NCBI RefSeq assembly: GCF_016806835.2
Contig: NZ_CP086114.1
Location: 62,001 to 126,000 of the forward strand
Length of the DNA stretch: 64,000 bases
Direction of reading: 5' to 3'
Origin: Skermanella rosea
Lineage (GTDB): Bacteria; Pseudomonadota; Alphaproteobacteria; Azospirillales; Azospirillaceae
Shown here: positions 1 to 64,000 of the stretch, in pieces
How positions within the stretch are numbered: the first letter of the stretch is position 1
Layout of the letters: each line of letters starts with the position of its first letter
Made by a program: the position numbers and the translations under genes
The notes under the pieces: model-generated
The model's database searches: none
Told to the model about the DNA's origin: nothing
Seen by the model: the letters and a program-made list of their open reading frames with translations, nothing else

Positions 1-627
1 ACCGTCCTGTCCTCGATCACCTGGACCCTCACGCCCTTCGTCGAGAACCTCACGATCACCGCCGCCTCGGGGGCGACGGGCTGGGGCAGCGGCGGCGCCA
101 ACGTGATGCGCGGCGGGGCCGGACCGGACAAGCTGCACGGGATGGGTGGCAACGACGATCTCTCCGGCGGCGACGGCACCGACCAGCTGTATGGCGGCGG
201 CGGCGCGGACGAACTCCGCGGCGGGGCCGGCAAGGACATCCTCAAGGGCGGTGACGGCGCCGACACCCTGACCGGCGGCCTCGGCATGGACCGTCTCTAC
301 GGCGGCGCCGGGGCGGACCGATTCGTCTATGAAACGGCGGACGACGGCGAGCCGGGCTGGGGCCGGCGCGACAATATCCAGGATTTCAACCGGAGCCTGG
401 ACAAGATCGACCTGACCAGGATCGACGCCGACGCCGCGGCGGGAGGCAACCAGTCCTTCGCCTATATCGGCGGCGCATCCTTCGACGGGGATGCCGGCCA
501 GCTCCGGGTTTCCAAGGTCAATGATTTCCAGCTTGTCCAGGCCGACATGACCGGCGACGGCGAACCGGATCTCGAAATCCAGATCTCGGGCAGCGCCCCG
601 GTCGACCGGTCCGCCTTCCTGCTCTGA
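1..627 (+). CDS. RTX/serralysin-type calcium-binding protein, C-terminal part (5' end outside window)
   Basis: The frame is open from the first base, so the gene starts before the window; 208 residues are visible. It opens with a VENLTIT-type segment common before RTX arrays. About five to six glycine/aspartate nonapeptides of the GGxGxDxL type follow (roughly residues 38-105). The end resembles the serralysin C-terminal domain, with an RDNIQDFNRSLDKIDLTRID stretch and a closing hydrophobic DRSAFLL-like tail. Such repeats bind Ca2+ and act as part of type I secretion signals, so the product is probably exported. The catalytic or adhesive N-terminal part is not visible, so protease, lipase or pure RTX adhesin cannot be separated. 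No secretion ABC genes are nearby in the window. Confidence 0.9.
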   Translation, partial: TVLSSITWTLTPFVENLTITAASGATGWGSGGANVMRGGAGPDKLHGMGGNDDLSGGDGTDQLYGGGGADELRGGAGKDILKGGDGADTLTGGLGMDRLYGGAGADRFVYETADDGEPGWGRRDNIQDFNRSLDKIDLTRIDADAAAGGNQSFAYIGGASFDGDAGQLRVSKVNDFQLVQADMTGDGEPDLEIQISGSAPVDRSAFLL

Positions 628-652
628 ACTCTGAGCCCTCCGCGCCCCGGCC

Positions 653-692
653 GGGGCCGGCTCCCGGTTTCTCCTGCCGGGAGCCGGCTCCC
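653..692. terminator. Hairpin between convergent genes
   Basis: A 12-bp perfect stem, GCCGGCTCCCGG (656-667) and its complement (677-688), with a 9-nt pyrimidine-rich loop. It sits exactly between the ends of the RTX gene (+) and the CBS-BON gene (-), so it probably serves both strands. There is no long T tract. Confidence 0.65.
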
Positions 693-693
693 G

Positions 694-1425
694 TCAATCG
701 AGCAGCTGTCCCTCGGCGCGATAATCGATCACGTCCATCCTGTCCTCGACGGCCTTGACGCCGGGAACGTTCTGCGCCGCGACCACCAGCGCCTTGCGGT
801 GGGCCTCGGAACTGACGCTCCCCGAGAGTTGCACGACGCCCTCCTTCACGACGACGTTCTCCCCGAACTCGGGCGCCCAGGACTGCGCCCTGAACGTTTC
901 GATGACGCTCTCGCGCAGGCGCCGGTCGTCGGTGGTCGGCATCGGGATGGCCGGCGCCGTCGAGGTCAGGACCCGCATCACGTTCGCCCGGCTGATGATC
1001 CCGACGATACGGTGATCGCTCACGACCGGAACGCGCTTGATCCGCCGGCTCTCCATCGTGCTGACCACCTCCTCCAGCGAGGCGGCGTCATTCACGCAGG
1101 CGACGTTGCGGGTCATGACGTCCCGCACGGCACGGCTGTGTTCCTTGGCGTAGGCGTCCGCCAGTTCCTCGGGCTGCTGCGCGAAAGGGCCGGCGAAGAA
1201 GCCGAGCCACCATGATTTGCGCCGGCCGGAAGCATCGTGGGCCGTGTTGATCTCGGACCGGCGCAGAAGATCGCCCTCGCTGATGATCCCGACCACGCGG
1301 CCCTCCCCGTCCACCACGGGCATGCCGCTGATGTGATGGTCGAGCATGCGCTTGGCCGCCTCCGCGACCGTGCTGTCGGCATCTATGGTTATGACCTGCC
1401 GCGTCATGATATCGCTGGCCTGCAT
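694..1425 (-). CDS. CBS-CBS-BON domain protein
   Basis: A 243-residue cytoplasmic protein. Two CBS motifs lie at about residues 1-58 (SDIMTRQVITI ... VVGIISEGDLLRR) and 99-152 (VRDVMTRNVACV ... IVGIISRANVMRVL), followed by a BON domain at about 165-235. CBS pairs bind adenine nucleotides; BON domains are thought to contact membranes or phospholipids. The frame extends another 90 codons upstream but without homology. The ATG at 1425 has a GGGAGGG ribosome site 7-8 nt before it, so that start was chosen. Proteins of this architecture are common stress-associated proteins in alphaproteobacteria; the ligand here is unknown. Confidence 0.88.
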   Translation of the reverse strand: MQASDIMTRQVITIDADSTVAEAAKRMLDHHISGMPVVDGEGRVVGIISEGDLLRRSEINTAHDASGRRKSWWLGFFAGPFAQQPEELADAYAKEHSRAVRDVMTRNVACVNDAASLEEVVSTMESRRIKRVPVVSDHRIVGIISRANVMRVLTSTAPAIPMPTTDDRRLRESVIETFRAQSWAPEFGENVVVKEGVVQLSGSVSSEAHRKALVVAAQNVPGVKAVEDRMDVIDYRAEGQLLD

Positions 1426-1651
1426 CGTTTCCCTCCCGCTGTCAACTGCATGCCCCTGGGTCGCTGTCCTCCGGATGGTTGCTCTTCGGACAGCTGCGTT
1501 CCTGATCGAGGCGGATGGCCCGGCGGATGGATCGCCCGGAGCGGAAGCTCGCGCCTCGATGGAATCATGCGCCTGCCCGGGCCGGAGGCATACCGGGGAT
1601 TCCGCAAGGTAGAAGCGATTTTCACCGGGTCCGGGCACGAACCGGTCGCCG

Positions 1652-3559
1652 TCACTGCTTTTCCCACCAGGTCTCGACCGCGGGCCAGCCGACATCGTCG
1701 GGGACGGCCGATCCCGCCATGCGGGCCGGACGGCTCAACCGGTCCCAGTAGGCATAATGGACCGTGCCGATATACCAGCCGGGCAGGATATAGGCGTTCC
1801 ACATCAGGACGCGGTCCAGGGCGCGGCTGGCCGCGATCAGGTCTTCGCGCGACGAGGCGCTTCCGATCCTGGCGACCAGGTCGTCCACGACCGGATCCTG
1901 CACGCCCGCGACGTTGACGGTGAACCGTTCGTTGGCGAACGGGGAACCCCAGTAATGCGCCATCTCGGGCCCGGGCAGGTCGGTGGACCGGGAGAACTGG
2001 AACGCCATGTCGAAATCGAAATCGGATCGGGACCTCTGCTCGAACTGGGCCGTCTCGACCAGCCGCAGCCGGGCATCGATCCCCGCCCTGCGCAGGCTGG
2101 CCACGAACGCAAGGAGGACATTCCGGGATTCCGGGCCGGCCGTCATGATCTCGATCGAAAGCTGCCTGCCCGTGCCGTCCACCAGCAGGCCGTCCCGGAC
2201 GTGATAGCCAGCCTTGCCGAACAGGTCGAAGGCCTCGCGCCGCGCGTCGCGCTGGTAGCCGCTGCCGCCGCCGGCCGGCGGGAGATAGGCCTCTTCGAGG
2301 ATCTCGCTTCTGAGATGGGATTTCCAGGGCAGGAGGAGGGTCAGTTCGGCCGGCGTCGGTTTCCCCGCGGCGGCCAGGTCGGAGTTGGGAAACTGGCTGT
2401 AGTTGCGTTGCGTCCAGCCGCCCTGGAGAACCCTGTTGATCCACTCGTGATCGAAGAGCTGCGTGACCGCTTCCCGGACCAGCCTGTCGTCGAACGGGGG
2501 CCTGCGCAGGTTGAAGACGAAATTCATGCTGCCCAAGGCTCCGCGAAGCGGGGCTTCGGCCTTGACCACCGGCAGGCCGCTCCTGTCCGGGACCCCGTCG
2601 TAGAGGGACCAGCGGGCCGGGTTGAACTCGACGACCATGTCGATCAGGCCGGCCATGAAAGCCTGGGATCTGGCATTGACGTCGCGGTAGTAGTCGACGG
2701 TCCACGTATCGAAATTGTACATGCCCCTGCGGACCGGCAGATTCTGCGCCCAGTAATCCGCCACCCGGCGATAGACGATCCGTCTTCCCGGCAGGACCTG
2801 CTCGATCCGGTAGGGGCCGCTCCCGAGCGGCGGCTCCAGGGTGTCGGTCCCGAACTTGCGCTCCGTGTAGTAATGCTTCGGCAGCACGTGCATGCTCGCG
2901 ATCATGAAGACCGTGCTTTGGGCGTTCTCGGGCACGAAGGAGAATTTCACCGAGAGGGGGTCGATGGCTTCGGCACCGGTGACGTCCTTGTAAGCGATGC
3001 GAAAATACGGAAGCGCTCTCTCGCTGCTGGTCAGGAGTTCGTAGGTGAAGACGACGTCCTCGGCGGTGACGGGGCTGCCGTCGTGCCAGCGCGCCAGCGG
3101 GTTCAGGGTGAACACCGCGGAGGACCGATCGTCCGCGATCGCCACGCTCCTGGCGACGAGCGGATAGGCGGTCAGGGGATCGTCGCGCGGCGAGACGAAC
3201 AGCCGGTCATAGAGCAGATCGGCCTCCGCCCCGCAGGGACGGATGGAGAAGGGCTGAAGGTTGCTGAACGACCCGATCTGCGAGAGACGCAGCGTGCCCG
3301 ACTTGGGCGCGTTCGGATTGACATATTCGAAATGCTGAAACCCGATCGGATACTGCCCGTCGTCTCCTTCCCCGATGGCGAACAGCCTTGACAGACCAGG
3401 CGTCGAACCCGCCTCCGCCGCGGAAGCCATCGTCGAGGTTACAGTCGAGGTTGGCTGAGGGTGACTGGTTGCCGCTACCTCTCCGCAAAGCAGTGAAGAA
3501 GTCAGCAGCGAGCATACAATAACCAAGCCTGTAACCGAACGCGTGAGCAGGGTGTCCAT
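1652..3559 (-). CDS. Family 5 extracellular solute-binding protein, YejA-like
   Basis: 635 residues with an N-terminal signal sequence (MDTLLTRSVTGLVIVCSLLTSS), then a full-length SBP_bac_5 fold. Recognisable parts are GFQHFEYVNPNAPKSGTLRL near the mature N-terminus, typical of YejA/microcin-C-type peptide binders, then ARWHDGSPVTAEDVVFTYE and a C-terminal AYILPGWYIGTVHYAYWDRL. The protein should capture peptides or peptide-like compounds in the periplasm for an ABC importer. No permease or ATPase gene adjoins it: the downstream gene is the CBS-BON protein 226 bp away and the upstream neighbour is divergent. It is therefore an orphan binding protein that must share a transporter encoded elsewhere. 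Confidence 0.88.
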   Translation of the reverse strand: MDTLLTRSVTGLVIVCSLLTSSLLCGEVAATSHPQPTSTVTSTMASAAEAGSTPGLSRLFAIGEGDDGQYPIGFQHFEYVNPNAPKSGTLRLSQIGSFSNLQPFSIRPCGAEADLLYDRLFVSPRDDPLTAYPLVARSVAIADDRSSAVFTLNPLARWHDGSPVTAEDVVFTYELLTSSERALPYFRIAYKDVTGAEAIDPLSVKFSFVPENAQSTVFMIASMHVLPKHYYTERKFGTDTLEPPLGSGPYRIEQVLPGRRIVYRRVADYWAQNLPVRRGMYNFDTWTVDYYRDVNARSQAFMAGLIDMVVEFNPARWSLYDGVPDRSGLPVVKAEAPLRGALGSMNFVFNLRRPPFDDRLVREAVTQLFDHEWINRVLQGGWTQRNYSQFPNSDLAAAGKPTPAELTLLLPWKSHLRSEILEEAYLPPAGGGSGYQRDARREAFDLFGKAGYHVRDGLLVDGTGRQLSIEIMTAGPESRNVLLAFVASLRRAGIDARLRLVETAQFEQRSRSDFDFDMAFQFSRSTDLPGPEMAHYWGSPFANERFTVNVAGVQDPVVDDLVARIGSASSREDLIAASRALDRVLMWNAYILPGWYIGTVHYAYWDRLSRPARMAGSAVPDDVGWPAVETWWEKQ

Positions 3560-3811
3560 CCGCCTTCTTTCACGGCTCTTGACTCAAGTTACCTTCAATA
3601 TGGTCTGTCAATCCCCGATCGCAAACACCTCCTATAGGGTATGTATGTCGAATTGACTGTATTCGGATCACGAGATTACTCGTTCGGATACATGGACGAC
3701 TGAACGATGCTGGAAAGCGTCTGCCGATCGTGGGCGGCAGGATGTGCGACTCTTCGGTGTCCGGCCTGTTGCAAAGTGGGCTGTAGCCGACAACAAGAAG
3801 GATCAGGCCCC
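3560..3811. promoter_or_regulatory. Divergent promoter region
   Basis: About 250 bp of distinctly AT-richer DNA separates the divergent binding-protein and DUF4142 genes. It contains TTGACT and CTATAGGG-like stretches that could serve as promoter elements. I see no convincing gene; a short minus-strand reading frame here shows no family features or ribosome site. Confidence 0.4.
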
Positions 3812-4480
3812 ATGCCAAGCTTGATGCGCCCGGGCACGGTGAGCGCCCTCACCATCGCAATTGCCGGTGCGGGGATTCCGGCGAGTTTCCCGGCACTGGC
3901 CCAGGAATCCCCTCCCCAGGCGCAGGAGCAGACCCTTCATCTGGACGAGATGCTGGTCCAGGAAGCCATCCAGCGGGGTCTGGCGGAGATCGAGATGGCC
4001 AGGCTCGCCGAAGAGCGCGCCGAGGCGGACGCGGTGCATTCCTTCGCCGAACTCATGCTGGAACAACATGGAAAGCTGAACGAGCGGCTGATCCAGGCGG
4101 CACGCGAAATCGGCGCCGAGATACCCTCCGGCCCGAACGAGAGCGAGGCGTCGGTCATCGGGCGGCTGAAGACGCTCCGAGGTGCCGCCTTCGACGAGGT
4201 CTATGCGGTGGGCGTCGCCCAGGACCACATGCGGCACCATAACTTGTACGCGCGCCTGGCGGGGTACGCTTCCGCTCCGGTCCTGCGGCGGATCGGCGCG
4301 GAAGCGGTGCCGGTGCTGGAGGAGCACCTGGCCGCGGCACAGGCGTTGCGGGTCGAGGTCCGGCCGATCGCCCAGGGTCCGCTCGGGGCGGTGCCCGACC
4401 AGGCTGCCGAGCCGAGCGAGGCGACCCCGCAACGGCGGCAGGCCCCCTATTCGGACGAGGCCGAGGGGGCCGAGCCCTGA
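3812..4480 (+). CDS. DUF4142-type exported protein
   Basis: 222 residues. A signal peptide (residues 1-31, cleavage near FPALAQ) precedes a helical domain of the DUF4142 (ferritin-like fold) type: MLVQEAIQRGLAEIEMARLAEERA, then a helix with FAELMLEQHGKLNERL, and near residue 150 DHMRHHNLYARLA. The last 40 residues are low-complexity and acidic. The ATG at 3812 was preferred over an upstream in-frame start at 3707 because it has an AAGGA site and begins directly with the signal sequence. The family is periplasmic and of unknown biochemical function, often linked to stress resistance. Confidence 0.8.
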   Translation: MPSLMRPGTVSALTIAIAGAGIPASFPALAQESPPQAQEQTLHLDEMLVQEAIQRGLAEIEMARLAEERAEADAVHSFAELMLEQHGKLNERLIQAAREIGAEIPSGPNESEASVIGRLKTLRGAAFDEVYAVGVAQDHMRHHNLYARLAGYASAPVLRRIGAEAVPVLEEHLAAAQALRVEVRPIAQGPLGAVPDQAAEPSEATPQRRQAPYSDEAEGAEP

Positions 4481-4508
4481 CGGCCGGCACTCGACCGGCG
4501 CGGCGGTC

Positions 4509-5168
4509 CTACCGTTCCGCTTCCGCCAGCCAGTGGCCCAGCGTTCCCTTGCCGGCGTCCACCTCGCTCCAGCCCGGCGGCACGCCGTCCATGTTGGGCA
4601 GCTGGTGCGCGATGCCCTTGTGGCAGTCGATGCAGGTGCGCTCGCCCGTGAACAGGTATGCCTGGTGAACCCGGGCCGCCCTGGCGCCCTGCTTGGTGAT
4701 GTCCATGGATTCCGCCGAGTGGCAGTTCCGGCATTCCAGCGAGTTGTTGGCCTTCAGCCTGGCCCACTCGTGCTCGGCCAGCTCGCGCCGCATGGCGACG
4801 AACTTGTCGCGCGTATCGATGGTGCCGAAGATCTTGCCCCAGACCTCCTTGGACGCCTGCATCTTCCGGGCGATCTTGTCCGTCCATTCGTGAGGCACGT
4901 GGCAGTCGGGACAGGTCGCCCGCACGCCGGACCGGTTGGAGAAGTGGATCGTCGTCTTCAGCTCCTCGTAGACGTTGGCGTTCATCTCGTGGCAGCCGAT
5001 GCAGAACGCCTCCCGGTTGGTCGCCTCCAGGGCCGTGTTGAAGCCGCCCCAGAAGATGACGCCGGCGGCGAACCCGCCGAGCGTCAGGAAGCCGAGGCTG
5101 AGATACCGGCTGGGACTGGAGAAGGTGCGCCACGGATGCACCAGGAATCCCGGCAGCTTCATCCTCAT
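4509..5168 (-). CDS. napC: NapC/NirT-type tetraheme cytochrome c
   Basis: 219 residues with one N-terminal membrane anchor (about 22-45) and four CXXCH heme sites: CIGCH (56-60), CPDCH (85-89), CRNCH (145-149) and CIDCH (178-182). NapC takes electrons from membrane quinol and hands them to the periplasmic NapAB complex. It is the last gene of napEFDABC; its start overlaps the end of napB by 4 bp, so the two are probably translationally coupled. Confidence 0.97.
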
Positions 5169-5638
5169 TTGTTCTCACCCCCGCCGGAGGGCCTGCTGAT
5201 CAGGCTGTCGATATCCTTGAACTCGTTCGGCACGAAGGGCTGCGCCGCGGTCTGGGGAACGTGGCACTGCATGCAGAAGTACCGGCGCGGCGACACCTGC
5301 CCCAGCATCTGGCCGTCGCGGTCCATGTAGTGGGTGATGCTGATCATCGGCGCCTGCACCGCCTCGGTGAACTGCCGGCTGTGGCAAGTCAGGCAGCGGT
5401 TGGTGTTCAGGTTGATCTGGTAGTCGCGCACATTGTGCGGGATCACCGGGGGCTGCTCCGGATAGTTCCTTGAAACCCTGCGGTCGTCGGTCACGTCCGC
5501 CGGGATCGGGGGGGCCGGCAGCTCGTCGGTGAACGTGACCGGCGGGCGGAACGGGGTCTGGATCGGCTGCTGGGCCGAGATGACGGCCGGCACCAGCACC
5601 GGGAGTGCCGCGAGGGCGGCGTAGAAGAGTACTCTCAT
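5165..5638 (-). CDS. napB: Periplasmic nitrate reductase diheme cytochrome subunit
   Basis: 157 residues with an N-terminal signal peptide (cleavage about residue 22) and two CXXCH heme sites, CLTCH (82-86) and CMQCH (122-126). The [16 protein letters not shown] and [10 protein letters not shown] contexts are typical of NapB. It receives electrons from NapC and passes them to the NapA Fe-S cluster in the periplasm. It lies 12 bp after napA and overlaps napC. Confidence 0.97.
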
Positions 5639-5650
5639 GGCTTCCGCCCC

Positions 5651-8146
5651 TTACACCGCGGTTATCCTGACCGCGCATTTCTTGAAGTCGGTCTGCTTGG
5701 AGATCGGATCGGTGGCGTCCAGCGTCACCTTGTTGATCAGGCGGGTGCTGTCGAACCAGGGCACGAAGACCAGGCCGCGCGGCGGCTTGTTGCGCCCCCG
5801 GGTCTCGACGCGCAGGCGGACCTCGCCCCGGCGCGACTGGACCAGCACTTCGGAACCCCGGCGCAGCTTGCGGGCCGCGGCGTCGTCCGGGTGCATGTAG
5901 ACCAGCGCCATGGGCACCGCCTTGTAGAGTTCGGGCACCCGCATGGTCATGGACCCGGAATGCCAGTGCTCCAGCACCCGGCCGGTGACCAGCCACAGGT
6001 CGTATTCCGCATCCGGCGCCTCGGCCGGCGGTTCGTACGGGAAACCGAAGATGATCGCGCGGCCGTCGGGGTTGCCGTAGAAGCGGATGCCCTCTCCCGG
6101 CTTCACGTAGGGGTCCAGGCCCTCCCGGTAGCGCCAGCGGGTCTCCTGGTTGTCCACGACGGGCCAGCGCATGCCGCGGACCTTGTGGTACTCGTCGAAG
6201 TCGGCCAGGTCGTGCCCGTGATGGCGGCCGAACGAGGCGTATTCCTCGAACAGGCCCTTCTGGACATAGAACCCGAAGGCCCGGGCCTCCCGGTTCTCGT
6301 ACTCGGGGTCCATGTCCTCCAGCGGGAACCTGTTTACCTCACCGTTGGCGAACAGCACGTCGAACAGCGTCTTCCCCCGGTATTCCGGGTTCCGGTCCAG
6401 CGTCTCGGCCGGCCACACCTCGTCGGTCGTGAACCTTTTCGAGAACTCCATCATCTGCCACAGGTCGGAGCGGGCCTCGCCCGGTGCCGGGACGAGCTGG
6501 TGCCAGAAGTGGGTGCGCCGCTCGGCGTTGCCGTAGGCGCCTTCCTTCTCGACCCACATGGCGGCCGGCAGCACCAGGTCCGCCGCCATCGCGGTCACGG
6601 TCGGATAGGCGTCCGACACCACGATGAAGTTGTCCGGGTTCCGGTAGCCGACATAGGTCTCGTTGTCGGAGTTGGGTGCCGCCTGGAGGTTGTTGTTGAC
6701 CTGGATCCAGTAGGCGTTGAGCTTGCCGTCCTTCAGCATGCGGTCCTGCTGGACCGCGTGGTATCCCGGCTTGTCCGGCAGCAGCCCCGCCGGCAGCTTC
6801 CAGATCTCCTCGGTCTTCTTCCGGTGCTCCGGGTTGGTCACCTGCATGTCGGCCGGCAGGCGGTGGGAGAAGGTCCCGACCTCGCGCGCGGTGCCGCAGG
6901 CCGAGGGCTGGCCGGTCAGGGAGAACGGGCTGTTGCCCGGCTCCGAGATCTTCCCGGTCAGCAGATGGATGTTGTAGATCATGTGGTTGGCCCAGACGCC
7001 GCGGACGTGCTGGTTGAACCCCATGGTCCAGAACGACATGACCTTGGTCCTGGGATCGGCGTACAGCTCGGCCAGGGCCAGCAGGCGCTCCTTGGGAACG
7101 CCGGTCAGTTCCGCCGTGTAGTCCGCCGTATAGGTGGCGACCAGCTTGGCGAACTCGTCGAAGCTGCTGGGCGTCGAGGCGGTCGCCTCCTTCGCCCCGG
7201 TCGCCCTGACCTCCAGCACGTGCTCCGGCCGCAGGCCGTAGCCGATGTCCGTCTGGCCCATGCGGAAGTTGCAGTGCTTGTCGACGAACTCCCGGTTGAC
7301 CCGGCCGGTTTGGATGATGTGATTGGCGATGAAGTTGAGGATCGCCAGGTCGGTGCCCGGCTTGAACACCATCGGCACGTCGGCCAGCTCGTAGCTGCGG
7401 TGCTCGAAGGTGGACAGCACGGCGACCTTGACGTGGGGCGCCGAGATCCGGCGGTCCGTCACCCGGGTCCACAGGATCGGATGCATCTCCGCCATGTTGG
7501 AGCCCCACAGGACGAAGGCGTCGGCCGCCTCGATGTCGTCGTAGCAGCCCATCGGCTCGTCCATGCCGAAGGTCCGGATGAAGGCGACGGCCGCCGAGGC
7601 CATGCAGTGGCGGGCGTTGGGGTCCAGGTTGTTGGAGCGGAAGCCGGCGCGCATCAGCTTGCTCGCGGTATAGCCTTCCCAGATCGTCCACTGCCCCGAT
7701 CCGAACATGCCGACCGCCGTCGGCCCCTTCTCCTTCAGCACCCGCTTCCACTGGCGGGCCATCTCGTCGAAGGCGCGCTCCCACGACACCGGCTGGAACT
7801 CGCCGTCCTTGTGGTACTCGCCGTTCCGCATGCGCAGCATCGGCGTCGTCAGGCGGTCCTGTCCGTACATGATCTTGGACAGGAAGTACCCTTTCACGCA
7901 GTTCAGGCCCCGGTTGACCTCGGCCTTGATGTCGCCGTGGGTGGCGACCACGCGGTCGTCCTTGACCGCGACCATGACGCCGCAGCCCGTGCCGCAGAAC
8001 CGGCAGGGCGCCTTGGACCATTTGAGCTTCGCGTCCTGCCCGGCGACCAGGGACTGCTGGGCTGCGGCCGGAAGGCTGATCTGGGCCGCGGCCGCGGCCG
8101 CCGCGGCCGCGTTGGCCTTGATGTAGTCTCTTCGCGTCAGTTTCAC
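5651..8146 (-). CDS. napA: Periplasmic nitrate reductase catalytic subunit
   Basis: 831 residues, the usual NapA length. The N-terminus has a Tat signal ([14 protein letters not shown]). Cys48, Cys51, Cys55 and Cys83 (CRFCGTGC ... NCVKGYF) bind the [4Fe-4S] cluster, and Cys181 in [11 protein letters not shown] is the expected molybdenum ligand of the bis-MGD cofactor. It reduces nitrate to nitrite in the periplasm. The start is a GTG at 8146 with an AGGGGG site; the frame remains open far upstream, but the Tat motif fixes the start. It lies 16 bp after napD and 12 bp before napB. Confidence 0.97.
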
Positions 8147-8162
8147 GATTTCCCCCTGACTT

Positions 8163-8432
8163 TCAATCCGCCGCATCCGGCCCGTCCACCTGGTGCCCGT
8201 CCACCTGATGGAAGACCATGTTGACCGCCATGACCCCGTCCAGCAGGCTGATCTCGCTGATCCGGGCGACGATTTCCCCCTCGTCGGCGGTCTCCAGCGT
8301 GACCACCATCTTCCCCGCCTCCGCGGCGTGGACCTCGATCCCGGGCATAGCCGAAACGGCTCCCCTGGCGGCATCCATGAACTCCGGGAGAGCCTGGACG
8401 ACCAGGCTCGAGATATGGACTTCATCGGACAT
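8163..8432 (-). CDS. napD: NapD chaperone for NapA
   Basis: 89 residues. It matches the NapD pattern with [13 protein letters not shown] at the start, the [16 protein letters not shown] centre and the [11 protein letters not shown] strand. NapD is a small cytoplasmic chaperone that binds the NapA Tat signal and holds back export until the cofactor is loaded. Its start overlaps the end of napF by 11 bp. Confidence 0.93.
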
Positions 8433-8943
8433 TGCTTGTTCCCTCTTGGCCCCCTGCGGAAACGACCGTCACCGCCCCGGCCGGACACGGGGAAACGCAC
8501 GCACCGCATCCGGTACAGGCTGACGCGTCCACATCGGGCCGGGACGGGCCGCCCCGCCCGATGGTGAAATTGATCGCGCCGGTCGGGCACGCGTCGCGGC
8601 AGCTCTGGCAGACGATCCCCATCCTGGCGAAGCAGGTATCGGCGATGGTTGCTGCCTGGAACCAGGGAGCCCCCTGCGTCAGGTCGAACACGGGGACCGG
8701 GCAGGCCTCGGCGCAGTCGCCGCAGAAGGTGCATTCGCCGTTCCGGAAATCGACCTCCGGGTATCCCCCGTCGCCCGCCGCGACGATGCCTTCCGGACAG
8801 GCGTCCGCGCACGCTCCGCATCGAACGCAGGCGTCGAGCACGCGCGCATCGGAGGCGTAAGGCGGCCGCACGGGCACCGGCCCGCGCCGCAGCCGTCCTC
8901 TCAGCAAGCCGCGCCGCCCGGGATCGATCCTGTTCTCGGACAT
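8422..8943 (-). CDS. napF: NapF-type ferredoxin protein
   Basis: 173 residues. Cysteine groups for four [4Fe-4S] clusters are visible: [24 protein letters not shown], a CQSCRDACP group with upstream cysteines, and [12 protein letters not shown]. NapF is a cytoplasmic accessory protein implicated in maturing NapA before export. The ATG at 8943, just after the napE stop codon, was chosen; an upstream in-frame ATG would run back into napE. No strong ribosome site is visible, consistent with coupling to napE. Confidence 0.93.
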
Positions 8944-8947
8944 GATG

Positions 8948-9148
8948 CTAGACCGGCGGCGGCCCCGGAGGTCCGGCGACGAGCTGGTACATCCAGACGA
9001 TGAAGCCATAGCCCCCCACGACCGCCACGGCCACGAACGGCCAGATGACGAAGGCGAGAAGCAGGAACATGAGGATCTCCCGCCGCTTGACGGCCCCCTC
9101 CACGGGAGTTTTCCCGACGGATACTCCGGCTGTTGTTTCGTCTGTCAC
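8948..9148 (-). CDS. napE: NapE-type small membrane protein
   Basis: 66 residues. A cytoplasmic head with EGAVKRREILMFL leads into one transmembrane helix of the LLAFVIWPFVAVAVVGGYGFIVWM kind, then a proline-rich tail. This is the NapE pattern. The GTG start at 9148 has a GAGGG site 9 nt upstream; a longer frame from 9298 adds 50 residues with no similarity to the family and runs through the AT-rich leader. It is the first gene of the nap operon. The precise role of NapE is not established. Confidence 0.9.
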   Translation of the reverse strand: MTDETTAGVSVGKTPVEGAVKRREILMFLLLAFVIWPFVAVAVVGGYGFIVWMYQLVAGPPGPPPV

Positions 9149-9324
9149 TCTGCTTATCCCTCGGCCACTTCTTGGACTGCCATTGGCTGGGCTCGAAGCA
9201 CAATAACGCACAAAAAACGTAAATTGAAAAGCAAAAAAGCCGGTTTCAGGGCAACAAGAAACCCTCAAATTCTTTGTTTTGTTAACAGTTTCGGCCAAGG
9301 AACCGACTTTTATCTAATACCCTC

Positions 9325-9338
9325 TTGATATTTGTCAA
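9325..9338. promoter_or_regulatory. Second FNR/Anr-like half-conserved site
   Basis: TTGATATTTGTCAA differs from the FNR/FixK/Anr consensus TTGAT-N4-ATCAA at one position. It lies 24 bp from the perfect box and 177 bp before napE, in AT-rich leader DNA. Confidence 0.5.
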
Positions 9339-9362
9339 TTTGGCTGAATAATCGTCAATATC

Positions 9363-9376
9363 ATTGATCTAGATCA
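9363..9376. promoter_or_regulatory. FNR/Anr/FixK-type box upstream of napE
   Basis: TTGATCTAGATCAA is a perfect match to the FNR-family consensus TTGAT-N4-ATCAA and is a full palindrome. It lies about 215 bp before the napE start in a 300-bp AT-rich stretch without genes, downstream of the end of the neighbouring GH105 gene. Oxygen-limitation control of the nap operon is the natural reading; the distance implies a transcript leader of about 150-180 nt. Confidence 0.75.
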
Positions 9377-9455
9377 ATCATTTTCAAATCTTTTATCTTG
9401 ACCGGGACTGTGCAGGAAACGGGAAGCGTCTCCTGGCGTCCGGCATCGCGCCTGC

Positions 9456-11048
9456 CTACCGCCAGTTCTGCGCCAGGACCTGCTCATGCATGACCAGGAA
9501 AGCGCCCAGGCCGTGGACCTCGTTCGTGCTCCGGGGGCGGGCCAGGTAATAGGCGAGGTCGCCGACGCCGGTTCCCACGCAGATATTGCGGAGGTTGGTC
9601 CGGCCGTCGGTGCCGAGCGAGACCTGGTCAAGGACGCCCAGGAAACCCTTGCGCCCAGCGGCCGCGAAAGCGGCGGCCGGAACATGGCCGCGCTCGATGG
9701 CCCTGGAGATGACGTAGGTGAACATGCAGGAGCACGATGTTTCCAGCCAGTTTCCGCCCAGCGATCCCTTATCTACGACCTGGAACCAGCGGCCGGTCGT
9801 CGGGTCCTGGAAACGGGCGAGCGCCGCGACGAGACCTTTCACCAGGGCGACCAGTTCCGGGCGTCGGGGATGGCTGGCCGGGATGATGTCCAGCACGTCG
9901 ATCAGCGCCATCCCGTACCAGCCGATCGACCGGCCCCAGAACTCGGGCGACCGCCGGGTCGCCGGGTTGGCCCAGGCCGGATCGCCCTGCTCGTCGTATC
10001 CGTGGTAGAGCAGCCCGTTGGTCGGGTGCTTCAGGTGGCTGGCATAGATCAGGAGCTGGTTGACGGTCTCGTCATAGGCGCCGGCGGCGCCTCCGTAGGC
10101 CCGCCCGTAACGGGCCAGGAACGGAAGCGCCATATAGGTTCCGTCGAGCCACAACTGCCCGACCAAGCCGGTCGAGTGCCAGAACCCCCCGTCGGTGGTC
10201 CGGGGATACGTATCGAAGACGCGCCGTACCCTGTCCGCCGCCAGCCGGTACTTGTTCAGCCCGGTCTCGCGATGGAGGATCAGCAGCAGGTTGCCGGGCA
10301 GGATGTGGTCGAGCAGGTTGATCGGCACGTCGATGTTTCCGGCGGCATCCACGTGGCGGTCGACCCAGTCCCGGATGTATCGGAGATACCGGCCGTCCCG
10401 GGTGCGCTGGTACACCCGGTACTGGCCCAGCAGGTAGAAGGCCCTGTAATAGGTCCAGGACCCGAAAGCCGCCGGATCGGGATTGCGCGCCAGCGTCGAC
10501 TCCACCATGGCCCGCCCCCAGTCGGTCCCGTCGTTGACGTCCAGCAGGTCGATGTTGGGGCCGCCGCTGCCGGTCGTGGCCGTCAGCCGGACGGTGTTGG
10601 AACCGGCACGCAGGGCGGCGGTCAGGCTGCGCGTCGCCCAGGACGGCCAGCTTCCGGTGGCCGGGAAGGAGAGCGCCGCATCGACGACGGAGCCGTTGAC
10701 CCGCACCGCCATGGGCCGGCTGCCCGTCGATCCGTTGGCATAGCGGATCACCAGGGTGGCGGTTACCGCCCGCGGCACGGTCACCAGCCACTCCACGTAG
10801 CTTCCGGCTTCCTGGAACGCGTTGACGTAGGCGGTGCCGGAGAAGCCGCCATGGATGGTCTCCAGGACCCCGCGATGGATCCTGGCGGTCTCGGCCTGGT
10901 AGGTGGTGGTGGCCGCTGCCGCGGGGCCGGCCAGGAAGGGCATTCCGAAAAGGCTGCCGCCGCCCGCCAGCGCGGCGGCACTCCCCATCCCCTTCAGGAA
11001 CCCGCGCCGCGGGATGCCGCCGGTCGTGACGGATTCCAGGCGGTCCAT
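9456..11048 (-). CDS. Exported GH105-family glycoside hydrolase with N-terminal carbohydrate-binding module
   Basis: 530 residues. A Tat-type signal (IPRRGFLKGMGSAAALAGGG) precedes a beta-sandwich resembling CBM35/CBM6 at about 48-175 (YQAETARIHRGV, then PNIDLLDV). Residues 180-530 form an (alpha/alpha)6 region resembling GH105 (YteR/YesR) enzymes, with GGFWHSTG, QLWLDGTYMALPFLARYG and EFWGRSIGWYGMALIDVLD. Family members remove unsaturated uronic acid residues from oligosaccharides left by pectin or rhamnogalacturonan lyases. Members are often cytoplasmic, so an exported, CBM-bearing form is less usual. No lyase genes are adjacent. Confidence 0.8.
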   Translation of the reverse strand: MDRLESVTTGGIPRRGFLKGMGSAAALAGGGSLFGMPFLAGPAAAATTTYQAETARIHRGVLETIHGGFSGTAYVNAFQEAGSYVEWLVTVPRAVTATLVIRYANGSTGSRPMAVRVNGSVVDAALSFPATGSWPSWATRSLTAALRAGSNTVRLTATTGSGGPNIDLLDVNDGTDWGRAMVESTLARNPDPAAFGSWTYYRAFYLLGQYRVYQRTRDGRYLRYIRDWVDRHVDAAGNIDVPINLLDHILPGNLLLILHRETGLNKYRLAADRVRRVFDTYPRTTDGGFWHSTGLVGQLWLDGTYMALPFLARYGRAYGGAAGAYDETVNQLLIYASHLKHPTNGLLYHGYDEQGDPAWANPATRRSPEFWGRSIGWYGMALIDVLDIIPASHPRRPELVALVKGLVAALARFQDPTTGRWFQVVDKGSLGGNWLETSCSCMFTYVISRAIERGHVPAAAFAAAGRKGFLGVLDQVSLGTDGRTNLRNICVGTGVGDLAYYLARPRSTNEVHGLGAFLVMHEQVLAQNWR

Positions 11049-11093
11049 GGCCTTCTCCCTCCAGCAGTCGCGATCCGATCCGTTTTCCAGGAA

Positions 11094-11108
11094 TCGTAAC
11101 GCTTGCGA
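11094..11108. promoter_or_regulatory. Possible LacI-type operator before the GH105 gene
   Basis: TCGTAACGCTTGCGA is an imperfect dyad that shares its first eight bases with the two palindromes in the beta-glucosidase divergent promoter. It is 46 bp before the GH105 start. It could be a weaker site for the same or a related LacI regulator; this rests on sequence similarity only. Confidence 0.3.
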
Positions 11109-11168
11109 AGGAGGCCTGTCGCCGTCTCGACGGGTGCATGGCGTCGGTACACGGAAGTGCTTCGACGC

Positions 11169-11540
11169 CTACTCCTTGAGTGCGCGCATGGCTGCGTCAG
11201 GTTCCCGGTCGATGATGCGGAGCAATGTTCTCGCCGGACCCTCAGGGACACGGCGCGATTGCTCCCAGTTCCGCAGGGTGGCTACGCTGATATCGAACGT
11301 CCGCGCGAACCGTCCCTGGGACAGGCCGGTCTTCGCCCGGATCGCGGCCACGTCCATCGATCCGCTCGTGCGCGCCTCTCCCCTCTCGACCTTCGCCATC
11401 AGCTCCGGCCCGGATAGAGGATCGATCTCCGCTTCCTCCTCGGCGGCGCCCATGTCCGCGTCGTACGCTTCCTTGAGCCGGTCCAGGTCGACACGGGCCT
11501 GCCGCCGGGCCTCTTCAGCCGTGAAGCGCTTGATAGACAT
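11169..11540 (-). CDS. Xre-type HTH antitoxin paired with BrnT
   Basis: 123 residues. The N-terminal half is charged and helical (KRFTAEEARRQARVDLDRLKEA), and the C-terminal half is a helix-turn-helix (about residues 65-118: IRAKTGLSQGRFARTFDISV, then LRNWEQSRRVPEGPARTLLRII). It overlaps the end of the BrnT gene by 26 bp, giving a toxin-first module. The usual partner of BrnT is BrnA, a ribbon-helix-helix protein of about 80 residues; here the DNA-binding part is Xre/HigA-like instead. It probably neutralises BrnT and represses the module through the tandem operator at 11793-11826. Confidence 0.8.
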   Translation of the reverse strand: MSIKRFTAEEARRQARVDLDRLKEAYDADMGAAEEEAEIDPLSGPELMAKVERGEARTSGSMDVAAIRAKTGLSQGRFARTFDISVATLRNWEQSRRVPEGPARTLLRIIDREPDAAMRALKE

Positions 11541-11784
11541 CGCGGATCTCCTTCTTGGCGGGCCATGATGGAATGATGCGCCGGACGTCACCTCGCAGCG
11601 TGTAAACGACGACGAGGACGAATCCCCGGACCCGACCGACGGCGACGACCCGGCGCTCGCCGTAGTTCCTTCGGTCATCGTCCCATTCCAGGATCGGCCC
11701 GTCGAAGATGCCGGACGCGAAGGCGAAGTTGTACCCCCGCTCACGCAGACATCGGTCACTCTTCGCTTCGTCCCATTCGAACAT
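11515..11784 (-). CDS. brnT: BrnT-family toxin (RelE-like fold ribonuclease)
   Basis: 89 residues, the normal BrnT length. It begins FEWDEAKSDRCLRERGYNFAFA and contains the family strand pattern GRVRGFVLVVVYTLRGDVRRIIP near the C-terminus. BrnT proteins are ribosome-independent ribonucleases of type II toxin-antitoxin modules. The ATG at 11784 follows directly on the operator repeats. The antitoxin gene follows with a 26-bp overlap. Confidence 0.88.
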   Translation of the reverse strand: MFEWDEAKSDRCLRERGYNFAFASGIFDGPILEWDDDRRNYGERRVVAVGRVRGFVLVVVYTLRGDVRRIIPSWPAKKEIRDVYQALHG

Positions 11785-11792
11785 GATACATC

Positions 11793-11826
11793 ATGCGCCA
11801 ATGGCGTATATGCGTCAATGGCGTAT
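11793..11826. promoter_or_regulatory. Tandem 17-bp operator of the BrnT/Xre module
   Basis: ATGCGCCAATGGCGTAT (11793-11809) is followed without gap by ATGCGTCAATGGCGTAT (11810-11826), differing at one base. Each copy is itself an imperfect dyad (GCC-AAT-GGC). The pair begins 9 bp before the toxin start codon and lies against the end of the CoA-transferase gene, fitting an autoregulatory operator for the Xre antitoxin. Confidence 0.65.
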
Positions 11827-11834
11827 GATCTTGA

Positions 11835-13805
11835 TCAGCTCCCGCCCGACGCCTGAAGGAAGCTCTCCGCCTCCTCCCGACTCTCGTAGATGTGCGGGGC
11901 GACGTCGCGGCGGCTCAGGGCGTCGCCCAGCTTCATGTGCAGGAAGGCGCTCGTGGTGTAGCGGCTGACGTCGCTGTAGAAGCGGTCCATCAGACCCTTG
12001 ACCATGTCGGTATAGTCGTCCAGCACCTCCGGCAGGATCACGAAGTTGTCGTAGTTGACGATCGCGCGGACCTTGCGGCCGAGCGGGGCCAGGTGGCCCT
12101 CGACCGCTCGCCGGATCTTCGCCACGTCGTCCGCGCTTCGGACGACATAGCCCTCCAGGTTGATGAAGAAGACGTTCGTCTTCGGGTCCAGGACGAAACG
12201 GGATTCCAGCGGCAGGCTCAGCCATTCGTCCCGGTAGCGCATCGGCTGGGTGCGGAACAGGCGGCCGTCCATCACTTTCGGCTCCTCCCGGATGATCGGG
12301 CGGAAGGCCATCCGGCTCAGGACGTCCCGCTCCAGGTCCAGGCCCGGGGCGATCTCGGTCAGCACCAGACCCTCGGGGCACAGGCGGAAGACGCAGCGCT
12401 CCGTGACATAGAGCACGGGCTGCCCCCGTTCGCCCGCCAGCCGGCCGCTAAAGGTGCGGTGCTCGACCTCCTCGACGAATTTCGGCACGTCCTTGGCCGC
12501 GAAGGTGCCGACGAAGACGACCTTCTTGGCGTTCTGGCTGATGTTGATGAAGCCGCCCGCCCCGGCCAGCCGGCTGCCGAACTTGCTGACATTGACGTTT
12601 CCCGCCCGGTCCACCTGGGCCATGCCGAGAAACGCCACGTCCAGCCCGCCCCCGTCGTAGAAGTCGAACTGGGCCGGCTGGTCCACCAGCGCCTGGATGT
12701 TGCGCGCGGCGCCGAAGTTCAGCCCGCCGGCCGGAAGGCCCCCGATCGTCCCGGGCTCCGTGGTCAGCGTGATGAACTCGAGCATCCGCTCCTCGTTTGC
12801 GACGCTGGCGACCCCCTCCGGCATGCCGATGCCCAGGTTGACCACGCCGTTGGCCGGCAGCTCGAACGCCGCCCGCCGGGCGATGATCTTGCGTGGCCCC
12901 ATCTCCATCACGGGGACGTCCCGGATCGGCACGCGGATCTCCCCGGCGAAGGCGGGATCGTAGCGGGTCGCGAAGGTCTGCCAGTGCTCGTCGGGCGGCG
13001 CCACCACGACGCAGTCCACCATCACGCCGGGGATGCGCACGCTCCTGGCATCCAGGCTGCCGCGGTCGGCGATGCGCTCGACCTGCACGATCACCACGCC
13101 GCCGGAGTTGCGGGCCGCCGTGGCGATTGCCAGCGCCTCCAGGACCAGCGCCTCCTTCTCCATGGTGATGTTGCCGTCGGGATCGGCGGTGGTGCCGCGC
13201 AGGATCGCGACATCGATGGGAAAGGCCTTGTAGAACAGGTAATCCTGGCCGTGCAGGGTGATCGGCTCGACCAGATCCTCGGTCGTGCGGTCGTTGATCT
13301 TGCCGCCGCCGTGGCGCGGATCGACGAAGGTGTCCAGGCCGACCCGCGTGATGCAGCCGGGCTTGCCCGCCGCGATGTCGCGGAACAGATGGGAGATGAC
13401 GCCCTGCGGCAGGTTATAGGCCTCGATGCTGCCGTCGATCGCCAGCTTCTGGAGCCGCGGGCACAGGCCCCAGTGCCCGCCGACCACCCGGCGCACCAGC
13501 CCGTCATGGCCCAGATGGTTCAGCCCGCGCTCCTTGCCGTCGCCCTGGCCGGCTGCATAGACCAGCGTCAGGTCGCGCGGCCGGGCGTGGGCCTGGAAAT
13601 GACGCTCGATCTCCACCGCGATGGCCTCGGCGAACCCGATGCCGACGAACCCGCCGGTCGCCACCGTGGCGCCGTCGCGGATCAGGCGGACGGCGTCCTC
13701 GGCCGACACGATCTTGCCCCGGGCGGCCACCGGCCCGCCCGACGGAAGCGGCCCGCCGCCGAGAAGGGGATGACCCGCGGAGCCGGATTTCTCCTGTTTC
13801 GTCAT
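11835..13805 (-). CDS. Acyl-CoA:acetate/3-ketoacid CoA-transferase, YdiF-type, with C-terminal extension
   Basis: 656 residues, longer than the usual 520-530 of YdiF/propionate CoA-transferase. Two CoA-transferase halves are visible: residues about 30-280 ([32 protein letters not shown]) and 305-530, with Glu350 in [14 protein letters not shown] as the expected catalytic residue that forms the acyl thioester intermediate. The last 120 residues (from about 540) form an extra domain found in a subset of homologues and without assigned function. It should move CoA between acetate or propionate and other short acids. The ATG at 13805 has a GGGGAGG site. No pathway partner adjoins it. Confidence 0.85.
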
Positions 13806-13940
13806 AGCACATCCTCCCCGTCGTTTTTTCTTGACGAATCCTGGGCCGCCCCGGCGGGCATGCCGCAGCCGAGCAACTAACCCTTCAAGGATGTTGTTGG
13901 TGCCTTGGGAGGAATTTAAACCGTCGTTTCCGGGCGGAGG

Positions 13941-14246
13941 TCACCGGTTCCAGCGCTGCGCGCCGAAGCTCGAGCCGAAACCGGGCGTCGTGAACCCAGA
14001 GCTGAAGCCCGGCGTCGTCCAGCGCGGGCCGCCGAAGGACTGGTATTGCCGCCGGTCGTATAGGGAGCGCTGCCGGTCGAAGCGGTCGATCCGGCTCCGA
14101 TAATGCCGCTGACCCGTCGGCGGGATGATGATCACGGTGGATCCGGGCGGCGCCACGACGACGGAACCCGACCTGTCGCGCGCCTCGGCCGACAGGGGGG
14201 CTACCAGCAGTGCACCAAGGAAAAAGGCGACGAGCGAGCGCATCAT
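13941..14246 (-). CDS. Small secreted basic protein of unknown function
   Basis: 101 residues. A signal peptide (MMRSLVAFFLGALLVAPLSAEA) precedes a mature part rich in Arg, Gly, Phe and Pro, with a VVVAPPGSTVIIIPPTGQRHYRS strand region and a repeated TTPGFSSGF/TTPGFGSSF tail. Two adjacent ATG codons (14246 and 14243) follow a GGGAGG site; the second has the better spacing. I do not recognise a family. It is divergent from the VOC gene. Confidence 0.65.
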   Translation of the reverse strand: MMRSLVAFFLGALLVAPLSAEARDRSGSVVVAPPGSTVIIIPPTGQRHYRSRIDRFDRQRSLYDRRQYQSFGGPRWTTPGFSSGFTTPGFGSSFGAQRWNR

Positions 14247-14364
14247 TCCACCTCCCGCGGCCCCGCATCCGTGTACCGGCCGCTTCAGGACATCTGGTGA
14301 CTGGCCCCGCCGAATACCATGGTAATAACGGCCTTTCACCCACGCTGCCAGGGAGAACGCCGCC

Positions 14365-14847
14365 ATGGCTCAGGACCCAGACACCCCGACGGCCCCGGCC
14401 CTCTCCGGCGCCCTTCATCATGTCAGCCTGCCCGTCCGCGACGCGGCGCGCTCCGCCGCCTTCTACCGGGACGTCCTGGGGCTGAGGCAGATCGACCGCC
14501 CGGACTTCGATTTCCCGGGCGCCTGGTTCTCCCTGGGCCCGGGCCAGCTTCATCTGATCCAGGATACCGGCTCGACCTTCCGGGAGGACAAGCCGGTCGA
14601 CGCGCGGGACATCCATTTCGCGATCCGCGTCGCCAGCTACCGGGCCGCCCTGCTCCACCTGATCGCCCAGGGCTACCGGAAGGCGGGAACCCCCGGCGCC
14701 GGCGCGCTCAACGGCATGAAGGTCAGTCCCCGGGCGACCGCGGGTTTTCCCCAGATCTACCTGCTCGACCCCGACCGCAACGTCATCGAGATCAACGCCG
14801 GCAGCCTCGACATCGCGGAGGACGAGGTCGCCCGCCTGCTGGAATAG
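14365..14847 (+). CDS. VOC (glyoxalase/dioxygenase superfamily) protein
   Basis: 160 residues with one VOC module from residue 14 on: GALHHVSLPVRDAARSAAFYRDVLGL, then GQLHLIQD and the closing DPDRNVIEIN. The His of HHVSLPV, the His of QLHLI and the Glu of IEIN are the expected metal ligands. Substrate cannot be told from sequence; lactoylglutathione lyase-like or resistance functions are possible. A GGGAG site precedes the ATG. Confidence 0.88.
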   Translation: MAQDPDTPTAPALSGALHHVSLPVRDAARSAAFYRDVLGLRQIDRPDFDFPGAWFSLGPGQLHLIQDTGSTFREDKPVDARDIHFAIRVASYRAALLHLIAQGYRKAGTPGAGALNGMKVSPRATAGFPQIYLLDPDRNVIEINAGSLDIAEDEVARLLE

Positions 14848-14866
14848 CGGGACCGCACCGATCCGC

Positions 14867-15178
14867 TCAGATCTCGTACTCCAGCGGTTCCGGCGCCGAC
14901 GCGCTCCGGTTCCGGGCGATCCATCCGGCGCGCTTGCGCGCCAGGACGCCGTGGAGATCCAGGACGGTCCGGCCGCCGGTCGTGACGAACAGGAACGGCA
15001 GCACGCCGTGGACGCAGCACGCCAGCCCGCCGCCCAGCATCCGAAGTCCGAACCCGACCGCGAAGATAAGGTGCTCCAGGTAGGACTCCCCCACCGCGGA
15101 GGGATGATCCGTAAAAAGCCGTATACCGGCCGGCGCTCCCAGGTTTTGCCGCCCTTCCATGATCGTCCTGGAAATCAT
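14867..15178 (-). CDS. DUF6356-like small membrane protein
   Basis: 103 residues. It contains FTDHPSAVGESYLEHLIFAV, a hydrophobic segment with GFGLRMLGGGLACCVHGVLPFLFVTTGGRTV, and a basic tail. The HPxxVGExYLEH opening and HxxxPFLF motif match the small inner-membrane DUF6356 family common in alphaproteobacteria. The ATG at 15178 has an AAGGAG site 9 nt upstream and was chosen over one at 15241. Function is unknown. Confidence 0.75.
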   Translation of the reverse strand: MISRTIMEGRQNLGAPAGIRLFTDHPSAVGESYLEHLIFAVGFGLRMLGGGLACCVHGVLPFLFVTTGGRTVLDLHGVLARKRAGWIARNRSASAPEPLEYEI

Positions 15179-15278
15179 GATGCCCCGCTCCTTCCGAACT
15201 ATACGATCCGAGGCATCCTTATAGGGCCGCGAAGTTTCCAAATGACTTCGACGGCCCCATGAAGTTGTTTCAGTTGCT

Positions 15279-16451
15279 TCAGCCCGCCGGCCGGAACACG
15301 ATCGCCACCGGCGTGATCGACCGGGTCACGGTCCCGGTGGGCGTCAGCCGCCCGGACTCCCGGTCGATCCGGAACTGCACGATGTCGTCGCCCTTCTGGT
15401 TGGCGACATAGAGCCAGGTTCCGCCCGGATCGATGGCGAAGTTGCGCGGGAAGGCGATGCCGGCCGTGGTATGCCCGATCGGCGACAACAGCCCGCTGGA
15501 AGCGTCGATCCCGAAGGACGCGATGCTGTCGTGCCCCCGGTTGGAGGCGTAGAGGAACCTGCCGTCGGGATGGACCGCGATCTCGGCGGTGCTCTGGGGA
15601 CCGGCGTAGCCGGCCGGTTCGGTCCGCACGGTCTGGAGCCCGCGGCCGAGCTCGCCCGTGGCCGGGTCGTATTCCAGCGCGGTGATGGTCGCGTTCAGCT
15701 CGTTCAGGACATACAGGATGCGCCCGTCCCGGTGGAACGCCACGTGCCTCGGGCCGGCTCCGGGCGCCATGGAAGCCTCGCTCACCAGGAACAGCCTGCC
15801 GCCCTCCAGCCGCAGGATCTGCACCTTGTCGATGCCCAGGTCGGCCGTGGCGATGTACCGGCCGGCCGGATCGAAGGTGACCGCGTGCGGGTGCGGCGCC
15901 TCCTGGCGCTCCGGGTTGGGGCCGCTGCCCTTGTTCATGAACTCGCCGCTCGCGGGGCCGAGCCTGCCGTCCGCCTCGATCGGCAGGGCGACGAAGTTGC
16001 CGCCCATGTAGTTGGCGACCACCAGATGCCGCCCAGACGGATCGACCGCCAGGTGCGCCGGGATATGGCCCACCACCGACTGCCGGTTCAGCAGGGAGAT
16101 GGTCCCGGTCCCTGGGCTGATGGCATAGGCCTCCGCCGAACCCGCCTTGCCGCCCTGATAGTCGTCTATCTCGTTGACCACGTAGAGGAAACTCCCCGAC
16201 GGGTGAAGCGCCACGAAGGACGGGTTGGCGCTCGGCACCTGCTGGATCAGCGTGAAGGCGCCGGTATCCGGATCGACCCGGAACACCGAGAGGCCGACGG
16301 GATTGTCGCTGCCCCCGCCGGGCGGATCCTTGGTGTAGGAGCCGACATAAGCGTATCGTGCCATGGTCCTGCCTGAAGCGAGTTCGGGGAACGCCAGGAT
16401 GGCCGAAGCACCCGCTGCGGCCACCATGAACTGGCGGCGGTCGATCTGCAT
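15279..16451 (-). CDS. Lactonase family (YbhE/6-phosphogluconolactonase-type) beta-propeller protein, exported
   Basis: 390 residues. A twin-arginine-type leader (IDRRQFMVAAAGASAILAF) precedes a seven-bladed propeller with repeated blade motifs such as PSFVALHPSGSFLYVVNE, PAHLAVDPSGRHLVVANY, PRHVAFHRDGRILYVLNE and PRNFAIDPGGTWLYVANQ. The PHPHAVTFDP segment is typical of the lactonase family. It probably hydrolyses an aldonolactone. It lies 23 bp after the Gfo/Idh dehydrogenase, so dehydrogenase and lactonase may act in series on a sugar. Export differs from the cytosolic pentose-phosphate enzyme and suggests a periplasmic role. Confidence 0.85.
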   Translation of the reverse strand: MQIDRRQFMVAAAGASAILAFPELASGRTMARYAYVGSYTKDPPGGGSDNPVGLSVFRVDPDTGAFTLIQQVPSANPSFVALHPSGSFLYVVNEIDDYQGGKAGSAEAYAISPGTGTISLLNRQSVVGHIPAHLAVDPSGRHLVVANYMGGNFVALPIEADGRLGPASGEFMNKGSGPNPERQEAPHPHAVTFDPAGRYIATADLGIDKVQILRLEGGRLFLVSEASMAPGAGPRHVAFHRDGRILYVLNELNATITALEYDPATGELGRGLQTVRTEPAGYAGPQSTAEIAVHPDGRFLYASNRGHDSIASFGIDASSGLLSPIGHTTAGIAFPRNFAIDPGGTWLYVANQKGDDIVQFRIDRESGRLTPTGTVTRSITPVAIVFRPAG

Positions 16452-16474
16452 GGTCGTTCCTCCCGTTTTCTTGT

Positions 16475-17461
16475 CTACTTGGAACCCGCCTTGAACAACG
16501 CCTCGATGACGCGGAGGTTCGCCACGGCATCCTCCAGCGGATAGTCCGGCGCCAGCCCGCCCCTCAGCAGCCGGGCGAAGTCGGCCGCCTGGAGGGCGTA
16601 CTGATCCACCGCGTCCATGTCCTCCGCCACGGCCGACGCGTCGGCGTGCCGGCTTCCGTCGTCGACCAGGATCCGGCAGGGCCGGTCCGGCGGCGCGTTG
16701 AACGGGATCAGCACCTCGATCCGCCCCCGGCTGCCCAGGCAATGGACCCGCTGGTAGGGCACCATCCGGGTCGAGACGGTGAAGCTCGCCTGCCCTCCCC
16801 CGGGAAACGCCATGAGGGCGGAGGTCAGGACGTCGATCCCCAGGTCCGGATCGCGCTCGACCAGGGCCGCGACCCGCTCCGGCTCGGCGCCGAACAGCCA
16901 GCGCGCCAGCATGACGGGATAGCAGCCGATATCGTACAGCGCGCCGCCGCCCTGCTCCGCGCTGTTGCGGATGTTGGCCGGATCGGCATTGTGGTAGCTG
17001 AAGGTGCAGGTCATCGCCAGGAGCGTCCCGATCCGCCCCTCCCGGATCAGCTCGCGGACCCGCAGCCACTGGGGATGGTGGCGGACCATGAAGGCTTCCT
17101 GGATCAGCCGGCCGGTGCGGTCGCGCGCGGCGACCAGCGTCTCGGCCTCCGCTGCGGTCAGCGCCAGCGGCTTCTCGCACAGCACATGCTTGCCGGCATC
17201 GGCGGCCCTGATCGCCCAGGGCACGTGCTGGTCGTTGGGCAGCGGGATATAGACCGCCTCCACGGCATCGTCTGCCAGCAGCGCCTCGTAGCCGCCGTAA
17301 GCCTTCGGAATGCCCAGCCGCGCGGCACAGGCCTGCGCGCGGCCGGCATCGCGGGACGCGATGGCGACCACCTCGGCGGTATCGGTTCGGCGGAAACCGG
17401 GTATCACCTTCTCGACGGCGATCTTCGCGGTGCCCAGGACACCCCAGCGCACGGGTTCCAT
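16475..17461 (-). CDS. Gfo/Idh/MocA family oxidoreductase
   Basis: 328 residues. The N-terminal Rossmann fold starts VRWGVLGTAKIAVEKVIPG and runs through VVAIASRDAGRAQACAARLGIPKAYGGYEALL, with the signature CEKPLALTAAEAETL (about residues 92-106). The C-terminal dimerisation and substrate domain follows. These enzymes oxidise sugars or polyols with NAD(P). The ATG at 17461 follows GGGAGGG and was preferred over 17551, which lies inside a large hairpin. Neighbouring lactonase and sugar importer suggest an aldose dehydrogenase role. Confidence 0.87.
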   Translation of the reverse strand: MEPVRWGVLGTAKIAVEKVIPGFRRTDTAEVVAIASRDAGRAQACAARLGIPKAYGGYEALLADDAVEAVYIPLPNDQHVPWAIRAADAGKHVLCEKPLALTAAEAETLVAARDRTGRLIQEAFMVRHHPQWLRVRELIREGRIGTLLAMTCTFSYHNADPANIRNSAEQGGGALYDIGCYPVMLARWLFGAEPERVAALVERDPDLGIDVLTSALMAFPGGGQASFTVSTRMVPYQRVHCLGSRGRIEVLIPFNAPPDRPCRILVDDGSRHADASAVAEDMDAVDQYALQAADFARLLRGGLAPDYPLEDAVANLRVIEALFKAGSK

Positions 17462-17494
17462 GACGGCCTTCCCTCCCTGAGTTTTTCGTTCTTT

Positions 17495-17558
17495 GCCACA
17501 GATGACGGCGATGGGCTCAGATGAATGCTTATCTTTATCCATCGCCGTCATCTGTGGC
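17495..17558. repeat. Large perfect inverted repeat in the sugar operon
   Basis: GCCACAGATGACGGCGATGG (17495-17514) is perfectly repeated in inverted order at 17539-17558, with a 24-nt loop; after one mismatch the stem extends by 5 more base pairs. It lies between the ATPase gene and the dehydrogenase gene, both on the minus strand. It may attenuate or protect the upstream mRNA, or be an interspersed palindromic element. Confidence 0.75.
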
Positions 17559-17588
17559 CAAGAAACAGAAGTCGAACACTCCGAAGCT

Positions 17589-18674
17589 TCAGCCCAGCCG
17601 CCGGCCGTCCTCCGGATCGAACAGCGACACCCGCCCCCCGTCCAGCATCACCGGCAGCGGCGCGTTGCGCTCGATCCGCTGGTTCGGGGCCATGCGGGCG
17701 GTGACCTCCCCAGCCCCGGTGGCGAGCAGAACATACATGTCGGGGCCGGTCGGCTCGGCCATGATCGGGCGCGCCTCGAACGATCCCCCGCCGCCGCCCT
17801 CGGCGATGCGGATATGCTCCGGCCGGAAACCCAGCGTGATCGGCCTGCCCTCCCCCGACCCCGAGGGCGGCGCCAGCCCCGGCAGCGGGATCGTGGCGCC
17901 GCCGCAGACCAGCCCGACATGGTCGCCCGCCGGCCCCAGCCTCCCCTCCAGGAAGTTCATGGTCGGCGCCCCCACGAAGGACGCGACGAACCGGTTGGCC
18001 GGCCGGTCGTAGACCTCCTCCGGGCTGTCGCACTGCTGGATCCGCCCCTGGTCCATCACGACGATCCGGGTCGCCATGGTCATCGCCTCGATCTGGTCGT
18101 GGGTGACATAGACCATGGTCCGCCCCACCCGCTCGTGCAGCCGCTTCAGCTCGATCCGCATGTCGGCGCGCAGCTTGGCGTCCAGGTTGCTGAGCGGCTC
18201 GTCGAACAGGAAGACCTTGGGCTGCCGCACCAGCGCGCGGCCGATCGCGACCCGCTGCTGCTGGCCGCCGGACAGCTCGGACGGGCGCCGGTCCAGCAGG
18301 TGGCCGATCCGCAGGAGCTGGGCGACCTCCGCCACCTTGCGCTCCACCTCGGCCTTCGGCGTCCCCCGCATGCGCAGGCCGAAGCCGATGTTCCGGCGCA
18401 CCGACATGGTCGGGTAGAGCGCGTAGGACTGGAACACCATCGCGATGTCCCGCTCGTCCGGCTCGAGTTTCGTCACGTCCCGTCCGCCGATCAGGATGCG
18501 CCCGCCGGTGGTCGGCTCCAGCCCCGCGATCATGTTCAGCAGGGTGGACTTGCCGCAGCCCGACGGCCCCAGCAGGACCAGGAACTCGCCGTGCTCCACC
18601 TCCAGGTCCAGGCCGTCGATGATGGTCAGGTGGCCATAGCTCTTGCGCACGTCTTCGAGGGTCACGCCGTTCAT
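17589..18674 (-). CDS. ABC sugar importer ATP-binding protein (UgpC/MsmX type)
   Basis: 361 residues. Walker A GPSGCGKST (36-44), signature LSGGQQQR (134-141) and Walker B FLFDEP (155-160) are intact, followed by a C-terminal OB-fold (TOBE) regulatory part with GFRPEHIRIAEG. This is the CUT1 carbohydrate importer ATPase type. The ATG at 18674 has a GAGGA site; an upstream ATG at 18689 would overlap the permease stop by 4 bp. It is the last transport gene of the operon. Confidence 0.93.
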   Translation of the reverse strand: MNGVTLEDVRKSYGHLTIIDGLDLEVEHGEFLVLLGPSGCGKSTLLNMIAGLEPTTGGRILIGGRDVTKLEPDERDIAMVFQSYALYPTMSVRRNIGFGLRMRGTPKAEVERKVAEVAQLLRIGHLLDRRPSELSGGQQQRVAIGRALVRQPKVFLFDEPLSNLDAKLRADMRIELKRLHERVGRTMVYVTHDQIEAMTMATRIVVMDQGRIQQCDSPEEVYDRPANRFVASFVGAPTMNFLEGRLGPAGDHVGLVCGGATIPLPGLAPPSGSGEGRPITLGFRPEHIRIAEGGGGGSFEARPIMAEPTGPDMYVLLATGAGEVTARMAPNQRIERNAPLPVMLDGGRVSLFDPEDGRRLG

Positions 18675-18685
18675 GGGTTGGGTCC

Positions 18686-19525
18686 TCATCCTTTGACGGC
18701 GCCGGCGGCGATGCCGCGCACGAACAGGCGCCCGGAAAACAGGTAGACCAGGACGGTCGGAAGGGCCGCGAGCATCGTCGCCGCCATGTTGACGTTGTAT
18801 TCCTGCTCGCCGAACTGCGATCCGACGAGGTTGTTGAGCGCCACCGTCACCGGCTGGCTGCCGCGCCCGCTGAAAGTCAGCCCCAGCAGGAAGTCGTTCC
18901 AGATGTAGGTGAACTGGAGGATCACCGCGACCGCGAACACCGGCAGCGAGAGCGGCAGCATGATGTGCCAGAAGATCGCCAGGAACCCGGCCCCGTCGAT
19001 CCGCGCCGCCTTCATCAGGTCCGCCGGCACCGACTGGAAGAAGTTGCGGAACAGCAGGGTCACGAAGGCCAGCCCCCAGACCACGTGGACCAGCACCAGC
19101 CCCGGCACGGTGCCGAACAGCCCCAGTTCCCGCACCAGCACGATCATCGGGTAGAGCGTCACCTGCGGCGGGATGAACAGCCCGATCAGGACCGCCGCGA
19201 ACAGCAGGTTGGCGAAGCGCAGCTTCCACAGGCTGAGCGCGTAGCCCGTCAGCGAGCCCAGGCCGACCGACAGGAACAGCGCCGGGAACACGATGACGAA
19301 GGAATTGACGAACTGCCCCGACAGCCCGCCGCTGCCGCCGTCGCGCCCGGCCCAGGCCTTGCCCCACGCCTCCAGCGTCGGGGCCTGCGGCAGGGCGAAC
19401 AGGCTGCCGCCGCGGATCTCGTCCATCGGCTTCAGCGAGGTGGAGAACATGATCAGCAGGGGCGCCATCATGGCGAGCGCCGCCGTGCCGAGCAGCAGAT
19501 ACAGGACGACCCGCTGGTAGCGCAT
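18686..19525 (-). CDS. ABC sugar importer permease (MalG type)
   Basis: 279 residues with six predicted membrane helices. The conserved EAA loop reads PADLMKAARIDGAGFLAIFWHIMLPLS, the site that contacts the ATPase. Its ATG overlaps the TAA stop of the preceding permease by one base (TAATG). Together with the MalF-type permease it forms the membrane channel of the importer. Confidence 0.93.
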   Translation of the reverse strand: MRYQRVVLYLLLGTAALAMMAPLLIMFSTSLKPMDEIRGGSLFALPQAPTLEAWGKAWAGRDGGSGGLSGQFVNSFVIVFPALFLSVGLGSLTGYALSLWKLRFANLLFAAVLIGLFIPPQVTLYPMIVLVRELGLFGTVPGLVLVHVVWGLAFVTLLFRNFFQSVPADLMKAARIDGAGFLAIFWHIMLPLSLPVFAVAVILQFTYIWNDFLLGLTFSGRGSQPVTVALNNLVGSQFGEQEYNVNMAATMLAALPTVLVYLFSGRLFVRGIAAGAVKG

Positions 19526-20472
19526 TACCGTGCCCCCCGGCTCTTGTGGATTTCCCGGTACAGGTAGGGGCCGATCACCGCGACCACGGTGCACAGCATC
19601 ATGAAGGCGCCGGCGGCGCCCAGGCCCAGCTCCTGCCGGTTCAGGATATGGTCGACCACGAACCGCGCCGGCAGGTCCGACGCGAAGCCCGGCCCGCCGC
19701 CGGTCAGCGCGACGACCAGGTCGAACGACTTCATCACCAGCGCCGACAGCAGCACGAAGACGGTGAAGAACACGGGCCGCAGCATCGGGGTGACGATGTC
19801 CGTATAGACCCGCCAGGTCGGGATGCCGTCGATCCGCGCGGCCTTCCAGACGTTGGGATCGACGCCCCGAAGCCCCGCCAGGAACAGCGCCATGCACAGC
19901 CCGACCTGCTGCCAGATCCCGGCGATGGCCAGGGTATAGATCGCCCGGTCCGGCTGGACGATCCAGTTGAAGACGAACCCTTCCCAGCCCAGGTCCCGCA
20001 CCGCGTCCTGGATGCCGAACACCGGGTTCAGCATCCATTGCCAGATCAGGCCGGTCACGATGAACGACATGGACAGCGGCAGCATGAACACCGTCCGGAA
20101 GAACCCCTCGGCCCGGACGCCCCGGTCGATCATGATCGCCAGCGCATAGCCCGCGACCGTGCAGCCCGCGATGAACAGCGTGCCGTGGATCGCCAGGTTC
20201 TCCATGGCGGTCCACCAGCGGGCGCTGGCGAACAGCCGGCGGTACTGGTCGAACCCGACGAAATCATAGACCGGCAGCAGGCGCGACCGGGTCAGCGAGA
20301 TCACGAAGGTCCAGACGATGAAGGCGTAGAAGCAGACGATCGTGATGACCGCCGCCGGGATAAGGGCGATCCGCGCCGCCGTCAGGGGCGCCAGCCGCCA
20401 TCGGGGCCGGACGGCCGGCGCGCCGCCGTCGGCCATCAGGATCGCCGGCCGGCTCTGTTCTGCATGGGACAT
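19525..20472 (-). CDS. ABC sugar importer permease (MalF type)
   Basis: 315 residues, with a cytoplasmic N-terminus of about 30 residues and six membrane helices. The EAA loop is VDPNVWKAARIDGIPTWRVYTDIVTPML. It is followed by the second permease with a 1-bp overlap and preceded by the binding protein. A GGAG site precedes the ATG. Confidence 0.93.
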   Translation of the reverse strand: MSHAEQSRPAILMADGGAPAVRPRWRLAPLTAARIALIPAAVITIVCFYAFIVWTFVISLTRSRLLPVYDFVGFDQYRRLFASARWWTAMENLAIHGTLFIAGCTVAGYALAIMIDRGVRAEGFFRTVFMLPLSMSFIVTGLIWQWMLNPVFGIQDAVRDLGWEGFVFNWIVQPDRAIYTLAIAGIWQQVGLCMALFLAGLRGVDPNVWKAARIDGIPTWRVYTDIVTPMLRPVFFTVFVLLSALVMKSFDLVVALTGGGPGFASDLPARFVVDHILNRQELGLGAAGAFMMLCTVVAVIGPYLYREIHKSRGAR

Positions 20473-20538
20473 GGGAATGCTCCATCGCCGGCCCGGAGGA
20501 TCACCGGGCCGGTCATGCGATCGGAAGGCCGGGGCGCC

Positions 20539-21795
20539 CTAGCGGGCGTCCCCGATGGTCTGCACGAACAGGCTGCGCCCCTGTTCCGGCGTCATGGAGG
20601 GACTGTTCCAGAACTGCGATATGGCGTCGTCGATCGCCCCGGAGACGGCGCTGGAGACGCCGAACAGCCCGGTGCTGACCAGATGGGTGGCGGGGTCCTT
20701 GATGGTGGCGATCGCCAGCTTGGCGCAGCTGTCGAAGCCGGGATCGGTCACGTCCGTGCGGACCGGGATCGACCCCTTGCGCCGGTTGAAGGCGATCTGG
20801 ACCTGCGGGTCCATGATGACCTCGGCCATCAGCTTCTGGGCCGCCTTGACCTGCGGGTCCGACGTGGCGCCGAACGAGAAGGCGTCGACCGCCATGATGT
20901 AGGCCGCGTCCTTCGCCGGGGCCAGCATGCAGCCGACCGCCGTCCCCGGCTCGATCCCGGCCGCCACCAGCTCGCCCTTGGCCCAGTCGCCGGTGAACTG
21001 GAAGGCCGCGTCGCCGCGCATCAGCATGGCGGTGGCCTCGTTCCAGCGGCGGCCCGGGCTGCCCTCGTCCACGAAGCCGCGCAGCGCCGCGAAGGTGCTG
21101 AACGCCTCCAGCATCGCGTCGGATTCCATCGCCGCCTCGTCCAGGTCGCCATAGACCTTGGCGTAATGCTCGCGCCCGCCGACGCCGAGCAGCACGGTGT
21201 TGAACAGCACCCGCTCCTGCCAGGGCTGGCCGCCCAGGGCGATCGGGGTCACGCCCGCCGCCTTCAGCCTCCCGGCGGCCTCCAGGAATTCCGGCCAGGT
21301 CTTGGGCACGGCCACCCCGGCCTTCTCCAGCACGGCGGTGTTGTAGAACATCCAGTTCTCGCCGTGGATGTTCAGGGGTGCGGCGATGTACTTGCCGTCC
21401 TCCTTGGCGATCCGGGCGATCAGGGGCGGCAGGACCGCGTCCCAGCCGCCGGCCGCCGCGACCTCCTGGACGTCGCCGACGAAGCCCTGCGCCGCCAGCT
21501 CCTTGAGCTGTTCGCCGATCGAGAACTGGAAGATCGCCGGGGCGTCGTTGCCGATCATGCGGTTGACCGCGGCGGCCCGGGCGTTGGCGCCGCCGGCGAT
21601 CGGGGTGTCGTTCCAGGTCCCGCCGCGCGCGGTGAAGGCGGAGCGGACCTCGCCCAGGGCGGCGGACTCGCCCCCCGACGTCCACCAGTGCAGCACCTCG
21701 GCCGTCTGGGCCGTGGCCGCCGGCGCCGCGAGCCCGGTCGCCACAGCGACCGCCAGCCCCGTCCCCAACCCTGTCATCAGCATGGAAACACGCAT
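20539..21795 (-). CDS. ABC sugar-binding protein (family 1)
   Basis: 418 residues. A signal peptide ends near AATAQ (residue 30), followed by TAEVLHWWTSGGESAALGEVRSAF, the opening of glucose/mannose-type family 1 binding proteins, and later GDAAFQFTGDWAKGEL. It should collect a mono- or oligosaccharide in the periplasm. It is the first gene of the importer operon and is divergent from the GH1 beta-glucosidase, so beta-glucosides such as cellobiose, or the released glucose, are reasonable substrates. Confidence 0.92.
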   Translation of the reverse strand: MRVSMLMTGLGTGLAVAVATGLAAPAATAQTAEVLHWWTSGGESAALGEVRSAFTARGGTWNDTPIAGGANARAAAVNRMIGNDAPAIFQFSIGEQLKELAAQGFVGDVQEVAAAGGWDAVLPPLIARIAKEDGKYIAAPLNIHGENWMFYNTAVLEKAGVAVPKTWPEFLEAAGRLKAAGVTPIALGGQPWQERVLFNTVLLGVGGREHYAKVYGDLDEAAMESDAMLEAFSTFAALRGFVDEGSPGRRWNEATAMLMRGDAAFQFTGDWAKGELVAAGIEPGTAVGCMLAPAKDAAYIMAVDAFSFGATSDPQVKAAQKLMAEVIMDPQVQIAFNRRKGSIPVRTDVTDPGFDSCAKLAIATIKDPATHLVSTGLFGVSSAVSGAIDDAISQFWNSPSMTPEQGRSLFVQTIGDAR

Positions 21796-21829
21796 CCGGA
21801 CCCTCCCTGAATCGATCCGCCGTTTTGGA

Positions 21830-21843
21830 TCGTAACGTTTCGA
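21830..21843. promoter_or_regulatory. LacI-type operator, copy 1
   Basis: TCGTAACGTTTCGA is a near-perfect palindrome 35 bp before the binding-protein start. It matches copy 2 (21929-21942) at 13 of 14 bases. The two copies are 99 bp apart, about nine to ten helical turns, which would permit looping by a tetrameric LacI protein. Confidence 0.7.
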
Positions 21844-21928
21844 TTTTCGGCAAGTATGACCTTGAGCCGATGATTGTCAATGCAGAAAACGCCCTTGTCA
21901 GCTCTCTTACCCGGCGTTACCATCGACA

Positions 21929-21942
21929 TCGTAACGTTACGA
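21929..21942. promoter_or_regulatory. LacI-type operator, copy 2
   Basis: TCGTAACGTTACGA is a perfect 14-bp palindrome, 47 bp before the beta-glucosidase start, with the CG centre usual for LacI/GalR operators. The regulator encoded downstream at 23372 is the obvious candidate to bind it and copy 1, controlling both divergent transcripts. Confidence 0.75.
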
Positions 21943-21988
21943 ATTTCGAACGCGCCGCAGCGGCGTGCCAGACCGGGAGGGTTCCGCG

Positions 21989-23329
21989 ATGCTACGTTTC
22001 CCCGAGGGGTTCGTGTGGGGAGTGTCCACGTCCAGCTACCAGATCGAGGGGGGAGCGCCGGACGACGGGCGCGGCCGGAGCATCTGGGATACCTACTGCG
22101 CCACGCCGGGGAAGGTCGCGAACGGCGACGACGGCTCGGTCGCCTGCGACCATTATCACCGCTACCCCGAGGACCTGGACCTTCTGCGGACGCTGGGCGC
22201 CTCGGTCTACCGCTTCTCGATCATGTGGCCCCGCGTGATGCCGGAAGGCACCGGCCGGCTGAACGAGAAGGGCCTCGACTTCTACGACCGCGTGGTCGAC
22301 GGCCTGCTGGAGCGCGGCCTGCGCGCCTGGCCCTGCCTGTACCACTGGGACCTGCCCCAGGCGCTCCAGGACCGGGGCGGCTGGACCAACCGCGACAGCG
22401 CCTCCTGGTTCGCCGACTATGCCGAGGTCATGGCCCGGCGGCTGGGCGACCGGGTCGAGAACTGGGTGACCTTCAACGAGCCCAGCGTCTCCGCCTGGAT
22501 CGGCCACGAGGAGGGCCGGCACGCGCCGGGCCTGACCGACCCGCGCGCCGCCGTGCGGGCCGCGCACCACATCAACCTGGCCCACGGCCGGGCGGTCGCG
22601 ACGCTGCGCGACCTGACGCCCCGGGCCGGCGTCGGCTTCGTCCTGCCGATGCACAAGGCCCGCCCCCTGCCCCGGTTCGCCGAACGCGACGCCCATCTGG
22701 CCGATTTGTTCGAGGACAAGTGGAACGGCGTGTTCCTGGACCCGGTCTATTTCGGCCGCTACCCCGCCTCGCTGGCCGACCGCTTCGCCGAGCACGTCGC
22801 CCCCGGCGACCTGGAGGAGATCAGCCGCCCGGTCGATTTCCTCGGCGTCAACCACTACTTCCCCAGCTATGTGGAGGCGGCGTCCGGCGAGGCCTGGCCG
22901 TTCCGCCATGCCGAGCCCCCGTTCTATTTCCGCCGGACGGAGATGAACTGGGCGATCGACGGGAGCGCCTTCTACGAGGCGCTGATGATCCTGAAGCACC
23001 GCTACCGCAACCCGCCGGTCTACGTGACCGAGAACGGCGGCGCCTTCCTCGACTGCATGCAGGCCGACGGCCGGGTGGACGACCAGGACCGGATCGCCTA
23101 CTACAAGGACTATCTCGCCAACCTGCACCGGGCCATGGCCGAGGGGGCCGACATCCGGGGCTTCATGCCCTGGTCCCTGCTCGACAATTTCGAATGGGCG
23201 CGCGGCTACGACAAGCGGTTCGGTCTGGTCCACGTCGATTACCGCACGCAGAAGCGGACGCCCAAGGCGTCCTTCGACTTCATGCGCGCCGTCATCGCCG
23301 GCAACGCTTTGCCCGGGGGCCAGTTCTGA
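21989..23329 (+). CDS. GH1 family beta-glucosidase
   Basis: 446 residues, typical GH1 length. FPEGFVWGVSTSSYQIEG at the start is the family N-terminal signature. Glu164 in TFNEPS is the expected acid/base and Glu348 in YVTENGG the expected nucleophile. There is no signal peptide, so it acts in the cytoplasm on imported beta-glucosides. The ATG at 21989 follows GGGAGGG; an earlier ATG at 21965 lacks such a site. The LacI gene follows closely. Confidence 0.95.
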   Translation: MLRFPEGFVWGVSTSSYQIEGGAPDDGRGRSIWDTYCATPGKVANGDDGSVACDHYHRYPEDLDLLRTLGASVYRFSIMWPRVMPEGTGRLNEKGLDFYDRVVDGLLERGLRAWPCLYHWDLPQALQDRGGWTNRDSASWFADYAEVMARRLGDRVENWVTFNEPSVSAWIGHEEGRHAPGLTDPRAAVRAAHHINLAHGRAVATLRDLTPRAGVGFVLPMHKARPLPRFAERDAHLADLFEDKWNGVFLDPVYFGRYPASLADRFAEHVAPGDLEEISRPVDFLGVNHYFPSYVEAASGEAWPFRHAEPPFYFRRTEMNWAIDGSAFYEALMILKHRYRNPPVYVTENGGAFLDCMQADGRVDDQDRIAYYKDYLANLHRAMAEGADIRGFMPWSLLDNFEWARGYDKRFGLVHVDYRTQKRTPKASFDFMRAVIAGNALPGGQF

Positions 23330-23371
23330 GCTATGCGGAAGGCCAACGGACACGGCGCTGGAGGACTGGGC

Positions 23372-24424
23372 GTGACGGCGAGGCGGCAGGCCAATCTCAA
23401 GACCCTGGCGGACCATCTCGGCCTGTCGGTCACGACCGTCTCGCGCGCGCTGAAGGACGGGCCGGAGGTGCGGCCGGAGACCATCGCCCGGGTCAAGGAG
23501 GCCGCGGCCTCCCTCGGCTACGTCCCCAATGTCGGCGGCATCCACCTGCGCACCGGCAGGACGATGAAGGTCTGCTCGATCCTGTTCGCGCCTGAGGTCG
23601 GCGACTACGGCGATCCGGGCTTCCTGGCCCAGGTCGAAAGCCTGTCGGCGGGGCTGGAGGTGTCCCACTACAACCTCCTCGTCCTGGCCCAGACCGGCAG
23701 GCAGACGCCGCTGGAAGCCGTACGCAAGGTGTATGAGCAGCGCATGGCCGACGCCGTCGTGTTCTCCCGCACCCTGCCGCTGGACGAGCGGGTGCGCTAC
23801 TGCCTGGAACGCGACTTCCCCTTCGTCAGCTTCGGCCGCACCGAGCTCCAGACGCCCCACGCCTATGTGGACCACGACGACGAGGGGGCCGTGTTCGACG
23901 CGGTCACCCGCCTCGCCGCCGAGGGCCACCGGCGGATCGCCCTGATCAACCCCTCGGGCGGCCTCACATATCTCGGCTACCGCCTGCGGGGCTACCAGCG
24001 CGCCCTGGCCGAGGCCGGCCTGCCCTGGGACCCCAAGCTGTCCGTGGTGGCCGACCTCTCGGTCCGGGCGGCGCGCGAGGCGGCTCGGCGCCTCGTCACC
24101 GAGGGCGGGGCGGCCACCGCCATCATCTGCGCCAACCAGATGTCGGTGGTCGGCGTGCTCGAAGGGCTGATCGGCTGCGGAGTCGACACCATCCGCGACG
24201 GCCTGCCCGTGGTGGGATTCGGCGGCATGCCGTTCCGCATGCTGTCGGAGCAGAAGGTGATCTATTACTACCAGCCCCAGCGCCGCGTCGGCGAGATGCT
24301 GGCCCACCACACCCTGGCCCTGCTGGAGGGCCGGCCGGCGGAGACCCTGGCCACCGTCCTCCCCTATGTCCGCATCGACGACCTCCGCCGCTTCCGCGAC
24401 AGCGAGGACGTGACCGGCGCCTGA
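23372..24424 (+). CDS. LacI-family transcriptional regulator
   Basis: 350 residues from the GTG at 23372, which has a strong GGAGGA site 6 nt upstream; an ATG at 23333, 3 bp after the beta-glucosidase stop, would add 13 residues but lacks a good site. The HTH is LKTLADHLGLSVTTVSRALK with the hinge helix following, then a periplasmic-binding-protein-like sensor domain (VCSILFAPEVGDYGDPGF ... GFGGMPFRML). It probably represses the divergent importer and beta-glucosidase genes through the TCGTAACGTTACGA sites until the inducer sugar binds. Confidence 0.93.
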   Translation: MTARRQANLKTLADHLGLSVTTVSRALKDGPEVRPETIARVKEAAASLGYVPNVGGIHLRTGRTMKVCSILFAPEVGDYGDPGFLAQVESLSAGLEVSHYNLLVLAQTGRQTPLEAVRKVYEQRMADAVVFSRTLPLDERVRYCLERDFPFVSFGRTELQTPHAYVDHDDEGAVFDAVTRLAAEGHRRIALINPSGGLTYLGYRLRGYQRALAEAGLPWDPKLSVVADLSVRAAREAARRLVTEGGAATAIICANQMSVVGVLEGLIGCGVDTIRDGLPVVGFGGMPFRMLSEQKVIYYYQPQRRVGEMLAHHTLALLEGRPAETLATVLPYVRIDDLRRFRDSEDVTGA

Positions 24425-24490
24425 GGGCGTGCCGAAACCGCCCGCCTCCTGTTTCAGCCGGGAACGCCCGCGAACAGGAAAGGACCGACG

Positions 24491-24706
24491 ATGACGGACG
24501 ATCGGAAGGCGACGCCGGGATCGAAGCAGCACGCCGAGGAACCGGCCGAGGTCCGGAAACCCACGATAATCGCCGGCTCCGGACGCGGCGGCCTCAGCGG
24601 AGGTGCCGATCCGGGCTCCACGGGCTCCGGCATCGCCGGCAGCGACGTCGATGTGGCCGGCATCGGCGGAAAAGCCACCCGCCCGGCACGGGAGCCGAAA
24701 GACTAA
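24491..24706 (+). CDS. Small glycine-rich hydrophilic protein, unknown
   Basis: 71 residues starting MTDDRKATPGSKQHAEEP, with a central GSGRGGLSGGADPGSTGSGIAGSD region and a basic end. An AAAGGA site lies 7 nt before the ATG. There are no membrane segments or cysteines. It looks disordered. A short hairpin (GGACTTT/AAAGTCC, 24707-24730) follows directly. I do not recognise it; it could also be spurious. Confidence 0.45.
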   Translation: MTDDRKATPGSKQHAEEPAEVRKPTIIAGSGRGGLSGGADPGSTGSGIAGSDVDVAGIGGKATRPAREPKD

Positions 24707-25148
24707 GGACTTTATTCCTTACAAAAGTCCCGCTACACTGTTCCCGGCGCTCTGGTGCCGGATCTTTTAACCTTGAATAAGTCATGGAACACTGACACCC
24801 CGGTGCTGTCCACGGCTGTCCGGCGCGATAATTGCCGATCAAAAAAGTTGCTTTTCGAGCGGCATGTTCTTCCTTTTGTCGTCATGCCCGGACTTGATCC
24901 GGGCATCTCCGGCCACGGAGCCCCGGTGAGATCTGCGACAAGATGACCGGGTCAAGCCCGGTCATGACGAAAAAGAGGTGTTACCGCCGCCAATCAAGAC
25001 CTTTGAAGAGCAATCACTGTGCCGGACAGCCGTGGATGCCGACGCCCCTCCGGGCTGGGGCCGGCCTGCACAGGTCCGGTATACGCCACCACGAATGATG
25101 ACAAATGCGTCCCCTGCCGGGGGGAGGGGTGTCGTCATTCCGCCGGGG
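24707..25148. other. Gene-free stretch with palindromic elements
   Basis: No credible gene. The stretch holds a weak hairpin at its left end, the double palindrome at 24881-24968 and otherwise mixed-composition DNA with short AT runs (around 24755-24880). It borders the SDR remnant and appears to be decaying intergenic DNA. Confidence 0.6.
24881..24968. repeat. Paired intergenic palindromes
   Basis: ATGCCCGGA (24884-24892) pairs with TCCGGGCAT (24898-24906); ATGACCGGG (24943-24951) pairs with CCCGGTCAT (24957-24965). The two hairpins share the GTCATGnCCGG...TTGA core and face each other. This is the form of the short palindromic elements scattered between genes of many alphaproteobacteria. 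Confidence 0.7.
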
Positions 25149-25424
25149 CTATTGCTTGTCCTTCCCCGGCTCCGCCATGCGGCGGTGCATTCCGGCCAGG
25201 ACGCCCGACGGCGTCACCGACGCGATGGCCGTCTGAAGCTTGTTGTGCCAGCCGCTGACCACGTCGCCCTCGCCCTTCATCATCGCCTTGAAGCCGATCT
25301 TCGCGACATCGGAGGGATCGTCCTTCTTCTGCTGTCCGACCCTGGGTGTCCATCATGTCGGCCCGTTCGAAGAAGTCGGTCTCGGTGGCGCCCGGCATCA
25401 GGCAGGTGACCGTGATGCCGTCAT
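25149..25424 (-). pseudogene. 3' remnant of a short-chain dehydrogenase gene, frameshifted
   Basis: Read on the minus strand from about 25424, the translation HDGITVTCLMPGATETDFFE and then RADMMDT matches the C-terminal part of an SDR, where PG-x-T-xT-x-F follows the catalytic Tyr/Lys region. At about 25340-25350 the homology moves to another frame, which continues KKDDPSDVAKIGFKAMMKGE and ends GMHRRMAEPGKDKQ before a stop at 25149-25151. A one-base insertion explains the shift. The Rossmann N-terminus and the catalytic residues are missing. The gene is a dead fragment. Confidence 0.75.
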
Positions 25425-25718
25425 GACGTTTGCTGACGTTTGCGGCCGTCACCGGGCGTCGGCATCGCCCCCGGCCGGCGGAATTCCGGCCTGCCGAAAT
25501 CCGGCGTTCGCCGATACCGCTATCACGTTTGATGACGAATGCGGCTCTTACGGGGAGGTGCCACGCCCTCGTTCGCGCAAGTCGGATCGTCTCGGCAACT
25601 GGCGCGTTTCCTTCCCCGTCGGCGCCGCCGCCTTGCTTTGGCCCGCCCGCCGGGCCACGCGGCGCCGACCCCATGGCCGGGGAGTTCACGAAGCCATAAC
25701 GGGAGGGACAATCGAGCA

Positions 25719-27137
25719 ATGAGCAGCACCACGGCAACGACTGAGACCTATCCGGTCGTCGACGACGATCCCTACCATCTCACGCCGGAAGGGATCATGG
25801 AGCCCCCGGTCGGGTGGGCGCACAGCCTCAAGCACCTCGGACCGGGACTGATCCTCAGCGCGTCCATCGTCGGCTCGGGCGAACTGATCGCCACCACCAC
25901 GCTCGGCGCCCAGGCGGGCTTCGCCCTGCTCTGGATGGTCATCTTCAGCACATTGGTGAAGGTGGCGGTCCAGGTCGAACTGGCGCGGTGGACCATCTCG
26001 ACGGGCCAGCCGGCCCTGACCGGCTACAACAAGGTGCCGCCCAAGATCGGCCGGGTCGGCTGGATCAATCTTCTCTGGGTGCTGATGGCGCTCTCGAAGA
26101 TCCTCCAGATCGGCGGCATCGTCGGCGGCACGGCCGCGGCCTTCAGCATCCTCATGCCGCTGGGCGGGGATCCGCTCGGCACCCTGTCGCTGACGATCTG
26201 GACGGCGATCGTCGCGGCGTCGGCCATAGCGTTCCTCTACTCCAACAAATACAGCCTGATCGAGCGGGGCGCCGTGCTGCTGGTCGTGGTGTTCAGCATC
26301 GCCACGGTCGTGATCGCGGTCGGCCTGCCCTTCACGCCCTACGGCTACAGCACCTCCGACATCCTGGGCGGGCTCGCCTTCGCGGTGCCGGCCGGCACCA
26401 TCGGCGCCGCCATCGCCATGTTCGGGATCACCGGCGTCGGCGCCGACGAGCTGACCTTCTACACCTACTGGTGCGTCGAGAAGGGCTATGCCCGCTATGT
26501 CGGCCCGGCCGACGGCAGCGAAGAGTGGGTCCGCCGGGCCAACGGCTGGATCAGCGTGATGTACAAGGACGCCTTCGTGTCCTGGCTGATCTACACCTTC
26601 GGCACGCTGGCCTTCTTCATCATGGGCGCTTCGGTGCTGAAGCCCCAGGGCCTCGTGCCCCAGGGCAACGAGATGATCGTCACCCTGTCGCGCATGTACA
26701 CCGACACGCTGGGCGAAGGTGTCGCGATCCTGTTCCTGGTCGGGGCCATCGCCGTGCTGGGCTCGACCCTGTGGGCGGCGGTGCCGAGCTGGTCGCGCAT
26801 GTATGTCAACTTCCTCTCGGTCATCGGGTTGGTCGACTGGCAGAACACGCAGTCCCGGATCAAGTGGATCCGCGTCTTCACCGTCATCCTGCCGATCCTG
26901 TGGGGTGCCGCCTACCTGTTCATCCGCTCGCCGGTGCTGATGGTCCAGATCGGCGGCGTCATGACCGGCGTCTTCCTGCTGGGCGCCGTGGTGGCGGTCT
27001 GGTACCTGCGCCGGACGGAGACCGACCCGCGGATCTACGGCGGCGGGCTGTTCAACATCGTCCTGATGATCAGCAGCGCCGCCATCGTGCTCCTCGGGGT
27101 CTACACCGCCCTGAGCGTCTTCGGCTTCTTCAAGTGA
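25719..27137 (+). CDS. Nramp-superfamily membrane transporter, divergent
   Basis: 472 residues with about eleven membrane helices. The family resemblance is GPGLILSASIVGSGELIATT in helix 1 (41-60) and the general LeuT-like helix layout. In true Nramp metal transporters helix 1 carries DPGN and helix 6 carries MPHN; here these positions read VGSGE (51-55) and GITGVGADEL (236-245). The metal ligands are therefore absent and the substrate should differ from Mn2+/Fe2+. The ATG at 25719 follows GGGAGGG; the frame is open further upstream but with no homology. It is followed 90 bp later by an SLC13-like transporter. Confidence 0.85.
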   Translation: MSSTTATTETYPVVDDDPYHLTPEGIMEPPVGWAHSLKHLGPGLILSASIVGSGELIATTTLGAQAGFALLWMVIFSTLVKVAVQVELARWTISTGQPALTGYNKVPPKIGRVGWINLLWVLMALSKILQIGGIVGGTAAAFSILMPLGGDPLGTLSLTIWTAIVAASAIAFLYSNKYSLIERGAVLLVVVFSIATVVIAVGLPFTPYGYSTSDILGGLAFAVPAGTIGAAIAMFGITGVGADELTFYTYWCVEKGYARYVGPADGSEEWVRRANGWISVMYKDAFVSWLIYTFGTLAFFIMGASVLKPQGLVPQGNEMIVTLSRMYTDTLGEGVAILFLVGAIAVLGSTLWAAVPSWSRMYVNFLSVIGLVDWQNTQSRIKWIRVFTVILPILWGAAYLFIRSPVLMVQIGGVMTGVFLLGAVVAVWYLRRTETDPRIYGGGLFNIVLMISSAAIVLLGVYTALSVFGFFK

Positions 27138-27227
27138 GGTGAAAACCGGCGGGCCGGGACGAACGGGGGCCGGGGTTGTTTAGCCTTGGCTCATTCCGCC
27201 GTCCCGGCCCGATCCACTTGAGAGAAA

Positions 27228-29000
27228 ATGACGCTTCACCAGGGTTTCGCCTTCGCCATCGTCATCGCGATGATGGCGCTTTTCGTCTGGGGAAGGCTTC
27301 GCTACGACGTCGTCGCCATGCTGGCCCTGTTCGCTTCCGTCGCGGCCGGCATCGTCCCGGCGGAGGACGCCTTCTCCGGCTTCGGCGACGAGGTCGTGAT
27401 CATCGTCGCCGCGGCCCTGCTGGTCAGCGCCGCCGTCGCGAAGTCCGGCGTCACCGAGCGGCTGATGCAGCCCCTGGCCCCCTACCTGCGCACCACCCGG
27501 TCGCAGGTCTTCGTCCTGGTCCTGGCGGTGATCGTGCTGTCCACCTTCATCAAGAACGTGGGCGCGCTGGCGATCCTGATGCCGGTGGCGTTCCAGATCG
27601 CCAAGCGGACGGGGACGCCGCCCTCCCGGCTGCTGATGCCGCTGTCCTTCGGCTCGCTGATGGGCGGGCTGATCACCATGGTCGGCACCTCGCCCAACAT
27701 CATCGTCTCCCGCGTGCGGGAGGAGATCGTCGGCCAGCCCTTCCAGCTGTTCGACTATGCGCCGGTCGGGCTCGGCATCGCCGCGCTGGGGCTGGTCTGC
27801 ATCACCCTGACCTACCGGCTGCTGCCCGCCGACCGGCGGGGCGGCGCCTCCCTGGACGCCGCGATCAACATCGAGAACTACGTGGCCGAACTTCGGGTGC
27901 CCCCGGACTCGCCGCTGGTCGGCAGCGTCGCCCGCGACGTGACCGCCCTGGCGGAAGGCCCGGCGACGTTGACCACCGTGGTCCGCGAGCGGTTCCGGCG
28001 CTACAAGCCGACGCCGATGCTCCGCCTCCAGGCCGGCGACGTGCTCCTGCTGGAGGGGGAGCCCGAGGCCCTGGAGCGGGTGGTCGCCCGCGGCGGGCTG
28101 GAACTGGCCGGCCAGGACGCCGGGGCCGCGGCCGACGGCGACACCGTCGGGACGATCGAGGGGGTGGTGACCGCCGATTCCGCGCTGGTCGGGGAGACGC
28201 CGGCCCATATCGACCTGCGCGGCCGCTACCAGGTCACGCTGCTGGCGATCAGCCGGAGCGGCCAGCGCATCACCCAGCGGCTGCGGTCGGTCCGCTTCCA
28301 GGCCGGCGACGTGGTCGTCCTGCAGGGCCGCTTCGACGTGCTGCCCGACAGCCTGACGGCGCTCGGCATCCTGCCCCTGGCCGAGCGCGACCTGGCGCTG
28401 GGACGTGGACGCCGGCGCTGGCTGCCGATCCTCGTCCTGGCCCTGGCGATGGGGGCGGTCGCCGTCAAGCTGGCGCCGGTCGCCTTCGCCTTCTTCGGCG
28501 CGGCGCTCGCCCTGCTGCTGACCCGGACGCTGTCGCTGCGCGACGCCTACGAGTCGGTGGAATGGCCGATCCTGATCCTGCTGGGCGCGCTGATCCCGGT
28601 CAGCGAGGCGGTGCGCACCACCGGCGCCACCGACCTGATCGCCGGCTGGCTTTCGGTGGCCGCCGGCGCCCTGCCGCCGATGGGAGCGCTCTGCCTGATC
28701 CTGGTGGTGGCGATGGCGGTTACGCCGTTCCTCAACAACGCCGCCACCGTCCTGGTGATGGCGCCGGTCGCCGCCAGCTTGGCGGGGAAGCTGGGGCTCG
28801 CCCCCGACCCGTTCCTGATGGCGGTTGCCCTGGGGGCGGCCTGCGATTTCCTGACGCCGTTCGGCCACCAGTGCAACACGCTGGTCATGGGTCCCGGCGG
28901 CTACCGGTTCGGGGACTACTGCAAGCTGGGAATGCCGCTGTCGATCCTGGTGGTCGTCGCCGGCATCCCCCTCATCGCGCTGGTCTGGCCCCTGGGCTGA
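27228..29000 (+). CDS. SLC13/DASS-type permease with two RCK_C (TrkA-C) domains
   Basis: 590 residues. N-terminal membrane half (1-200) with TFIKNVGALAILMPVAFQIA and GGLITMVGTSPNIIVS, the duplicated SNxxP/T-type signature of the family. Two cytoplasmic RCK_C domains (about 210-295 and 305-385, each ending in LQAGDVLLLEG or FQAGDVVVLQG) follow. The C-terminal membrane half includes TPFLNNAATVLVMAPVA and TPFGHQCNTLVMGPGGY. Members move dicarboxylates, sulfate or citrate with Na+; the anion here is not determined. Confidence 0.88.
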   Translation: MTLHQGFAFAIVIAMMALFVWGRLRYDVVAMLALFASVAAGIVPAEDAFSGFGDEVVIIVAAALLVSAAVAKSGVTERLMQPLAPYLRTTRSQVFVLVLAVIVLSTFIKNVGALAILMPVAFQIAKRTGTPPSRLLMPLSFGSLMGGLITMVGTSPNIIVSRVREEIVGQPFQLFDYAPVGLGIAALGLVCITLTYRLLPADRRGGASLDAAINIENYVAELRVPPDSPLVGSVARDVTALAEGPATLTTVVRERFRRYKPTPMLRLQAGDVLLLEGEPEALERVVARGGLELAGQDAGAAADGDTVGTIEGVVTADSALVGETPAHIDLRGRYQVTLLAISRSGQRITQRLRSVRFQAGDVVVLQGRFDVLPDSLTALGILPLAERDLALGRGRRRWLPILVLALAMGAVAVKLAPVAFAFFGAALALLLTRTLSLRDAYESVEWPILILLGALIPVSEAVRTTGATDLIAGWLSVAAGALPPMGALCLILVVAMAVTPFLNNAATVLVMAPVAASLAGKLGLAPDPFLMAVALGAACDFLTPFGHQCNTLVMGPGGYRFGDYCKLGMPLSILVVVAGIPLIALVWPLG

Positions 29001-29032
29001 TGTCCGTGCACGGTAATTTCGATCGATCAGCG

Positions 29033-29128
29033 GTAGGTCGGCCTTCGCCCGCCAGGGCGAACGCCGACACCCCGCATCAACGATCCGGCCACGCTGTCGG
29101 CGTCGGCCTTCGGCCGAGGCCGACCTAC
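29033..29128. repeat. Intergenic inverted repeat
   Basis: GTAGGTCGGCCT (29033-29044) and its inverted copy AGGCCGACCTAC (29117-29128) enclose 72 nt that contain a smaller GGCC-TTC-GGCC hairpin (29104-29115). It lies between the SLC13-type permease and the CBS protein. It looks like an interspersed palindromic element and could also end transcription of the upstream gene. Confidence 0.6.
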
Positions 29129-29181
29129 GGCACCCCGCTTCGCCCATGGGACAGGGGCCCGCAAGACACAGGAAGGAAACC

Positions 29182-29622
29182 ATGAAGGTCGCCGACTTCA
29201 TGACCCGCCACGTGGAATTCGTCGAGCCCGACGCCACGATCCAGGAAACCGTGATCCTGATGGGGGAGCTGGACGTCAGCGCGCTGCCCCTGGGCGACCC
29301 GGCGGATCTCAAGGGGATCATCACCGACCGCGACATCCTCTACCGGGTGGTGGCCGAGGGGAAGGACCCAAGGCGGACACGGGTGGCGGAGGTCGCGACC
29401 CGGCTGGTCTTCACCTGCCGTCCCGACGACCCGCTGATCACCGCCATGGACCTGATGGCGTCCCACAATATCCGCCGCCTGCCGGTCGCGGAGGAAGGCG
29501 CCGGCGTCGTCGGCTGGCTGACCCTGTCCGACGTCTCCCGCCGGCTCCTGGTCGAAAGCGAGGTGGTCCAGAACGGGCTGCGCGACCTCACCGACCGGCT
29601 GGGCGGAAACGAGCCGGCCTGA
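29182..29622 (+). CDS. Two-CBS-domain protein
   Basis: 146 residues made of a CBS pair: KVADFMTRHVEFVEPDATIQ ... LKGIITDRDILYRVV and VAEVATRLVFTCRPDDPLITAM ... VVGWLTLSDVSRRLL. The ATG at 29182 has GGAAGG 6 nt upstream. Such stand-alone CBS pairs sense adenine nucleotides and regulate partner proteins; the partner is unknown. It ends 3 bp from the converging DUF533 gene. Confidence 0.88.
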   Translation: MKVADFMTRHVEFVEPDATIQETVILMGELDVSALPLGDPADLKGIITDRDILYRVVAEGKDPRRTRVAEVATRLVFTCRPDDPLITAMDLMASHNIRRLPVAEEGAGVVGWLTLSDVSRRLLVESEVVQNGLRDLTDRLGGNEPA

Positions 29623-29625
29623 CGG

Positions 29626-30240
29626 TCAGGCGGAGGGGCGGAACCGCTGCTCCAGGCTCGTCACCAACTCGTCGGAGAGCTGGAGGCGGGCCGCCAGGTA
29701 GCGCAAGTAATGGTGGTTGACGGGATTGCGCCGGTCGACCGCCATCAGCGACGCGGCATAGAACAAGGCCGCCGTCTGCACGTCCCGCACCTCGCGCAGC
29801 ACCTCGTTCAGCGGTCTCTGCCCCTCGAGCGCCGCGTCCAGCACGCCTCGGTCCGCCGCGTCGGGGTTCACCAGGGACAGCATCCCCTCGATGCGCTCCC
29901 GCTCCCGCCCGTCGAAACCGCCGTCCGCCTGGGCCGCCGCGACCATCGCCCGGATGAACAGGTCGACCTGCGCCCGGTCCAGCCGGCGCAGGTCCAGGAC
30001 GAAGGGGAACAGCAGCTGGTACCGGTTCCTCAGCCAGGCCAGCAGGACCTTCTCCGACAGGATGCAGACCAACCCCGGATCGGGGCCGGCGGACCCATCC
30101 GTTTCCGCGGTCCCCACTTCCGACGCCGCCGGAGCCGCCTCCGGGGCCGGGATCGGGGCCGGAGACGGCTCCTCCTCCCGGCCGCCACGCCCCAGGGCGG
30201 AGCGGACCAGCGTGCTCAGGAACTCCGTGGCCGCGGTCAT
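29626..30240 (-). CDS. DUF533/TerB-like protein
   Basis: 204 residues. The first third is low complexity with many Pro, Ala and Glu. From about residue 90 it matches the DUF533 (YebE, TerB-like) helical domain: VDLFIRAMVAAAQADGGFDG, RERERIEGML and, near the end, AALFYAASLMAVDRR and YLRYLAARLQL. Its ATG overlaps the response regulator stop by 4 bp, so it belongs to the signalling operon. Function of the family is unknown; it is usually membrane-associated, though no clear helix is seen here. Confidence 0.82.
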   Translation of the reverse strand: MTAATEFLSTLVRSALGRGGREEEPSPAPIPAPEAAPAASEVGTAETDGSAGPDPGLVCILSEKVLLAWLRNRYQLLFPFVLDLRRLDRAQVDLFIRAMVAAAQADGGFDGRERERIEGMLSLVNPDAADRGVLDAALEGQRPLNEVLREVRDVQTAALFYAASLMAVDRRNPVNHHYLRYLAARLQLSDELVTSLEQRFRPSA

Positions 30241-30608
30241 GACGCCGAGGCCAGCGCCGCGTCGATCTGCGACAGCAGGCGGGAGAAGTCTATCGGCTTC
30301 GGGTGATAGTCGTCGCATCCGGCCTCCAGCGCCTTGTCGCGGTCACCCGACATGGCGTGGGCGGTCAGCGCGATCAGCGGCACTCCCGCGGTTTCCGGAT
30401 CGGCCTTCAGGGTGCGGGCGGCGGTCCAGCCGTCCATCACCGGCAGGTTCATGTCCAGCAGGACGACCTCGGGCCGCTCCCGGCGGGTCTTGTCCACGCC
30501 TTCCCGGCCGTCATGGGCCAGGATCACGTCATGGCCCCGCCGCTTCAGGCGGCGCGACAGGAAGTCCCAGATCTCTTCGTGGTCTTCGACCAGCAATATC
30601 CTAGTCAT
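30237..30608 (-). CDS. Single-domain response regulator
   Basis: 123 residues, a bare receiver domain. The acidic pair is at VEDHEE (8-12), the phosphoacceptor is Asp52 in VVLLDMNLPVMDG, the switch Thr/Ser is in ALTAHA and Lys104 in HPKPID. It has no output domain. It overlaps the end of the large hybrid kinase by 8 bp, so it is probably phosphorylated by that kinase and relays to a downstream partner. Confidence 0.93.
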   Translation of the reverse strand: MTRILLVEDHEEIWDFLSRRLKRRGHDVILAHDGREGVDKTRRERPEVVLLDMNLPVMDGWTAARTLKADPETAGVPLIALTAHAMSGDRDKALEAGCDDYHPKPIDFSRLLSQIDAALASAS

Positions 30609-33600
30609 CGGTTCCCTTGGGCTGCGGCACGATCGGTTCCGGACGGCCGGCCCGCCCGGACGCGATCATGCGAAGTTCAGCGAGCAGTTCCTCCTCGGAA
30701 CCCGCCTCGTCGGTATGGATGATGTCGCGCACTTTCCCCTGCAACCGCTCGCGTTCGGTTTCCGTCACGCCGCCCTCGGTCAGGGCTATGATCGGGATCG
30801 ACCGGCCCTCCGGACGCCTGCGCAGTTCCTGGATCAGGCCGGTCGCATCGCCCGGCGCCTCCAGGTCGACCAGGATCAGGTCGGGACGGGCCTCGCCGGC
30901 CCGCTCGAGGGCGGAGGCGCGGTCCTCCGCGTCGATCACGGACCAGCCCTCCTTCTCCAGGAGCTGCCGAAGCTCGCCGCGCGACACCGGGTCGTGCTGG
31001 ACCAGCAGCGCCCGGCCGGCGATCGCGCGCCCGCGGTAGCGGTCCAGCACGTTCTTCAGGCGGGTCCACTGGACCGGCTTGGTCAGGTAGTCCGCCGCCC
31101 CCAGCGAGAAGCCCAGCCGCTTCTCCTGGACCATCGTGACCATGATAACGGGTATGTCGGCCAGTTCCGGGTCGGCCTTCAGCAGCGACAGCACCGCCCA
31201 CCCGTCCGTCCTAGGCATCATCACGTCCAGCAGGATCGCGCAGGGCTTCAGTGCCTTGGCCAGCCGCAGCCCCTCCTGGCCGTCATGGGCGGCCTGGACG
31301 CCGAAGCCCTCGCGCGTCAGGAACCGGGAGACGAGGTCCCGCGCATGGGGATCGTCGTCGATCACCAGGACCAGGTTCCGCTTGCCCTCCGACGCCGGCG
31401 CCCCGGCGGTATCGGCGCCGTCCGCGGCCTCGGTCCGGGAGGCCGGCTGGACGTGGGACCGCATGTCCGCCGGCAGCCGGACCGTGAAGACGGTACCCTC
31501 GCCGGGCTCGCTGTCCACCTCGATGTCGCCGCCCAGCATGATGCAGAACGCCTTGGTGATCGCCAGGCCGAGCCCGGTGCCGCCGAAGCGCCGCGTGGTC
31601 GAGGCGTCCGCCTGGCTGAACCGGCGGAACAGCTTGGCCAGCGCCTCGGGCGTCATGCCGATGCCGGTGTCGGCCACCCGGAACTCCAGCCAGTCCTCCT
31701 CCTCGACGCGGACGCGGTCCACCGACAGCGCGATCCGGCCGCGCTCGGTGAACTTCGCGGCGTTGCTCAGCAGGTTGAACAGGCACTGGCGGATCTTCAC
31801 CGGGTCCGAACAGGCCTGCCCCAGGTCGGTGCCGCACCGGACCTCCAGCGCGTTGGACTTCTTCTCCATCAGGGCATGGACCGTGTCGGCGACCTCCGTC
31901 ACCAGGGGCGCCACCTCGAACGCCTCCGGGTAGACCTCCATCCGGCCGGCCTCGATCTTGGAGATGTCGAGGACGTCGTTGATCAGCGACAAAAGGTGGC
32001 GGGCGTTGCCGTTGATCTTTCGCAGGTCTTCGAGCATGCTCTCCACGCCAAGGTCCTCGGCCTCCTCCTCCAGCATCTCGCAATAGCCGATCACGGCGCT
32101 CAGCGGGGTGCGCAGCTCGTGGCTCATGTTGGCGATGAACTGGCTCTTGGCGAGGTTGGCTTCCTCCGCCGCGTCTCGGGCGGCGGCCAGGTCGGCTTCG
32201 GCCCGCTTCCGGTCGGTGGTGTCCCAGGTCACGCCGATCAGGGTCAGTGTCCGTTCTATGGCGTTGGCCGTCACCACGCCGCGCGCCACGGCCCAGCGGA
32301 CCTCGCCCGACGGCAGCAGGAGCCTGAACTCGACGTCGTATTCGCCGTGCTCGCGCCGCGCGGTCGCGATGATCCCCTCGATGCCGGGCCGGTCCTCGGG
32401 GTGGACCCGGTCGAGGACCTGAAGGCCCAGGATCGTCTCGTCCGGGCCGAAGCCGAAGATCTCGCGGAGCCGCGCGTCGGCGTCGATCCGGTCGTCGTGC
32501 AGGTTCCACGACCAGGTGCCGATCCGGGCGCTGCGCAGGGCCAGTTGCAGGCGGCGCTCCGCCTCGACCATGCGGGCCTCGGCCTCGCGCTGCTCGGTCA
32601 CGTCGGTGTTGGTTCCGAGCCAGCGCACGACCCGCCCGCGCCGGTCGCGCATGGGCAGCGCCCGCGACAGGAACCAGCGGTACCGGCCGTCGCGGCCGCG
32701 CAGGGGGAAGGTGTCCTCCCAGGGCTCGCCCGCCTCGATGCACCGGCGGAAATGCTCGGCGACGCGGTCGACATGGTCCGGGTGGTGGACGGACCGCCAG
32801 TTCCACCCCTCGGTCTCGCCCGGCTGGACGCCGGTGAACTGGAACCAGCGCTGATTGTACCAGTAGATGGCCCCGTCCACGTCGGCCATCCAGGCGAGCT
32901 GCGGGATCGAGTCCGCCAGGATGCGGAACTGGGCCTCGCTTTCGCGGAGAGCCTCCTCGGCGCGGCGGCGCTCGGTCGCGTCGTGGGCGACCTTCAGGAA
33001 TCCGCGCAACGCGCCCCGGGCATCGTGGAGCGGCCGGACGGAGCCTTCGGCGAAGAAGAGCGTGCCGTCCTTGCGGACGTGCCACCGCTCGTCGGCCGAG
33101 AAGCCGTTGTCGCGGGCCCCCTGCAGTTCCGTCCTGTGGGCGCCCTTTTCCCGGTCCTCGGGCGTGAACAGGACGGAGGTGTCCTGCCCCAGGATCTCCT
33201 CCGGCGCCCACTGGAAGATCGACCGCGCGCCCATCGGCCAGGAGGTGATGCGGCCCTGCGTGTCGGTCATGAAGATGGCGTGGTCGCGGATGCCCTCCAG
33301 CATCAGGTTCTGCTGCTCGTTCCGCTCGTGGTAGGCCGCCTCGACCCGCGCCCGGTCGATGGCGCCGCCGAGCAGGTTCGCGAAGCCCTGGAGGAAGGCG
33401 GCGTCCGCCGTGTCGAACTTGCCCTCCTCCCGGCTGTCGGCCTCCAGCACGCCGAACGGCTCGGTCTCGCCCCGGATGATGACGTTGATCGCCCGGCGGA
33501 CGCCGTGCTCGATCAGGAGCTTCGGCGTCCGGAAGCGCGCCTCCCCGCTGAGATGGTTGGAGATGACGGGCTCCCCGGTCTTCAGGGCGTAGCCCGCCGG

Positions 33601-33900
33601 GGAAGCGAGGTCGGCGCCGACCAGGGCCTGCCCCACCACGCCCGGCGCCCAGCCGACGCCGGCCCGGACGATCAGCGTGTCCTCCCCGTCCTTCCCCGGC
33701 ACCCGCTCCAGCGCCTTGCACAGGTCGGTGCGCAGCCCTTCCGCGCAGAGGCTGGTCGCCTCCTGCAGAAGGGCGCCCACGTCGGTGGTCCTCAGCGCCG
33801 TCATGCCGAAACGGGCCAGCAGCTCGTGCTGGCGCTCCCGGTAACTCAGCTCCGCGGCGAGTCGGCTGTCCGGGTTGGCGGAGAGGGGCATGGACGACAT
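30601..33900 (-). CDS. GAF-PAS hybrid histidine kinase with two receiver domains
   Basis: 1099 residues from the ATG at 33900; a TTG at 33942 would add 14. Order: GAF (about 30-190), three PAS domains (about 200-320, 325-450, 455-590, with PAC-like tails such as FLKVAHDATERRRAEEAL), HisKA with FIANMSHELRTPLSAVIGY, HATPase with NLLSNAAKF and DTGIGM/GGTGLGLAI boxes, then REC1 with ILLDVMMPRTDGW and REC2 with LILVDLEAPGDA. REC2 has lost part of the canonical acidic pocket (VQHDP). No membrane helix, so it senses cytoplasmic cues. It is in one operon with the PfpI-like gene upstream and the response regulator and DUF533 genes downstream. Confidence 0.92.
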   Translation of the reverse strand: MSSMPLSANPDSRLAAELSYRERQHELLARFGMTALRTTDVGALLQEATSLCAEGLRTDLCKALERVPGKDGEDTLIVRAGVGWAPGVVGQALVGADLASPAGYALKTGEPVISNHLSGEARFRTPKLLIEHGVRRAINVIIRGETEPFGVLEADSREEGKFDTADAAFLQGFANLLGGAIDRARVEAAYHERNEQQNLMLEGIRDHAIFMTDTQGRITSWPMGARSIFQWAPEEILGQDTSVLFTPEDREKGAHRTELQGARDNGFSADERWHVRKDGTLFFAEGSVRPLHDARGALRGFLKVAHDATERRRAEEALRESEAQFRILADSIPQLAWMADVDGAIYWYNQRWFQFTGVQPGETEGWNWRSVHHPDHVDRVAEHFRRCIEAGEPWEDTFPLRGRDGRYRWFLSRALPMRDRRGRVVRWLGTNTDVTEQREAEARMVEAERRLQLALRSARIGTWSWNLHDDRIDADARLREIFGFGPDETILGLQVLDRVHPEDRPGIEGIIATARREHGEYDVEFRLLLPSGEVRWAVARGVVTANAIERTLTLIGVTWDTTDRKRAEADLAAARDAAEEANLAKSQFIANMSHELRTPLSAVIGYCEMLEEEAEDLGVESMLEDLRKINGNARHLLSLINDVLDISKIEAGRMEVYPEAFEVAPLVTEVADTVHALMEKKSNALEVRCGTDLGQACSDPVKIRQCLFNLLSNAAKFTERGRIALSVDRVRVEEEDWLEFRVADTGIGMTPEALAKLFRRFSQADASTTRRFGGTGLGLAITKAFCIMLGGDIEVDSEPGEGTVFTVRLPADMRSHVQPASRTEAADGADTAGAPASEGKRNLVLVIDDDPHARDLVSRFLTREGFGVQAAHDGQEGLRLAKALKPCAILLDVMMPRTDGWAVLSLLKADPELADIPVIMVTMVQEKRLGFSLGAADYLTKPVQWTRLKNVLDRYRGRAIAGRALLVQHDPVSRGELRQLLEKEGWSVIDAEDRASALERAGEARPDLILVDLEAPGDATGLIQELRRRPEGRSIPIIALTEGGVTETERERLQGKVRDIIHTDEAGSEEELLAELRMIASGRAGRPEPIVPQPKGTDD

Positions 33901-33948
33901 TCCGGGATAGCTCGCTTCGATAGTGTCAGGTACCTGCTTCAACAGCCT

Positions 33949-34689
33949 TCAGGCGTCTTCATCCTCCTTCAGCAACCCGATGACGTGCTTTGCCACCAGT
34001 TCGGAGGACTGCGGGTTCTGGCCGGTCACCAGCCTGCCGTCCACGACGGCGAAGGGCTGCCAGTCCGGCCCCCGGTCAAATTGGGCGCCCAGGTCCTTCA
34101 GCCGGTTCTCCAACAGGAACGGAACCGTCTTCGCCAGGCCGACCGCCTCCTCCTCGGTGTTGGTGAACCCGGTGACCCGGCGTCCCTGGACGAAGGGACG
34201 GCCGTTCAGCATGGTGACGCCGGTCAGGCAGGCCGGGCCGTGGCAGACCGAGGCGACGACCTTGCCCTGCTCGGCGGCGGCGACGATCATCTCCGCCAGC
34301 TTCGCGTTGCCCGGATAGTCCCACATGGTCCCGTGGCCGCCCGGCATGAACAGGGCCGCGTAGTCCTCTCCGGCCAGCTCGTCGACCGCGGACGACGTCC
34401 GGGCGAGCCGCATGGCGTCCTCGTCCGCCAGGAAGCGGCGGACGGATTCCGGGACCTCCTGCTGTTCCGCCGGCTCCTCCCCGGTCGAGCTTCCCGCCTC
34501 GGCCGGGATGCTGGCCGGGTCGAACGGGATCTCGCCACCCCGGATGGAGGCGAGCATCACGCCCAGGCCGGCATCCTTGAGCGCGTAATAGGGCGTCGAC
34601 AGCTCCTCGAGCCACAGTCCGGTCTTCTTGCCGGTATCGCCCATCTGCGAATGGGACGTGGTGATGATCAGGACCCTCTTGGACGGCAT
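33949..34689 (-). CDS. DJ-1/PfpI superfamily protein (Hsp31/HchA-like)
   Basis: 246 residues. The expected nucleophile is Cys149 in VASVCHGPACL, with AALFMPGGHGTMWDYPGN upstream, typical of the class I glutamine amidotransferase-like fold of DJ-1/PfpI proteins. Family members are glyoxalase III/deglycase-like stress proteins or chaperones. The ATG at 34689 has a GGGAGAG site; the longer frame upstream shows no similarity. It begins the operon that continues into the hybrid kinase. Confidence 0.9.
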   Translation of the reverse strand: MPSKRVLIITTSHSQMGDTGKKTGLWLEELSTPYYALKDAGLGVMLASIRGGEIPFDPASIPAEAGSSTGEEPAEQQEVPESVRRFLADEDAMRLARTSSAVDELAGEDYAALFMPGGHGTMWDYPGNAKLAEMIVAAAEQGKVVASVCHGPACLTGVTMLNGRPFVQGRRVTGFTNTEEEAVGLAKTVPFLLENRLKDLGAQFDRGPDWQPFAVVDGRLVTGQNPQSSELVAKHVIGLLKEDEDA

Positions 34690-34862
34690 GGAGGCTCTCC
34701 CAGGTTGGACGGTGAAGACATAACGGAACAATTCCGCGCGGGTTTGGGCCGGGCCGCCGGGAAATTTTTGTGAACGGGGAAAACGTGACGGTTCGGCCAC
34801 GGGCATGTTGAAGAGGCCCCTTGAATTCTCACTCCGATTCACACGTGAGGAGCCCAGACATC

Positions 34863-36644
34863 GTGACGGCAGCCCTTGAGAACGGTCCCACCCTGTCCCG
34901 GGGCAGCGACCTCCCCCTCGGATCGCCGGTCGGCGCGCTCTCCGAGTCGATCGTCCCGGCATCGCAGCGGCCAGCGCAGACCCCCTTGCCGCGGGCCCCC
35001 CTGCCGCAATCCGACGTGGCGGTGGATTGTGGCTGGGGCCGGCTGATCCTGGGCCAGACCTTCGGCGATCCCGCCGGCATCGTCGCGGCCCTGCGGGCCG
35101 AGGGACCGGGGCGGCGCGACATCGCTGCCTATATCACCGATCCCCATGTCATGCTGGCTCTGGCCCCGCAGGAACTGTTCCTCGACCCCTCGCACACCTT
35201 CCGGCTGGATCTCGCCGCGGCGTCCCCCGACGAGCGGGTGCCGGTCGGGTTCACGGTGAAGCCGCTGGAGACGGCGGCCCAGATCCGGGAGGTCAACCGC
35301 ATCTACGCATCCCGCGGCATGCTGCCGGCGCCCGACGACTTCCTCCTGGCGCACCGGAACAGTCCGCACCTGACCTATCTGATCGCGGTGGACGGCCGGG
35401 ACGGCGGCGTGATGGGCGCCGTCGGCGGCATCGACCATGCCGAAGCGTTCGGCGATCCGGAGAACGGCTCCTCGCTGTGGTGCCTGGCGACCGATCCCCA
35501 GGCGGCCTATCCCGGCATCGGGGAATGCCTGGTGCGCGCCATGGCAGACAACTTCAAAATGCGCGGACGGGCCTTCATGGACCTGTCTGTCATGCACGAC
35601 AACGCCTGCGCCATTGCGCTCTACGGGAAGCTGGGCTTCGTCCGCGTCCCGGTCTTCTCGATCAAGACCCGCAACGCGATCAACGAGAAGCTCTTCATCG
35701 GGCCGCAGGCCGAGACGCCGCTCAATCCCTACGCCACCATCATCACCAACGAGGCCCGGCGGCGCGGCATCGCGGTGGAGGTGCTGGATGCCGAGACCGC
35801 CTATTTCCGGCTCAGCTTCGGCGGCCGGTCGATCGTCTGCCGGGAGAGCCTGTCGGAACTGACCAGCGCCGTGGCGCTGAGCCGCTGCGACGACAAGGCG
35901 GTGACCCGCCGCGCCCTGGAGAAGGCGGGCCTGCGGGTGCCGCCCCAGCGCCGGGCGGGCGATCCGGCGGACGACAAGGCTTTCCTGGCGGAGCATGGCC
36001 GGGTCGTGGTCAAGCCGGCGCGCGGCGAGCAGGGCAAAGGCATCACCGTCGACGTCCGCTCGGTCGAGGTGCTGGAGCGGGCGATCGCGTCGGCGAAGGC
36101 CCATGCCGACACGGTCCTGCTCGAGGCGTTCATGGAGGGACAGGATCTCCGTATCGTGGTGATCGACTACAAGGTCGTCGCCGCGGCGATCCGCCGCCCG
36201 GCCGAGGTGACCGGCACCGGCAAGCACACCATCGCCCAGCTGATCGAGGCCCAGAGCCGGCGGCGCGCCGCCGCCACCGGAGGCGAGAGCCGGATCCCGC
36301 TCGACACCGAGACGGAGCGGTGCGTGCGCGACGGCGGCCACGGGATGGACGACGTGCTTGCCGAAGGGGAGCGGCTGTTCGTGCGCAAGACCGCCAACCT
36401 GCATACCGGCGGCACCCTGCACGACGTGACGGCGGCGCTGCATCCCGCCCTCGCCGAGGCGGCCGTGGCGGCGGCGCGGGCGCTCGCGATCCCGGTGGTC
36501 GGGCTCGACCTCCTGGTGCCCGATCCGGGCGGGCCGGATTACGTGATCATCGAGGCCAACGAGCGGCCCGGCCTCGCCAACCACGAACCGCAGCCGACGG
36601 CCGAACGCTTCGTCGACCTGCTTTTCCCGCAGACGGCCATTTGA
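34863..36644 (+). CDS. ngg: N-acetylglutaminylglutamine synthetase
   Basis: 593 residues, a fusion of a GNAT acetyltransferase (about 90-285, with PAYPGIGECLVRAMADNFKM in similar form and FMDLSVMHDNACAIALYGKLGF) and an ATP-grasp ligase (about 300-593, with VVVKPARGEQGKGI and VIIEANERPGL). This architecture is that of NAGGN synthetase, which makes the osmoprotectant N-acetylglutaminylglutamine from two glutamate units, with the amide form made by AsnO. The GTG at 34863 follows GAGGAG and was preferred over a TTG at 34821. The usual partner asnO is not in the window. Salt stress control is likely but not shown. Confidence 0.9.
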   Translation: MTAALENGPTLSRGSDLPLGSPVGALSESIVPASQRPAQTPLPRAPLPQSDVAVDCGWGRLILGQTFGDPAGIVAALRAEGPGRRDIAAYITDPHVMLALAPQELFLDPSHTFRLDLAAASPDERVPVGFTVKPLETAAQIREVNRIYASRGMLPAPDDFLLAHRNSPHLTYLIAVDGRDGGVMGAVGGIDHAEAFGDPENGSSLWCLATDPQAAYPGIGECLVRAMADNFKMRGRAFMDLSVMHDNACAIALYGKLGFVRVPVFSIKTRNAINEKLFIGPQAETPLNPYATIITNEARRRGIAVEVLDAETAYFRLSFGGRSIVCRESLSELTSAVALSRCDDKAVTRRALEKAGLRVPPQRRAGDPADDKAFLAEHGRVVVKPARGEQGKGITVDVRSVEVLERAIASAKAHADTVLLEAFMEGQDLRIVVIDYKVVAAAIRRPAEVTGTGKHTIAQLIEAQSRRRAAATGGESRIPLDTETERCVRDGGHGMDDVLAEGERLFVRKTANLHTGGTLHDVTAALHPALAEAAVAAARALAIPVVGLDLLVPDPGGPDYVIIEANERPGLANHEPQPTAERFVDLLFPQTAI

Positions 36645-36672
36645 TCGATCAATTCAGACGGAAGGCATCTTC

Positions 36673-37176
36673 ATGGCAACGAAACATCAACCGCAGGGTA
36701 CCGGGGACGTCCTGGTGCGCGGCCTCCTGGCCGGGGTCGCCGGCGTCGCGGCGATGACGCTGGCGGAGAAGCTGGAGCAGGCGGTGACCGGCCGCCCCAA
36801 CTCCTACGTCCCGGCCCACACCCTCGAACGCCTGCTGGGACTGCCGGAACGGCCGGACGGCGAACGGCTCGGCCTGAACTGGACCATGCACTGGGGCCAG
36901 GGCATCCTGCTGGGCGCGGTGCGCGCCCTGATGGCCCGCCATGGCGTCCGCGGCCCGGTCGGTTCCTTCATCTTCCTCAATCTCAGGCTGATCAACGACC
37001 AGAGCCTGGAGAACGCGACCGGCGTCGGCGCCCCGCCCTGGACCTGGCCGAGGGACGAACAGGTAATCGACCTCCTGCACAAGGCGGTCTACGCCTACGC
37101 GACCGGCTTGGTGGCCGACCGCTTGGTCGAGATCGACGATGCGGCACGCGAGGGCCGGTCGCAAAGGGCTCCCTAG
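36673..37176 (+). CDS. Conserved hypothetical membrane protein
   Basis: 167 residues. Hydrophobic segments lie at about 13-35 (DVLVRGLLAGVAGVAAMTLAE) and 70-90, and around residue 135 (DLLHKAVYAYATGLVADRL). A conserved-looking WTMHWGQGILLGAVRALM and PPWTWPRDEQ occur. The layout resembles small DUF1440-type inner-membrane proteins, without a firm match. It lies 28 bp after ngg on the same strand and may be co-transcribed with it. A GGAAGG site precedes the ATG. Confidence 0.7.
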   Translation: MATKHQPQGTGDVLVRGLLAGVAGVAAMTLAEKLEQAVTGRPNSYVPAHTLERLLGLPERPDGERLGLNWTMHWGQGILLGAVRALMARHGVRGPVGSFIFLNLRLINDQSLENATGVGAPPWTWPRDEQVIDLLHKAVYAYATGLVADRLVEIDDAAREGRSQRAP

Positions 37177-37177
37177 G

Positions 37178-37219
37178 ATCAGGGATTCGGCATCAGGGAT
37201 TCGGCATCAGGGATTCGGG
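37178..37219. repeat. Three tandem 14-bp repeats
   Basis: ATCAGGGATTCGGC occurs at 37178 and 37192 and once more at 37206 with a final G. The third copy contains the stop codon of the antiporter gene (37207-37209), so repeat number could change between strains without harming the protein. Confidence 0.85.
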
Positions 37220-38709
37220 GGTCCCGCCCCGGGAAGCGCGCTCTTCTCGGAGGCGCGGGACCGCAGGTCCGTCTCGCGCAGCATCCGCCGCAGGACCTCG
37301 TCGCCGATCCTGTCTTCCTCCCGCAGGCGCAGCAGGACGAGGCGTTCGGCGTCGAAGCCGTTGACCGGCGTGCTGCCTTCCGCATCGCCGACCGGGTGGG
37401 CCTCGATCATGGTCTTCTCGGCGATCTTCTGTTCGCGCTCCTCCTCCTCTTCCTCGCCAAGGGCCGCGCCGCGGACCGCGGGCCGCAGCGTCAGACCCTG
37501 GAGGACGATCGAGCCGACGATGGTCAGCGCCGTCATGACGAGGATGAGGTCGCGCTCGGCGAAGGGCCTCCCGTCGGGCAGCGTCGCGGGGAGCGACAGG
37601 GCGAGGACGAGGCCGACGATGGAACGTGTCGATGCCCAGGTCATCACCCCGGCGGCCGCGGCCCTGGTGGTCCCGAACTCGTCCTTCCGCCCGCGCAGGA
37701 CGGCGTTCACCGGCGGGATCAGCGTCGTCGCGAAGCCGACCGCGTACTGGACGGCCAGCACCGTCGCGAGCAGGGCCGCGGCGCTCGCCGCGACCTGCAG
37801 GAACGGCCAGTCGCCGAGCGCCCCCATGGCTTCGGGCATGGACCAGCCCGCCAGGAAGAACAGGGCGGCGGACAGCATGAGGCTGGCCTGCTCCCAGAAG
37901 GCCATGGCCGTCAGGCGCGCCTCGGACGTGGACCGCGGCGCACCCGTCTCGCGGTCGATGCGGACCGCGGAGACCACCAGGGCCGCCGTCATGATGACGA
38001 CGGCGACGGACAGGCCCAGCTCCTGGGCGACGACCGCGCCGAGAAAAGGTATCGACACGGAGATGGCGATCTCGACCGGTGCGGGATCCGCCCGTTCGCG
38101 CAGCCACACGACTCCGCGGCCGATCACGGCTCCGGCCGCAGCCCCGCCGACGATGTCGTAGGCGAAGGCGCCGAGGACCGCGGGGACGTCCGGCAGCCCT
38201 TTCGGCAGGGCCTGGATCGCCAGGGCGAAGGCGGAAAGGACCACGATCCGCGACATGATCTCCCGCGCCTTCAGGACGTCGGCGATCGACCGGGGAACAT
38301 AGGGCCGGCCCTTGGCTTCATGGAACAGCCGCGTATCGAAGACCGAGACGAGCGTCGCGATCAGGACGGCGCTGACCGGCGGCAGGCCGGGAAGCAAGTA
38401 TCCCACCGCGACGGCGGCCACGCCGATCGTGGCGATGGTCAGGAGGGCGCCGAGCAGCACGCCGGGAACGAGCGTGAAGCGGAGCAGGTGGAAGGAGATC
38501 CGGACGGTCGCCGCATAGATGACGGGCGGCAGGAACAAGCCGAGGACCAGTTGGGGATCGACCTTCAGCGGCGGCAGCCCGGGGATGAAGGCCGCGGCGG
38601 CACCGGCGGCGAACAGCGCCAGGGAGGTCGGAAGCCCGAGAAGGTGGCTGAGCGCCATCATCGGCCCGACCGCGGCGATGAGCAGGGCTATGAACTCGGG
38701 CTGGCTCAA
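37207..38709 (-). CDS. Cation:proton antiporter (CPA1/NhaP type)
   Basis: 500 residues with about twelve membrane helices. Family signs are QPEFIALLIAAVGPMMALSHLL at the N-terminus, FLPPVIYAATVRISF in helix 3 and VLSAFALAI later, with a cytoplasmic C-terminal tail rich in Glu and Arg. It exchanges Na+ or K+ for protons, which fits the neighbouring osmoprotectant gene. The TTG at 38709 with an AAGGA site 10 nt upstream was chosen; a longer frame to 38805 is not homologous. Confidence 0.87.
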   Translation of the reverse strand: MSQPEFIALLIAAVGPMMALSHLLGLPTSLALFAAGAAAAFIPGLPPLKVDPQLVLGLFLPPVIYAATVRISFHLLRFTLVPGVLLGALLTIATIGVAAVAVGYLLPGLPPVSAVLIATLVSVFDTRLFHEAKGRPYVPRSIADVLKAREIMSRIVVLSAFALAIQALPKGLPDVPAVLGAFAYDIVGGAAAGAVIGRGVVWLRERADPAPVEIAISVSIPFLGAVVAQELGLSVAVVIMTAALVVSAVRIDRETGAPRSTSEARLTAMAFWEQASLMLSAALFFLAGWSMPEAMGALGDWPFLQVAASAAALLATVLAVQYAVGFATTLIPPVNAVLRGRKDEFGTTRAAAAGVMTWASTRSIVGLVLALSLPATLPDGRPFAERDLILVMTALTIVGSIVLQGLTLRPAVRGAALGEEEEEEREQKIAEKTMIEAHPVGDAEGSTPVNGFDAERLVLLRLREEDRIGDEVLRRMLRETDLRSRASEKSALPGAGPPNP

Positions 38710-38852
38710 GGGTCGCTGTCCTTTGGCGATGCGGCAGGGCCTCCAACAGCGGGAACGGCGGAGTGTCCCGCCGCCTTTCGATTCGTCGACACAACTGCGA
38801 CACACCGCCTGTTGCAGTCATAGGCATCAGCAATCATTCTGGTAACGTCGAC

Positions 38853-39953
38853 ATGGCCGCAGACAAGGACGCTCCACAGAACCGCAGCGTGGTCCAGGCG
38901 CAGCCGAACCTGGAACTCTGGCCATTCGTGGCGGTCGTCCAGGCATCGCATACGCCGACGATCCTCACCGACCCCCGTCTGCCCGACAATCCGATCATCT
39001 TCGCCAACGACGCCTTCCTGCGGCTGACCGGCTACCGGCGCGACGAGATCCTGGGGCGAAACTGCCGCTTCCTGAGCGGGCCGGAGACGGACCGGGAGAT
39101 CAGCAACGCGGTACGGAACGCCGTCGAGGAGGCGCGCGCCGTCAGCATGAGACTGCTGAATTACCGGAAGGACGGTTCAGCGTTCTGGAACCAGCTCCAT
39201 ATCAGCCCGATCTTCGACGAGGTCGGCATGCTGGCCTACTTCGTCGGATACCAGCACGATGTCACCGCCGAGGTCGAGGCGGAACAGTCCCTTCACGCCG
39301 CCCGGCGGGAACTCGAGGAGCGGCTGGCCGAACGCGAGCGCCTGATCATCGAGATCCATCACCGGGTCCGCAACAATCTGCAGACCATCGTCGGACTTCT
39401 CAACCTGCAAATGCGGCGCGGCGATCCCGGCCTGAGGCAACAGTTCAACCTCGTCACGCAGCGCGTCCGCGTGCTCGGCAGCATCCACGAACAGCTGGAG
39501 CGCTTCAACCAGTGGACCGCGATCGATTTCGGCCGGCATCTGGAGGAGACCTGCGGCATGCTGACGACCGCCTTCGAGGAACAGGTCGCGATCCAGGTCG
39601 AGGCCGACTCCTTCATGTGCGACATCCAGGCGGCGGTACCCCTGGGCCTGATCGCGAACGAACTGATCGCGGCCAGGATCGATCACGGGATCAGGAACGG
39701 TTCGGCCGAGCACGGCGCGATCCGCGTCGTCTTCAGGCACCACCGGCGGAACGGCATGATCGAGCTGGTGGTCGGCGACGCGGCGGAGGGGAACGGCCCG
39801 ACGGCTGCCGGACCGACCTTCCCGCCGAACGATATCGTGGACGTGCTGGTCGAGCAGATCGGAGCCGAGCTCACCGTCGATCCGGCGGGCGGCTCGAAGG
39901 TGCGATTGACCGTCCCCTATTCGGCGATCGATCAGCGTTCCGACATGCGCTGA
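38853..39953 (+). CDS. LOV-domain histidine kinase (HisKA_2 type)
   Basis: 366 residues. The LOV/PAS domain (about 22-140) has Cys71 in GRNCRFLSG, the residue that forms the flavin adduct under blue light. A helical linker leads to a HisKA_2 domain with His170 in IEIHHRVRNNLQTIVGLLNLQ. The ATPase part is degenerate: the N box reads ANELIAARIDHG without the second Asn, and the usual DxGxG motif appears as VGDAAEGNGP. Blue-light signalling, or a sensor with weakened kinase activity, is likely. It is divergent from the antiporter. Confidence 0.88.
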   Translation: MAADKDAPQNRSVVQAQPNLELWPFVAVVQASHTPTILTDPRLPDNPIIFANDAFLRLTGYRRDEILGRNCRFLSGPETDREISNAVRNAVEEARAVSMRLLNYRKDGSAFWNQLHISPIFDEVGMLAYFVGYQHDVTAEVEAEQSLHAARRELEERLAERERLIIEIHHRVRNNLQTIVGLLNLQMRRGDPGLRQQFNLVTQRVRVLGSIHEQLERFNQWTAIDFGRHLEETCGMLTTAFEEQVAIQVEADSFMCDIQAAVPLGLIANELIAARIDHGIRNGSAEHGAIRVVFRHHRRNGMIELVVGDAAEGNGPTAAGPTFPPNDIVDVLVEQIGAELTVDPAGGSKVRLTVPYSAIDQRSDMR

Positions 39954-39970
39954 CGCCGTCGAACCGCCGG

Positions 39971-41833
39971 TCAGGCGGCACTGCAGATATCCACCACCAG
40001 GGCTCTCAGCTTGTCCGCCAGGACCGGCTTGTGGACCAGGTGGCAGTCGGCCTTTTCCGCCTCCGCCAGCCGCTCCGGCGAGGTATCGCCGGTCAGCAGG
40101 ATCGCGCCGCGCGTGCCATGGCGGCGGGCGATGACGACGGCCTCGGTGCCGCGCTGGCCGTGCCCCAGGGTATAGTCGGCGACCACGAGGGTCGGCGGTG
40201 TATCGATCCCCGCGAGGATGGTTTCCATCTCTTCCAGGGTACGGACGGCGTGGACGTCGAGACCCCACGAAGCCAGCATCAGCTCCATCGCCTGGAGGAC
40301 CAGCGGCTCGTCGTCGATCACCAGGGCCGAGGACCCCGCCAGGATGTCCGAGGCGAGACCCTGGACGTCCGCGGCGGGGGCGGACTCCTCGCCCGCGAGG
40401 GGCAGGATCAGCGAGAAGACCGACCCGCGCCCGACTTCCGAGACCACGTCGATCCGGGTACCGAGCAGTTCCGAAACCCGCCGCGCCGTGGCCAGGCCGA
40501 TGCCGAACCCTCGGGAATGGTCGTGCGACCTGTCGTCGATCTGATAGTAGTCCTCGAAGATGCGGCAGAGCTCCCCGGGCGCTATGCCCCGCCCGGTGTC
40601 GCCCACTTCCAGGACGGCCCGACCGTCGCGGACATGGGTGAACACCGTCACGCCGCCTTCCAACGTGTACTTGATCGCATTGGAGATGAGATTGCGCAGG
40701 ACAAGCTCGACCAGCAGGGGATCCGAGCGGACCGTCAGGTCCACGGGCGGCATGTGCAGGCGGAGGCCGGCTGTCCGGGCCGGCCCCTGGAACTCGCCAT
40801 GGAGGCGCTGGAGCAGTTCATCGAGTTCGAAGACGCGCAGATCGGCCCGGACGATTCCCGCGTCCAGCCGTGCCACCTCGAGCAGCCCGTTCAGCATTCC
40901 CGTCAGGCTGTCGAGGCTGTTGGCAAGCGGCTCGACCAGCTCGCGGTCCCCGGGATCGAGCTTCTGTTGCATCAGCAGGTGGAGGAACAGGTTGGCCGAG
41001 GTGACGGGCTGGCGGAGATCGTGGCTGACCGACGCCAGGAAGCGCGACTTCGCCCGGCTGGCCTCCTCCGCCTCGGCGCGCGCGGCGATCGCTTCGTCTC
41101 GGACCTTGCACAGGGCTTCCTCGGCAAGCTTCCGGTCGGTCACGTCCAGGTTCAGGCCGGTCATGCGGATCGGGCGGCCCCGGCCGTCGCGGAGGATCTG
41201 CCCTCTTCCTTCCAGCCACCGCATACCTTTGTCCGGGTGCGTGATCCGGTACTGCACGTAGAAATCGGGCGCGCTGCCCTGAAGGGTCTCTTGCAGGATG
41301 CGATCGGTCTTCGCCCGGTCGTCGGGGTGGATGCTCTCCAACCAGCATTCCAGCGACGGCTTGACAGTCCCGGGATCCAGGCCATAGAGGTCGAAATATG
41401 TTTCCGACCAGGTGAATTCGCCGGTGTCGATTCGCCAGTCCCAGGTGCCCGCCCCGGCATAGCGCTGTGCCATGGAGAGGAGGCGTTCGCTCTCCTCGAT
41501 CTCCAGGGTACGCTCGGACACCCGATGTTCCAGCTCCTGGTTCGCCCGGATGAGCTCGTCGTTGGAAACGGTCAGTTCCTCGATGAGGATCTGGAGTTCC
41601 TCCGCCATGACCATACCGGCCGCCTGGGCCTCGCGGGCATTCTCCTCGATCTGGCGCGACAGCGCGTCGAGCAGCCTTTCCTGATGGTCGATCTTCCTGT
41701 TGGCGTGCTCGATCTCCAGCGTCCTCGCCGCGAGGAGCGACTTCACCCTGTCGAGTTCGAGGGAAAGCTGGGCAGCCTCCTCGCGGGCATCCTCGGCGAT
41801 CGCGAGCGCCTGCTCGACATCATGGTCGAACAT
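39971..41833 (-). CDS. PAS hybrid histidine kinase with C-terminal receiver
   Basis: 620 residues. A long coiled coil (1-105) precedes PAS (about 115-225, GTWDWRIDTGEFTWSETYFD), HisKA with FLASVSHDLRQPVTSANLFL, the HDLRQP variant of the H box, HATPase with NLISNAIKYT and DTGRGI plus GFGIGLATARRV, and a receiver with LVVADYTLGHGQRG (Asp in VVADYTLG) and a closing HKPV. No membrane segment. It converges on the LOV kinase gene, with 17 bp between ends. Upstream extension to 41914 is possible; the ribosome site is weak. Confidence 0.9.
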   Translation of the reverse strand: MFDHDVEQALAIAEDAREEAAQLSLELDRVKSLLAARTLEIEHANRKIDHQERLLDALSRQIEENAREAQAAGMVMAEELQILIEELTVSNDELIRANQELEHRVSERTLEIEESERLLSMAQRYAGAGTWDWRIDTGEFTWSETYFDLYGLDPGTVKPSLECWLESIHPDDRAKTDRILQETLQGSAPDFYVQYRITHPDKGMRWLEGRGQILRDGRGRPIRMTGLNLDVTDRKLAEEALCKVRDEAIAARAEAEEASRAKSRFLASVSHDLRQPVTSANLFLHLLMQQKLDPGDRELVEPLANSLDSLTGMLNGLLEVARLDAGIVRADLRVFELDELLQRLHGEFQGPARTAGLRLHMPPVDLTVRSDPLLVELVLRNLISNAIKYTLEGGVTVFTHVRDGRAVLEVGDTGRGIAPGELCRIFEDYYQIDDRSHDHSRGFGIGLATARRVSELLGTRIDVVSEVGRGSVFSLILPLAGEESAPAADVQGLASDILAGSSALVIDDEPLVLQAMELMLASWGLDVHAVRTLEEMETILAGIDTPPTLVVADYTLGHGQRGTEAVVIARRHGTRGAILLTGDTSPERLAEAEKADCHLVHKPVLADKLRALVVDICSAA

Positions 41834-42103
41834 CTGTCCGTCCCGGCGATCCGGTCGCCCCGGATGCTGGTGGTCTCGCGCCAACAAGGGTGCCTCTTCG
41901 GGTCTCGCGGCCAATCACGCTGATCTTTTCATGAGCACAATACCGATTGACAGCAGGAATTTTCCACATTTCGCTTCCGAGCAACCCGCCGAGACAACGA
42001 ACAACCATGGCTGCAAAGGTTTCCCGGCGACCGTGCGAGACAATGGATATACGCCCATGGGACAGTCGGGCTATCGCCGGCATGACGGTCGCGCGGGACC
42101 TCG

Positions 42104-42871
42104 TCACAGGACGGCGAGCATCCCGCCGTCGACATAGATGATCTGCCCGTTGACGTAGTCGGATGCCGGCGAGGCCAGGAAGACGACGGTTCCGACCAGT
42201 TCGTCGGGACGGCCCCAGCGCCGGGACGGCGTCCGCCCCTTGACCCAGGCGTCGAAGGTCGGGTTGTCCATCAGGGCCCGGTTCATGTCGGTCGTCATGT
42301 AGCCGGGGCCGATCGCGTTGGCCTGGATCCCGGACTCGGCCCATTCCGCCGTCATGGCGCGGGTCAGCATCTTGATCCCGCCCTTGGCGACCGTGTAGGG
42401 CGCGATGGTGGCTCGGGCCAGGTCGCTCATGAGCGAACCGATATTGACGATCTTGCCCCGGCCGCGTGGAATCATGCGGCGGGCCGCCTCGCGCCCGATC
42501 ACGAAGGCGCTGGTCAGGTTGATCTCGATGACCCGGCGCCACTCCTCGGTCGAGAGGTCGACCATGGGCTTCCGCAGCTGGATACCGGCGTTGTTGACCA
42601 GGATGTCGACCTCGACCCCCTGGCGGTCGAGGGCTTCGAAAGCCGCCGCGACCGCCGCTTCGTCGGTCACGTCGAACCGGGATTCCAGGACGGTATGGCC
42701 GTCGCCCCGAAGGGCCGACGCGGCGGCGCCGAGGCGATCGGCATCGGAGCCGTTGAGGATCACGGCGGCCCCGGCCTCGGCCAGCCCGCGCGCCATCGCG
42801 TTGCCCAGGCCGCGGGACGATCCGGTGACGAGGGCCGTGCGGCCGGTGAGGTCAAAAAGCGTCTTCGACAC
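42104..42871 (-). CDS. idnO: SDR oxidoreductase, probable gluconate 5-dehydrogenase
   Basis: 255 residues. Cofactor motif TGSSRGLGNAMA (residues 16-27), NNAG, catalytic Ser in VNIGSLMSD and YTVAKGGIKML. The opening LFDLTGRTALVTGSSRGLG and the ending NGQIIYVDGGM are typical of IdnO/Gno enzymes that interconvert gluconate and 5-ketogluconate. With the lactonase and Gfo/Idh dehydrogenase at 15-17 kb it may complete a gluconate-forming and -using route, though they are 25 kb apart. Confidence 0.8.
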   Translation of the reverse strand: MSKTLFDLTGRTALVTGSSRGLGNAMARGLAEAGAAVILNGSDADRLGAAASALRGDGHTVLESRFDVTDEAAVAAAFEALDRQGVEVDILVNNAGIQLRKPMVDLSTEEWRRVIEINLTSAFVIGREAARRMIPRGRGKIVNIGSLMSDLARATIAPYTVAKGGIKMLTRAMTAEWAESGIQANAIGPGYMTTDMNRALMDNPTFDAWVKGRTPSRRWGRPDELVGTVVFLASPASDYVNGQIIYVDGGMLAVL

Positions 42872-42915
42872 GGGCGTTTCCAGTATTCATTGTCGGTCAG
42901 GCCATCATGGGCCAG

Positions 42916-43701
42916 TCAAAGCTGAACCTCCACCTCGGCGGCGATACGCCAGACGTCGTCCTTCGACAGGGCCCCGACCACGACATACGTATATCCGTTC
43001 TCGTTCCAATGACCAACCTTGACGCCGTGATGCTTCTCGACCGCGAAGGAGCGGTAGCTTTCCTCGCCCATTGTGATGCAGAGGGCGACCGGCGCTCCGG
43101 CGGGCCGCGTATAGATCAGCTGGGCGACGGGGTTGCCCGCCAGAACCAACATCCGGGCGCCGGCGAAATCCAGCCCCTGGCGGGACAGGTCGGGGACGAT
43201 CAGTTCCAGGTTCAGCCGGCTGCCCAGCCACTGCTCTATGTGCGTCTTCCGCGTCGCGGGCACCTCGACCAGATGCTCCTTCTCGCGCGCATAGATGATG
43301 TGGTACTCGGCGATCTCCTCAAGCACCTCGGCGCTCATCGAGGCGGAGTCCTGCGACCAGCGCCACGCCGCGTCGAAGACATAGTTGCCGCCGATCAGCA
43401 CAAGGAGCGACGCGGCGAGCGCATGGCGGCGCCACCGGCCGCCCGACACGGTCCGGAACAGCGCCCGCTTCGGCGCGGGAGGGTCGGCGGGCTCGGCCGC
43501 CAGGGCCAGGAACTTCTCCGGGGGCGGCCCGAAGCGCTGCTCCGAGAAGGTGGTGCGCAACCGTGCCGTTGCCCAGCGCAACTCCTCAACCCTTCGGCGG
43601 GCAGCCTCGTCCTTGGCGAGCAGGCCATCGACTTCCGCGAGTTGATCCGAATCCAGTTCACCATCAACATAGGCAGCCAGAATAGCGTCATCGACAGCCA
43701 T
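42916..43701 (-). CDS. Anti-sigma factor
   Basis: 261 residues. A cytoplasmic anti-sigma domain (1-50: DDAILAAYVDGELDSDQLAEV, with no zinc ligands) leads to one membrane helix (about 93-109) and a periplasmic sensor domain of 150 residues. The start lies 5 bp after the sigma gene stop, so the pair is one operon. It should hold the ECF factor inactive until a periplasmic or envelope signal releases it. Confidence 0.88.
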   Translation of the reverse strand: MAVDDAILAAYVDGELDSDQLAEVDGLLAKDEAARRRVEELRWATARLRTTFSEQRFGPPPEKFLALAAEPADPPAPKRALFRTVSGGRWRRHALAASLLVLIGGNYVFDAAWRWSQDSASMSAEVLEEIAEYHIIYAREKEHLVEVPATRKTHIEQWLGSRLNLELIVPDLSRQGLDFAGARMLVLAGNPVAQLIYTRPAGAPVALCITMGEESYRSFAVEKHHGVKVGHWNENGYTYVVVGALSKDDVWRIAAEVEVQL

Positions 43702-43706
43702 CGCAA

Positions 43707-44237
43707 TCACCACAACTTCACGATATTGTCCGATCGGGATGAAGGCTCCTCGATCCGCTTGGCAAGCGCGATACGTCCACGCGACACCCGGCTCATGACC
43801 GTGCCGACGCAGATGCCAAGTATTTGAGCGGTTTCCTTGTAACTCAAACCATCGACGCATACCAGCGTCAGCACGCTGCGCTGCTCCTCCGGCAATTGAA
43901 GGAGGGTGCGATAGACGGCGTCCAGCATCAGCAGGTTCTCGGCCGCGGTCGCCCCTTCTCCGCATTCCACGTCGGACGCCTCGTCGAGAGGCGCTCGGGT
44001 ACGCCGGAATGCGCTGCGCTGCTCGTCGATCCAGGCGCGATGCATGATACAGTACAACCAATTGTCCAGGCGGGTTCCGGGAGTCCATTGCTCGGATCGT
44101 TCGAGGGCCCGTTCACAGGCATGCTGGACCAAGTCCTCCGCACTATCCAGCGAACCAGTTAAACTGACGGCGAATCGTTTCAATCTCGGATACAGCGGTA
44201 CCAGATTGCTACGGATGTGGTCTTCTGTTGTTTTCAT
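43707..44237 (-). CDS. ECF RNA polymerase sigma factor
   Basis: 176 residues. Sigma region 2 (LKRFAVSLTGSLDSAEDLVQHACERAL ... DNWLYCIMHRAWIDEQR) and region 4 (LQLPEEQRSVLTLVCVDGLSYKETAQILGICVGTVMSRVSRGR) are complete. It is followed by its membrane-bound anti-sigma factor. Target genes are not evident from position. A GGTGA-type site precedes the ATG. Confidence 0.93.
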   Translation of the reverse strand: MKTTEDHIRSNLVPLYPRLKRFAVSLTGSLDSAEDLVQHACERALERSEQWTPGTRLDNWLYCIMHRAWIDEQRSAFRRTRAPLDEASDVECGEGATAAENLLMLDAVYRTLLQLPEEQRSVLTLVCVDGLSYKETAQILGICVGTVMSRVSRGRIALAKRIEEPSSRSDNIVKLW

Positions 44238-44399
44238 TGTTTCACCGAGATGGCACCCGCCCTACACTGCTGACCTGACGAGAAAAGGCATGTCCATATT
44301 CCAGACCAGGGGAAGCCCAGAAGAACATACGCCTTTATCGTCGGCAAGCCTGGTCGAGTTCGGCGCAAGGGGCCTTGCTTTCGTCCGGCGGGTATTCGT

Positions 44400-46082
44400 C
44401 TAGAGGCTCGGCAGCACCAGCTTGTGGATCCGCGCGGCCTCCAGGGCCTCCTCGTAGCCGGCGTCGGCATGGCGCATGACGCCGCTGGCGGGATCGTTCC
44501 AGAGTACCCGCTCCAGCCGGGCCGCCGCTTCGGCGGTTCCGTCGGCGACGATCACCATGCCGGCATGCTGCGAGAACCCCATGCCGACGCCCCCGCCATG
44601 GTGCAGCGACACCCAGGTCGCCCCCGACGCGGTGTTGAGCAGCGCATTGAGCAGCGGCCAGTCGGAGACCGCGTCGGACCCGTCGCGCATCGCCTCCGTC
44701 TCACGGTTGGGCGAGGCGACCGATCCGGAGTCCAGGTGGTCGCGCCCGATCACGACCGGCGCCTTCAACTCGCCGCTGGCGACCATGTCGTTGAAGGCCA
44801 GCCCCAGCCGGTGGCGGTCGCCCAGCCCGACCCAGCAGATCCGGGCCGGCAGCCCCTGGAAGCGGATCCGCTCGCGCGCCATGTCGAGCCAGTTGTGCAG
44901 ATGGGGATCGTCGGGAATCAGCTCCTTGACCTTGGCGTCGGTCCGGTAGATGTCCTCGGGGTCGCCCGACAGGGCGGCCCAGCGGAACGGGCCGATGCCC
45001 CGGCAGAACAGCGGCCGGATATAGGCGGGAACGAATCCGGGGAAGTCGAAGGCGTTGGCGACGCCCATCTCCTTCGCCATCTGCCGGATATTGTTGCCGT
45101 AGTCCAGGACCGGCACGCCCTGCCCGTGGAAATCGAGCATCGCCTTGACCTGGATGGCCATGGACCGTTTCGCGGCCGCCTCCACCGCCTTGGGCTCCCG
45201 CTCGCGCCTCTCCTCCCACTCGGCGAGGCTCCAGCCGGCCGGCAGGTAGCCGTTGAGCGGATCATGGGCGGAGGTCTGGTCGGTGACGGCATCGGGGCGG
45301 ACTCCCCGGCGTACCAGTTCCGGGAAGATCTCGGCGGCGTTGCCGAGCAGACCGACCGAGACCGGCTTGCGGTCCGCCCCGGCCCGCTCGATGATCGCCA
45401 GCGCCTCTTCGAGGGTATCCGCCTTGCGGTCGAGATAGCCGGTCTGGAGCCGCATCTCGATGCGCGACGGCTGGCACTCGACCGCCAGCATCGAGGCGCC
45501 GGCCATGGTGGCCGCGAGCGGCTGTGCTCCCCCCATGCCGCCCAGGCCGCCGGTCAGGATCCAGCGGCCGGCGAGGTCGCCGCCATAGTGGCGCCGGCCC
45601 ACCTCGACGAAGGTCTCGTAGGTGCCCTGGACGATTCCCTGGCTGCCGATATAGATCCAGGACCCGGCGGTCATCTGGCCGTACATCATCAGCCCGACCT
45701 TATCGAGGGCGTTGAAATGGTCCCAGTCGGCCCAGCGCGGCACCAGGTTGGAGTTGGCGATCAGGACGCGGGGCGCATCGCGGTGGGTACGGAACACCCC
45801 GACCGGCTTTCCCGACTGGACCAGCAGCGTCTCCTCGTCGCCCAGGGTCTTCAGGCACTCCACGATGCGGTCGAAGGACTGCCAGTCCCGGGCGGCCCGC
45901 CCGATGCCGCCATAGACGACCAGCGCCTCCGGCTTTTCCGCGACTTCCGGATCGAGGTTGTTCATGAGCATCCGCAGCGGCGCCTCCGTCAGCCAGCTCC
46001 GCGCCGACAGGTCCGTGCCGCGCGGACTGCGGATCTTGCGGGCATTGTCGAGCCGGGCACCGGGAGGGGGGACGGAGGTCAT
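44400..46082 (-). CDS. hutU: Urocanate hydratase
   Basis: 560 residues, full length. NAD-binding part [14 protein letters not shown] and the active-site Cys region [21 protein letters not shown] are intact, with [25 protein letters not shown] near the end. It converts urocanate to imidazolonepropionate in histidine breakdown. Its ATG overlaps the hutG stop by 4 bp. It is the last gene of hutIGU. Confidence 0.97.
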
Positions 46083-46912
46083 GGGGCTGATCCTTTCTGG
46101 CCGTATGCGGCATCGGCGGCCCAGGCGGCGAGGCGCCGGAGCATCGGCTTCAGAACGGCGCGAACGCCGTCCGCCCGGACCGGGTCGTAGCTCCAGGGCG
46201 GCGCCTCCGCGGCGAGATAGGCGCGCTGTGCCAGTTCCATCTGGATCGCGTGGACGCCGTTCCCGGGATCGCCGTGGTGACGGGTGATCCAGCCGCCGCG
46301 GAAACGGCCGTTGACCACATGGTCATAGCCCGCCGCCCCGGCGCAGGCCCGGGTCACGATTCCCTCCGCCTCGGGCGCGCAGGAAGCGCCGCCGTTGGTC
46401 CCGATGTTGAAGACCGGCAATTCGCCGTCGAATAATCGAGGCACGACGGAGCGGATCGAATGGCAGTCGTACAGCACGACGCGCGGGTGCAGCCGCCGCA
46501 GCCGGCCGATCTCGGCGGACAGCGCCTCGTGATAGGCCGCGTGGTAGGGCCGCCGATGCCGGTCGATCTCCCCGGGCGACGGGGCGGCTCCGGCGCGGTA
46601 GAGCGGGACGCCGTCGAACGTGGTGGTCGGGCACAACTCGGTGGTCGCCTGGCCGGGATAGAGGGAGGCGCCGCCGGGATCGCGGTTCACGTCGATGACG
46701 AAACGCGAGACGGCCGCGCGGACCACCGTGGCGCCGAGTTCCGCGCCGAAATCATAAAGGCGGTCGATCCACCAGTCGGTGTCCTCCAGCCCCAGCGCCC
46801 GCTCGGTGAAGTGCCCGCGCATCGCCTCGGGAATGCGGAGCCCGACATGGGGCATCGACAGGATCAGCGGCGCATCGCGCCGTTCGACGATGGGCCGGTC
46901 CGCCGCGTCCAT
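46079..46912 (-). CDS. hutG: N-formylglutamate deformylase
   Basis: 277 residues of the N-formylglutamate amidohydrolase family: [58 protein letters not shown] and [16 protein letters not shown] supply the metal and substrate ligands. It releases formate and glutamate. Its ATG overlaps the hutI stop (TGATG), and its end overlaps hutU. It forms the branch of the pathway that uses HutF. Confidence 0.95.
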
Positions 46913-48114
46913 CACCGCCCCCGCCAGACGCGGGAATGGAGGGGATTGAAACCGATGCGGTAGGCCAGCTCCGCCGGCCGGTCGATGTTCCAGATCGCGA
47001 GATCGCACCACTTGCCCGGCGCGACGGTACCGATCTCGTCGTCGCGGCCGAGCGCCCTGGCGGCGACGCGGGTCACGCCGGCCAGCGCCTCCTCCGGCGT
47101 CAGGCGGAACAGCGTGCAGGCCATGTTGAGGGTCAGCAGGATCGACGTCAGCGGCGAGGTTCCGGGGTTCGCGTCGGTCGCGATCGCGATCGGCACGCCG
47201 GTCCGGCGGAACAGGTCGACCGGAGGCACCCTCGTCTCCCGCAAGGTGTAGAAGGCGCCGGGCAGCAGGGTGGCGACGGTTCCCGCCTCCGCCATGGCCG
47301 CGGCGTCGGCCTCGTCGGCATACTCCACATGGTCGGCCGACAGCGCGCCGAACCTGGCCGCCAGCGCGGCGCCGTGCAGCGACGAGAGCTGCTCGGCATG
47401 GAGCTTGACCGGAAGGCCGAGGGCGCGCGCCGCCTCGAACAGCCGCTCGACCTCGGCCGGCGAGAAGGCGATTCCTTCGCAGAAGGCGTCGACCGCGTCG
47501 GCCAGCCCTTCGGCATGGATGGCCGGCAGCATCTCGCGGACGACATGGTCCATGTAGCTGCCGCTGTCGGCAAACTCGGGCGGCGTGGCGTGGGCGCCGA
47601 GGAAAGTCGTCTCCACCCCCACGTCCCGCTCCCGCCCCAGCCGGCGGGCGGCGCGGAGCTGGCGAAGCTCGGCAGACGTCTCCAGCCCGTAGCCGGACTT
47701 GATCTCGACCGTGGTGACGCCTTCCGCGAGGAGGGCGTCGAGCCGCGGCAGGGAGGCGGCGACCAGCGCATCCTCGTCCGCCCGGCGTGTCGCGACGACG
47801 GTCGACAGGATGCCGCCCCCTGCCCTCGCGATCTCCTCGTAGCTGGCTCCCTGGAGCCGCAACTCGAATTCGGCCGCCCGGTCGCCGCCATAGACCAGAT
47901 GGGTGTGGCAGTCGATCAGGCCCGGCGTGATCCAGCGTCCCCCACAGTCGATGATCTCGTCGGCCCCATGGGCGGCGGCGGCGTCGCACGGGCCGACGAA
48001 GGCGATCCGGCCGTCCCGGCATCCGACCGCGCCGTTCTCCAGGGCGCCGTAGGGCTGTCCGGACGCTTCCATGGTCGCGATCCGCGCATTGGTCCAAAGG
48101 CGATCCAGCCTCAC
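46912..48114 (-). CDS. hutI: Imidazolonepropionase
   Basis: 400 residues. Metal-site motif [16 protein letters not shown], then [31 protein letters not shown] and [11 protein letters not shown] are typical of HutI. It opens the imidazolone ring to give formimidoylglutamate. The GTG at 48114 has an AAGGGGA site; a longer frame to 48597 runs into hutF. First gene of hutIGU, divergent from hutF. Confidence 0.96.
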
Positions 48115-48247
48115 GCGCCGTCCCCTTGTTCTTGCCGTGGGCGATTTTCTGCGGATATTCTCGTTTACAGTTAACGCCGCTCGACCGCCGGTGTCCAGGA
48201 TTCGCATTCCGGTGCCCGTGGGATATCGCTGGGAGCTTGTCGGAAAA
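48115..48247. promoter_or_regulatory. Divergent hutI/hutF promoter region
   Basis: About 130 bp between the hutI and hutF starts carries both promoters. A TCTCGTTTACAGTTAACG stretch is AT-richer than the surroundings, but no clear HutC operator or sigma-54 element is visible. Confidence 0.4.
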
Positions 48248-49615
48248 TTGGATCCTGTCAGGCAATTCTTCGCGGACAATGCCCTTCTCCCCCATGGCTG
48301 GGGCCGCGACGTGCTGTTCACGGTCGACGGCTCGGGCCTGCTTACGGATGTTTCGGCCGGTGCCGAGCGCGGCGCAGCCAGGCATCTCGGCCGGCTCGTG
48401 GTGCCGGGCATGGCCAACCTCCACAGCCATGCCTTCCAGCGCGCCATGGCCGGGCTTGCCGAGCAGCGCGGCGACAGCGCAGACAGTTTCTGGACATGGC
48501 GGCGCACCCTGTATGACTTCCTCGACCGGCTGACGCCCGACGACGTGGAGGCGATCGCGGCCCTGGTCTGCTCGGAAATGCTGGAAGCCGGTTTCACGAC
48601 CCTGGGCGAGTTCCACTATCTCCATCATGATCCGGCGGGCCGGCCCTACGACGATATCGGCGAGATGGCGGGCCGCATCGCCGCGGCGGCCGCCGCGACC
48701 GGAATCGGCCTGACGCTGCTGCCGGTCTTCTATGCCCATGGCGGGTTCGGCGGTGCGCCGCCGACGGATGGACAGCGCCGCTTCATCAATGATCCCGACG
48801 GCTTCGCCCGGCTGGTCGAGAGCGCCGGGCAGCATCTCGACGGCCTTGCGGGCGCCCGGATGGGCATCGCGCCCCATTCCCTGCGCGCGGCGACGGTCGA
48901 AGAGATCGGGCGGATCCTGCCGCTCGCCGGCGACGGGCCGGTCCATATCCATGTCGCCGAGCAGACGCAGGAAGTCGAGGATTGCCTTTCCTGGTGCGGG
49001 CGGCGGCCGGTCGAGTACCTGCTGGACTCGCTGCCGGTCGACGCCCGCTGGTGCGCGATCCACGCGACGCACATGACCCCGGCGGAGACCGGGGCGCTGG
49101 CCCGCTCCGGGGCGGTCGCCGGCCTGTGCCCGGAGACCGAGGCCAACCTGGGGGACGGGCTGTTCGATGCGCCGCGTTTCCTCGCGGCGGGAGGGCGGTT
49201 CGGGATCGGATCCGACAGCCATATCCATATCGGGCTCGCGGAGGAACTGCGGCTGCTGGAGTATGGGCAGAGGCTGAGCTTGCGGGGCCGCAACCTGCTG
49301 TGCGACCCGGGAGCCGGAACGGGTGAGTCGCTGTTCCGCGCCGCGGTGTCGGGAGGCGCCCGGGCTGTCGGACAGCCCGTGGACGGGCTCCAGGCCGGGC
49401 AGCGCGCCGATTTCGTCGTGCTGGACGAGAGCCACCCATCGCTGGCCGGCCGGCCGGTCGAGCGGATGGTCGATTCCTGGATCTTCGCCGGCGACCGGTC
49501 CTGCGTGCGCGACGTCCATGTCGCCGGCCGCCGCGTCGTCGCCGACGGGCGCCATCTCGCCCGCGACCTGATAAGGTCCGGCTATGCCCGGGTCATGGCG
49601 GGGATCATCCGGTAA
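48248..49615 (+). CDS. hutF: Formimidoylglutamate deiminase
   Basis: 455 residues from a TTG at 48248, 8 residues before [16 protein letters not shown], which is the family N-terminus; GTG codons at 48212 and 48218 are other options, and no ATG is available. The amidohydrolase metal site is [16 protein letters not shown], with [23 protein letters not shown] and [11 protein letters not shown] later. It deiminates formimidoylglutamate to formylglutamate for HutG. Its end overlaps the convergent neighbour by 34 bp. Confidence 0.92.
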
Positions 49616-50373
49616 CCGCTCGACCGGCGGGCCAGTCCCGAGATGCCGAGCAACGCCAGGGCCGTGATCATGAGGGACCGAGGAGCCGGTTCATCGACCG
49701 GCACGGCGAGACTTTCGAGCGTCGCCGTGTAGCGGAGGATCGTGTCGAAGACCACCGGCCGCCCCGGGGACGGCAGCAGGGGAAACGGCCCCGACCCGAA
49801 ATCGAAAAAGGTGGAGCAGCGCCTCTCCCCGGTCTGGACGCATTCGGATCTGTTGACCCGGTTGAACAGCTCGATCTCTTCCTGGCCGGAAACCAGCAAG
49901 ACCGAGAAATCGTAGAAGAGGCTGTACCTGACGTCTTCGAGTTCCTGCAGGTCGATGAAGGTGTTGGGCCCGACGGATATGGAGGACGTGAAGAACGGCG
50001 GTTCCTCCGGTGCCGGGGTCGAGGTGGTTGCCGTCGTCCGCACCCTTCCCTCCAGGCTGACCCGGGCGGTCCCCCTGCCGTCGAGGTCCAGGCCAGCGGA
50101 ACCGATGAGGCCGACAAGACTCTCCCCCGTCGAAATGCCTTCGGAACCGAACAGGCCGGCCGAGGCGCGGCCTCCCCCGGTCGCCGAACCGACGGCTGCG
50201 GGTTCGATGATGTGCTCGCTGGAAACCAGGAAATCCGGCGGCACGTTCTCGTATCGCAGGCCGATCACCGGCGTTCCGGAGATCGCGATTCCCAGGAACG
50301 GCTCCGCGCCCGCACCGGCCGGCACCGCGGCCAGGATCAGCGACAAGAGCGCAAGGGTCTTGGCAGGTTTCAT
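49582..50373 (-). CDS. Exported protein with PEP-CTERM-like tail
   Basis: 263 residues. A signal peptide (KTLALLSLILAAVPAGAGA) starts the protein. The end reads DEPAPRSLMITALALLGISGLARRSS: a PxP-like motif, a hydrophobic helix and arginines, the three-part form of exosortase/PEP-CTERM sorting signals. The body is beta-rich with two Cys (about 190-197) and no known fold. The ATG at 50373 has a GAGAGGA site. No exosortase is in the window. Family uncertain. Confidence 0.65.
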   Translation of the reverse strand: MKPAKTLALLSLILAAVPAGAGAEPFLGIAISGTPVIGLRYENVPPDFLVSSEHIIEPAAVGSATGGGRASAGLFGSEGISTGESLVGLIGSAGLDLDGRGTARVSLEGRVRTTATTSTPAPEEPPFFTSSISVGPNTFIDLQELEDVRYSLFYDFSVLLVSGQEEIELFNRVNRSECVQTGERRCSTFFDFGSGPFPLLPSPGRPVVFDTILRYTATLESLAVPVDEPAPRSLMITALALLGISGLARRSSGYRMIPAMTRA

Positions 50374-50437
50374 GGCCTGGTCCTCTCCTATCCAGTGCGG
50401 GAGGATTATCGTCGCTGCGTCCCGGCACGGAACGCGC

Positions 50438-51010
50438 TCATCGGTCCATCCCCCGATCCGGCACGTCCGGCGGCGTCCGCCTGGACCGGGACTCCTCATC
50501 CCAGGTCCGTTTCAGGCGGACGGTCTCCAGCTTCAGGCGCAGGGACTCCAGCCTGTGGAGGCGGCTGCGCCGTTCCGCCAGATCGGCTTCGATGAAGCCG
50601 TGGAAGTCGGCGACCTCCGGCATCCTGCGGTACCGGAACTGTTCCCAGACGCAGCGGAACGCCTTGCGCCAGAGATCCGTGGGCCAGGTGGAGATCACCT
50701 CGACGTCCAGTTCCAATGCTATCCCGTCGGGCAGCGGAAAGCCGCGGCGGGACGCCAGCGAAACCAGGGCGGCCATCACCTCGCCCGGATCACCGGGCGC
50801 CAGGGCTTCGCGGGCATGCCGGACGGCTTCCGGCAGGCAGTCGACCAGGTCAGGCGGCAGGTCCGGCAGATGCGGCAGCGGCTCGTCTGCCCAGGATTCG
50901 CTCCAGGCATGCAGCCGCTCGACCTGCGTTCTGTTCGGCGAGACCGCCAGGCCGTTCCGGCGCCCCGGACGGGAAATCGGAACCACGGTACGGGCGAGGG
51001 TCGCGGTCAT
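50438..51010 (-). CDS. Hypothetical protein beside the origin
   Basis: 190 residues. It is rich in Arg, Leu and Glu, with a helical C-terminal part (FIEADLAERRSRLHRLESLRLKLETVR in pieces) that may form a coiled coil, and a central MAALVSLASRRGFPLPDG. Its first 160 bp overlap the end of the HTH gene in another frame. I do not recognise the family. Codon pattern and length support a real gene, and its place next to the origin suggests a replicon-linked role. Confidence 0.6.
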   Translation of the reverse strand: MTATLARTVVPISRPGRRNGLAVSPNRTQVERLHAWSESWADEPLPHLPDLPPDLVDCLPEAVRHAREALAPGDPGEVMAALVSLASRRGFPLPDGIALELDVEVISTWPTDLWRKAFRCVWEQFRYRRMPEVADFHGFIEADLAERRSRLHRLESLRLKLETVRLKRTWDEESRSRRTPPDVPDRGMDR

Positions 51011-51722
51011 GGTGTCGGTCCTTGTCGGTGTAGGTCGGCTTGGAGACGGAGCGGATCAGCGGCAGCGCACCCCTCGGTTGGATCAGCCAGCGGCGCCAGG
51101 CTGCGGACGGATCGGCATAGCGGTAGCCTTTCGCCCGGCAGGAGAGAACGAAAGTCTCCGTGAATGCGTCTACGTCGAGGGCCGGAAGTCTACTGCGCGC
51201 CCAGGCTATGTCGGCCGGTGTCGGCGACCATCCGCAAGGTATCGCGACGCTTTCGGGTGCGATCGCGCTTTCCTGAGGATTCCCCGGATCATGGCTGTGC
51301 TCTCCCTCGTCTTGAGAGAGAGAGATATTTATTTCGTCGTGATGACTCGTGTCAGCAGGCTTTACAGCGTGGTCAGGTTCTTCCGACACCTGTTTTGCCG
51401 CATCCCCCGCCCGCCGGGTCAGGCCGTCGAGCAGCCGGTACCGGCTCGCCCGCTGGCGGCCCTCGATGAATTGCCGGTCGTGCAGCAGCGCGCCCTCGGA
51501 CTCGAGTTCCGAAATGGCGGCATGGACCCAGGCCCGCGATCTGCCGAGGTCGTTCGCGATGGTTTCCTGTCGCACCCAGATCCATCCCGCGCGGTCCGCG
51601 TAAGTGGCAAGGGCGGCGTACACTGCCTTCGCAGCTACCGAGATACCGGGTCGTCGCATGATCGATGCGGCAACAGTTCCCCAGCGGCTGCCCATGTATT
51701 GAGCGTCCATGATCCTGATCAT
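50850..51722 (-). CDS. Winged-helix DNA-binding protein next to the replication origin
   Basis: 290 residues. Residues about 15-95 form a winged helix: AASIMRRPGISVAAKAVYAA, LATYADRAGWIWVRQETIAN, DLGRSRAWVHAAISELESEG. Similar HTH proteins occur in plasmid and phage replication modules. The C-terminal half (from about 150) has PTPADIAWARSRLPALDVDAF and SAAWRRWLIQPRGA, a pattern seen in DnaT-like or primosomal C-terminal segments. It starts 236 bp from the first iteron and is transcribed away from it. Role in copy control or primosome loading is plausible, not proven. Confidence 0.7.
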   Translation of the reverse strand: MIRIMDAQYMGSRWGTVAASIMRRPGISVAAKAVYAALATYADRAGWIWVRQETIANDLGRSRAWVHAAISELESEGALLHDRQFIEGRQRASRYRLLDGLTRRAGDAAKQVSEEPDHAVKPADTSHHDEINISLSQDEGEHSHDPGNPQESAIAPESVAIPCGWSPTPADIAWARSRLPALDVDAFTETFVLSCRAKGYRYADPSAAWRRWLIQPRGALPLIRSVSKPTYTDKDRHHDRDPRPYRGSDFPSGAPERPGGLAEQNAGRAAACLERILGRRAAAASAGPAA

Positions 51723-51957
51723 TTGCTAAGCTGGCAGAACCCAATAAGATCCATACGGCGAAAACCATGGGTTCTCACCTGCAGGGCGGCTCAGGGGAAG
51801 CTGCCGTGACTCTGTTCTGTTGGGGAAAGCGCCTGCCGGGCAGCGCGCCTTGCTTTTAAGATCCGGACTTCTTCATCGCTTCTCCCGCCTTTTTCATATC
51901 TGCACCGACCAGTCGGAAGGAAAATCCAGGATCCTGGCAAGCGCGATCGGCGCCACA

Positions 51958-52438
51958 TTGGTGAATCTGGACGCACATGGTGGTGAAGATTGGCGCACTA
52001 TTGCCGGACGAAGGGTCTTCCGCCGGATTCGCGCACGAACTGCGTTGAATATCACCAACTTGACTGGGAGAGACCGCTGCGAATCCTGGATCGATGAAAC
52101 GCGCCGATTCTCACCAGTGTCGATTTGTCCCGCCGCAGACGGCAAAGTGCGCCGATTTTCACCATCGCGGGACCCCGCTGGCCGCCCTATGGCCCTGCCG
52201 GCCTGCGTCGGCGGCGGCATGCGCGTCGAATTTCACCGATACCCGATCCCGCTCCACGATCCGCGTTGGTGAAAATGCACGCGCTTGAGCCCCGCTTTCT
52301 TGGCGGCCCGGTTCCTATGGTGAAGGTCGGCGCGGTTGGACCGAGTCTGCGATCTCTCGTTGGTGAAACTGCGCGCACTTTGCCGACCTGTCGGCGCCGA
52401 CGGAACTCCGCCCCGCCATATGCGCCCAATTTCACCAA
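51958..52438. other. Iteron-type origin of replication
   Basis: Ten copies of a roughly 18-bp element with consensus TTGGTGAAANTNGGCGCA. Forward copies begin at 51958, 51981, 52266, 52317 and 52360; inverted copies at 52041, 52101, 52148, 52221 and 52421. The constant part is GGTGA; the GCGCA end is also well kept. They lie directly before repA, as in iteron-controlled plasmid origins, and would bind the initiator. No gene is supported within 51723-52507. Confidence 0.85.
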
Positions 52439-52507
52439 CCCCGGGGCGATCTTCCTTGGCAGAGGGATGGGCAAAGGCAAAGATGCGGCAGTTGGAGAGG
52501 GATCAAG

Positions 52508-53599
52508 ATGGCTCGTCACACAAATCCTGGATTGGCCTTGCAGCCGGTCGCGCAGTTCAGTCTCTTCGAGATCGAACGCGATCAGGATCCGTGCACCAAT
52601 CAGGTCGAGCTTTACGATCTGGCGCCCCGCTGCGTCTTCTACACGAGCGAGAAGGAGCGTGTCGGCCCCTACCTGAAGACGGTCGAGCGCAATTTCACCC
52701 ATGCGGGGAAGGCCTACAAGCTGGTGCTGTATCCGGCCCGCGTCCGCCGGGCCGACGGCACCGAGTTGGATGTCTATCCCAGCGAGCGCGAACAGATCGT
52801 GGAGGAGGTCCTGCGCCGCCTGGCGTCGGAAGCCAACCGGATCTGGCTGGAAGAGGACGAACGGCAGCGCGACCGGGTGATGATGTCCTTCACCGTCAAC
52901 GAGATCCGGACCGAGTTGAAGAGGGTCGGGCATTCTTTGAACGGCGACCAGGTCCGCGAGGCGCTGGAGGTACTTCACCGCTCGGTGATCGAGATCCGCC
53001 AGTGCGGCGTCGGCAAGGACCCGCTTCTGTCGTCGTCGGCCTTTCCCGTGATGATGATCTCCGATGCCCGGAATTCCGGGGCGAAGACCTACCTGCAGTT
53101 CAATCCGCTGGTGGCCCAGGCGATCCGGTCGCTGGAGTGGCGCCGCGCCAGCTACGAGACGCTGATGCGGATCAGCGACCCGGTCGCGCGCTGGCTCTAC
53201 AAGCGCCTTGCCCTCCGGATGAGGGCGACGGACACCGAAATCTCCATGCGTGCCACCGCCATCGCCCAGGACAGCGGGTTGGTCAACCGTTCGCGGACCC
53301 GCGACACGCTGAAGCGTATCACCGAAGCGATGGAATCGCTTGTGGACGCCAACGTCCTGGACGGTTACGCCTGTTCCGTCGAGAAGGAAGGACGACGACA
53401 GGTCGACATCATCTACGACCTGCGCCTGTCCAGCTCGATGCGTGACGAACTGCAGAGGGCGGACCGAGCCGCCGTCGAGGCGAAGCGCACCATGAAGCGG
53501 ATCGCCGGGACGGAGCAGCCCGACCGCTTCCTGCGGGTGGACGGGGACCGGCTTCAGAAGATCCGCCAGGACGAGCGGACCGCCCTGAACGCGAGTTGA
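52508..53599 (+). CDS. repA: Replication initiator protein, RepA-like
   Basis: 363 residues. The middle part resembles RepA-type plasmid initiators with two winged-helix domains: residues about 40-180 (FYTSEKERVGPYLKTVERNF, SFTVNEIRTELKRVGHSL, VREALEVLHRSVIEIR) and 195-310 (LQFNPLVAQAIRSLEWRRAS, DPVARWLYKRLALRMR, SRTRDTLKRITEAMESL). The GGAGAGGG site precedes the ATG, and the last iteron lies 70 bp before it, so initiator binding may also repress the gene. It defines the replicon as a plasmid or chromid. Confidence 0.9.
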   Translation: MARHTNPGLALQPVAQFSLFEIERDQDPCTNQVELYDLAPRCVFYTSEKERVGPYLKTVERNFTHAGKAYKLVLYPARVRRADGTELDVYPSEREQIVEEVLRRLASEANRIWLEEDERQRDRVMMSFTVNEIRTELKRVGHSLNGDQVREALEVLHRSVIEIRQCGVGKDPLLSSSAFPVMMISDARNSGAKTYLQFNPLVAQAIRSLEWRRASYETLMRISDPVARWLYKRLALRMRATDTEISMRATAIAQDSGLVNRSRTRDTLKRITEAMESLVDANVLDGYACSVEKEGRRQVDIIYDLRLSSSMRDELQRADRAAVEAKRTMKRIAGTEQPDRFLRVDGDRLQKIRQDERTALNAS

Positions 53600-53812
53600 T
53601 CCCGCTTCCCCCGGCCCGGCCGGCATCGTCGTGCCGGCGGATTGGGGAAAGAAGGCGCTCTACGGCAACGGTGGTTGCAGCGGGACCGGTGCTCGGCCCG
53701 AGAGGTTCGGCTCGTGTGGCCGGGCATGGCCGGCTTGATGTTTCCTATCAGGATGACGGAAACACGAATCGGAGCTCGTGGTTAATCATTTCATAATAAA
53801 TTATGCATAGGT

Positions 53813-53887
53813 TCGTGGCTGCGCATTGTCTTAGTGCGTTTCCTCCCTAAACTCGGCCCCGCGCGATATCCGCAGCGGGGCCTTTTT
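53813..53887 (+). ncRNA. Predicted small RNA of the mmgR/suhB (alpha-r8) type
   Basis: An approximately 75-nt transcript is predicted. It contains TTTCCTCCCT (53839-53848), the ten-base single-stranded motif I recall as conserved in the alphaproteobacterial MmgR/suhB family, within TGCGTTTCCTCCCTAAACT. A stem GGCCCCGC/GCGGGGCC (53855-53862 with 53875-53882) and TTTTT end it as a rho-independent terminator. TATGCA (53802-53807) could be the -10 element. The CCTCC core could pair with ribosome-binding sites. Precise ends are estimated. It lies 214 bp after repA. Confidence 0.7.
53855..53887 (+). terminator. Rho-independent terminator of the predicted sRNA
   Basis: Perfect 8-bp GC stem (53855-53862 and 53875-53882), 12-nt loop and a run of five T. 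It ends the predicted small RNA and stops plus-strand transcription coming from repA. Confidence 0.85.
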
Positions 53888-54009
53888 ATGTCCGCATTTA
53901 TAAATGATAGAATGTGGAATCTGAAATATGCCGACTGCCATGAACTATTATTCAATAATTACATGGGATAATTAATGTCAACGGGCTGAAAAATCCGGGC
54001 TAGTGATTG

Positions 54010-56073
54010 ATGAGGTTTCCAGTGAATACCCTAACCACAACTAATCCGAAGGGCATAACCAGTTTGTTTGCCGACAGGCGGACCGGGACGAAGATCTATA
54101 CAGGTTTCGGTGCCCTGCTTCTACTTCTGAGCGGGCTTGGCGGAGCGTTCTGGCTCTCGGCCGAGGACGGATTGAATAACCTGAATGCCTATACCAAACA
54201 GTCGGAGATCGCCGTCGGCATTTCCCAGGCGGAAACGAAACTCATCGAGGCACGATTAGCGGTCAGGCGGTTCCTGGTCAGCGGTGCCGAAGCTGATGTC
54301 GCCGACTTCAATGAAAAGTGGGCTGGAGTCAACGATGTCCTGTCTCCGGCCAAAGCTCGGATGACGCGGCAGGAAAACATCAGGACCGTCGACGATATCT
54401 TCGCGTTGAAGGCTACCTATGCCGACTCTTTCAAGGAGGTGGTCGAGAAGAGCGCGCGGCGGGATGCGCTCGAGGCGGAGATCCTCAACGATGTCGGCGT
54501 GAAGCTGCGCAAGCTGCTGACCGAGATGCGCAACGCGGAGATCGCCAGCGGGAACAGCGTGGTGATCGGCGATCTGGCGCAGGCCGGCGAGAGCTTCCTG
54601 CTGGCCCGGGTCGTCGCAGCCCGGTTCCTGGGCCTCAAGAACAAGGACGAGGTCCCGCGCGTCATCAAGGAACTCGACAGCGTGGAGTCGCGCCTCGCCG
54701 ATCTGGCTGCGCATCTGATCGCTCCGGATCAGGGCCAGCGGCTGAGGGATGTCAGGCAGTTGCTGTCGCGCTACGGACAGGGATTCGAGGAACTGGCATC
54801 GGTGACCCTCGACATCGAAAGCCGGGTCGCGGGTCCCATGGCCGAAACCACTGCACTGATCCAGCAGAAGGCCCGCGATATCATGGCGATCGCGACCGAC
54901 CTGCAGGCCGAGACCCAGACGGAAGCGGTCGATGACGCTTCGGACGCCCGGACGACGGCGGTCGCGCTCTGCATCGCCGCCATAGTGCTCGGTGTGGCGT
55001 TCGCTTGGCTGATCGCACGCAGCATCGCCGTTCCGGTCGTCTCGATGACCGACGCCATGCGCAAACTTGCGGGTGGCGACATCGACGCCGTGATCCCGGC
55101 GGTCGGGCGGAAGGATGAGATCGGCCAGATGGCCGGCACGGTGCAGGTCTTCAAGGACAACATGATCCGCACCCGCGAGATGGAGCGGGAGGCTCGCGAG
55201 GCGGAGGTCCGCGCGGCGGCGGAGCGCAAGGCCGCGATGCTGAAGCTGGCCGACGGCTTCGAGGCCAGCGTCAAGGGCATCGTCGAGACGGTGGCCTCGG
55301 CCGCGACCGAGATGCAGAGCACCGCGTCGGTCATGACCCACACCGCGGACACCACCAGCCAGCAGGCGACCGCCGTGGCCGCCGCCTCCGAGCAGGCCTC
55401 GGCCAATGTCCAGACCGTGGCGGCGGCGACCGAGGAGCTGTCCTCCTCCATCACCGAGATCGGCCGGCAGATCAGCAACTCCAGCCAGGTCGCCGGCCAG
55501 GCGGTGACCGAGGCCGGCCGGACCAGCGAGACGATGAGGGTGCTGGTGCAGGCTGCCGAGCAGATCGGCCAGGTGGTGGAGCTGATCAACACGATCGCCG
55601 GGCAGACCAACCTGCTGGCGCTGAACGCCACGATCGAGGCGGCGCGCGCCGGCGAGGCGGGCAAGGGCTTCGCGGTGGTGGCGTCGGAGGTCAAGGCGCT
55701 GGCGACCCAGACCGCCCGCGCGACCGAGGAGATCCAAGCCAAGGTCAAGGAGATCCAGGGAGCGACCGGCGACGCCCAGGCGGCGATCGACGGGATCGGC
55801 CGGATCATCGGCCAGATGAACGAGATCACCACCACCATCGCCGCCGCGATCGAGGAGCAGGGTGCCGCCACGCGCGACATCTCCTCCAACGTCAGCCAGG
55901 CCGCGCGGGGCACCGAGGAGGTCTCCGCCAACATCACGGGCGTGACCCAGGCCGCCGGCGAGACCGGGGCCGCGGCATCCCAGGTGCTGGGCGCTTCCGA
56001 AGGCTTGGCGCGCGAGGCGGAAAAGCTGCGTGGCGAAGTCGCGAGCTTCATCGCCACCGTCCGGGCCGCCTGA
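54010..56073 (+). CDS. Methyl-accepting chemotaxis protein
   Basis: 687 residues. Helix 1 (about 27-50), a helical periplasmic sensor of about 260 residues with EAVAIS-like four-helix-bundle character (TKLIEARLAVRRFLVSG, EIASGNSVVIGDL), helix 2 (about 317-337), HAMP (338-392) and a signalling domain with the tip VVELINTIAGQTNLLALNATIEAARAGEAGKGF in pieces. No C-terminal methylation-enzyme tether. ATG at 54010; a GTG at 54022 has a better GAGG site. Ligand unknown. No che genes are nearby. Confidence 0.93.
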   Translation: MRFPVNTLTTTNPKGITSLFADRRTGTKIYTGFGALLLLLSGLGGAFWLSAEDGLNNLNAYTKQSEIAVGISQAETKLIEARLAVRRFLVSGAEADVADFNEKWAGVNDVLSPAKARMTRQENIRTVDDIFALKATYADSFKEVVEKSARRDALEAEILNDVGVKLRKLLTEMRNAEIASGNSVVIGDLAQAGESFLLARVVAARFLGLKNKDEVPRVIKELDSVESRLADLAAHLIAPDQGQRLRDVRQLLSRYGQGFEELASVTLDIESRVAGPMAETTALIQQKARDIMAIATDLQAETQTEAVDDASDARTTAVALCIAAIVLGVAFAWLIARSIAVPVVSMTDAMRKLAGGDIDAVIPAVGRKDEIGQMAGTVQVFKDNMIRTREMEREAREAEVRAAAERKAAMLKLADGFEASVKGIVETVASAATEMQSTASVMTHTADTTSQQATAVAAASEQASANVQTVAAATEELSSSITEIGRQISNSSQVAGQAVTEAGRTSETMRVLVQAAEQIGQVVELINTIAGQTNLLALNATIEAARAGEAGKGFAVVASEVKALATQTARATEEIQAKVKEIQGATGDAQAAIDGIGRIIGQMNEITTTIAAAIEEQGAATRDISSNVSQAARGTEEVSANITGVTQAAGETGAAASQVLGASEGLAREAEKLRGEVASFIATVRAA

Positions 56074-56086
56074 CCGGCACCCGGAA

Positions 56087-56124
56087 GGAACAGCCCCGCG
56101 CGCCAGCCGCCGCGGGGCTGTTCC
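56087..56124. terminator. Hairpin after the chemoreceptor gene
   Basis: GGAACAGCCCCGCG (56087-56100) pairs perfectly with 56111-56124 across a 10-nt loop, 14 bp after the chemoreceptor stop. A strong stem without a T run. Confidence 0.7.
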
Positions 56125-56371
56125 CGTTGGTGACTTTCCAATCCGGAGTCCTTCGGGACTGACGAATGGAGGCCGCCGATATTCCCGAATCCTCCTGTCT
56201 AGCTCATGGGCATTTCGCGCTCCTTCCGAAATGCCGGAGTTTTCCACCAGCGCTCCAACGGCGCGGAAGGCGCTTCGCAATACTGTGATTGCCACGAATG
56301 CAGTCAAGTGCCGCCTTGTTTTCGGGGACGGCGCGACGCTCGGTCGTTCCAGGTCAACTGAGGGTGCAAGA

Positions 56372-57148
56372 ATGGGAAGCGCAGTTGGAAAGAGGCGGTG
56401 GGTCGCCGTCCTGTCGGTCGTGGGGCTCACCGCCCTGCCGGTAGCATTGGGTGCGGGCCTGATCGACATGCAGGCCGCGCATGCAAAAGGCGGGTCGGGA
56501 GGCGGCAGTGGCGGCAGTGGCGGCGGTGGCGGCGGCGGCGGTGGCGGCGGTGGATCAGGAGGCGGTGGCTCGGGAGGTGGTGGCGGTTCCGGTGGCGGCT
56601 CCGGCGGAGGTGGCCATGGCGGCAACTCCGGCGGCGGCCGTGGTGGTGACGATGGTGGCCGTGGATCCGAAAGCCGGAGTGCCGGTGGTTCGCAAAGCCG
56701 GTCATCTTCATCTTCCGACGATCGAAGCCGTTCAGGCGTCGATGGCCGGGGTCGGGAGGCCGAAGCGCGCGGCCGTGCCGCCGAGGGCGAAACGGAGGCC
56801 CGCGGCCGGGAAGCCGAGGCTCGGGGCCGTGCCGCCGAGGGCGAAACGGAAGCCCGCGGCCGGGAAGCCGAGGCTCGGGGCCGCGCTGCGGAAGGCGAAA
56901 CGGAAGCCCGTGGCCGGGAGGCCGAGGCGCGCGGCCGTGCCGCCGAGGGTGAGCAGCATGCCCGGGGAGCCGACGACGCGGCGCGATCCGCGGCCCGAAG
57001 CGAAATCGAGCGGGGCATGGCCGCGGGCACGTCCAGCGGCCGGATCGACGCCTATGGTCGGGCCGTGCAGGAAGCCGGCCGGATCCAGGACGACACGGCC
57101 CGGCATCGGGCTCTCGATGCCGCCGCTTCCATGCTGACCCGTCGCTGA
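56372..57148 (+). CDS. Secreted Gly/Ser-rich protein with four 18-residue repeats
   Basis: 258 residues. A signal sequence (KRRWVAVLSVVGLTALPVAL, cleavage near AAHA) precedes a Gly/Ser-rich stretch (about 40-95), a Ser/Arg stretch and four tandem copies of an 18-residue unit beginning GREAEARGRAAEGETEAR. The C-terminal 65 residues (SEIERGMAAGTSSGRIDAYG, ARHRALDAAASML) look globular and helical. The repeats are almost pure Ala/Arg/Glu/Gly and would form a charged rod or helix. The ATG at 56372 has GAGGG. Function unknown; an envelope or matrix protein is possible. Confidence 0.75.
   Translation: MGSAVGKRRWVAVLSVVGLTALPVALGAGLIDMQAAHAKGGSGGGSGGSGGGGGGGGGGGGSGGGGSGGGGGSGGGSGGGGHGGNSGGGRGGDDGGRGSESRSAGGSQSRSSSSSDDRSRSGVDGRGREAEARGRAAEGETEARGREAEARGRAAEGETEARGREAEARGRAAEGETEARGREAEARGRAAEGEQHARGADDAARSAARSEIERGMAAGTSSGRIDAYGRAVQEAGRIQDDTARHRALDAAASMLTRR
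56750..56965 (+). repeat. Four tandem 54-bp coding repeats
   Basis: Units start at 56750, 56804, 56858 and 56912, in frame with the host gene. Copies 2 and 3 are nearly identical in DNA; copies 1 and 4 differ mostly at synonymous positions, and copy 4 ends in a changed EQHAR. They could expand or contract without a frameshift. Confidence 0.9.
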
Positions 57149-57276
57149 GGGCGGCGGCCGGATCCGCATTCCTGCGCCGGGTCCGGCAAGCCCCTGTCGT
57201 CACGGCCTTCGTTCTTCTATGACAGACGCCTTGTCCCGCCGAGGCGGTGTCTGGAAGAACGAGGGCTTGATCGCGG

Positions 57277-58488
57277 ATGAAGGCACTGACGTTATCCCGG
57301 AACGAGGCATTGAGGATCGCGCTCGCGGCGCAAGGGTTCGGCAAGCCCAGGCTCGGCGGACAGAACGGCCCCTGTGACCGGGGCCATCTCGGCCGGGCGA
57401 TGAAGCGGGCGGGCCTGCTGCAGATCGATTCGGTCAATGTCCTGGTGCGGGCCCACTACATGCCGCTGTTCTCCAGGCTGGGTCCTTATCCCCAAAGCCT
57501 GCTGGACGAAGCGGCCTGGGGGAAGAAGCGGACGCTGTTCGAGTACTGGGCGCACGAGGCGTCTCTCCTGCCGCTGGACATGCATCCGCTGCTGCGCTGG
57601 CGGATGGAGCGGGCCGCGCGCGGCCAGGGCATCTACGGCAGGCTGGCCCGGATCTCCCGGGAGCGTCCGGAACTGGTTGCCTCCGCGCTGGAAATGGTCC
57701 GGGACCGCGGACCGGTGGCCGCGTCCGAACTCGACTCCGAACTCCAGGGCGGGCGCGGCAGCGGCGGCTGGTGGGGCTGGAGCGAGGTCAAATGCGCTCT
57801 CGAATACCTGTTCTGGGCCGGCATGGTCACCACGCGGACGCGCCGCGGGTTCGAGCGGCTGTACGACCTGCCGGAACGCGCCCTGCCCCATGCCGTGCTG
57901 GACCTGCCGACCCCCGACGAGGCGGAGGCGCACCGGGCGCTCCTGGCATTGTCCGGGCGGGCGCTCGGGATCGCCACGGCCGGCGACCTGCGGGATTACT
58001 TCCGGCTCGACGCCGCCGACGTGAAGCCCCGGATCGCCGAGCTGGTGGAGGAAGGCACGCTGGTGCCGGTGGAGGTCGAGGGCTGGAAACAGCAGGCATA
58101 CCTGCACCGGGATGCCCGCCGCCCCCGCCGCATCGAAGCCGCCGCCCTGCTCTCCCCCTTCGATCCCGTGGTGTGGGAACGGGCGCGGACCGAGCGGCTG
58201 TTCGGCTTCCGCTATCGCCTGGAAATCTACACGCCGGCGGAGAAGCGGCTCCACGGCTACTACGTGCTGCCTTTCCTGCTGGGCGACCGCCTGGTGGCGC
58301 GGGTCGACCTCAAGGCCGAACGGGCCACGGGCACGCTCCACGTGCTGGCCGCCCATGCCGAACCGCATGCGCCGCCGCACACCGGGGAGGCCCTCCTCGC
58401 GGAACTGCGCCTCATGGCGGAATGGCTCGGGCTGGCGCGGGTGGCCGTCGTTGAGCGCGGCGACCTCGCCCCGGCGCTGCGGGTGTGA
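57277..58488 (+). CDS. ycaQ: YcaQ/AlkZ-type winged-helix DNA glycosylase
   Basis: 403 residues. The QxD catalytic signature is Gln49-Ile-Asp51 in AGLLQIDSVNVLVRAHYMPLFSRLG, matching the YcaQ branch. Further family marks are FEYWAHEASLLPLDMHPLLRWRM, WWGWSEVKCALEYLFWAGMV and LLSPFDPVVWERARTERLFGFRYRLEIYTPAEKR in parts. YcaQ removes bulky alkyl lesions and unhooks interstrand crosslinks. The neighbouring gene follows 80 bp later on the same strand. Confidence 0.88.
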   Translation: MKALTLSRNEALRIALAAQGFGKPRLGGQNGPCDRGHLGRAMKRAGLLQIDSVNVLVRAHYMPLFSRLGPYPQSLLDEAAWGKKRTLFEYWAHEASLLPLDMHPLLRWRMERAARGQGIYGRLARISRERPELVASALEMVRDRGPVAASELDSELQGGRGSGGWWGWSEVKCALEYLFWAGMVTTRTRRGFERLYDLPERALPHAVLDLPTPDEAEAHRALLALSGRALGIATAGDLRDYFRLDAADVKPRIAELVEEGTLVPVEVEGWKQQAYLHRDARRPRRIEAAALLSPFDPVVWERARTERLFGFRYRLEIYTPAEKRLHGYYVLPFLLGDRLVARVDLKAERATGTLHVLAAHAEPHAPPHTGEALLAELRLMAEWLGLARVAVVERGDLAPALRV

Positions 58489-58568
58489 CGGCATGGAAAA
58501 ACGCCGGCGGGTGCCGACGCTCCGCCCGGTCGCCTGTTGTCGGTTCGCACAGCCGGAGCGAGGAGACC

Positions 58569-59891
58569 ATGGCGACCGAAAAGATTCGAGACGACATGCT
58601 GCCGGGCATGATCGCCCAGGCGGCCAAGCCCCTGCCGGACCCAGACGACCCGAACTTCGGGGCGTCCTTCGACGCGCTCGCATCGGCGCGGGTGGTCCTG
58701 CTGGGAGAGTCCTCCCATGGAACCTCCGAATTCTACCGGGCGCGCGCGGCGATCACGAGACGCCTGGTCGAGCGGCACGGCTTCACCATCGTCGCCGCCG
58801 AGGCCGATTGGCCCGACGCCGCCCAGATCGACGCCCATGTCCGTGACGGCCACCGTCCATCCTGCGCCGACGGCCCGCCGTTCAAGCGATTTCCCACCTG
58901 GATGTGGCGGAACCGGGAATTCACCGACTTGGTCTCCTGGATGAGGGACTACAACCGGACCGTGGCCGATCCCGAGCGGAAGGCGGGGTTCTTCGGGCTG
59001 GACCTGTACAGCCTGGATGCCTCGATCACCGCGGTCCTGGGGTATCTCGACGGCGTCGATCCGGAAACCGCGCGGGAGGCACGGCGGCGCTATGCCTGCC
59101 TGGAGCCGTGGCAGCGCCGCCCCGAAGTCTATGGCCGCGCCTCGATGATGGAGGGCTTCGGACGGTGCCAGAAGGAGGTGCTGAACGTGCTGCGCGGGCT
59201 GCTCGACCGCCGGCTGGCCTATATGCGGGACGACGGGATCGCCTATTTCGACGCGGAGCGCAATGCCAGGGTCGTCGCGGCGGCGGAGCAATATTACCGA
59301 TCCATGTATCATGCCGACGAGGATTCATGGAACCTCCGCGACGAGCACATGGCCGACACTCTGGATGCGCTGCTGAAGTCGCGTCCCGGGGCCAAGGCGG
59401 TGGTCTGGGCCCACAACTCGCACATCGGCGACGCGCGGGAAACGGGCATGTCGGACCGGGGCGAACTGAACCTCGGGCAGCTCTGCCGCCAGCGTTACGG
59501 CGACGATGCGGTGCTGGTCGGCTTCGGCACCCATGCCGGGACGGTGGCGGCGGCGACCGACTGGGACGCTCCGATGGAGATCAAGCAGGTGCTGCCCTCG
59601 CGGCCGGACAGCGTCGAGCGGCCGTTCCACGACAGCGGTCTCGGACGGCTGTGGCTGGACCTGCGGGCGCAGGGCGACTCCCCCTTGCGCACGATGCTCG
59701 CCGAGCCGCGGCTGGAGCGCTACATCGGGGTGATCTACCGGCCGGAGACCGAGCGCTGGAGCCACTATGTCGAGTCCCGCCTGTCGAGGCAGTTCGACCA
59801 TTACGTCTTCTTCGACGAAACGCGGGCCGTGACCGCACTGCCCGGTCCGCAGGAGCCCGGCCCCGACGATACCTTTCCCTTCGGGCTTTAG
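58569..59891 (+). CDS. Erythromycin esterase-like protein
   Basis: 440 residues of the erythromycin-esterase family: VVLLGESSHGTSEFYRARAAITRRLVE near the N-terminus, EADWPDAAQIDAHV, and KAVVWAHNSHIGDARETGM. The Glu of GESSHG, His of SSHG and the WAHNSH motif are the catalytic set. True EreA hydrolyses the macrolide lactone; most chromosomal relatives have no tested substrate. The ATG at 58569 has GGAG and was preferred over 58485, which overlaps the ycaQ end. Confidence 0.87.
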   Translation: MATEKIRDDMLPGMIAQAAKPLPDPDDPNFGASFDALASARVVLLGESSHGTSEFYRARAAITRRLVERHGFTIVAAEADWPDAAQIDAHVRDGHRPSCADGPPFKRFPTWMWRNREFTDLVSWMRDYNRTVADPERKAGFFGLDLYSLDASITAVLGYLDGVDPETAREARRRYACLEPWQRRPEVYGRASMMEGFGRCQKEVLNVLRGLLDRRLAYMRDDGIAYFDAERNARVVAAAEQYYRSMYHADEDSWNLRDEHMADTLDALLKSRPGAKAVVWAHNSHIGDARETGMSDRGELNLGQLCRQRYGDDAVLVGFGTHAGTVAAATDWDAPMEIKQVLPSRPDSVERPFHDSGLGRLWLDLRAQGDSPLRTMLAEPRLERYIGVIYRPETERWSHYVESRLSRQFDHYVFFDETRAVTALPGPQEPGPDDTFPFGL

Positions 59892-59922
59892 GCGGGGCTT
59901 TCAGGATTTGATGAGACGTCTA

Positions 59923-60870
59923 TCACGAGTCATGGGCTGAGTTGCAGGCCGGGTCGATGGACCGCCGCCATGCCGGTTCCGACAGCCGCTCGACAAAGAA
60001 GTCGGCCAGAACCCCGATCCTTGCCGGGCGCGTCCGGGCCGAGGGCGTGATGAAGTAGAGTCCTCCTTTCGGCAGCGACCATTCCGTCAGGATGGCGGTG
60101 AGCCGTCCGTCTGCCAGATGATCCGCGGCCATGAATTCCGGCAGCTCGGCGATTGCCAAGCCATCCAGGAGCATCGGCACCAGGGCCTCTGCATTGGTGA
60201 CGCGCAGCGGACCGGACGGCGTGACACTCTCTTCCTCGCCGGCGCTGTTGGTGAAGTGCCAGATGTCCTGCCGCCGTCGATAAGCGTAGCCCAGGCAATG
60301 GTGGTCCTTCAGGTCGCGCGGATGCCGGGGCAGACCGTGGCGGGAAATATAGCTGGGAGCAGCAAGAACCACGGGGGCGACCGGGCACAGCCGCCGGGCC
60401 ACCAGCGAGCTGTCCGGCGGCACTGCGATCCGGAGCGCGGCGTCGAAGCCCTCGCCCACCAGATCGACGGTCGCGTCGCTCAGATGCAGGTCGATGGAAA
60501 TCTCCGGATAGAGACGGAAGAAGTCCGGCAGCAGGGGCGCAACCCAGCGAACCCCGAATGACATCGGCACCGCCAGACGTATCAGGCCGCGTGGACGGCT
60601 GGACATCTCGCGCGCCGCATTCTCCGCCGCTTCCGCGTCGTCGTAGAGGCGCGTCGCGCGCTCGGCCAGGGAATGACCGAAATCGGTCAAAGCCAGCCGG
60701 CGCGAGGTGCGGTTGAACAGCCGCGCGCCCAGCCGCTCTTCAAGCCGGCTGACCGCACGCGACACCGTGGCAACCGATACTCCCGTGGCGCGGGCCGCAC
60801 CGGCGAAGGAGCGCTCCTCCGCCACTTTGGCGAACATCGCTAGGCCTTCAAGATCCGGCAGCTTCGACAT
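59923..60870 (-). CDS. LysR-family transcriptional regulator
   Basis: 315 residues. The HTH lies at about residues 15-60 (MFAKVAEERSFAGAARATGVS, VATVSRAVSRLEERLGARLF), then the substrate-binding domain (GLIRLAVPMSFGVRWVAPLLPDFFRLYPEISIDLHL). The ATG at 60870 follows AGGA; a TTG at 60876 would add two residues. It is divergent from an SDR gene, the usual target of such regulators. Confidence 0.93.
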   Translation of the reverse strand: MSKLPDLEGLAMFAKVAEERSFAGAARATGVSVATVSRAVSRLEERLGARLFNRTSRRLALTDFGHSLAERATRLYDDAEAAENAAREMSSRPRGLIRLAVPMSFGVRWVAPLLPDFFRLYPEISIDLHLSDATVDLVGEGFDAALRIAVPPDSSLVARRLCPVAPVVLAAPSYISRHGLPRHPRDLKDHHCLGYAYRRRQDIWHFTNSAGEEESVTPSGPLRVTNAEALVPMLLDGLAIAELPEFMAADHLADGRLTAILTEWSLPKGGLYFITPSARTRPARIGVLADFFVERLSEPAWRRSIDPACNSAHDS

Positions 60871-60878
60871 CGACAATC

Positions 60879-60897
60879 CTGCAATGATGGTTTGCAG
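60879..60897. promoter_or_regulatory. LysR-type binding site between divergent genes
   Basis: CTGCAATGATGGTTTGCAG is a perfect 6-bp inverted repeat with a 7-bp spacer and fits the T-N11-A rule. It starts 9 bp before the regulator gene and 76 bp before the SDR start, so it suits repression of the regulator and activation or repression of the SDR gene. Confidence 0.65.
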
Positions 60898-60972
60898 TCA
60901 TTTCTATTTGGATGTCGTCCTGCCGTCGATAGCTTCGTGACCAGCAGATGACCCAAAACCAGGAGAGTTCGG

Positions 60973-61737
60973 ATGCCACGTAAGCTTGAGGGCAAGATCG
61001 CCCTCGTTACCGGGGCTACCACCGGCATCGGCCTCGCCGCGGCCAAGCGCTTCGCCGCCGAAGGTGCCGTCGTCTATCTCACCGGCCGCCGCCAGTCCGA
61101 ACTGGAGGCCGCGGTCGCGGCGATCCGTGCCGCCGGCGGTACGGCGACGGGAGTGCAGGCCGACTCGTCCAATCTGGCCGATCTCGATCGGCTCTATGCC
61201 CAAATCCAGAGCGAGGTGGGCCGCCTCGACGTCCTTTACGCCAATGCCGGGGGTGGCGGCATGCTGCCGCTGGGCGCCATCACGGAGGAGCAGTACGAGG
61301 ACACGTTCAACCGCAATGTGAAGGGCGTGCTGTTCACCGTACAGAAAGCGCTGCCGCTGCTCGGCGAGGGCGCTTCGGTGATCCTTGCCGGGTCCACCGC
61401 CGGCAGCATGGGCACGGCAGCCTTCAGCGTCTATAGCGCCAGCAAGGCGGCGGTGCGCAACTTCGCCCGCAGCTGGATCCTGGACCTGAAGGGCCGCGGC
61501 ATCCGCGTCAACACGCTCAGTCCGGGTCCGATCCGCACGCCGGGCTTGGTCGAACTGGCGGGTCCGGACGCGACGCGGCAGCAGGGCCTGGTGGATAGCT
61601 TGGCTTCACAGGTGCCGCTGGGCCGTGTCGGTGATCCCGACGAAATCGCCACGGCCGCCGTCTTCCTGGCGTCCGACGACAGCAGCTTCGTCAATGGTGC
61701 GGAACTGTTCGCCGATGGCGGCATGGCCCAGATCTGA
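60973..61737 (+). CDS. SDR family oxidoreductase
   Basis: 254 residues. Cofactor motif [25 protein letters not shown], catalytic Ser in [11 protein letters not shown] and [13 protein letters not shown], ending [12 protein letters not shown] classical SDR; the Arg of TGRRQSE after beta-2 suggests NADP preference. Substrate unknown. It is divergent from the LysR regulator and probably controlled by it. A GGAG site precedes the ATG. Confidence 0.92.
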
Positions 61738-62020
61738 GTTGAGGCCCGGGAGCTCGGTTTCCGATCCCCGTCTCATCTCAACGGCGGCAACCTTCCCATT
61801 TCCTGAAGGTTTCCTGTGCCTCTGGCACGGAGAGGCGGGCATGGGACCGGCGGCCGGACAGGCTGAGCGGGATCAGCCTCGCCAAATCCTGAGAAACGTC
61901 TCCCATGCGGGGCGACGCATGGCCGGGTAGCCGGCGGGAACCCTGGACTGCGCACCGCCGGGCCGGGTATCAGGGGAATGCCCGTTCCGATTTCCCCTGG
62001 CCGAGCCGGAAAGCCCCCGC
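61738..62020. other. Intergenic region
   Basis: About 280 bp between the SDR and the MFS gene. Short GC-rich dyads are present but no clear promoter, terminator or gene stands out. Confidence 0.5.
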
Positions 62021-63274
62021 ATGCCGTTCCTCGCGTTCATCGGTGCCAACGCCCGCTGGCTGGCCGGCGGCTTCCTGCTGTTCTTCTGCTCGTCGCCCGG
62101 ACAGACCTTCTTCATCTCGCTTTCCGCCGGAAACATCCGGGAGGAGTACGGCCTTTCCCACGGCACCTTCGGCTCGCTCTACATGGCGGCGACGCTGGCC
62201 AGCGCGCTCACCCTGACGAGGCTGGGACAGGCGGTGGACCGGTACGGTGCCCGGCAGGTCGTTACGTTCACCCTGCCGATGCTGGCCCTGGCATCCGCCC
62301 TGATGGCGCTGTCGCAACATGTCGTCCTGCTGCTCGGGTCCCTGTACCTGCTGCGCCTGTTCGGGCAGGGGATGATGTCGCATACCGCCTTCACCCTGAT
62401 GGGGCGGTGGTTTTCGGCCCAGCGCGGCCGGGCGGTTTCCCTGACGACGCTCGGCATGAACACCGGGGAGGCGCTGCTGCCGCTGACCTTCGTGGCGCTG
62501 TCCGGCTCGATCGGCTGGCGCAATGCATGGTGGCTCATGGCCTTCGCGCTTGTCGTGCTGGCCCTGCCCGCCGTCACGGCGCTGTTCGCGGTGGAACGCG
62601 ATCCCCGGGCATCCGATCCGGTCGCCCGCGCCGCCACGGCGCGCGACTGGACCCGGGCGGAGATGCTGCGGGACCCCCTCTTCCCTCTCGTGATGCTCGC
62701 GATGGCGCCGCCGGCCTTCATCGGCAACACCATCTTCTTCCATCAGGTCCATCTCGCGGAACTTCGGGGCTGGCCGCCGGAGGTCTTCGCCTCCTCCTTC
62801 ACGCTCTACGCGGCGATGACGATCGTCTTCACGCTAGTGTCGGGACAGCTGGTGGACCGGGTTTCCGGCGTGGCGCTGCTGCCGTTCTACCTGCTCCCGC
62901 TCGGGCTTGGCTGCGTCGTGCTCGGCAGCGGCGGGGAGCCCTGGATCTGCTTCGTCTTCATGGCGCTCTACGGCCTGTCCAACGGCTTCTCGTTCACGCT
63001 GTTCGGGTCTCTCTGGCCGGAACTCTACGGCGTGGGATTCCTGGGGTCGATCCGGGCCGTGATCATGGCGATGCTGGTCTTCGCGTCGGCGGCCGGGCCG
63101 GGCCTCGCCGGGCTGCTGATCGACGCCGGCATCGGCTACCCCGGGCAGGTCGTCGCCATGGGAATCTATTGCCTGATGGTCTCGGCCGCGATGGTGCCGG
63201 TGGCAAGCCGCCTGAAGGCCCGGCGTGCCGGGGCCGCATCGGCCGCTGCCGTCGCCGCGCCCGGCGACGGCTGA
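62021..63274 (+). CDS. MFS transporter
   Basis: 417 residues with twelve predicted helices. The first part FIGANARWLAGGFLLFFCSS, the loop motif LTRLGQAVDRYGARQVV after helix 2, and RGRAVSLTTLGMNTGEALLPL in helix 5 are typical of the major facilitator family. Substrate not evident: carboxylate or drug export are options. The ATG at 62021 was used; an in-frame start upstream is not supported by a good ribosome site. Confidence 0.88.
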   Translation: MPFLAFIGANARWLAGGFLLFFCSSPGQTFFISLSAGNIREEYGLSHGTFGSLYMAATLASALTLTRLGQAVDRYGARQVVTFTLPMLALASALMALSQHVVLLLGSLYLLRLFGQGMMSHTAFTLMGRWFSAQRGRAVSLTTLGMNTGEALLPLTFVALSGSIGWRNAWWLMAFALVVLALPAVTALFAVERDPRASDPVARAATARDWTRAEMLRDPLFPLVMLAMAPPAFIGNTIFFHQVHLAELRGWPPEVFASSFTLYAAMTIVFTLVSGQLVDRVSGVALLPFYLLPLGLGCVVLGSGGEPWICFVFMALYGLSNGFSFTLFGSLWPELYGVGFLGSIRAVIMAMLVFASAAGPGLAGLLIDAGIGYPGQVVAMGIYCLMVSAAMVPVASRLKARRAGAASAAAVAAPGDG

Positions 63275-63290
63275 CAGGGTGTGATTGCGC

Positions 63291-63716
63291 CTACCTGGCG
63301 AAAAGCTGCCCCATGTCGGCGAATGCCTTGAACTCCAGGGCGTTGCCGGACGGATCGTAGAAGAACATGGTCGCCTGCTCGCCGGGCTGGCCCTTGAAGC
63401 GGATGGTCGGCTCGATCACGAAACGGATCCCGGCATTCCGCACCCGGTCGGCCAGCGCGTGGAAGTCCGCCATCGACAGCACGACGCCGAAATGCGGGAC
63501 GGGCACATCATGTCCGTCGACCGGGTTGGTGTGGGCGTCCGCGCGGGAAACGCCGGGGTTCAGGTGGGCGACGATCTGGTGGCCGAACAGGTCGTAGTCG
63601 ATCCAGTGGTCGGAACTGCGTCCCTCGGGGCAGCCCAGTATCTCCCCGTAGAAACGCCGTGCCTCGCCCAGGTCGTGGACGGGAAAGGCGAGATGGAATG
63701 GCGTGATGCTGTTCAT
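63291..63716 (-). CDS. VOC family protein
   Basis: 141 residues. [43 protein letters not shown] and [16 protein letters not shown] form the single VOC module, with His in FHLAF, His in VPHFG and Glu in ALEFK as expected metal ligands. It resembles fosfomycin-resistance or dioxygenase-like members of the superfamily. The ATG at 63716 has GGAG. It converges on the MFS gene. Confidence 0.88.
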
Positions 63717-63858
63717 TGGATCTCCGATGGGAAGGACGGATGGCCGGCTGGGCGGCCCGGCCATGCCCGGACGGCGCCACTGCGGGTCCGGGCGCGCGCA
63801 TCATAGCGCAGCGGCCGTCCCGCGCCAGCGTCGGCGGCATGGCGGGCGCGCGTGCCGG

Positions 63859-64000
63859 CTAGCGGTCCGCCTGCTCGTCGGAACCGCCACCCCCAGGTCC
63901 GGTGGTTTCGACCGGCTCTTCCCGGGCGAGGCTCGGGTTCACGTTGTCGCGGCGGTCCTGCTCCAGCCTGCCGTCGGTGGCGTCCTGCAGGTCGGCCTGG
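63859..64000 (-). CDS. C-terminal end of an unknown gene (continues beyond window)
   Basis: A minus-strand frame is open from the window edge to a stop at 63859-63861. The 46 visible residues are hydrophilic and acidic with LQDATDGRLEQDRRDNVNPS and a glycine-rich GPGGGGSDEQADR end. Too little is seen to name a family. Confidence 0.5.
   Translation of the reverse strand, partial: QADLQDATDGRLEQDRRDNVNPSLAREEPVETTGPGGGGSDEQADR

Follow-up and report, generated by a model that had tools for sequence, protein, structure and literature searches.

A locus beside the replication gene of a secondary replicon of Skermanella rosea is, by its sequence, an alpha-r8 (MmgR/suhB) sRNA gene, and quite likely a working one, whose product would act in trans in an anti-Shine-Dalgarno mode, probably with help from Hfq. 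The motif, the predicted structure, the homology, the clade, the upstream box and the gene content are observations made directly on the DNA. The sRNA itself is ordinary, being one more copy of a family that was reported in 2005; the part that looks new, as far as the sequences go, is a split among the promoters of the Skermanella alpha-r8 copies.

The alpha-r8 locus and its family

The window, by which we mean the whole 64-kb stretch of DNA analysed here, is part of the 329-kb contig C4, one of seven contigs that make up a 7.76-Mb genome. C4 is syntenic with plasmid pSM-3 of Skermanella mucosa, which among the named plasmids of the collection searched is the most closely related to it (87% over 98% of 10 kb). 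The upstream neighbour of the sRNA is a replication-initiator-like gene (repA; 52508-53599, plus strand), assigned by tblastn to plasmid records. Its product has matches in 1298 such records; among the 20 matches listed, two are annotated as "plasmid replication protein", both from Azospirillum at ca. 37% identity, and searches of Pfam and NCBIfam gave no match. The downstream neighbour (54010-56073, plus strand) encodes a methyl-accepting chemotaxis protein with PF00015, PF00672 and PF16591, the start of which is placed later than 54010 in the S. mucosa record. The end of repA and the chemoreceptor ATG are separated by ca. 410 bp, in agreement with the gene-free gap of about 400 bp described in an earlier, sequence-only reading of this DNA. 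The single-copy alpha-r8 locus of most species is reported to adjoin an N-formylglutamate amidohydrolase gene (PMC12559287), a hallmark that is absent at the window locus. The nearest FGase domain (C4:108214-108870) lies 6.9 kb away with other genes between, a distance that we rejected as a signal because rough arithmetic, given five FGase domains and 14 sRNA matches, puts it at ca. 10% by chance.

Within the gap, the exact 10-mer TTTCCTCCCT occupies 53839-53848 of the plus strand and is the sole exact copy on both strands of the window, where a first-order Markov estimate predicts 0.064. As the same reading had stated, the motif is followed by a Rho-independent terminator (53855-53887, plus strand), which in the predicted fold is strong and consists of an 11-pair stem (53855-53882) and TTTTT to 53887; this stem pattern is common to five copies of the genome, those of clade B (see below). 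On the 5' side lies a predicted hairpin (53821-53839, plus strand). The fold of 53813-53887 has an energy of -34.1 kcal/mol, compared with a shuffle mean of -22.2 (sd 2.85, n=200; z -4.2). Comparison of promoters suggests a 5' end at 53815-53819, and hence a predicted sRNA of ca. 69-73 nt (53815-53887, plus strand); the start at 53813 given earlier was a guess. If the 5' end is at 53819, the predicted fold pairs no base of the 10-mer but its first U; with 53813 or 53815, the 10-mer gains two further predicted pairs. Of the features of family membership, the exact 10-mer is present, and a weak 5' hairpin, an otherwise mostly unpaired 10-mer and a 3' Rho-independent terminator are seen in predicted folds. 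A paired base within the last eight nucleotides of the stretch ending at the seed anchor is found in 128 of 129 alpha-r8 loci, the window copy included, with eight of the 129 anchored slightly upstream of the true seed.

Covariance models point to the same family, the Rfam model just under its cut-off. A scan of the whole window at the Rfam gathering threshold reported no family; an E-value scan of 53500-54100 gave a match to RF00519 (suhB/MmgR) at 53814-53896, with 39.5 bits, an E-value of 1.2e-6 (3.6e-6 on the scale of the whole genome) and no non-standard pairs marked. The covariance match anticipated by the sequence-only reading therefore exists, but its score is 1.5 bits under the curated cut-off of 41. 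In the Rfam scan, which keeps only the best family of a clan, suhB is the best family at the locus; an opposite-strand match to IMES-4 (20.5 bits, cut-off 48) was rejected. A second, clade-B model (R1) was built from 12 copies, taken from five Skermanella genomes and having the terminator CCCCGCGCG...CGCNGCGGGG in common; neither the window copy nor its S. mucosa counterpart was among them. This model matches 53811-53892 with 68.1 bits, compared with 34-41 bits for the seven copies of group A in this genome, of which six carry a PhaR core. Its selectivity is imperfect in that locus L020, which belongs to another clade, scores 44.6 bits. By sequence, the proposal of an mmgR/suhB-family sRNA that has a terminator of its own and sits on a secondary replicon holds.

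Paralogues and clade B

A search for further copies, as the sequence-only reading had suggested, was productive: a whole-genome scan at E <= 0.001 gave 14 matches to RF00519, of which nine exceed the cut-off, and the genome thus has many paralogues. Matches were likewise found in 59 of 59 genomes drawn from the family Azospirillaceae (above the cut-off in 58). A control search of 14 known genomes gave matches in two, Caulobacter vibrioides and Thermus composti, one of them above the cut-off; the match in T. composti, far outside the alphaproteobacteria, was unexpected. Multi-copy alpha-r8 RNAs have been published (PMC1273637, PMC12559287), with the 2005 work reporting multi-copy suhB RNAs that have their own putative promoter and terminator (PMC1273637). 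Because of this, and of the 14 matches, a plasmid copy is ordinary.

To place the window copy we used a tree of 57 Skermanella rows, comprising 62 RF00519 matches plus L148 and L059, minus L043, L044, L021 and L071-L074. The window copy falls in clade B, a group of 16 rows that includes the S. mucosa copy and has a support of 93/95; the tree is based on few columns, its bootstrap had not converged, and some branches are long, that of L077 in particular. Lagares et al. 2016 is cited in PMC12559287 for a phylogeny of the alpha-r8 family. Five clade-B copies are present in this genome, on C1 (two), C2, C4 and C6. The earlier suggestion of a replicon-specific duplicate is thus right only in part, the window copy being one of five clade-B paralogues distributed over four contigs.

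The clade-B terminator pattern occurs at six places in the genome, five being the clade-B sRNAs. The sixth (56094-56117 of the window) lies just 3' of the chemoreceptor gene and falls within a long palindrome that lacks a T-tract; in S. mucosa, too, a similar stem follows the chemoreceptor gene (L059 8674-8705). On C1, TTATGGTTAAC occurs at four other sites, none of them followed by an alpha-r8 body; the best clade-model match there is 7.4 bits with an E-value of 0.15.

Several variants of these RNAs were seen. In a clade-B subgroup from four Skermanella genomes (L022, L075, L076, L148), the seed GTTCTTCCTTG replaces TTTCCTCCCT while the box and terminator are kept, a change that possibly alters the target range. 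A further alpha-r8 group, with GATTCCTCCCTAAC (L021, L071-L074), is present once per genome in all five Skermanella genomes, and in genus g11 (L132, L133, L135-L138, L142) a second CU-rich stretch, GTTCTTCCCT, precedes a similar RNA; neither the GATTCCTCCCTAAC group nor the g11 loci have a PhaR core or a CtrA-like site in the stretch scanned. Locus L065 (G002:C2:660869-660928), ca. 3 kb from the clade-B copy L061, is an alpha-r8 copy with a shortened terminator stem, possibly a pseudogene.

Two classes of promoter

Promoters were compared by searching the 60-nt stretch at -85 to -25 relative to the seed for the PhaR core YGCRNYGCR and for CtrA-like sites, defined as TTAA-N7-TTAA with at most one mismatch or as GGTTAA/TTAACC; the latter follow the CtrA preference of Caulobacter, which may not be that of Skermanella. 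The PhaR site has precedents: the mmgR promoter of Sinorhizobium meliloti is reported to carry a PhaR/AniA site and to be bound and shifted by PhaR in EMSA (PMC12542648), and the Bradyrhizobium PhaR consensus is given as TGCRNYGCASMA (PMC6201568). The core is absent from the 300 nt before phaR itself in this genome, and the PhaR motif therefore lacks that support here.

Of the 62 matches to RF00519 in the five Skermanella genomes, the PhaR type, exemplified by the copy at C1:2757759, accounts for 33 (one also with GGTTAA); 19 have CtrA-like sites only, nine have neither and one (L043) is unanchored, with L044 wrongly anchored. Across the family, 130 loci divide into 76 with a PhaR core and 33 with a CtrA-like site (one locus being in both sets), and 22 with neither; the last figure includes L044, anchored at the wrong place, and L132, L133, L135-L139 and L142, for which the anchor is a CU-rich stretch immediately 5' of the true seed. 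In 4697 random 60-mers of the same loci, the background was 3.8% for the PhaR core and 0.6% each for the full box and the half-box. The CtrA-like loci come from Skermanella and four other genera (g5, g7, g11, g12), with the box mostly 49-59 nt before the seed.

The 130 loci are L009-L172 minus 15 duplicates or non-sRNA loci, 13 without a central seed (L021, L043, L071-L074, L116, L123, L130, L131, L141, L144, L147) and six that repeat an identical stretch. Outside Skermanella, 20 loci were picked from the top of the RF00519 list, and the clade-model list supplied 30 automatic loci (five of them from Skermanella) plus 36 further places. Since these were selections from lists, only the Skermanella tally of 62 is a full count, and since paralogues inherit promoters, all of these figures count loci rather than independent events. 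A broader scan for TTAA-N7-TTAR before GCGTTTCCTCCCT, with a gap of 18-48 allowed, in contigs of 84,980 species gave 11 matches. Five are Rhodospirillales alpha-r8 loci (gaps of 35-37) that were already in the locus set, and the scan thus adds no independent cases; the other six (three Saprospirales/Saprospiraceae, one Pedobacter, one Neisseria and one archaeon) score at most 13.1 bits with the clade model or do not match it.

Membership of the CtrA-like class also bears on annotation. Of its 19 Skermanella matches, 17 score below the RF00519 gathering cut-off, which therefore runs through the Skermanella paralogues, and annotation at that cut-off misses most of the class.

The window copy has GGTTAATCATTTCATAA at 53780-53796, within which TTAA-N7-ATAA begins 57 nt 5' of the seed and differs from the CtrA consensus at one position. 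The putative CtrA-binding box as a whole (53778-53796, plus strand), found by the motif scan, comprises GTGGTTAA (53778-53785) overlapping TTAATCATTTCATAA (53782-53796), and comparison with clade-B promoters by eye points to a possible, weak -10 element, CATAGG, at 53806-53811 on the plus strand. If transcription starts near 53815-53819, the box covers the -35 region, and a CtrA site in that position is reported for most CtrA-activated promoters of Caulobacter (PMC11264516). The clade-B promoters of Skermanella have a TTAA-N7-TTAA-like box at the usual CtrA position, in place of the PhaR operator of MmgR-like copies; for this reason the most likely input is CtrA, that is, motility or cell-cycle state, rather than PHB. 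The genome encodes PhaR, Hfq and an orthologue of CtrA, which is 71% identical to the query; the 350 nt before the ctrA gene contain two CtrA-like sites. In every order studied, Rhodospirillales among them, CtrA is reported to control flagellar genes, and viable ctrA mutants are reported for Rhodospirillum centenum and Magnetospirillum (PMC8116508). The chemoreceptor next door fits a CtrA input but proves nothing.

On balance, we lean slightly towards CtrA control of the window sRNA. A serious competitor, which we rate somewhat below an even chance, is that the box serves another regulator of AT-rich sites or belongs to the -35 region of a sigma-70 promoter: many clade-B copies have a degenerate second half-site, and the consensus applied is that of Caulobacter. 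Against this, TTAA-N7-TTAA or TTAA-N7-TTAG stands at about the same place in the relatives L066, L101, L102, L110 and L122, and the ctrA promoter carries similar sites. In the open-access PMC literature, judged by titles and the beginnings of abstracts, we found no CtrA-linked alpha-r8 class, and the open-access PMC text gave no paper on a suhB sRNA of Azospirillum.

Conservation, mode of action and meaning

Comparison with the syntenic S. mucosa copy separates the RNA from its surroundings. The body (53819-53882) is 84% identical (54/64), compared with 58-59% in the flanks (25/43 for 53776-53818 and 70/119 for 53891-54009). This is the pattern expected under selection on the RNA, and the window sRNA looks constrained. 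The S. mucosa copy keeps GGTTAA, the seed and the stem, and its T-tract is broken, with 4/8 positions identical; it scores 21.4 bits with RF00519 and 53.2 bits with the clade-B model. The broken T-tract and low scores mean that the locus may be dispensable, and the alpha-r8 RNA may be failing in the sister plasmid. A decaying duplicate, that is, a relic of another alpha-r8 gene carried onto the plasmid and no longer used, would account for that T-tract, for the imperfect box and weak -10 of the window copy, and for the redundancy suggested by five clade-B copies in one genome. We nevertheless consider it unlikely, given that this genome retains the seed, the hairpin, the terminator and the box and that the body is better conserved than the flanks.

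The working sRNA that we favour can be compared with several known RNAs. MmgR of S. meliloti has the same UUUCCUCCCU seed, preceding hairpin and terminator, and its 77 nt (PMC7143759) are similar to the length predicted here; it has three predicted stem-loops (PMC7143759), whereas the window copy has two, and the mmgR promoter has a PhaR/AniA site where the window copy has a CtrA-like box. An ordinary MmgR orthologue, responsive to PHB or carbon, repressed by PhaR and acting on phasins, would agree with the common seed and architecture, with the presence of phaR and with the PhaR core in 33 of the 62 Skermanella matches. Strictly taken, such an orthologue has a PhaR/AniA operator in its promoter, and the window copy has no PhaR core in -85 to -25 and groups with a clade that is not of the PhaR type. 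We therefore reject the PHB link drawn by the sequence-only reading for this copy and judge MmgR orthology improbable.

Another parallel is with SisA-D, the alpha-R8 siblings of Caulobacter crescentus, which, as in Skermanella, are several paralogues with one common seed (PMC12559287). According to the same source, SisA represses mRNAs by pairing its 10-mer upstream of the start codon, and the sponge CrfA, aided by Hfq, titrates it; the study detected no motif conserved upstream of the four siblings, in contrast to the conserved promoter classes of Skermanella. AbcR1/2 (alpha-r15) also have CU-rich anti-Shine-Dalgarno motifs, bind Hfq and show partial homology to the suhB model, but differ in having 114-120 nt, three stem-loops and two such motifs (PMC7143759). 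A SisA-like mode of action is likely for the window sRNA. A transcript of ca. 70 nt would be made from its own promoter and end at the terminator at 53887, and by analogy with SisA (PMC12559287) its mostly unpaired UUUCCUCCCU (53839-53848, plus strand) would serve as an anti-Shine-Dalgarno seed, pairing with GGAGG-type ribosome sites of several mRNAs and lowering their translation, with Hfq probably assisting.

Pairings inside the window do not point to particular targets. The strongest seed pairings include those with the start of a Gfo/Idh/MocA oxidoreductase gene at 17461 (-22.4 kcal/mol) and with the starts of CoA-transferase, sugar-binding protein and GH1 beta-glucosidase genes. Since 0.125% of random 28-mers equal the best pairing and 760 starts were candidates, this is the level of chance, and no target is claimed. 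Carbohydrate-use genes at 15279-23329 (Gfo/Idh/MocA oxidoreductase, lactonase, sugar-binding protein, GH1 beta-glucosidase) have start regions that rank among the best pairings, within chance.

Plasmid antisense copy-control RNAs are transcribed antisense to the rep leader. That the sRNA is a copy-number or replication-control RNA for repA, as had also been proposed, is very improbable, even though it adjoins repA both here and on pSM-3 and the repA start region contains GGAGAGGG: the sRNA gene follows repA in the same orientation and is not antisense to the repA leader; of 4000 random 28-mers, 22.5% pair with the repA start region at least as well as its seed does (-11.7 kcal/mol); and four more clade-B copies sit on C1 (two), C2 and C6 although the sole repA relative found in this genome is the C4 gene.

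Work in Caulobacter is reported to have left open whether the siblings act redundantly or independently (PMC12559287). In Skermanella, same-seed paralogues are apparently sorted by promoter class, and this offers a testable case of why sibling sRNAs are kept; the Rfam cut-off hides most of one alpha-r8 sub-clade in this genus. Our broader proposal, which is tentative and to which we give a little less than an even chance, is that the Azospirillaceae have a two-input alpha-r8 family, with one set of copies wired to PhaR and another, the window copy included, wired to CtrA, all acting through one shared seed. If so, CtrA-wired copies would be carried on several secondary replicons, and storage and developmental state would either compete for a single set of mRNAs or have additive effects on it.
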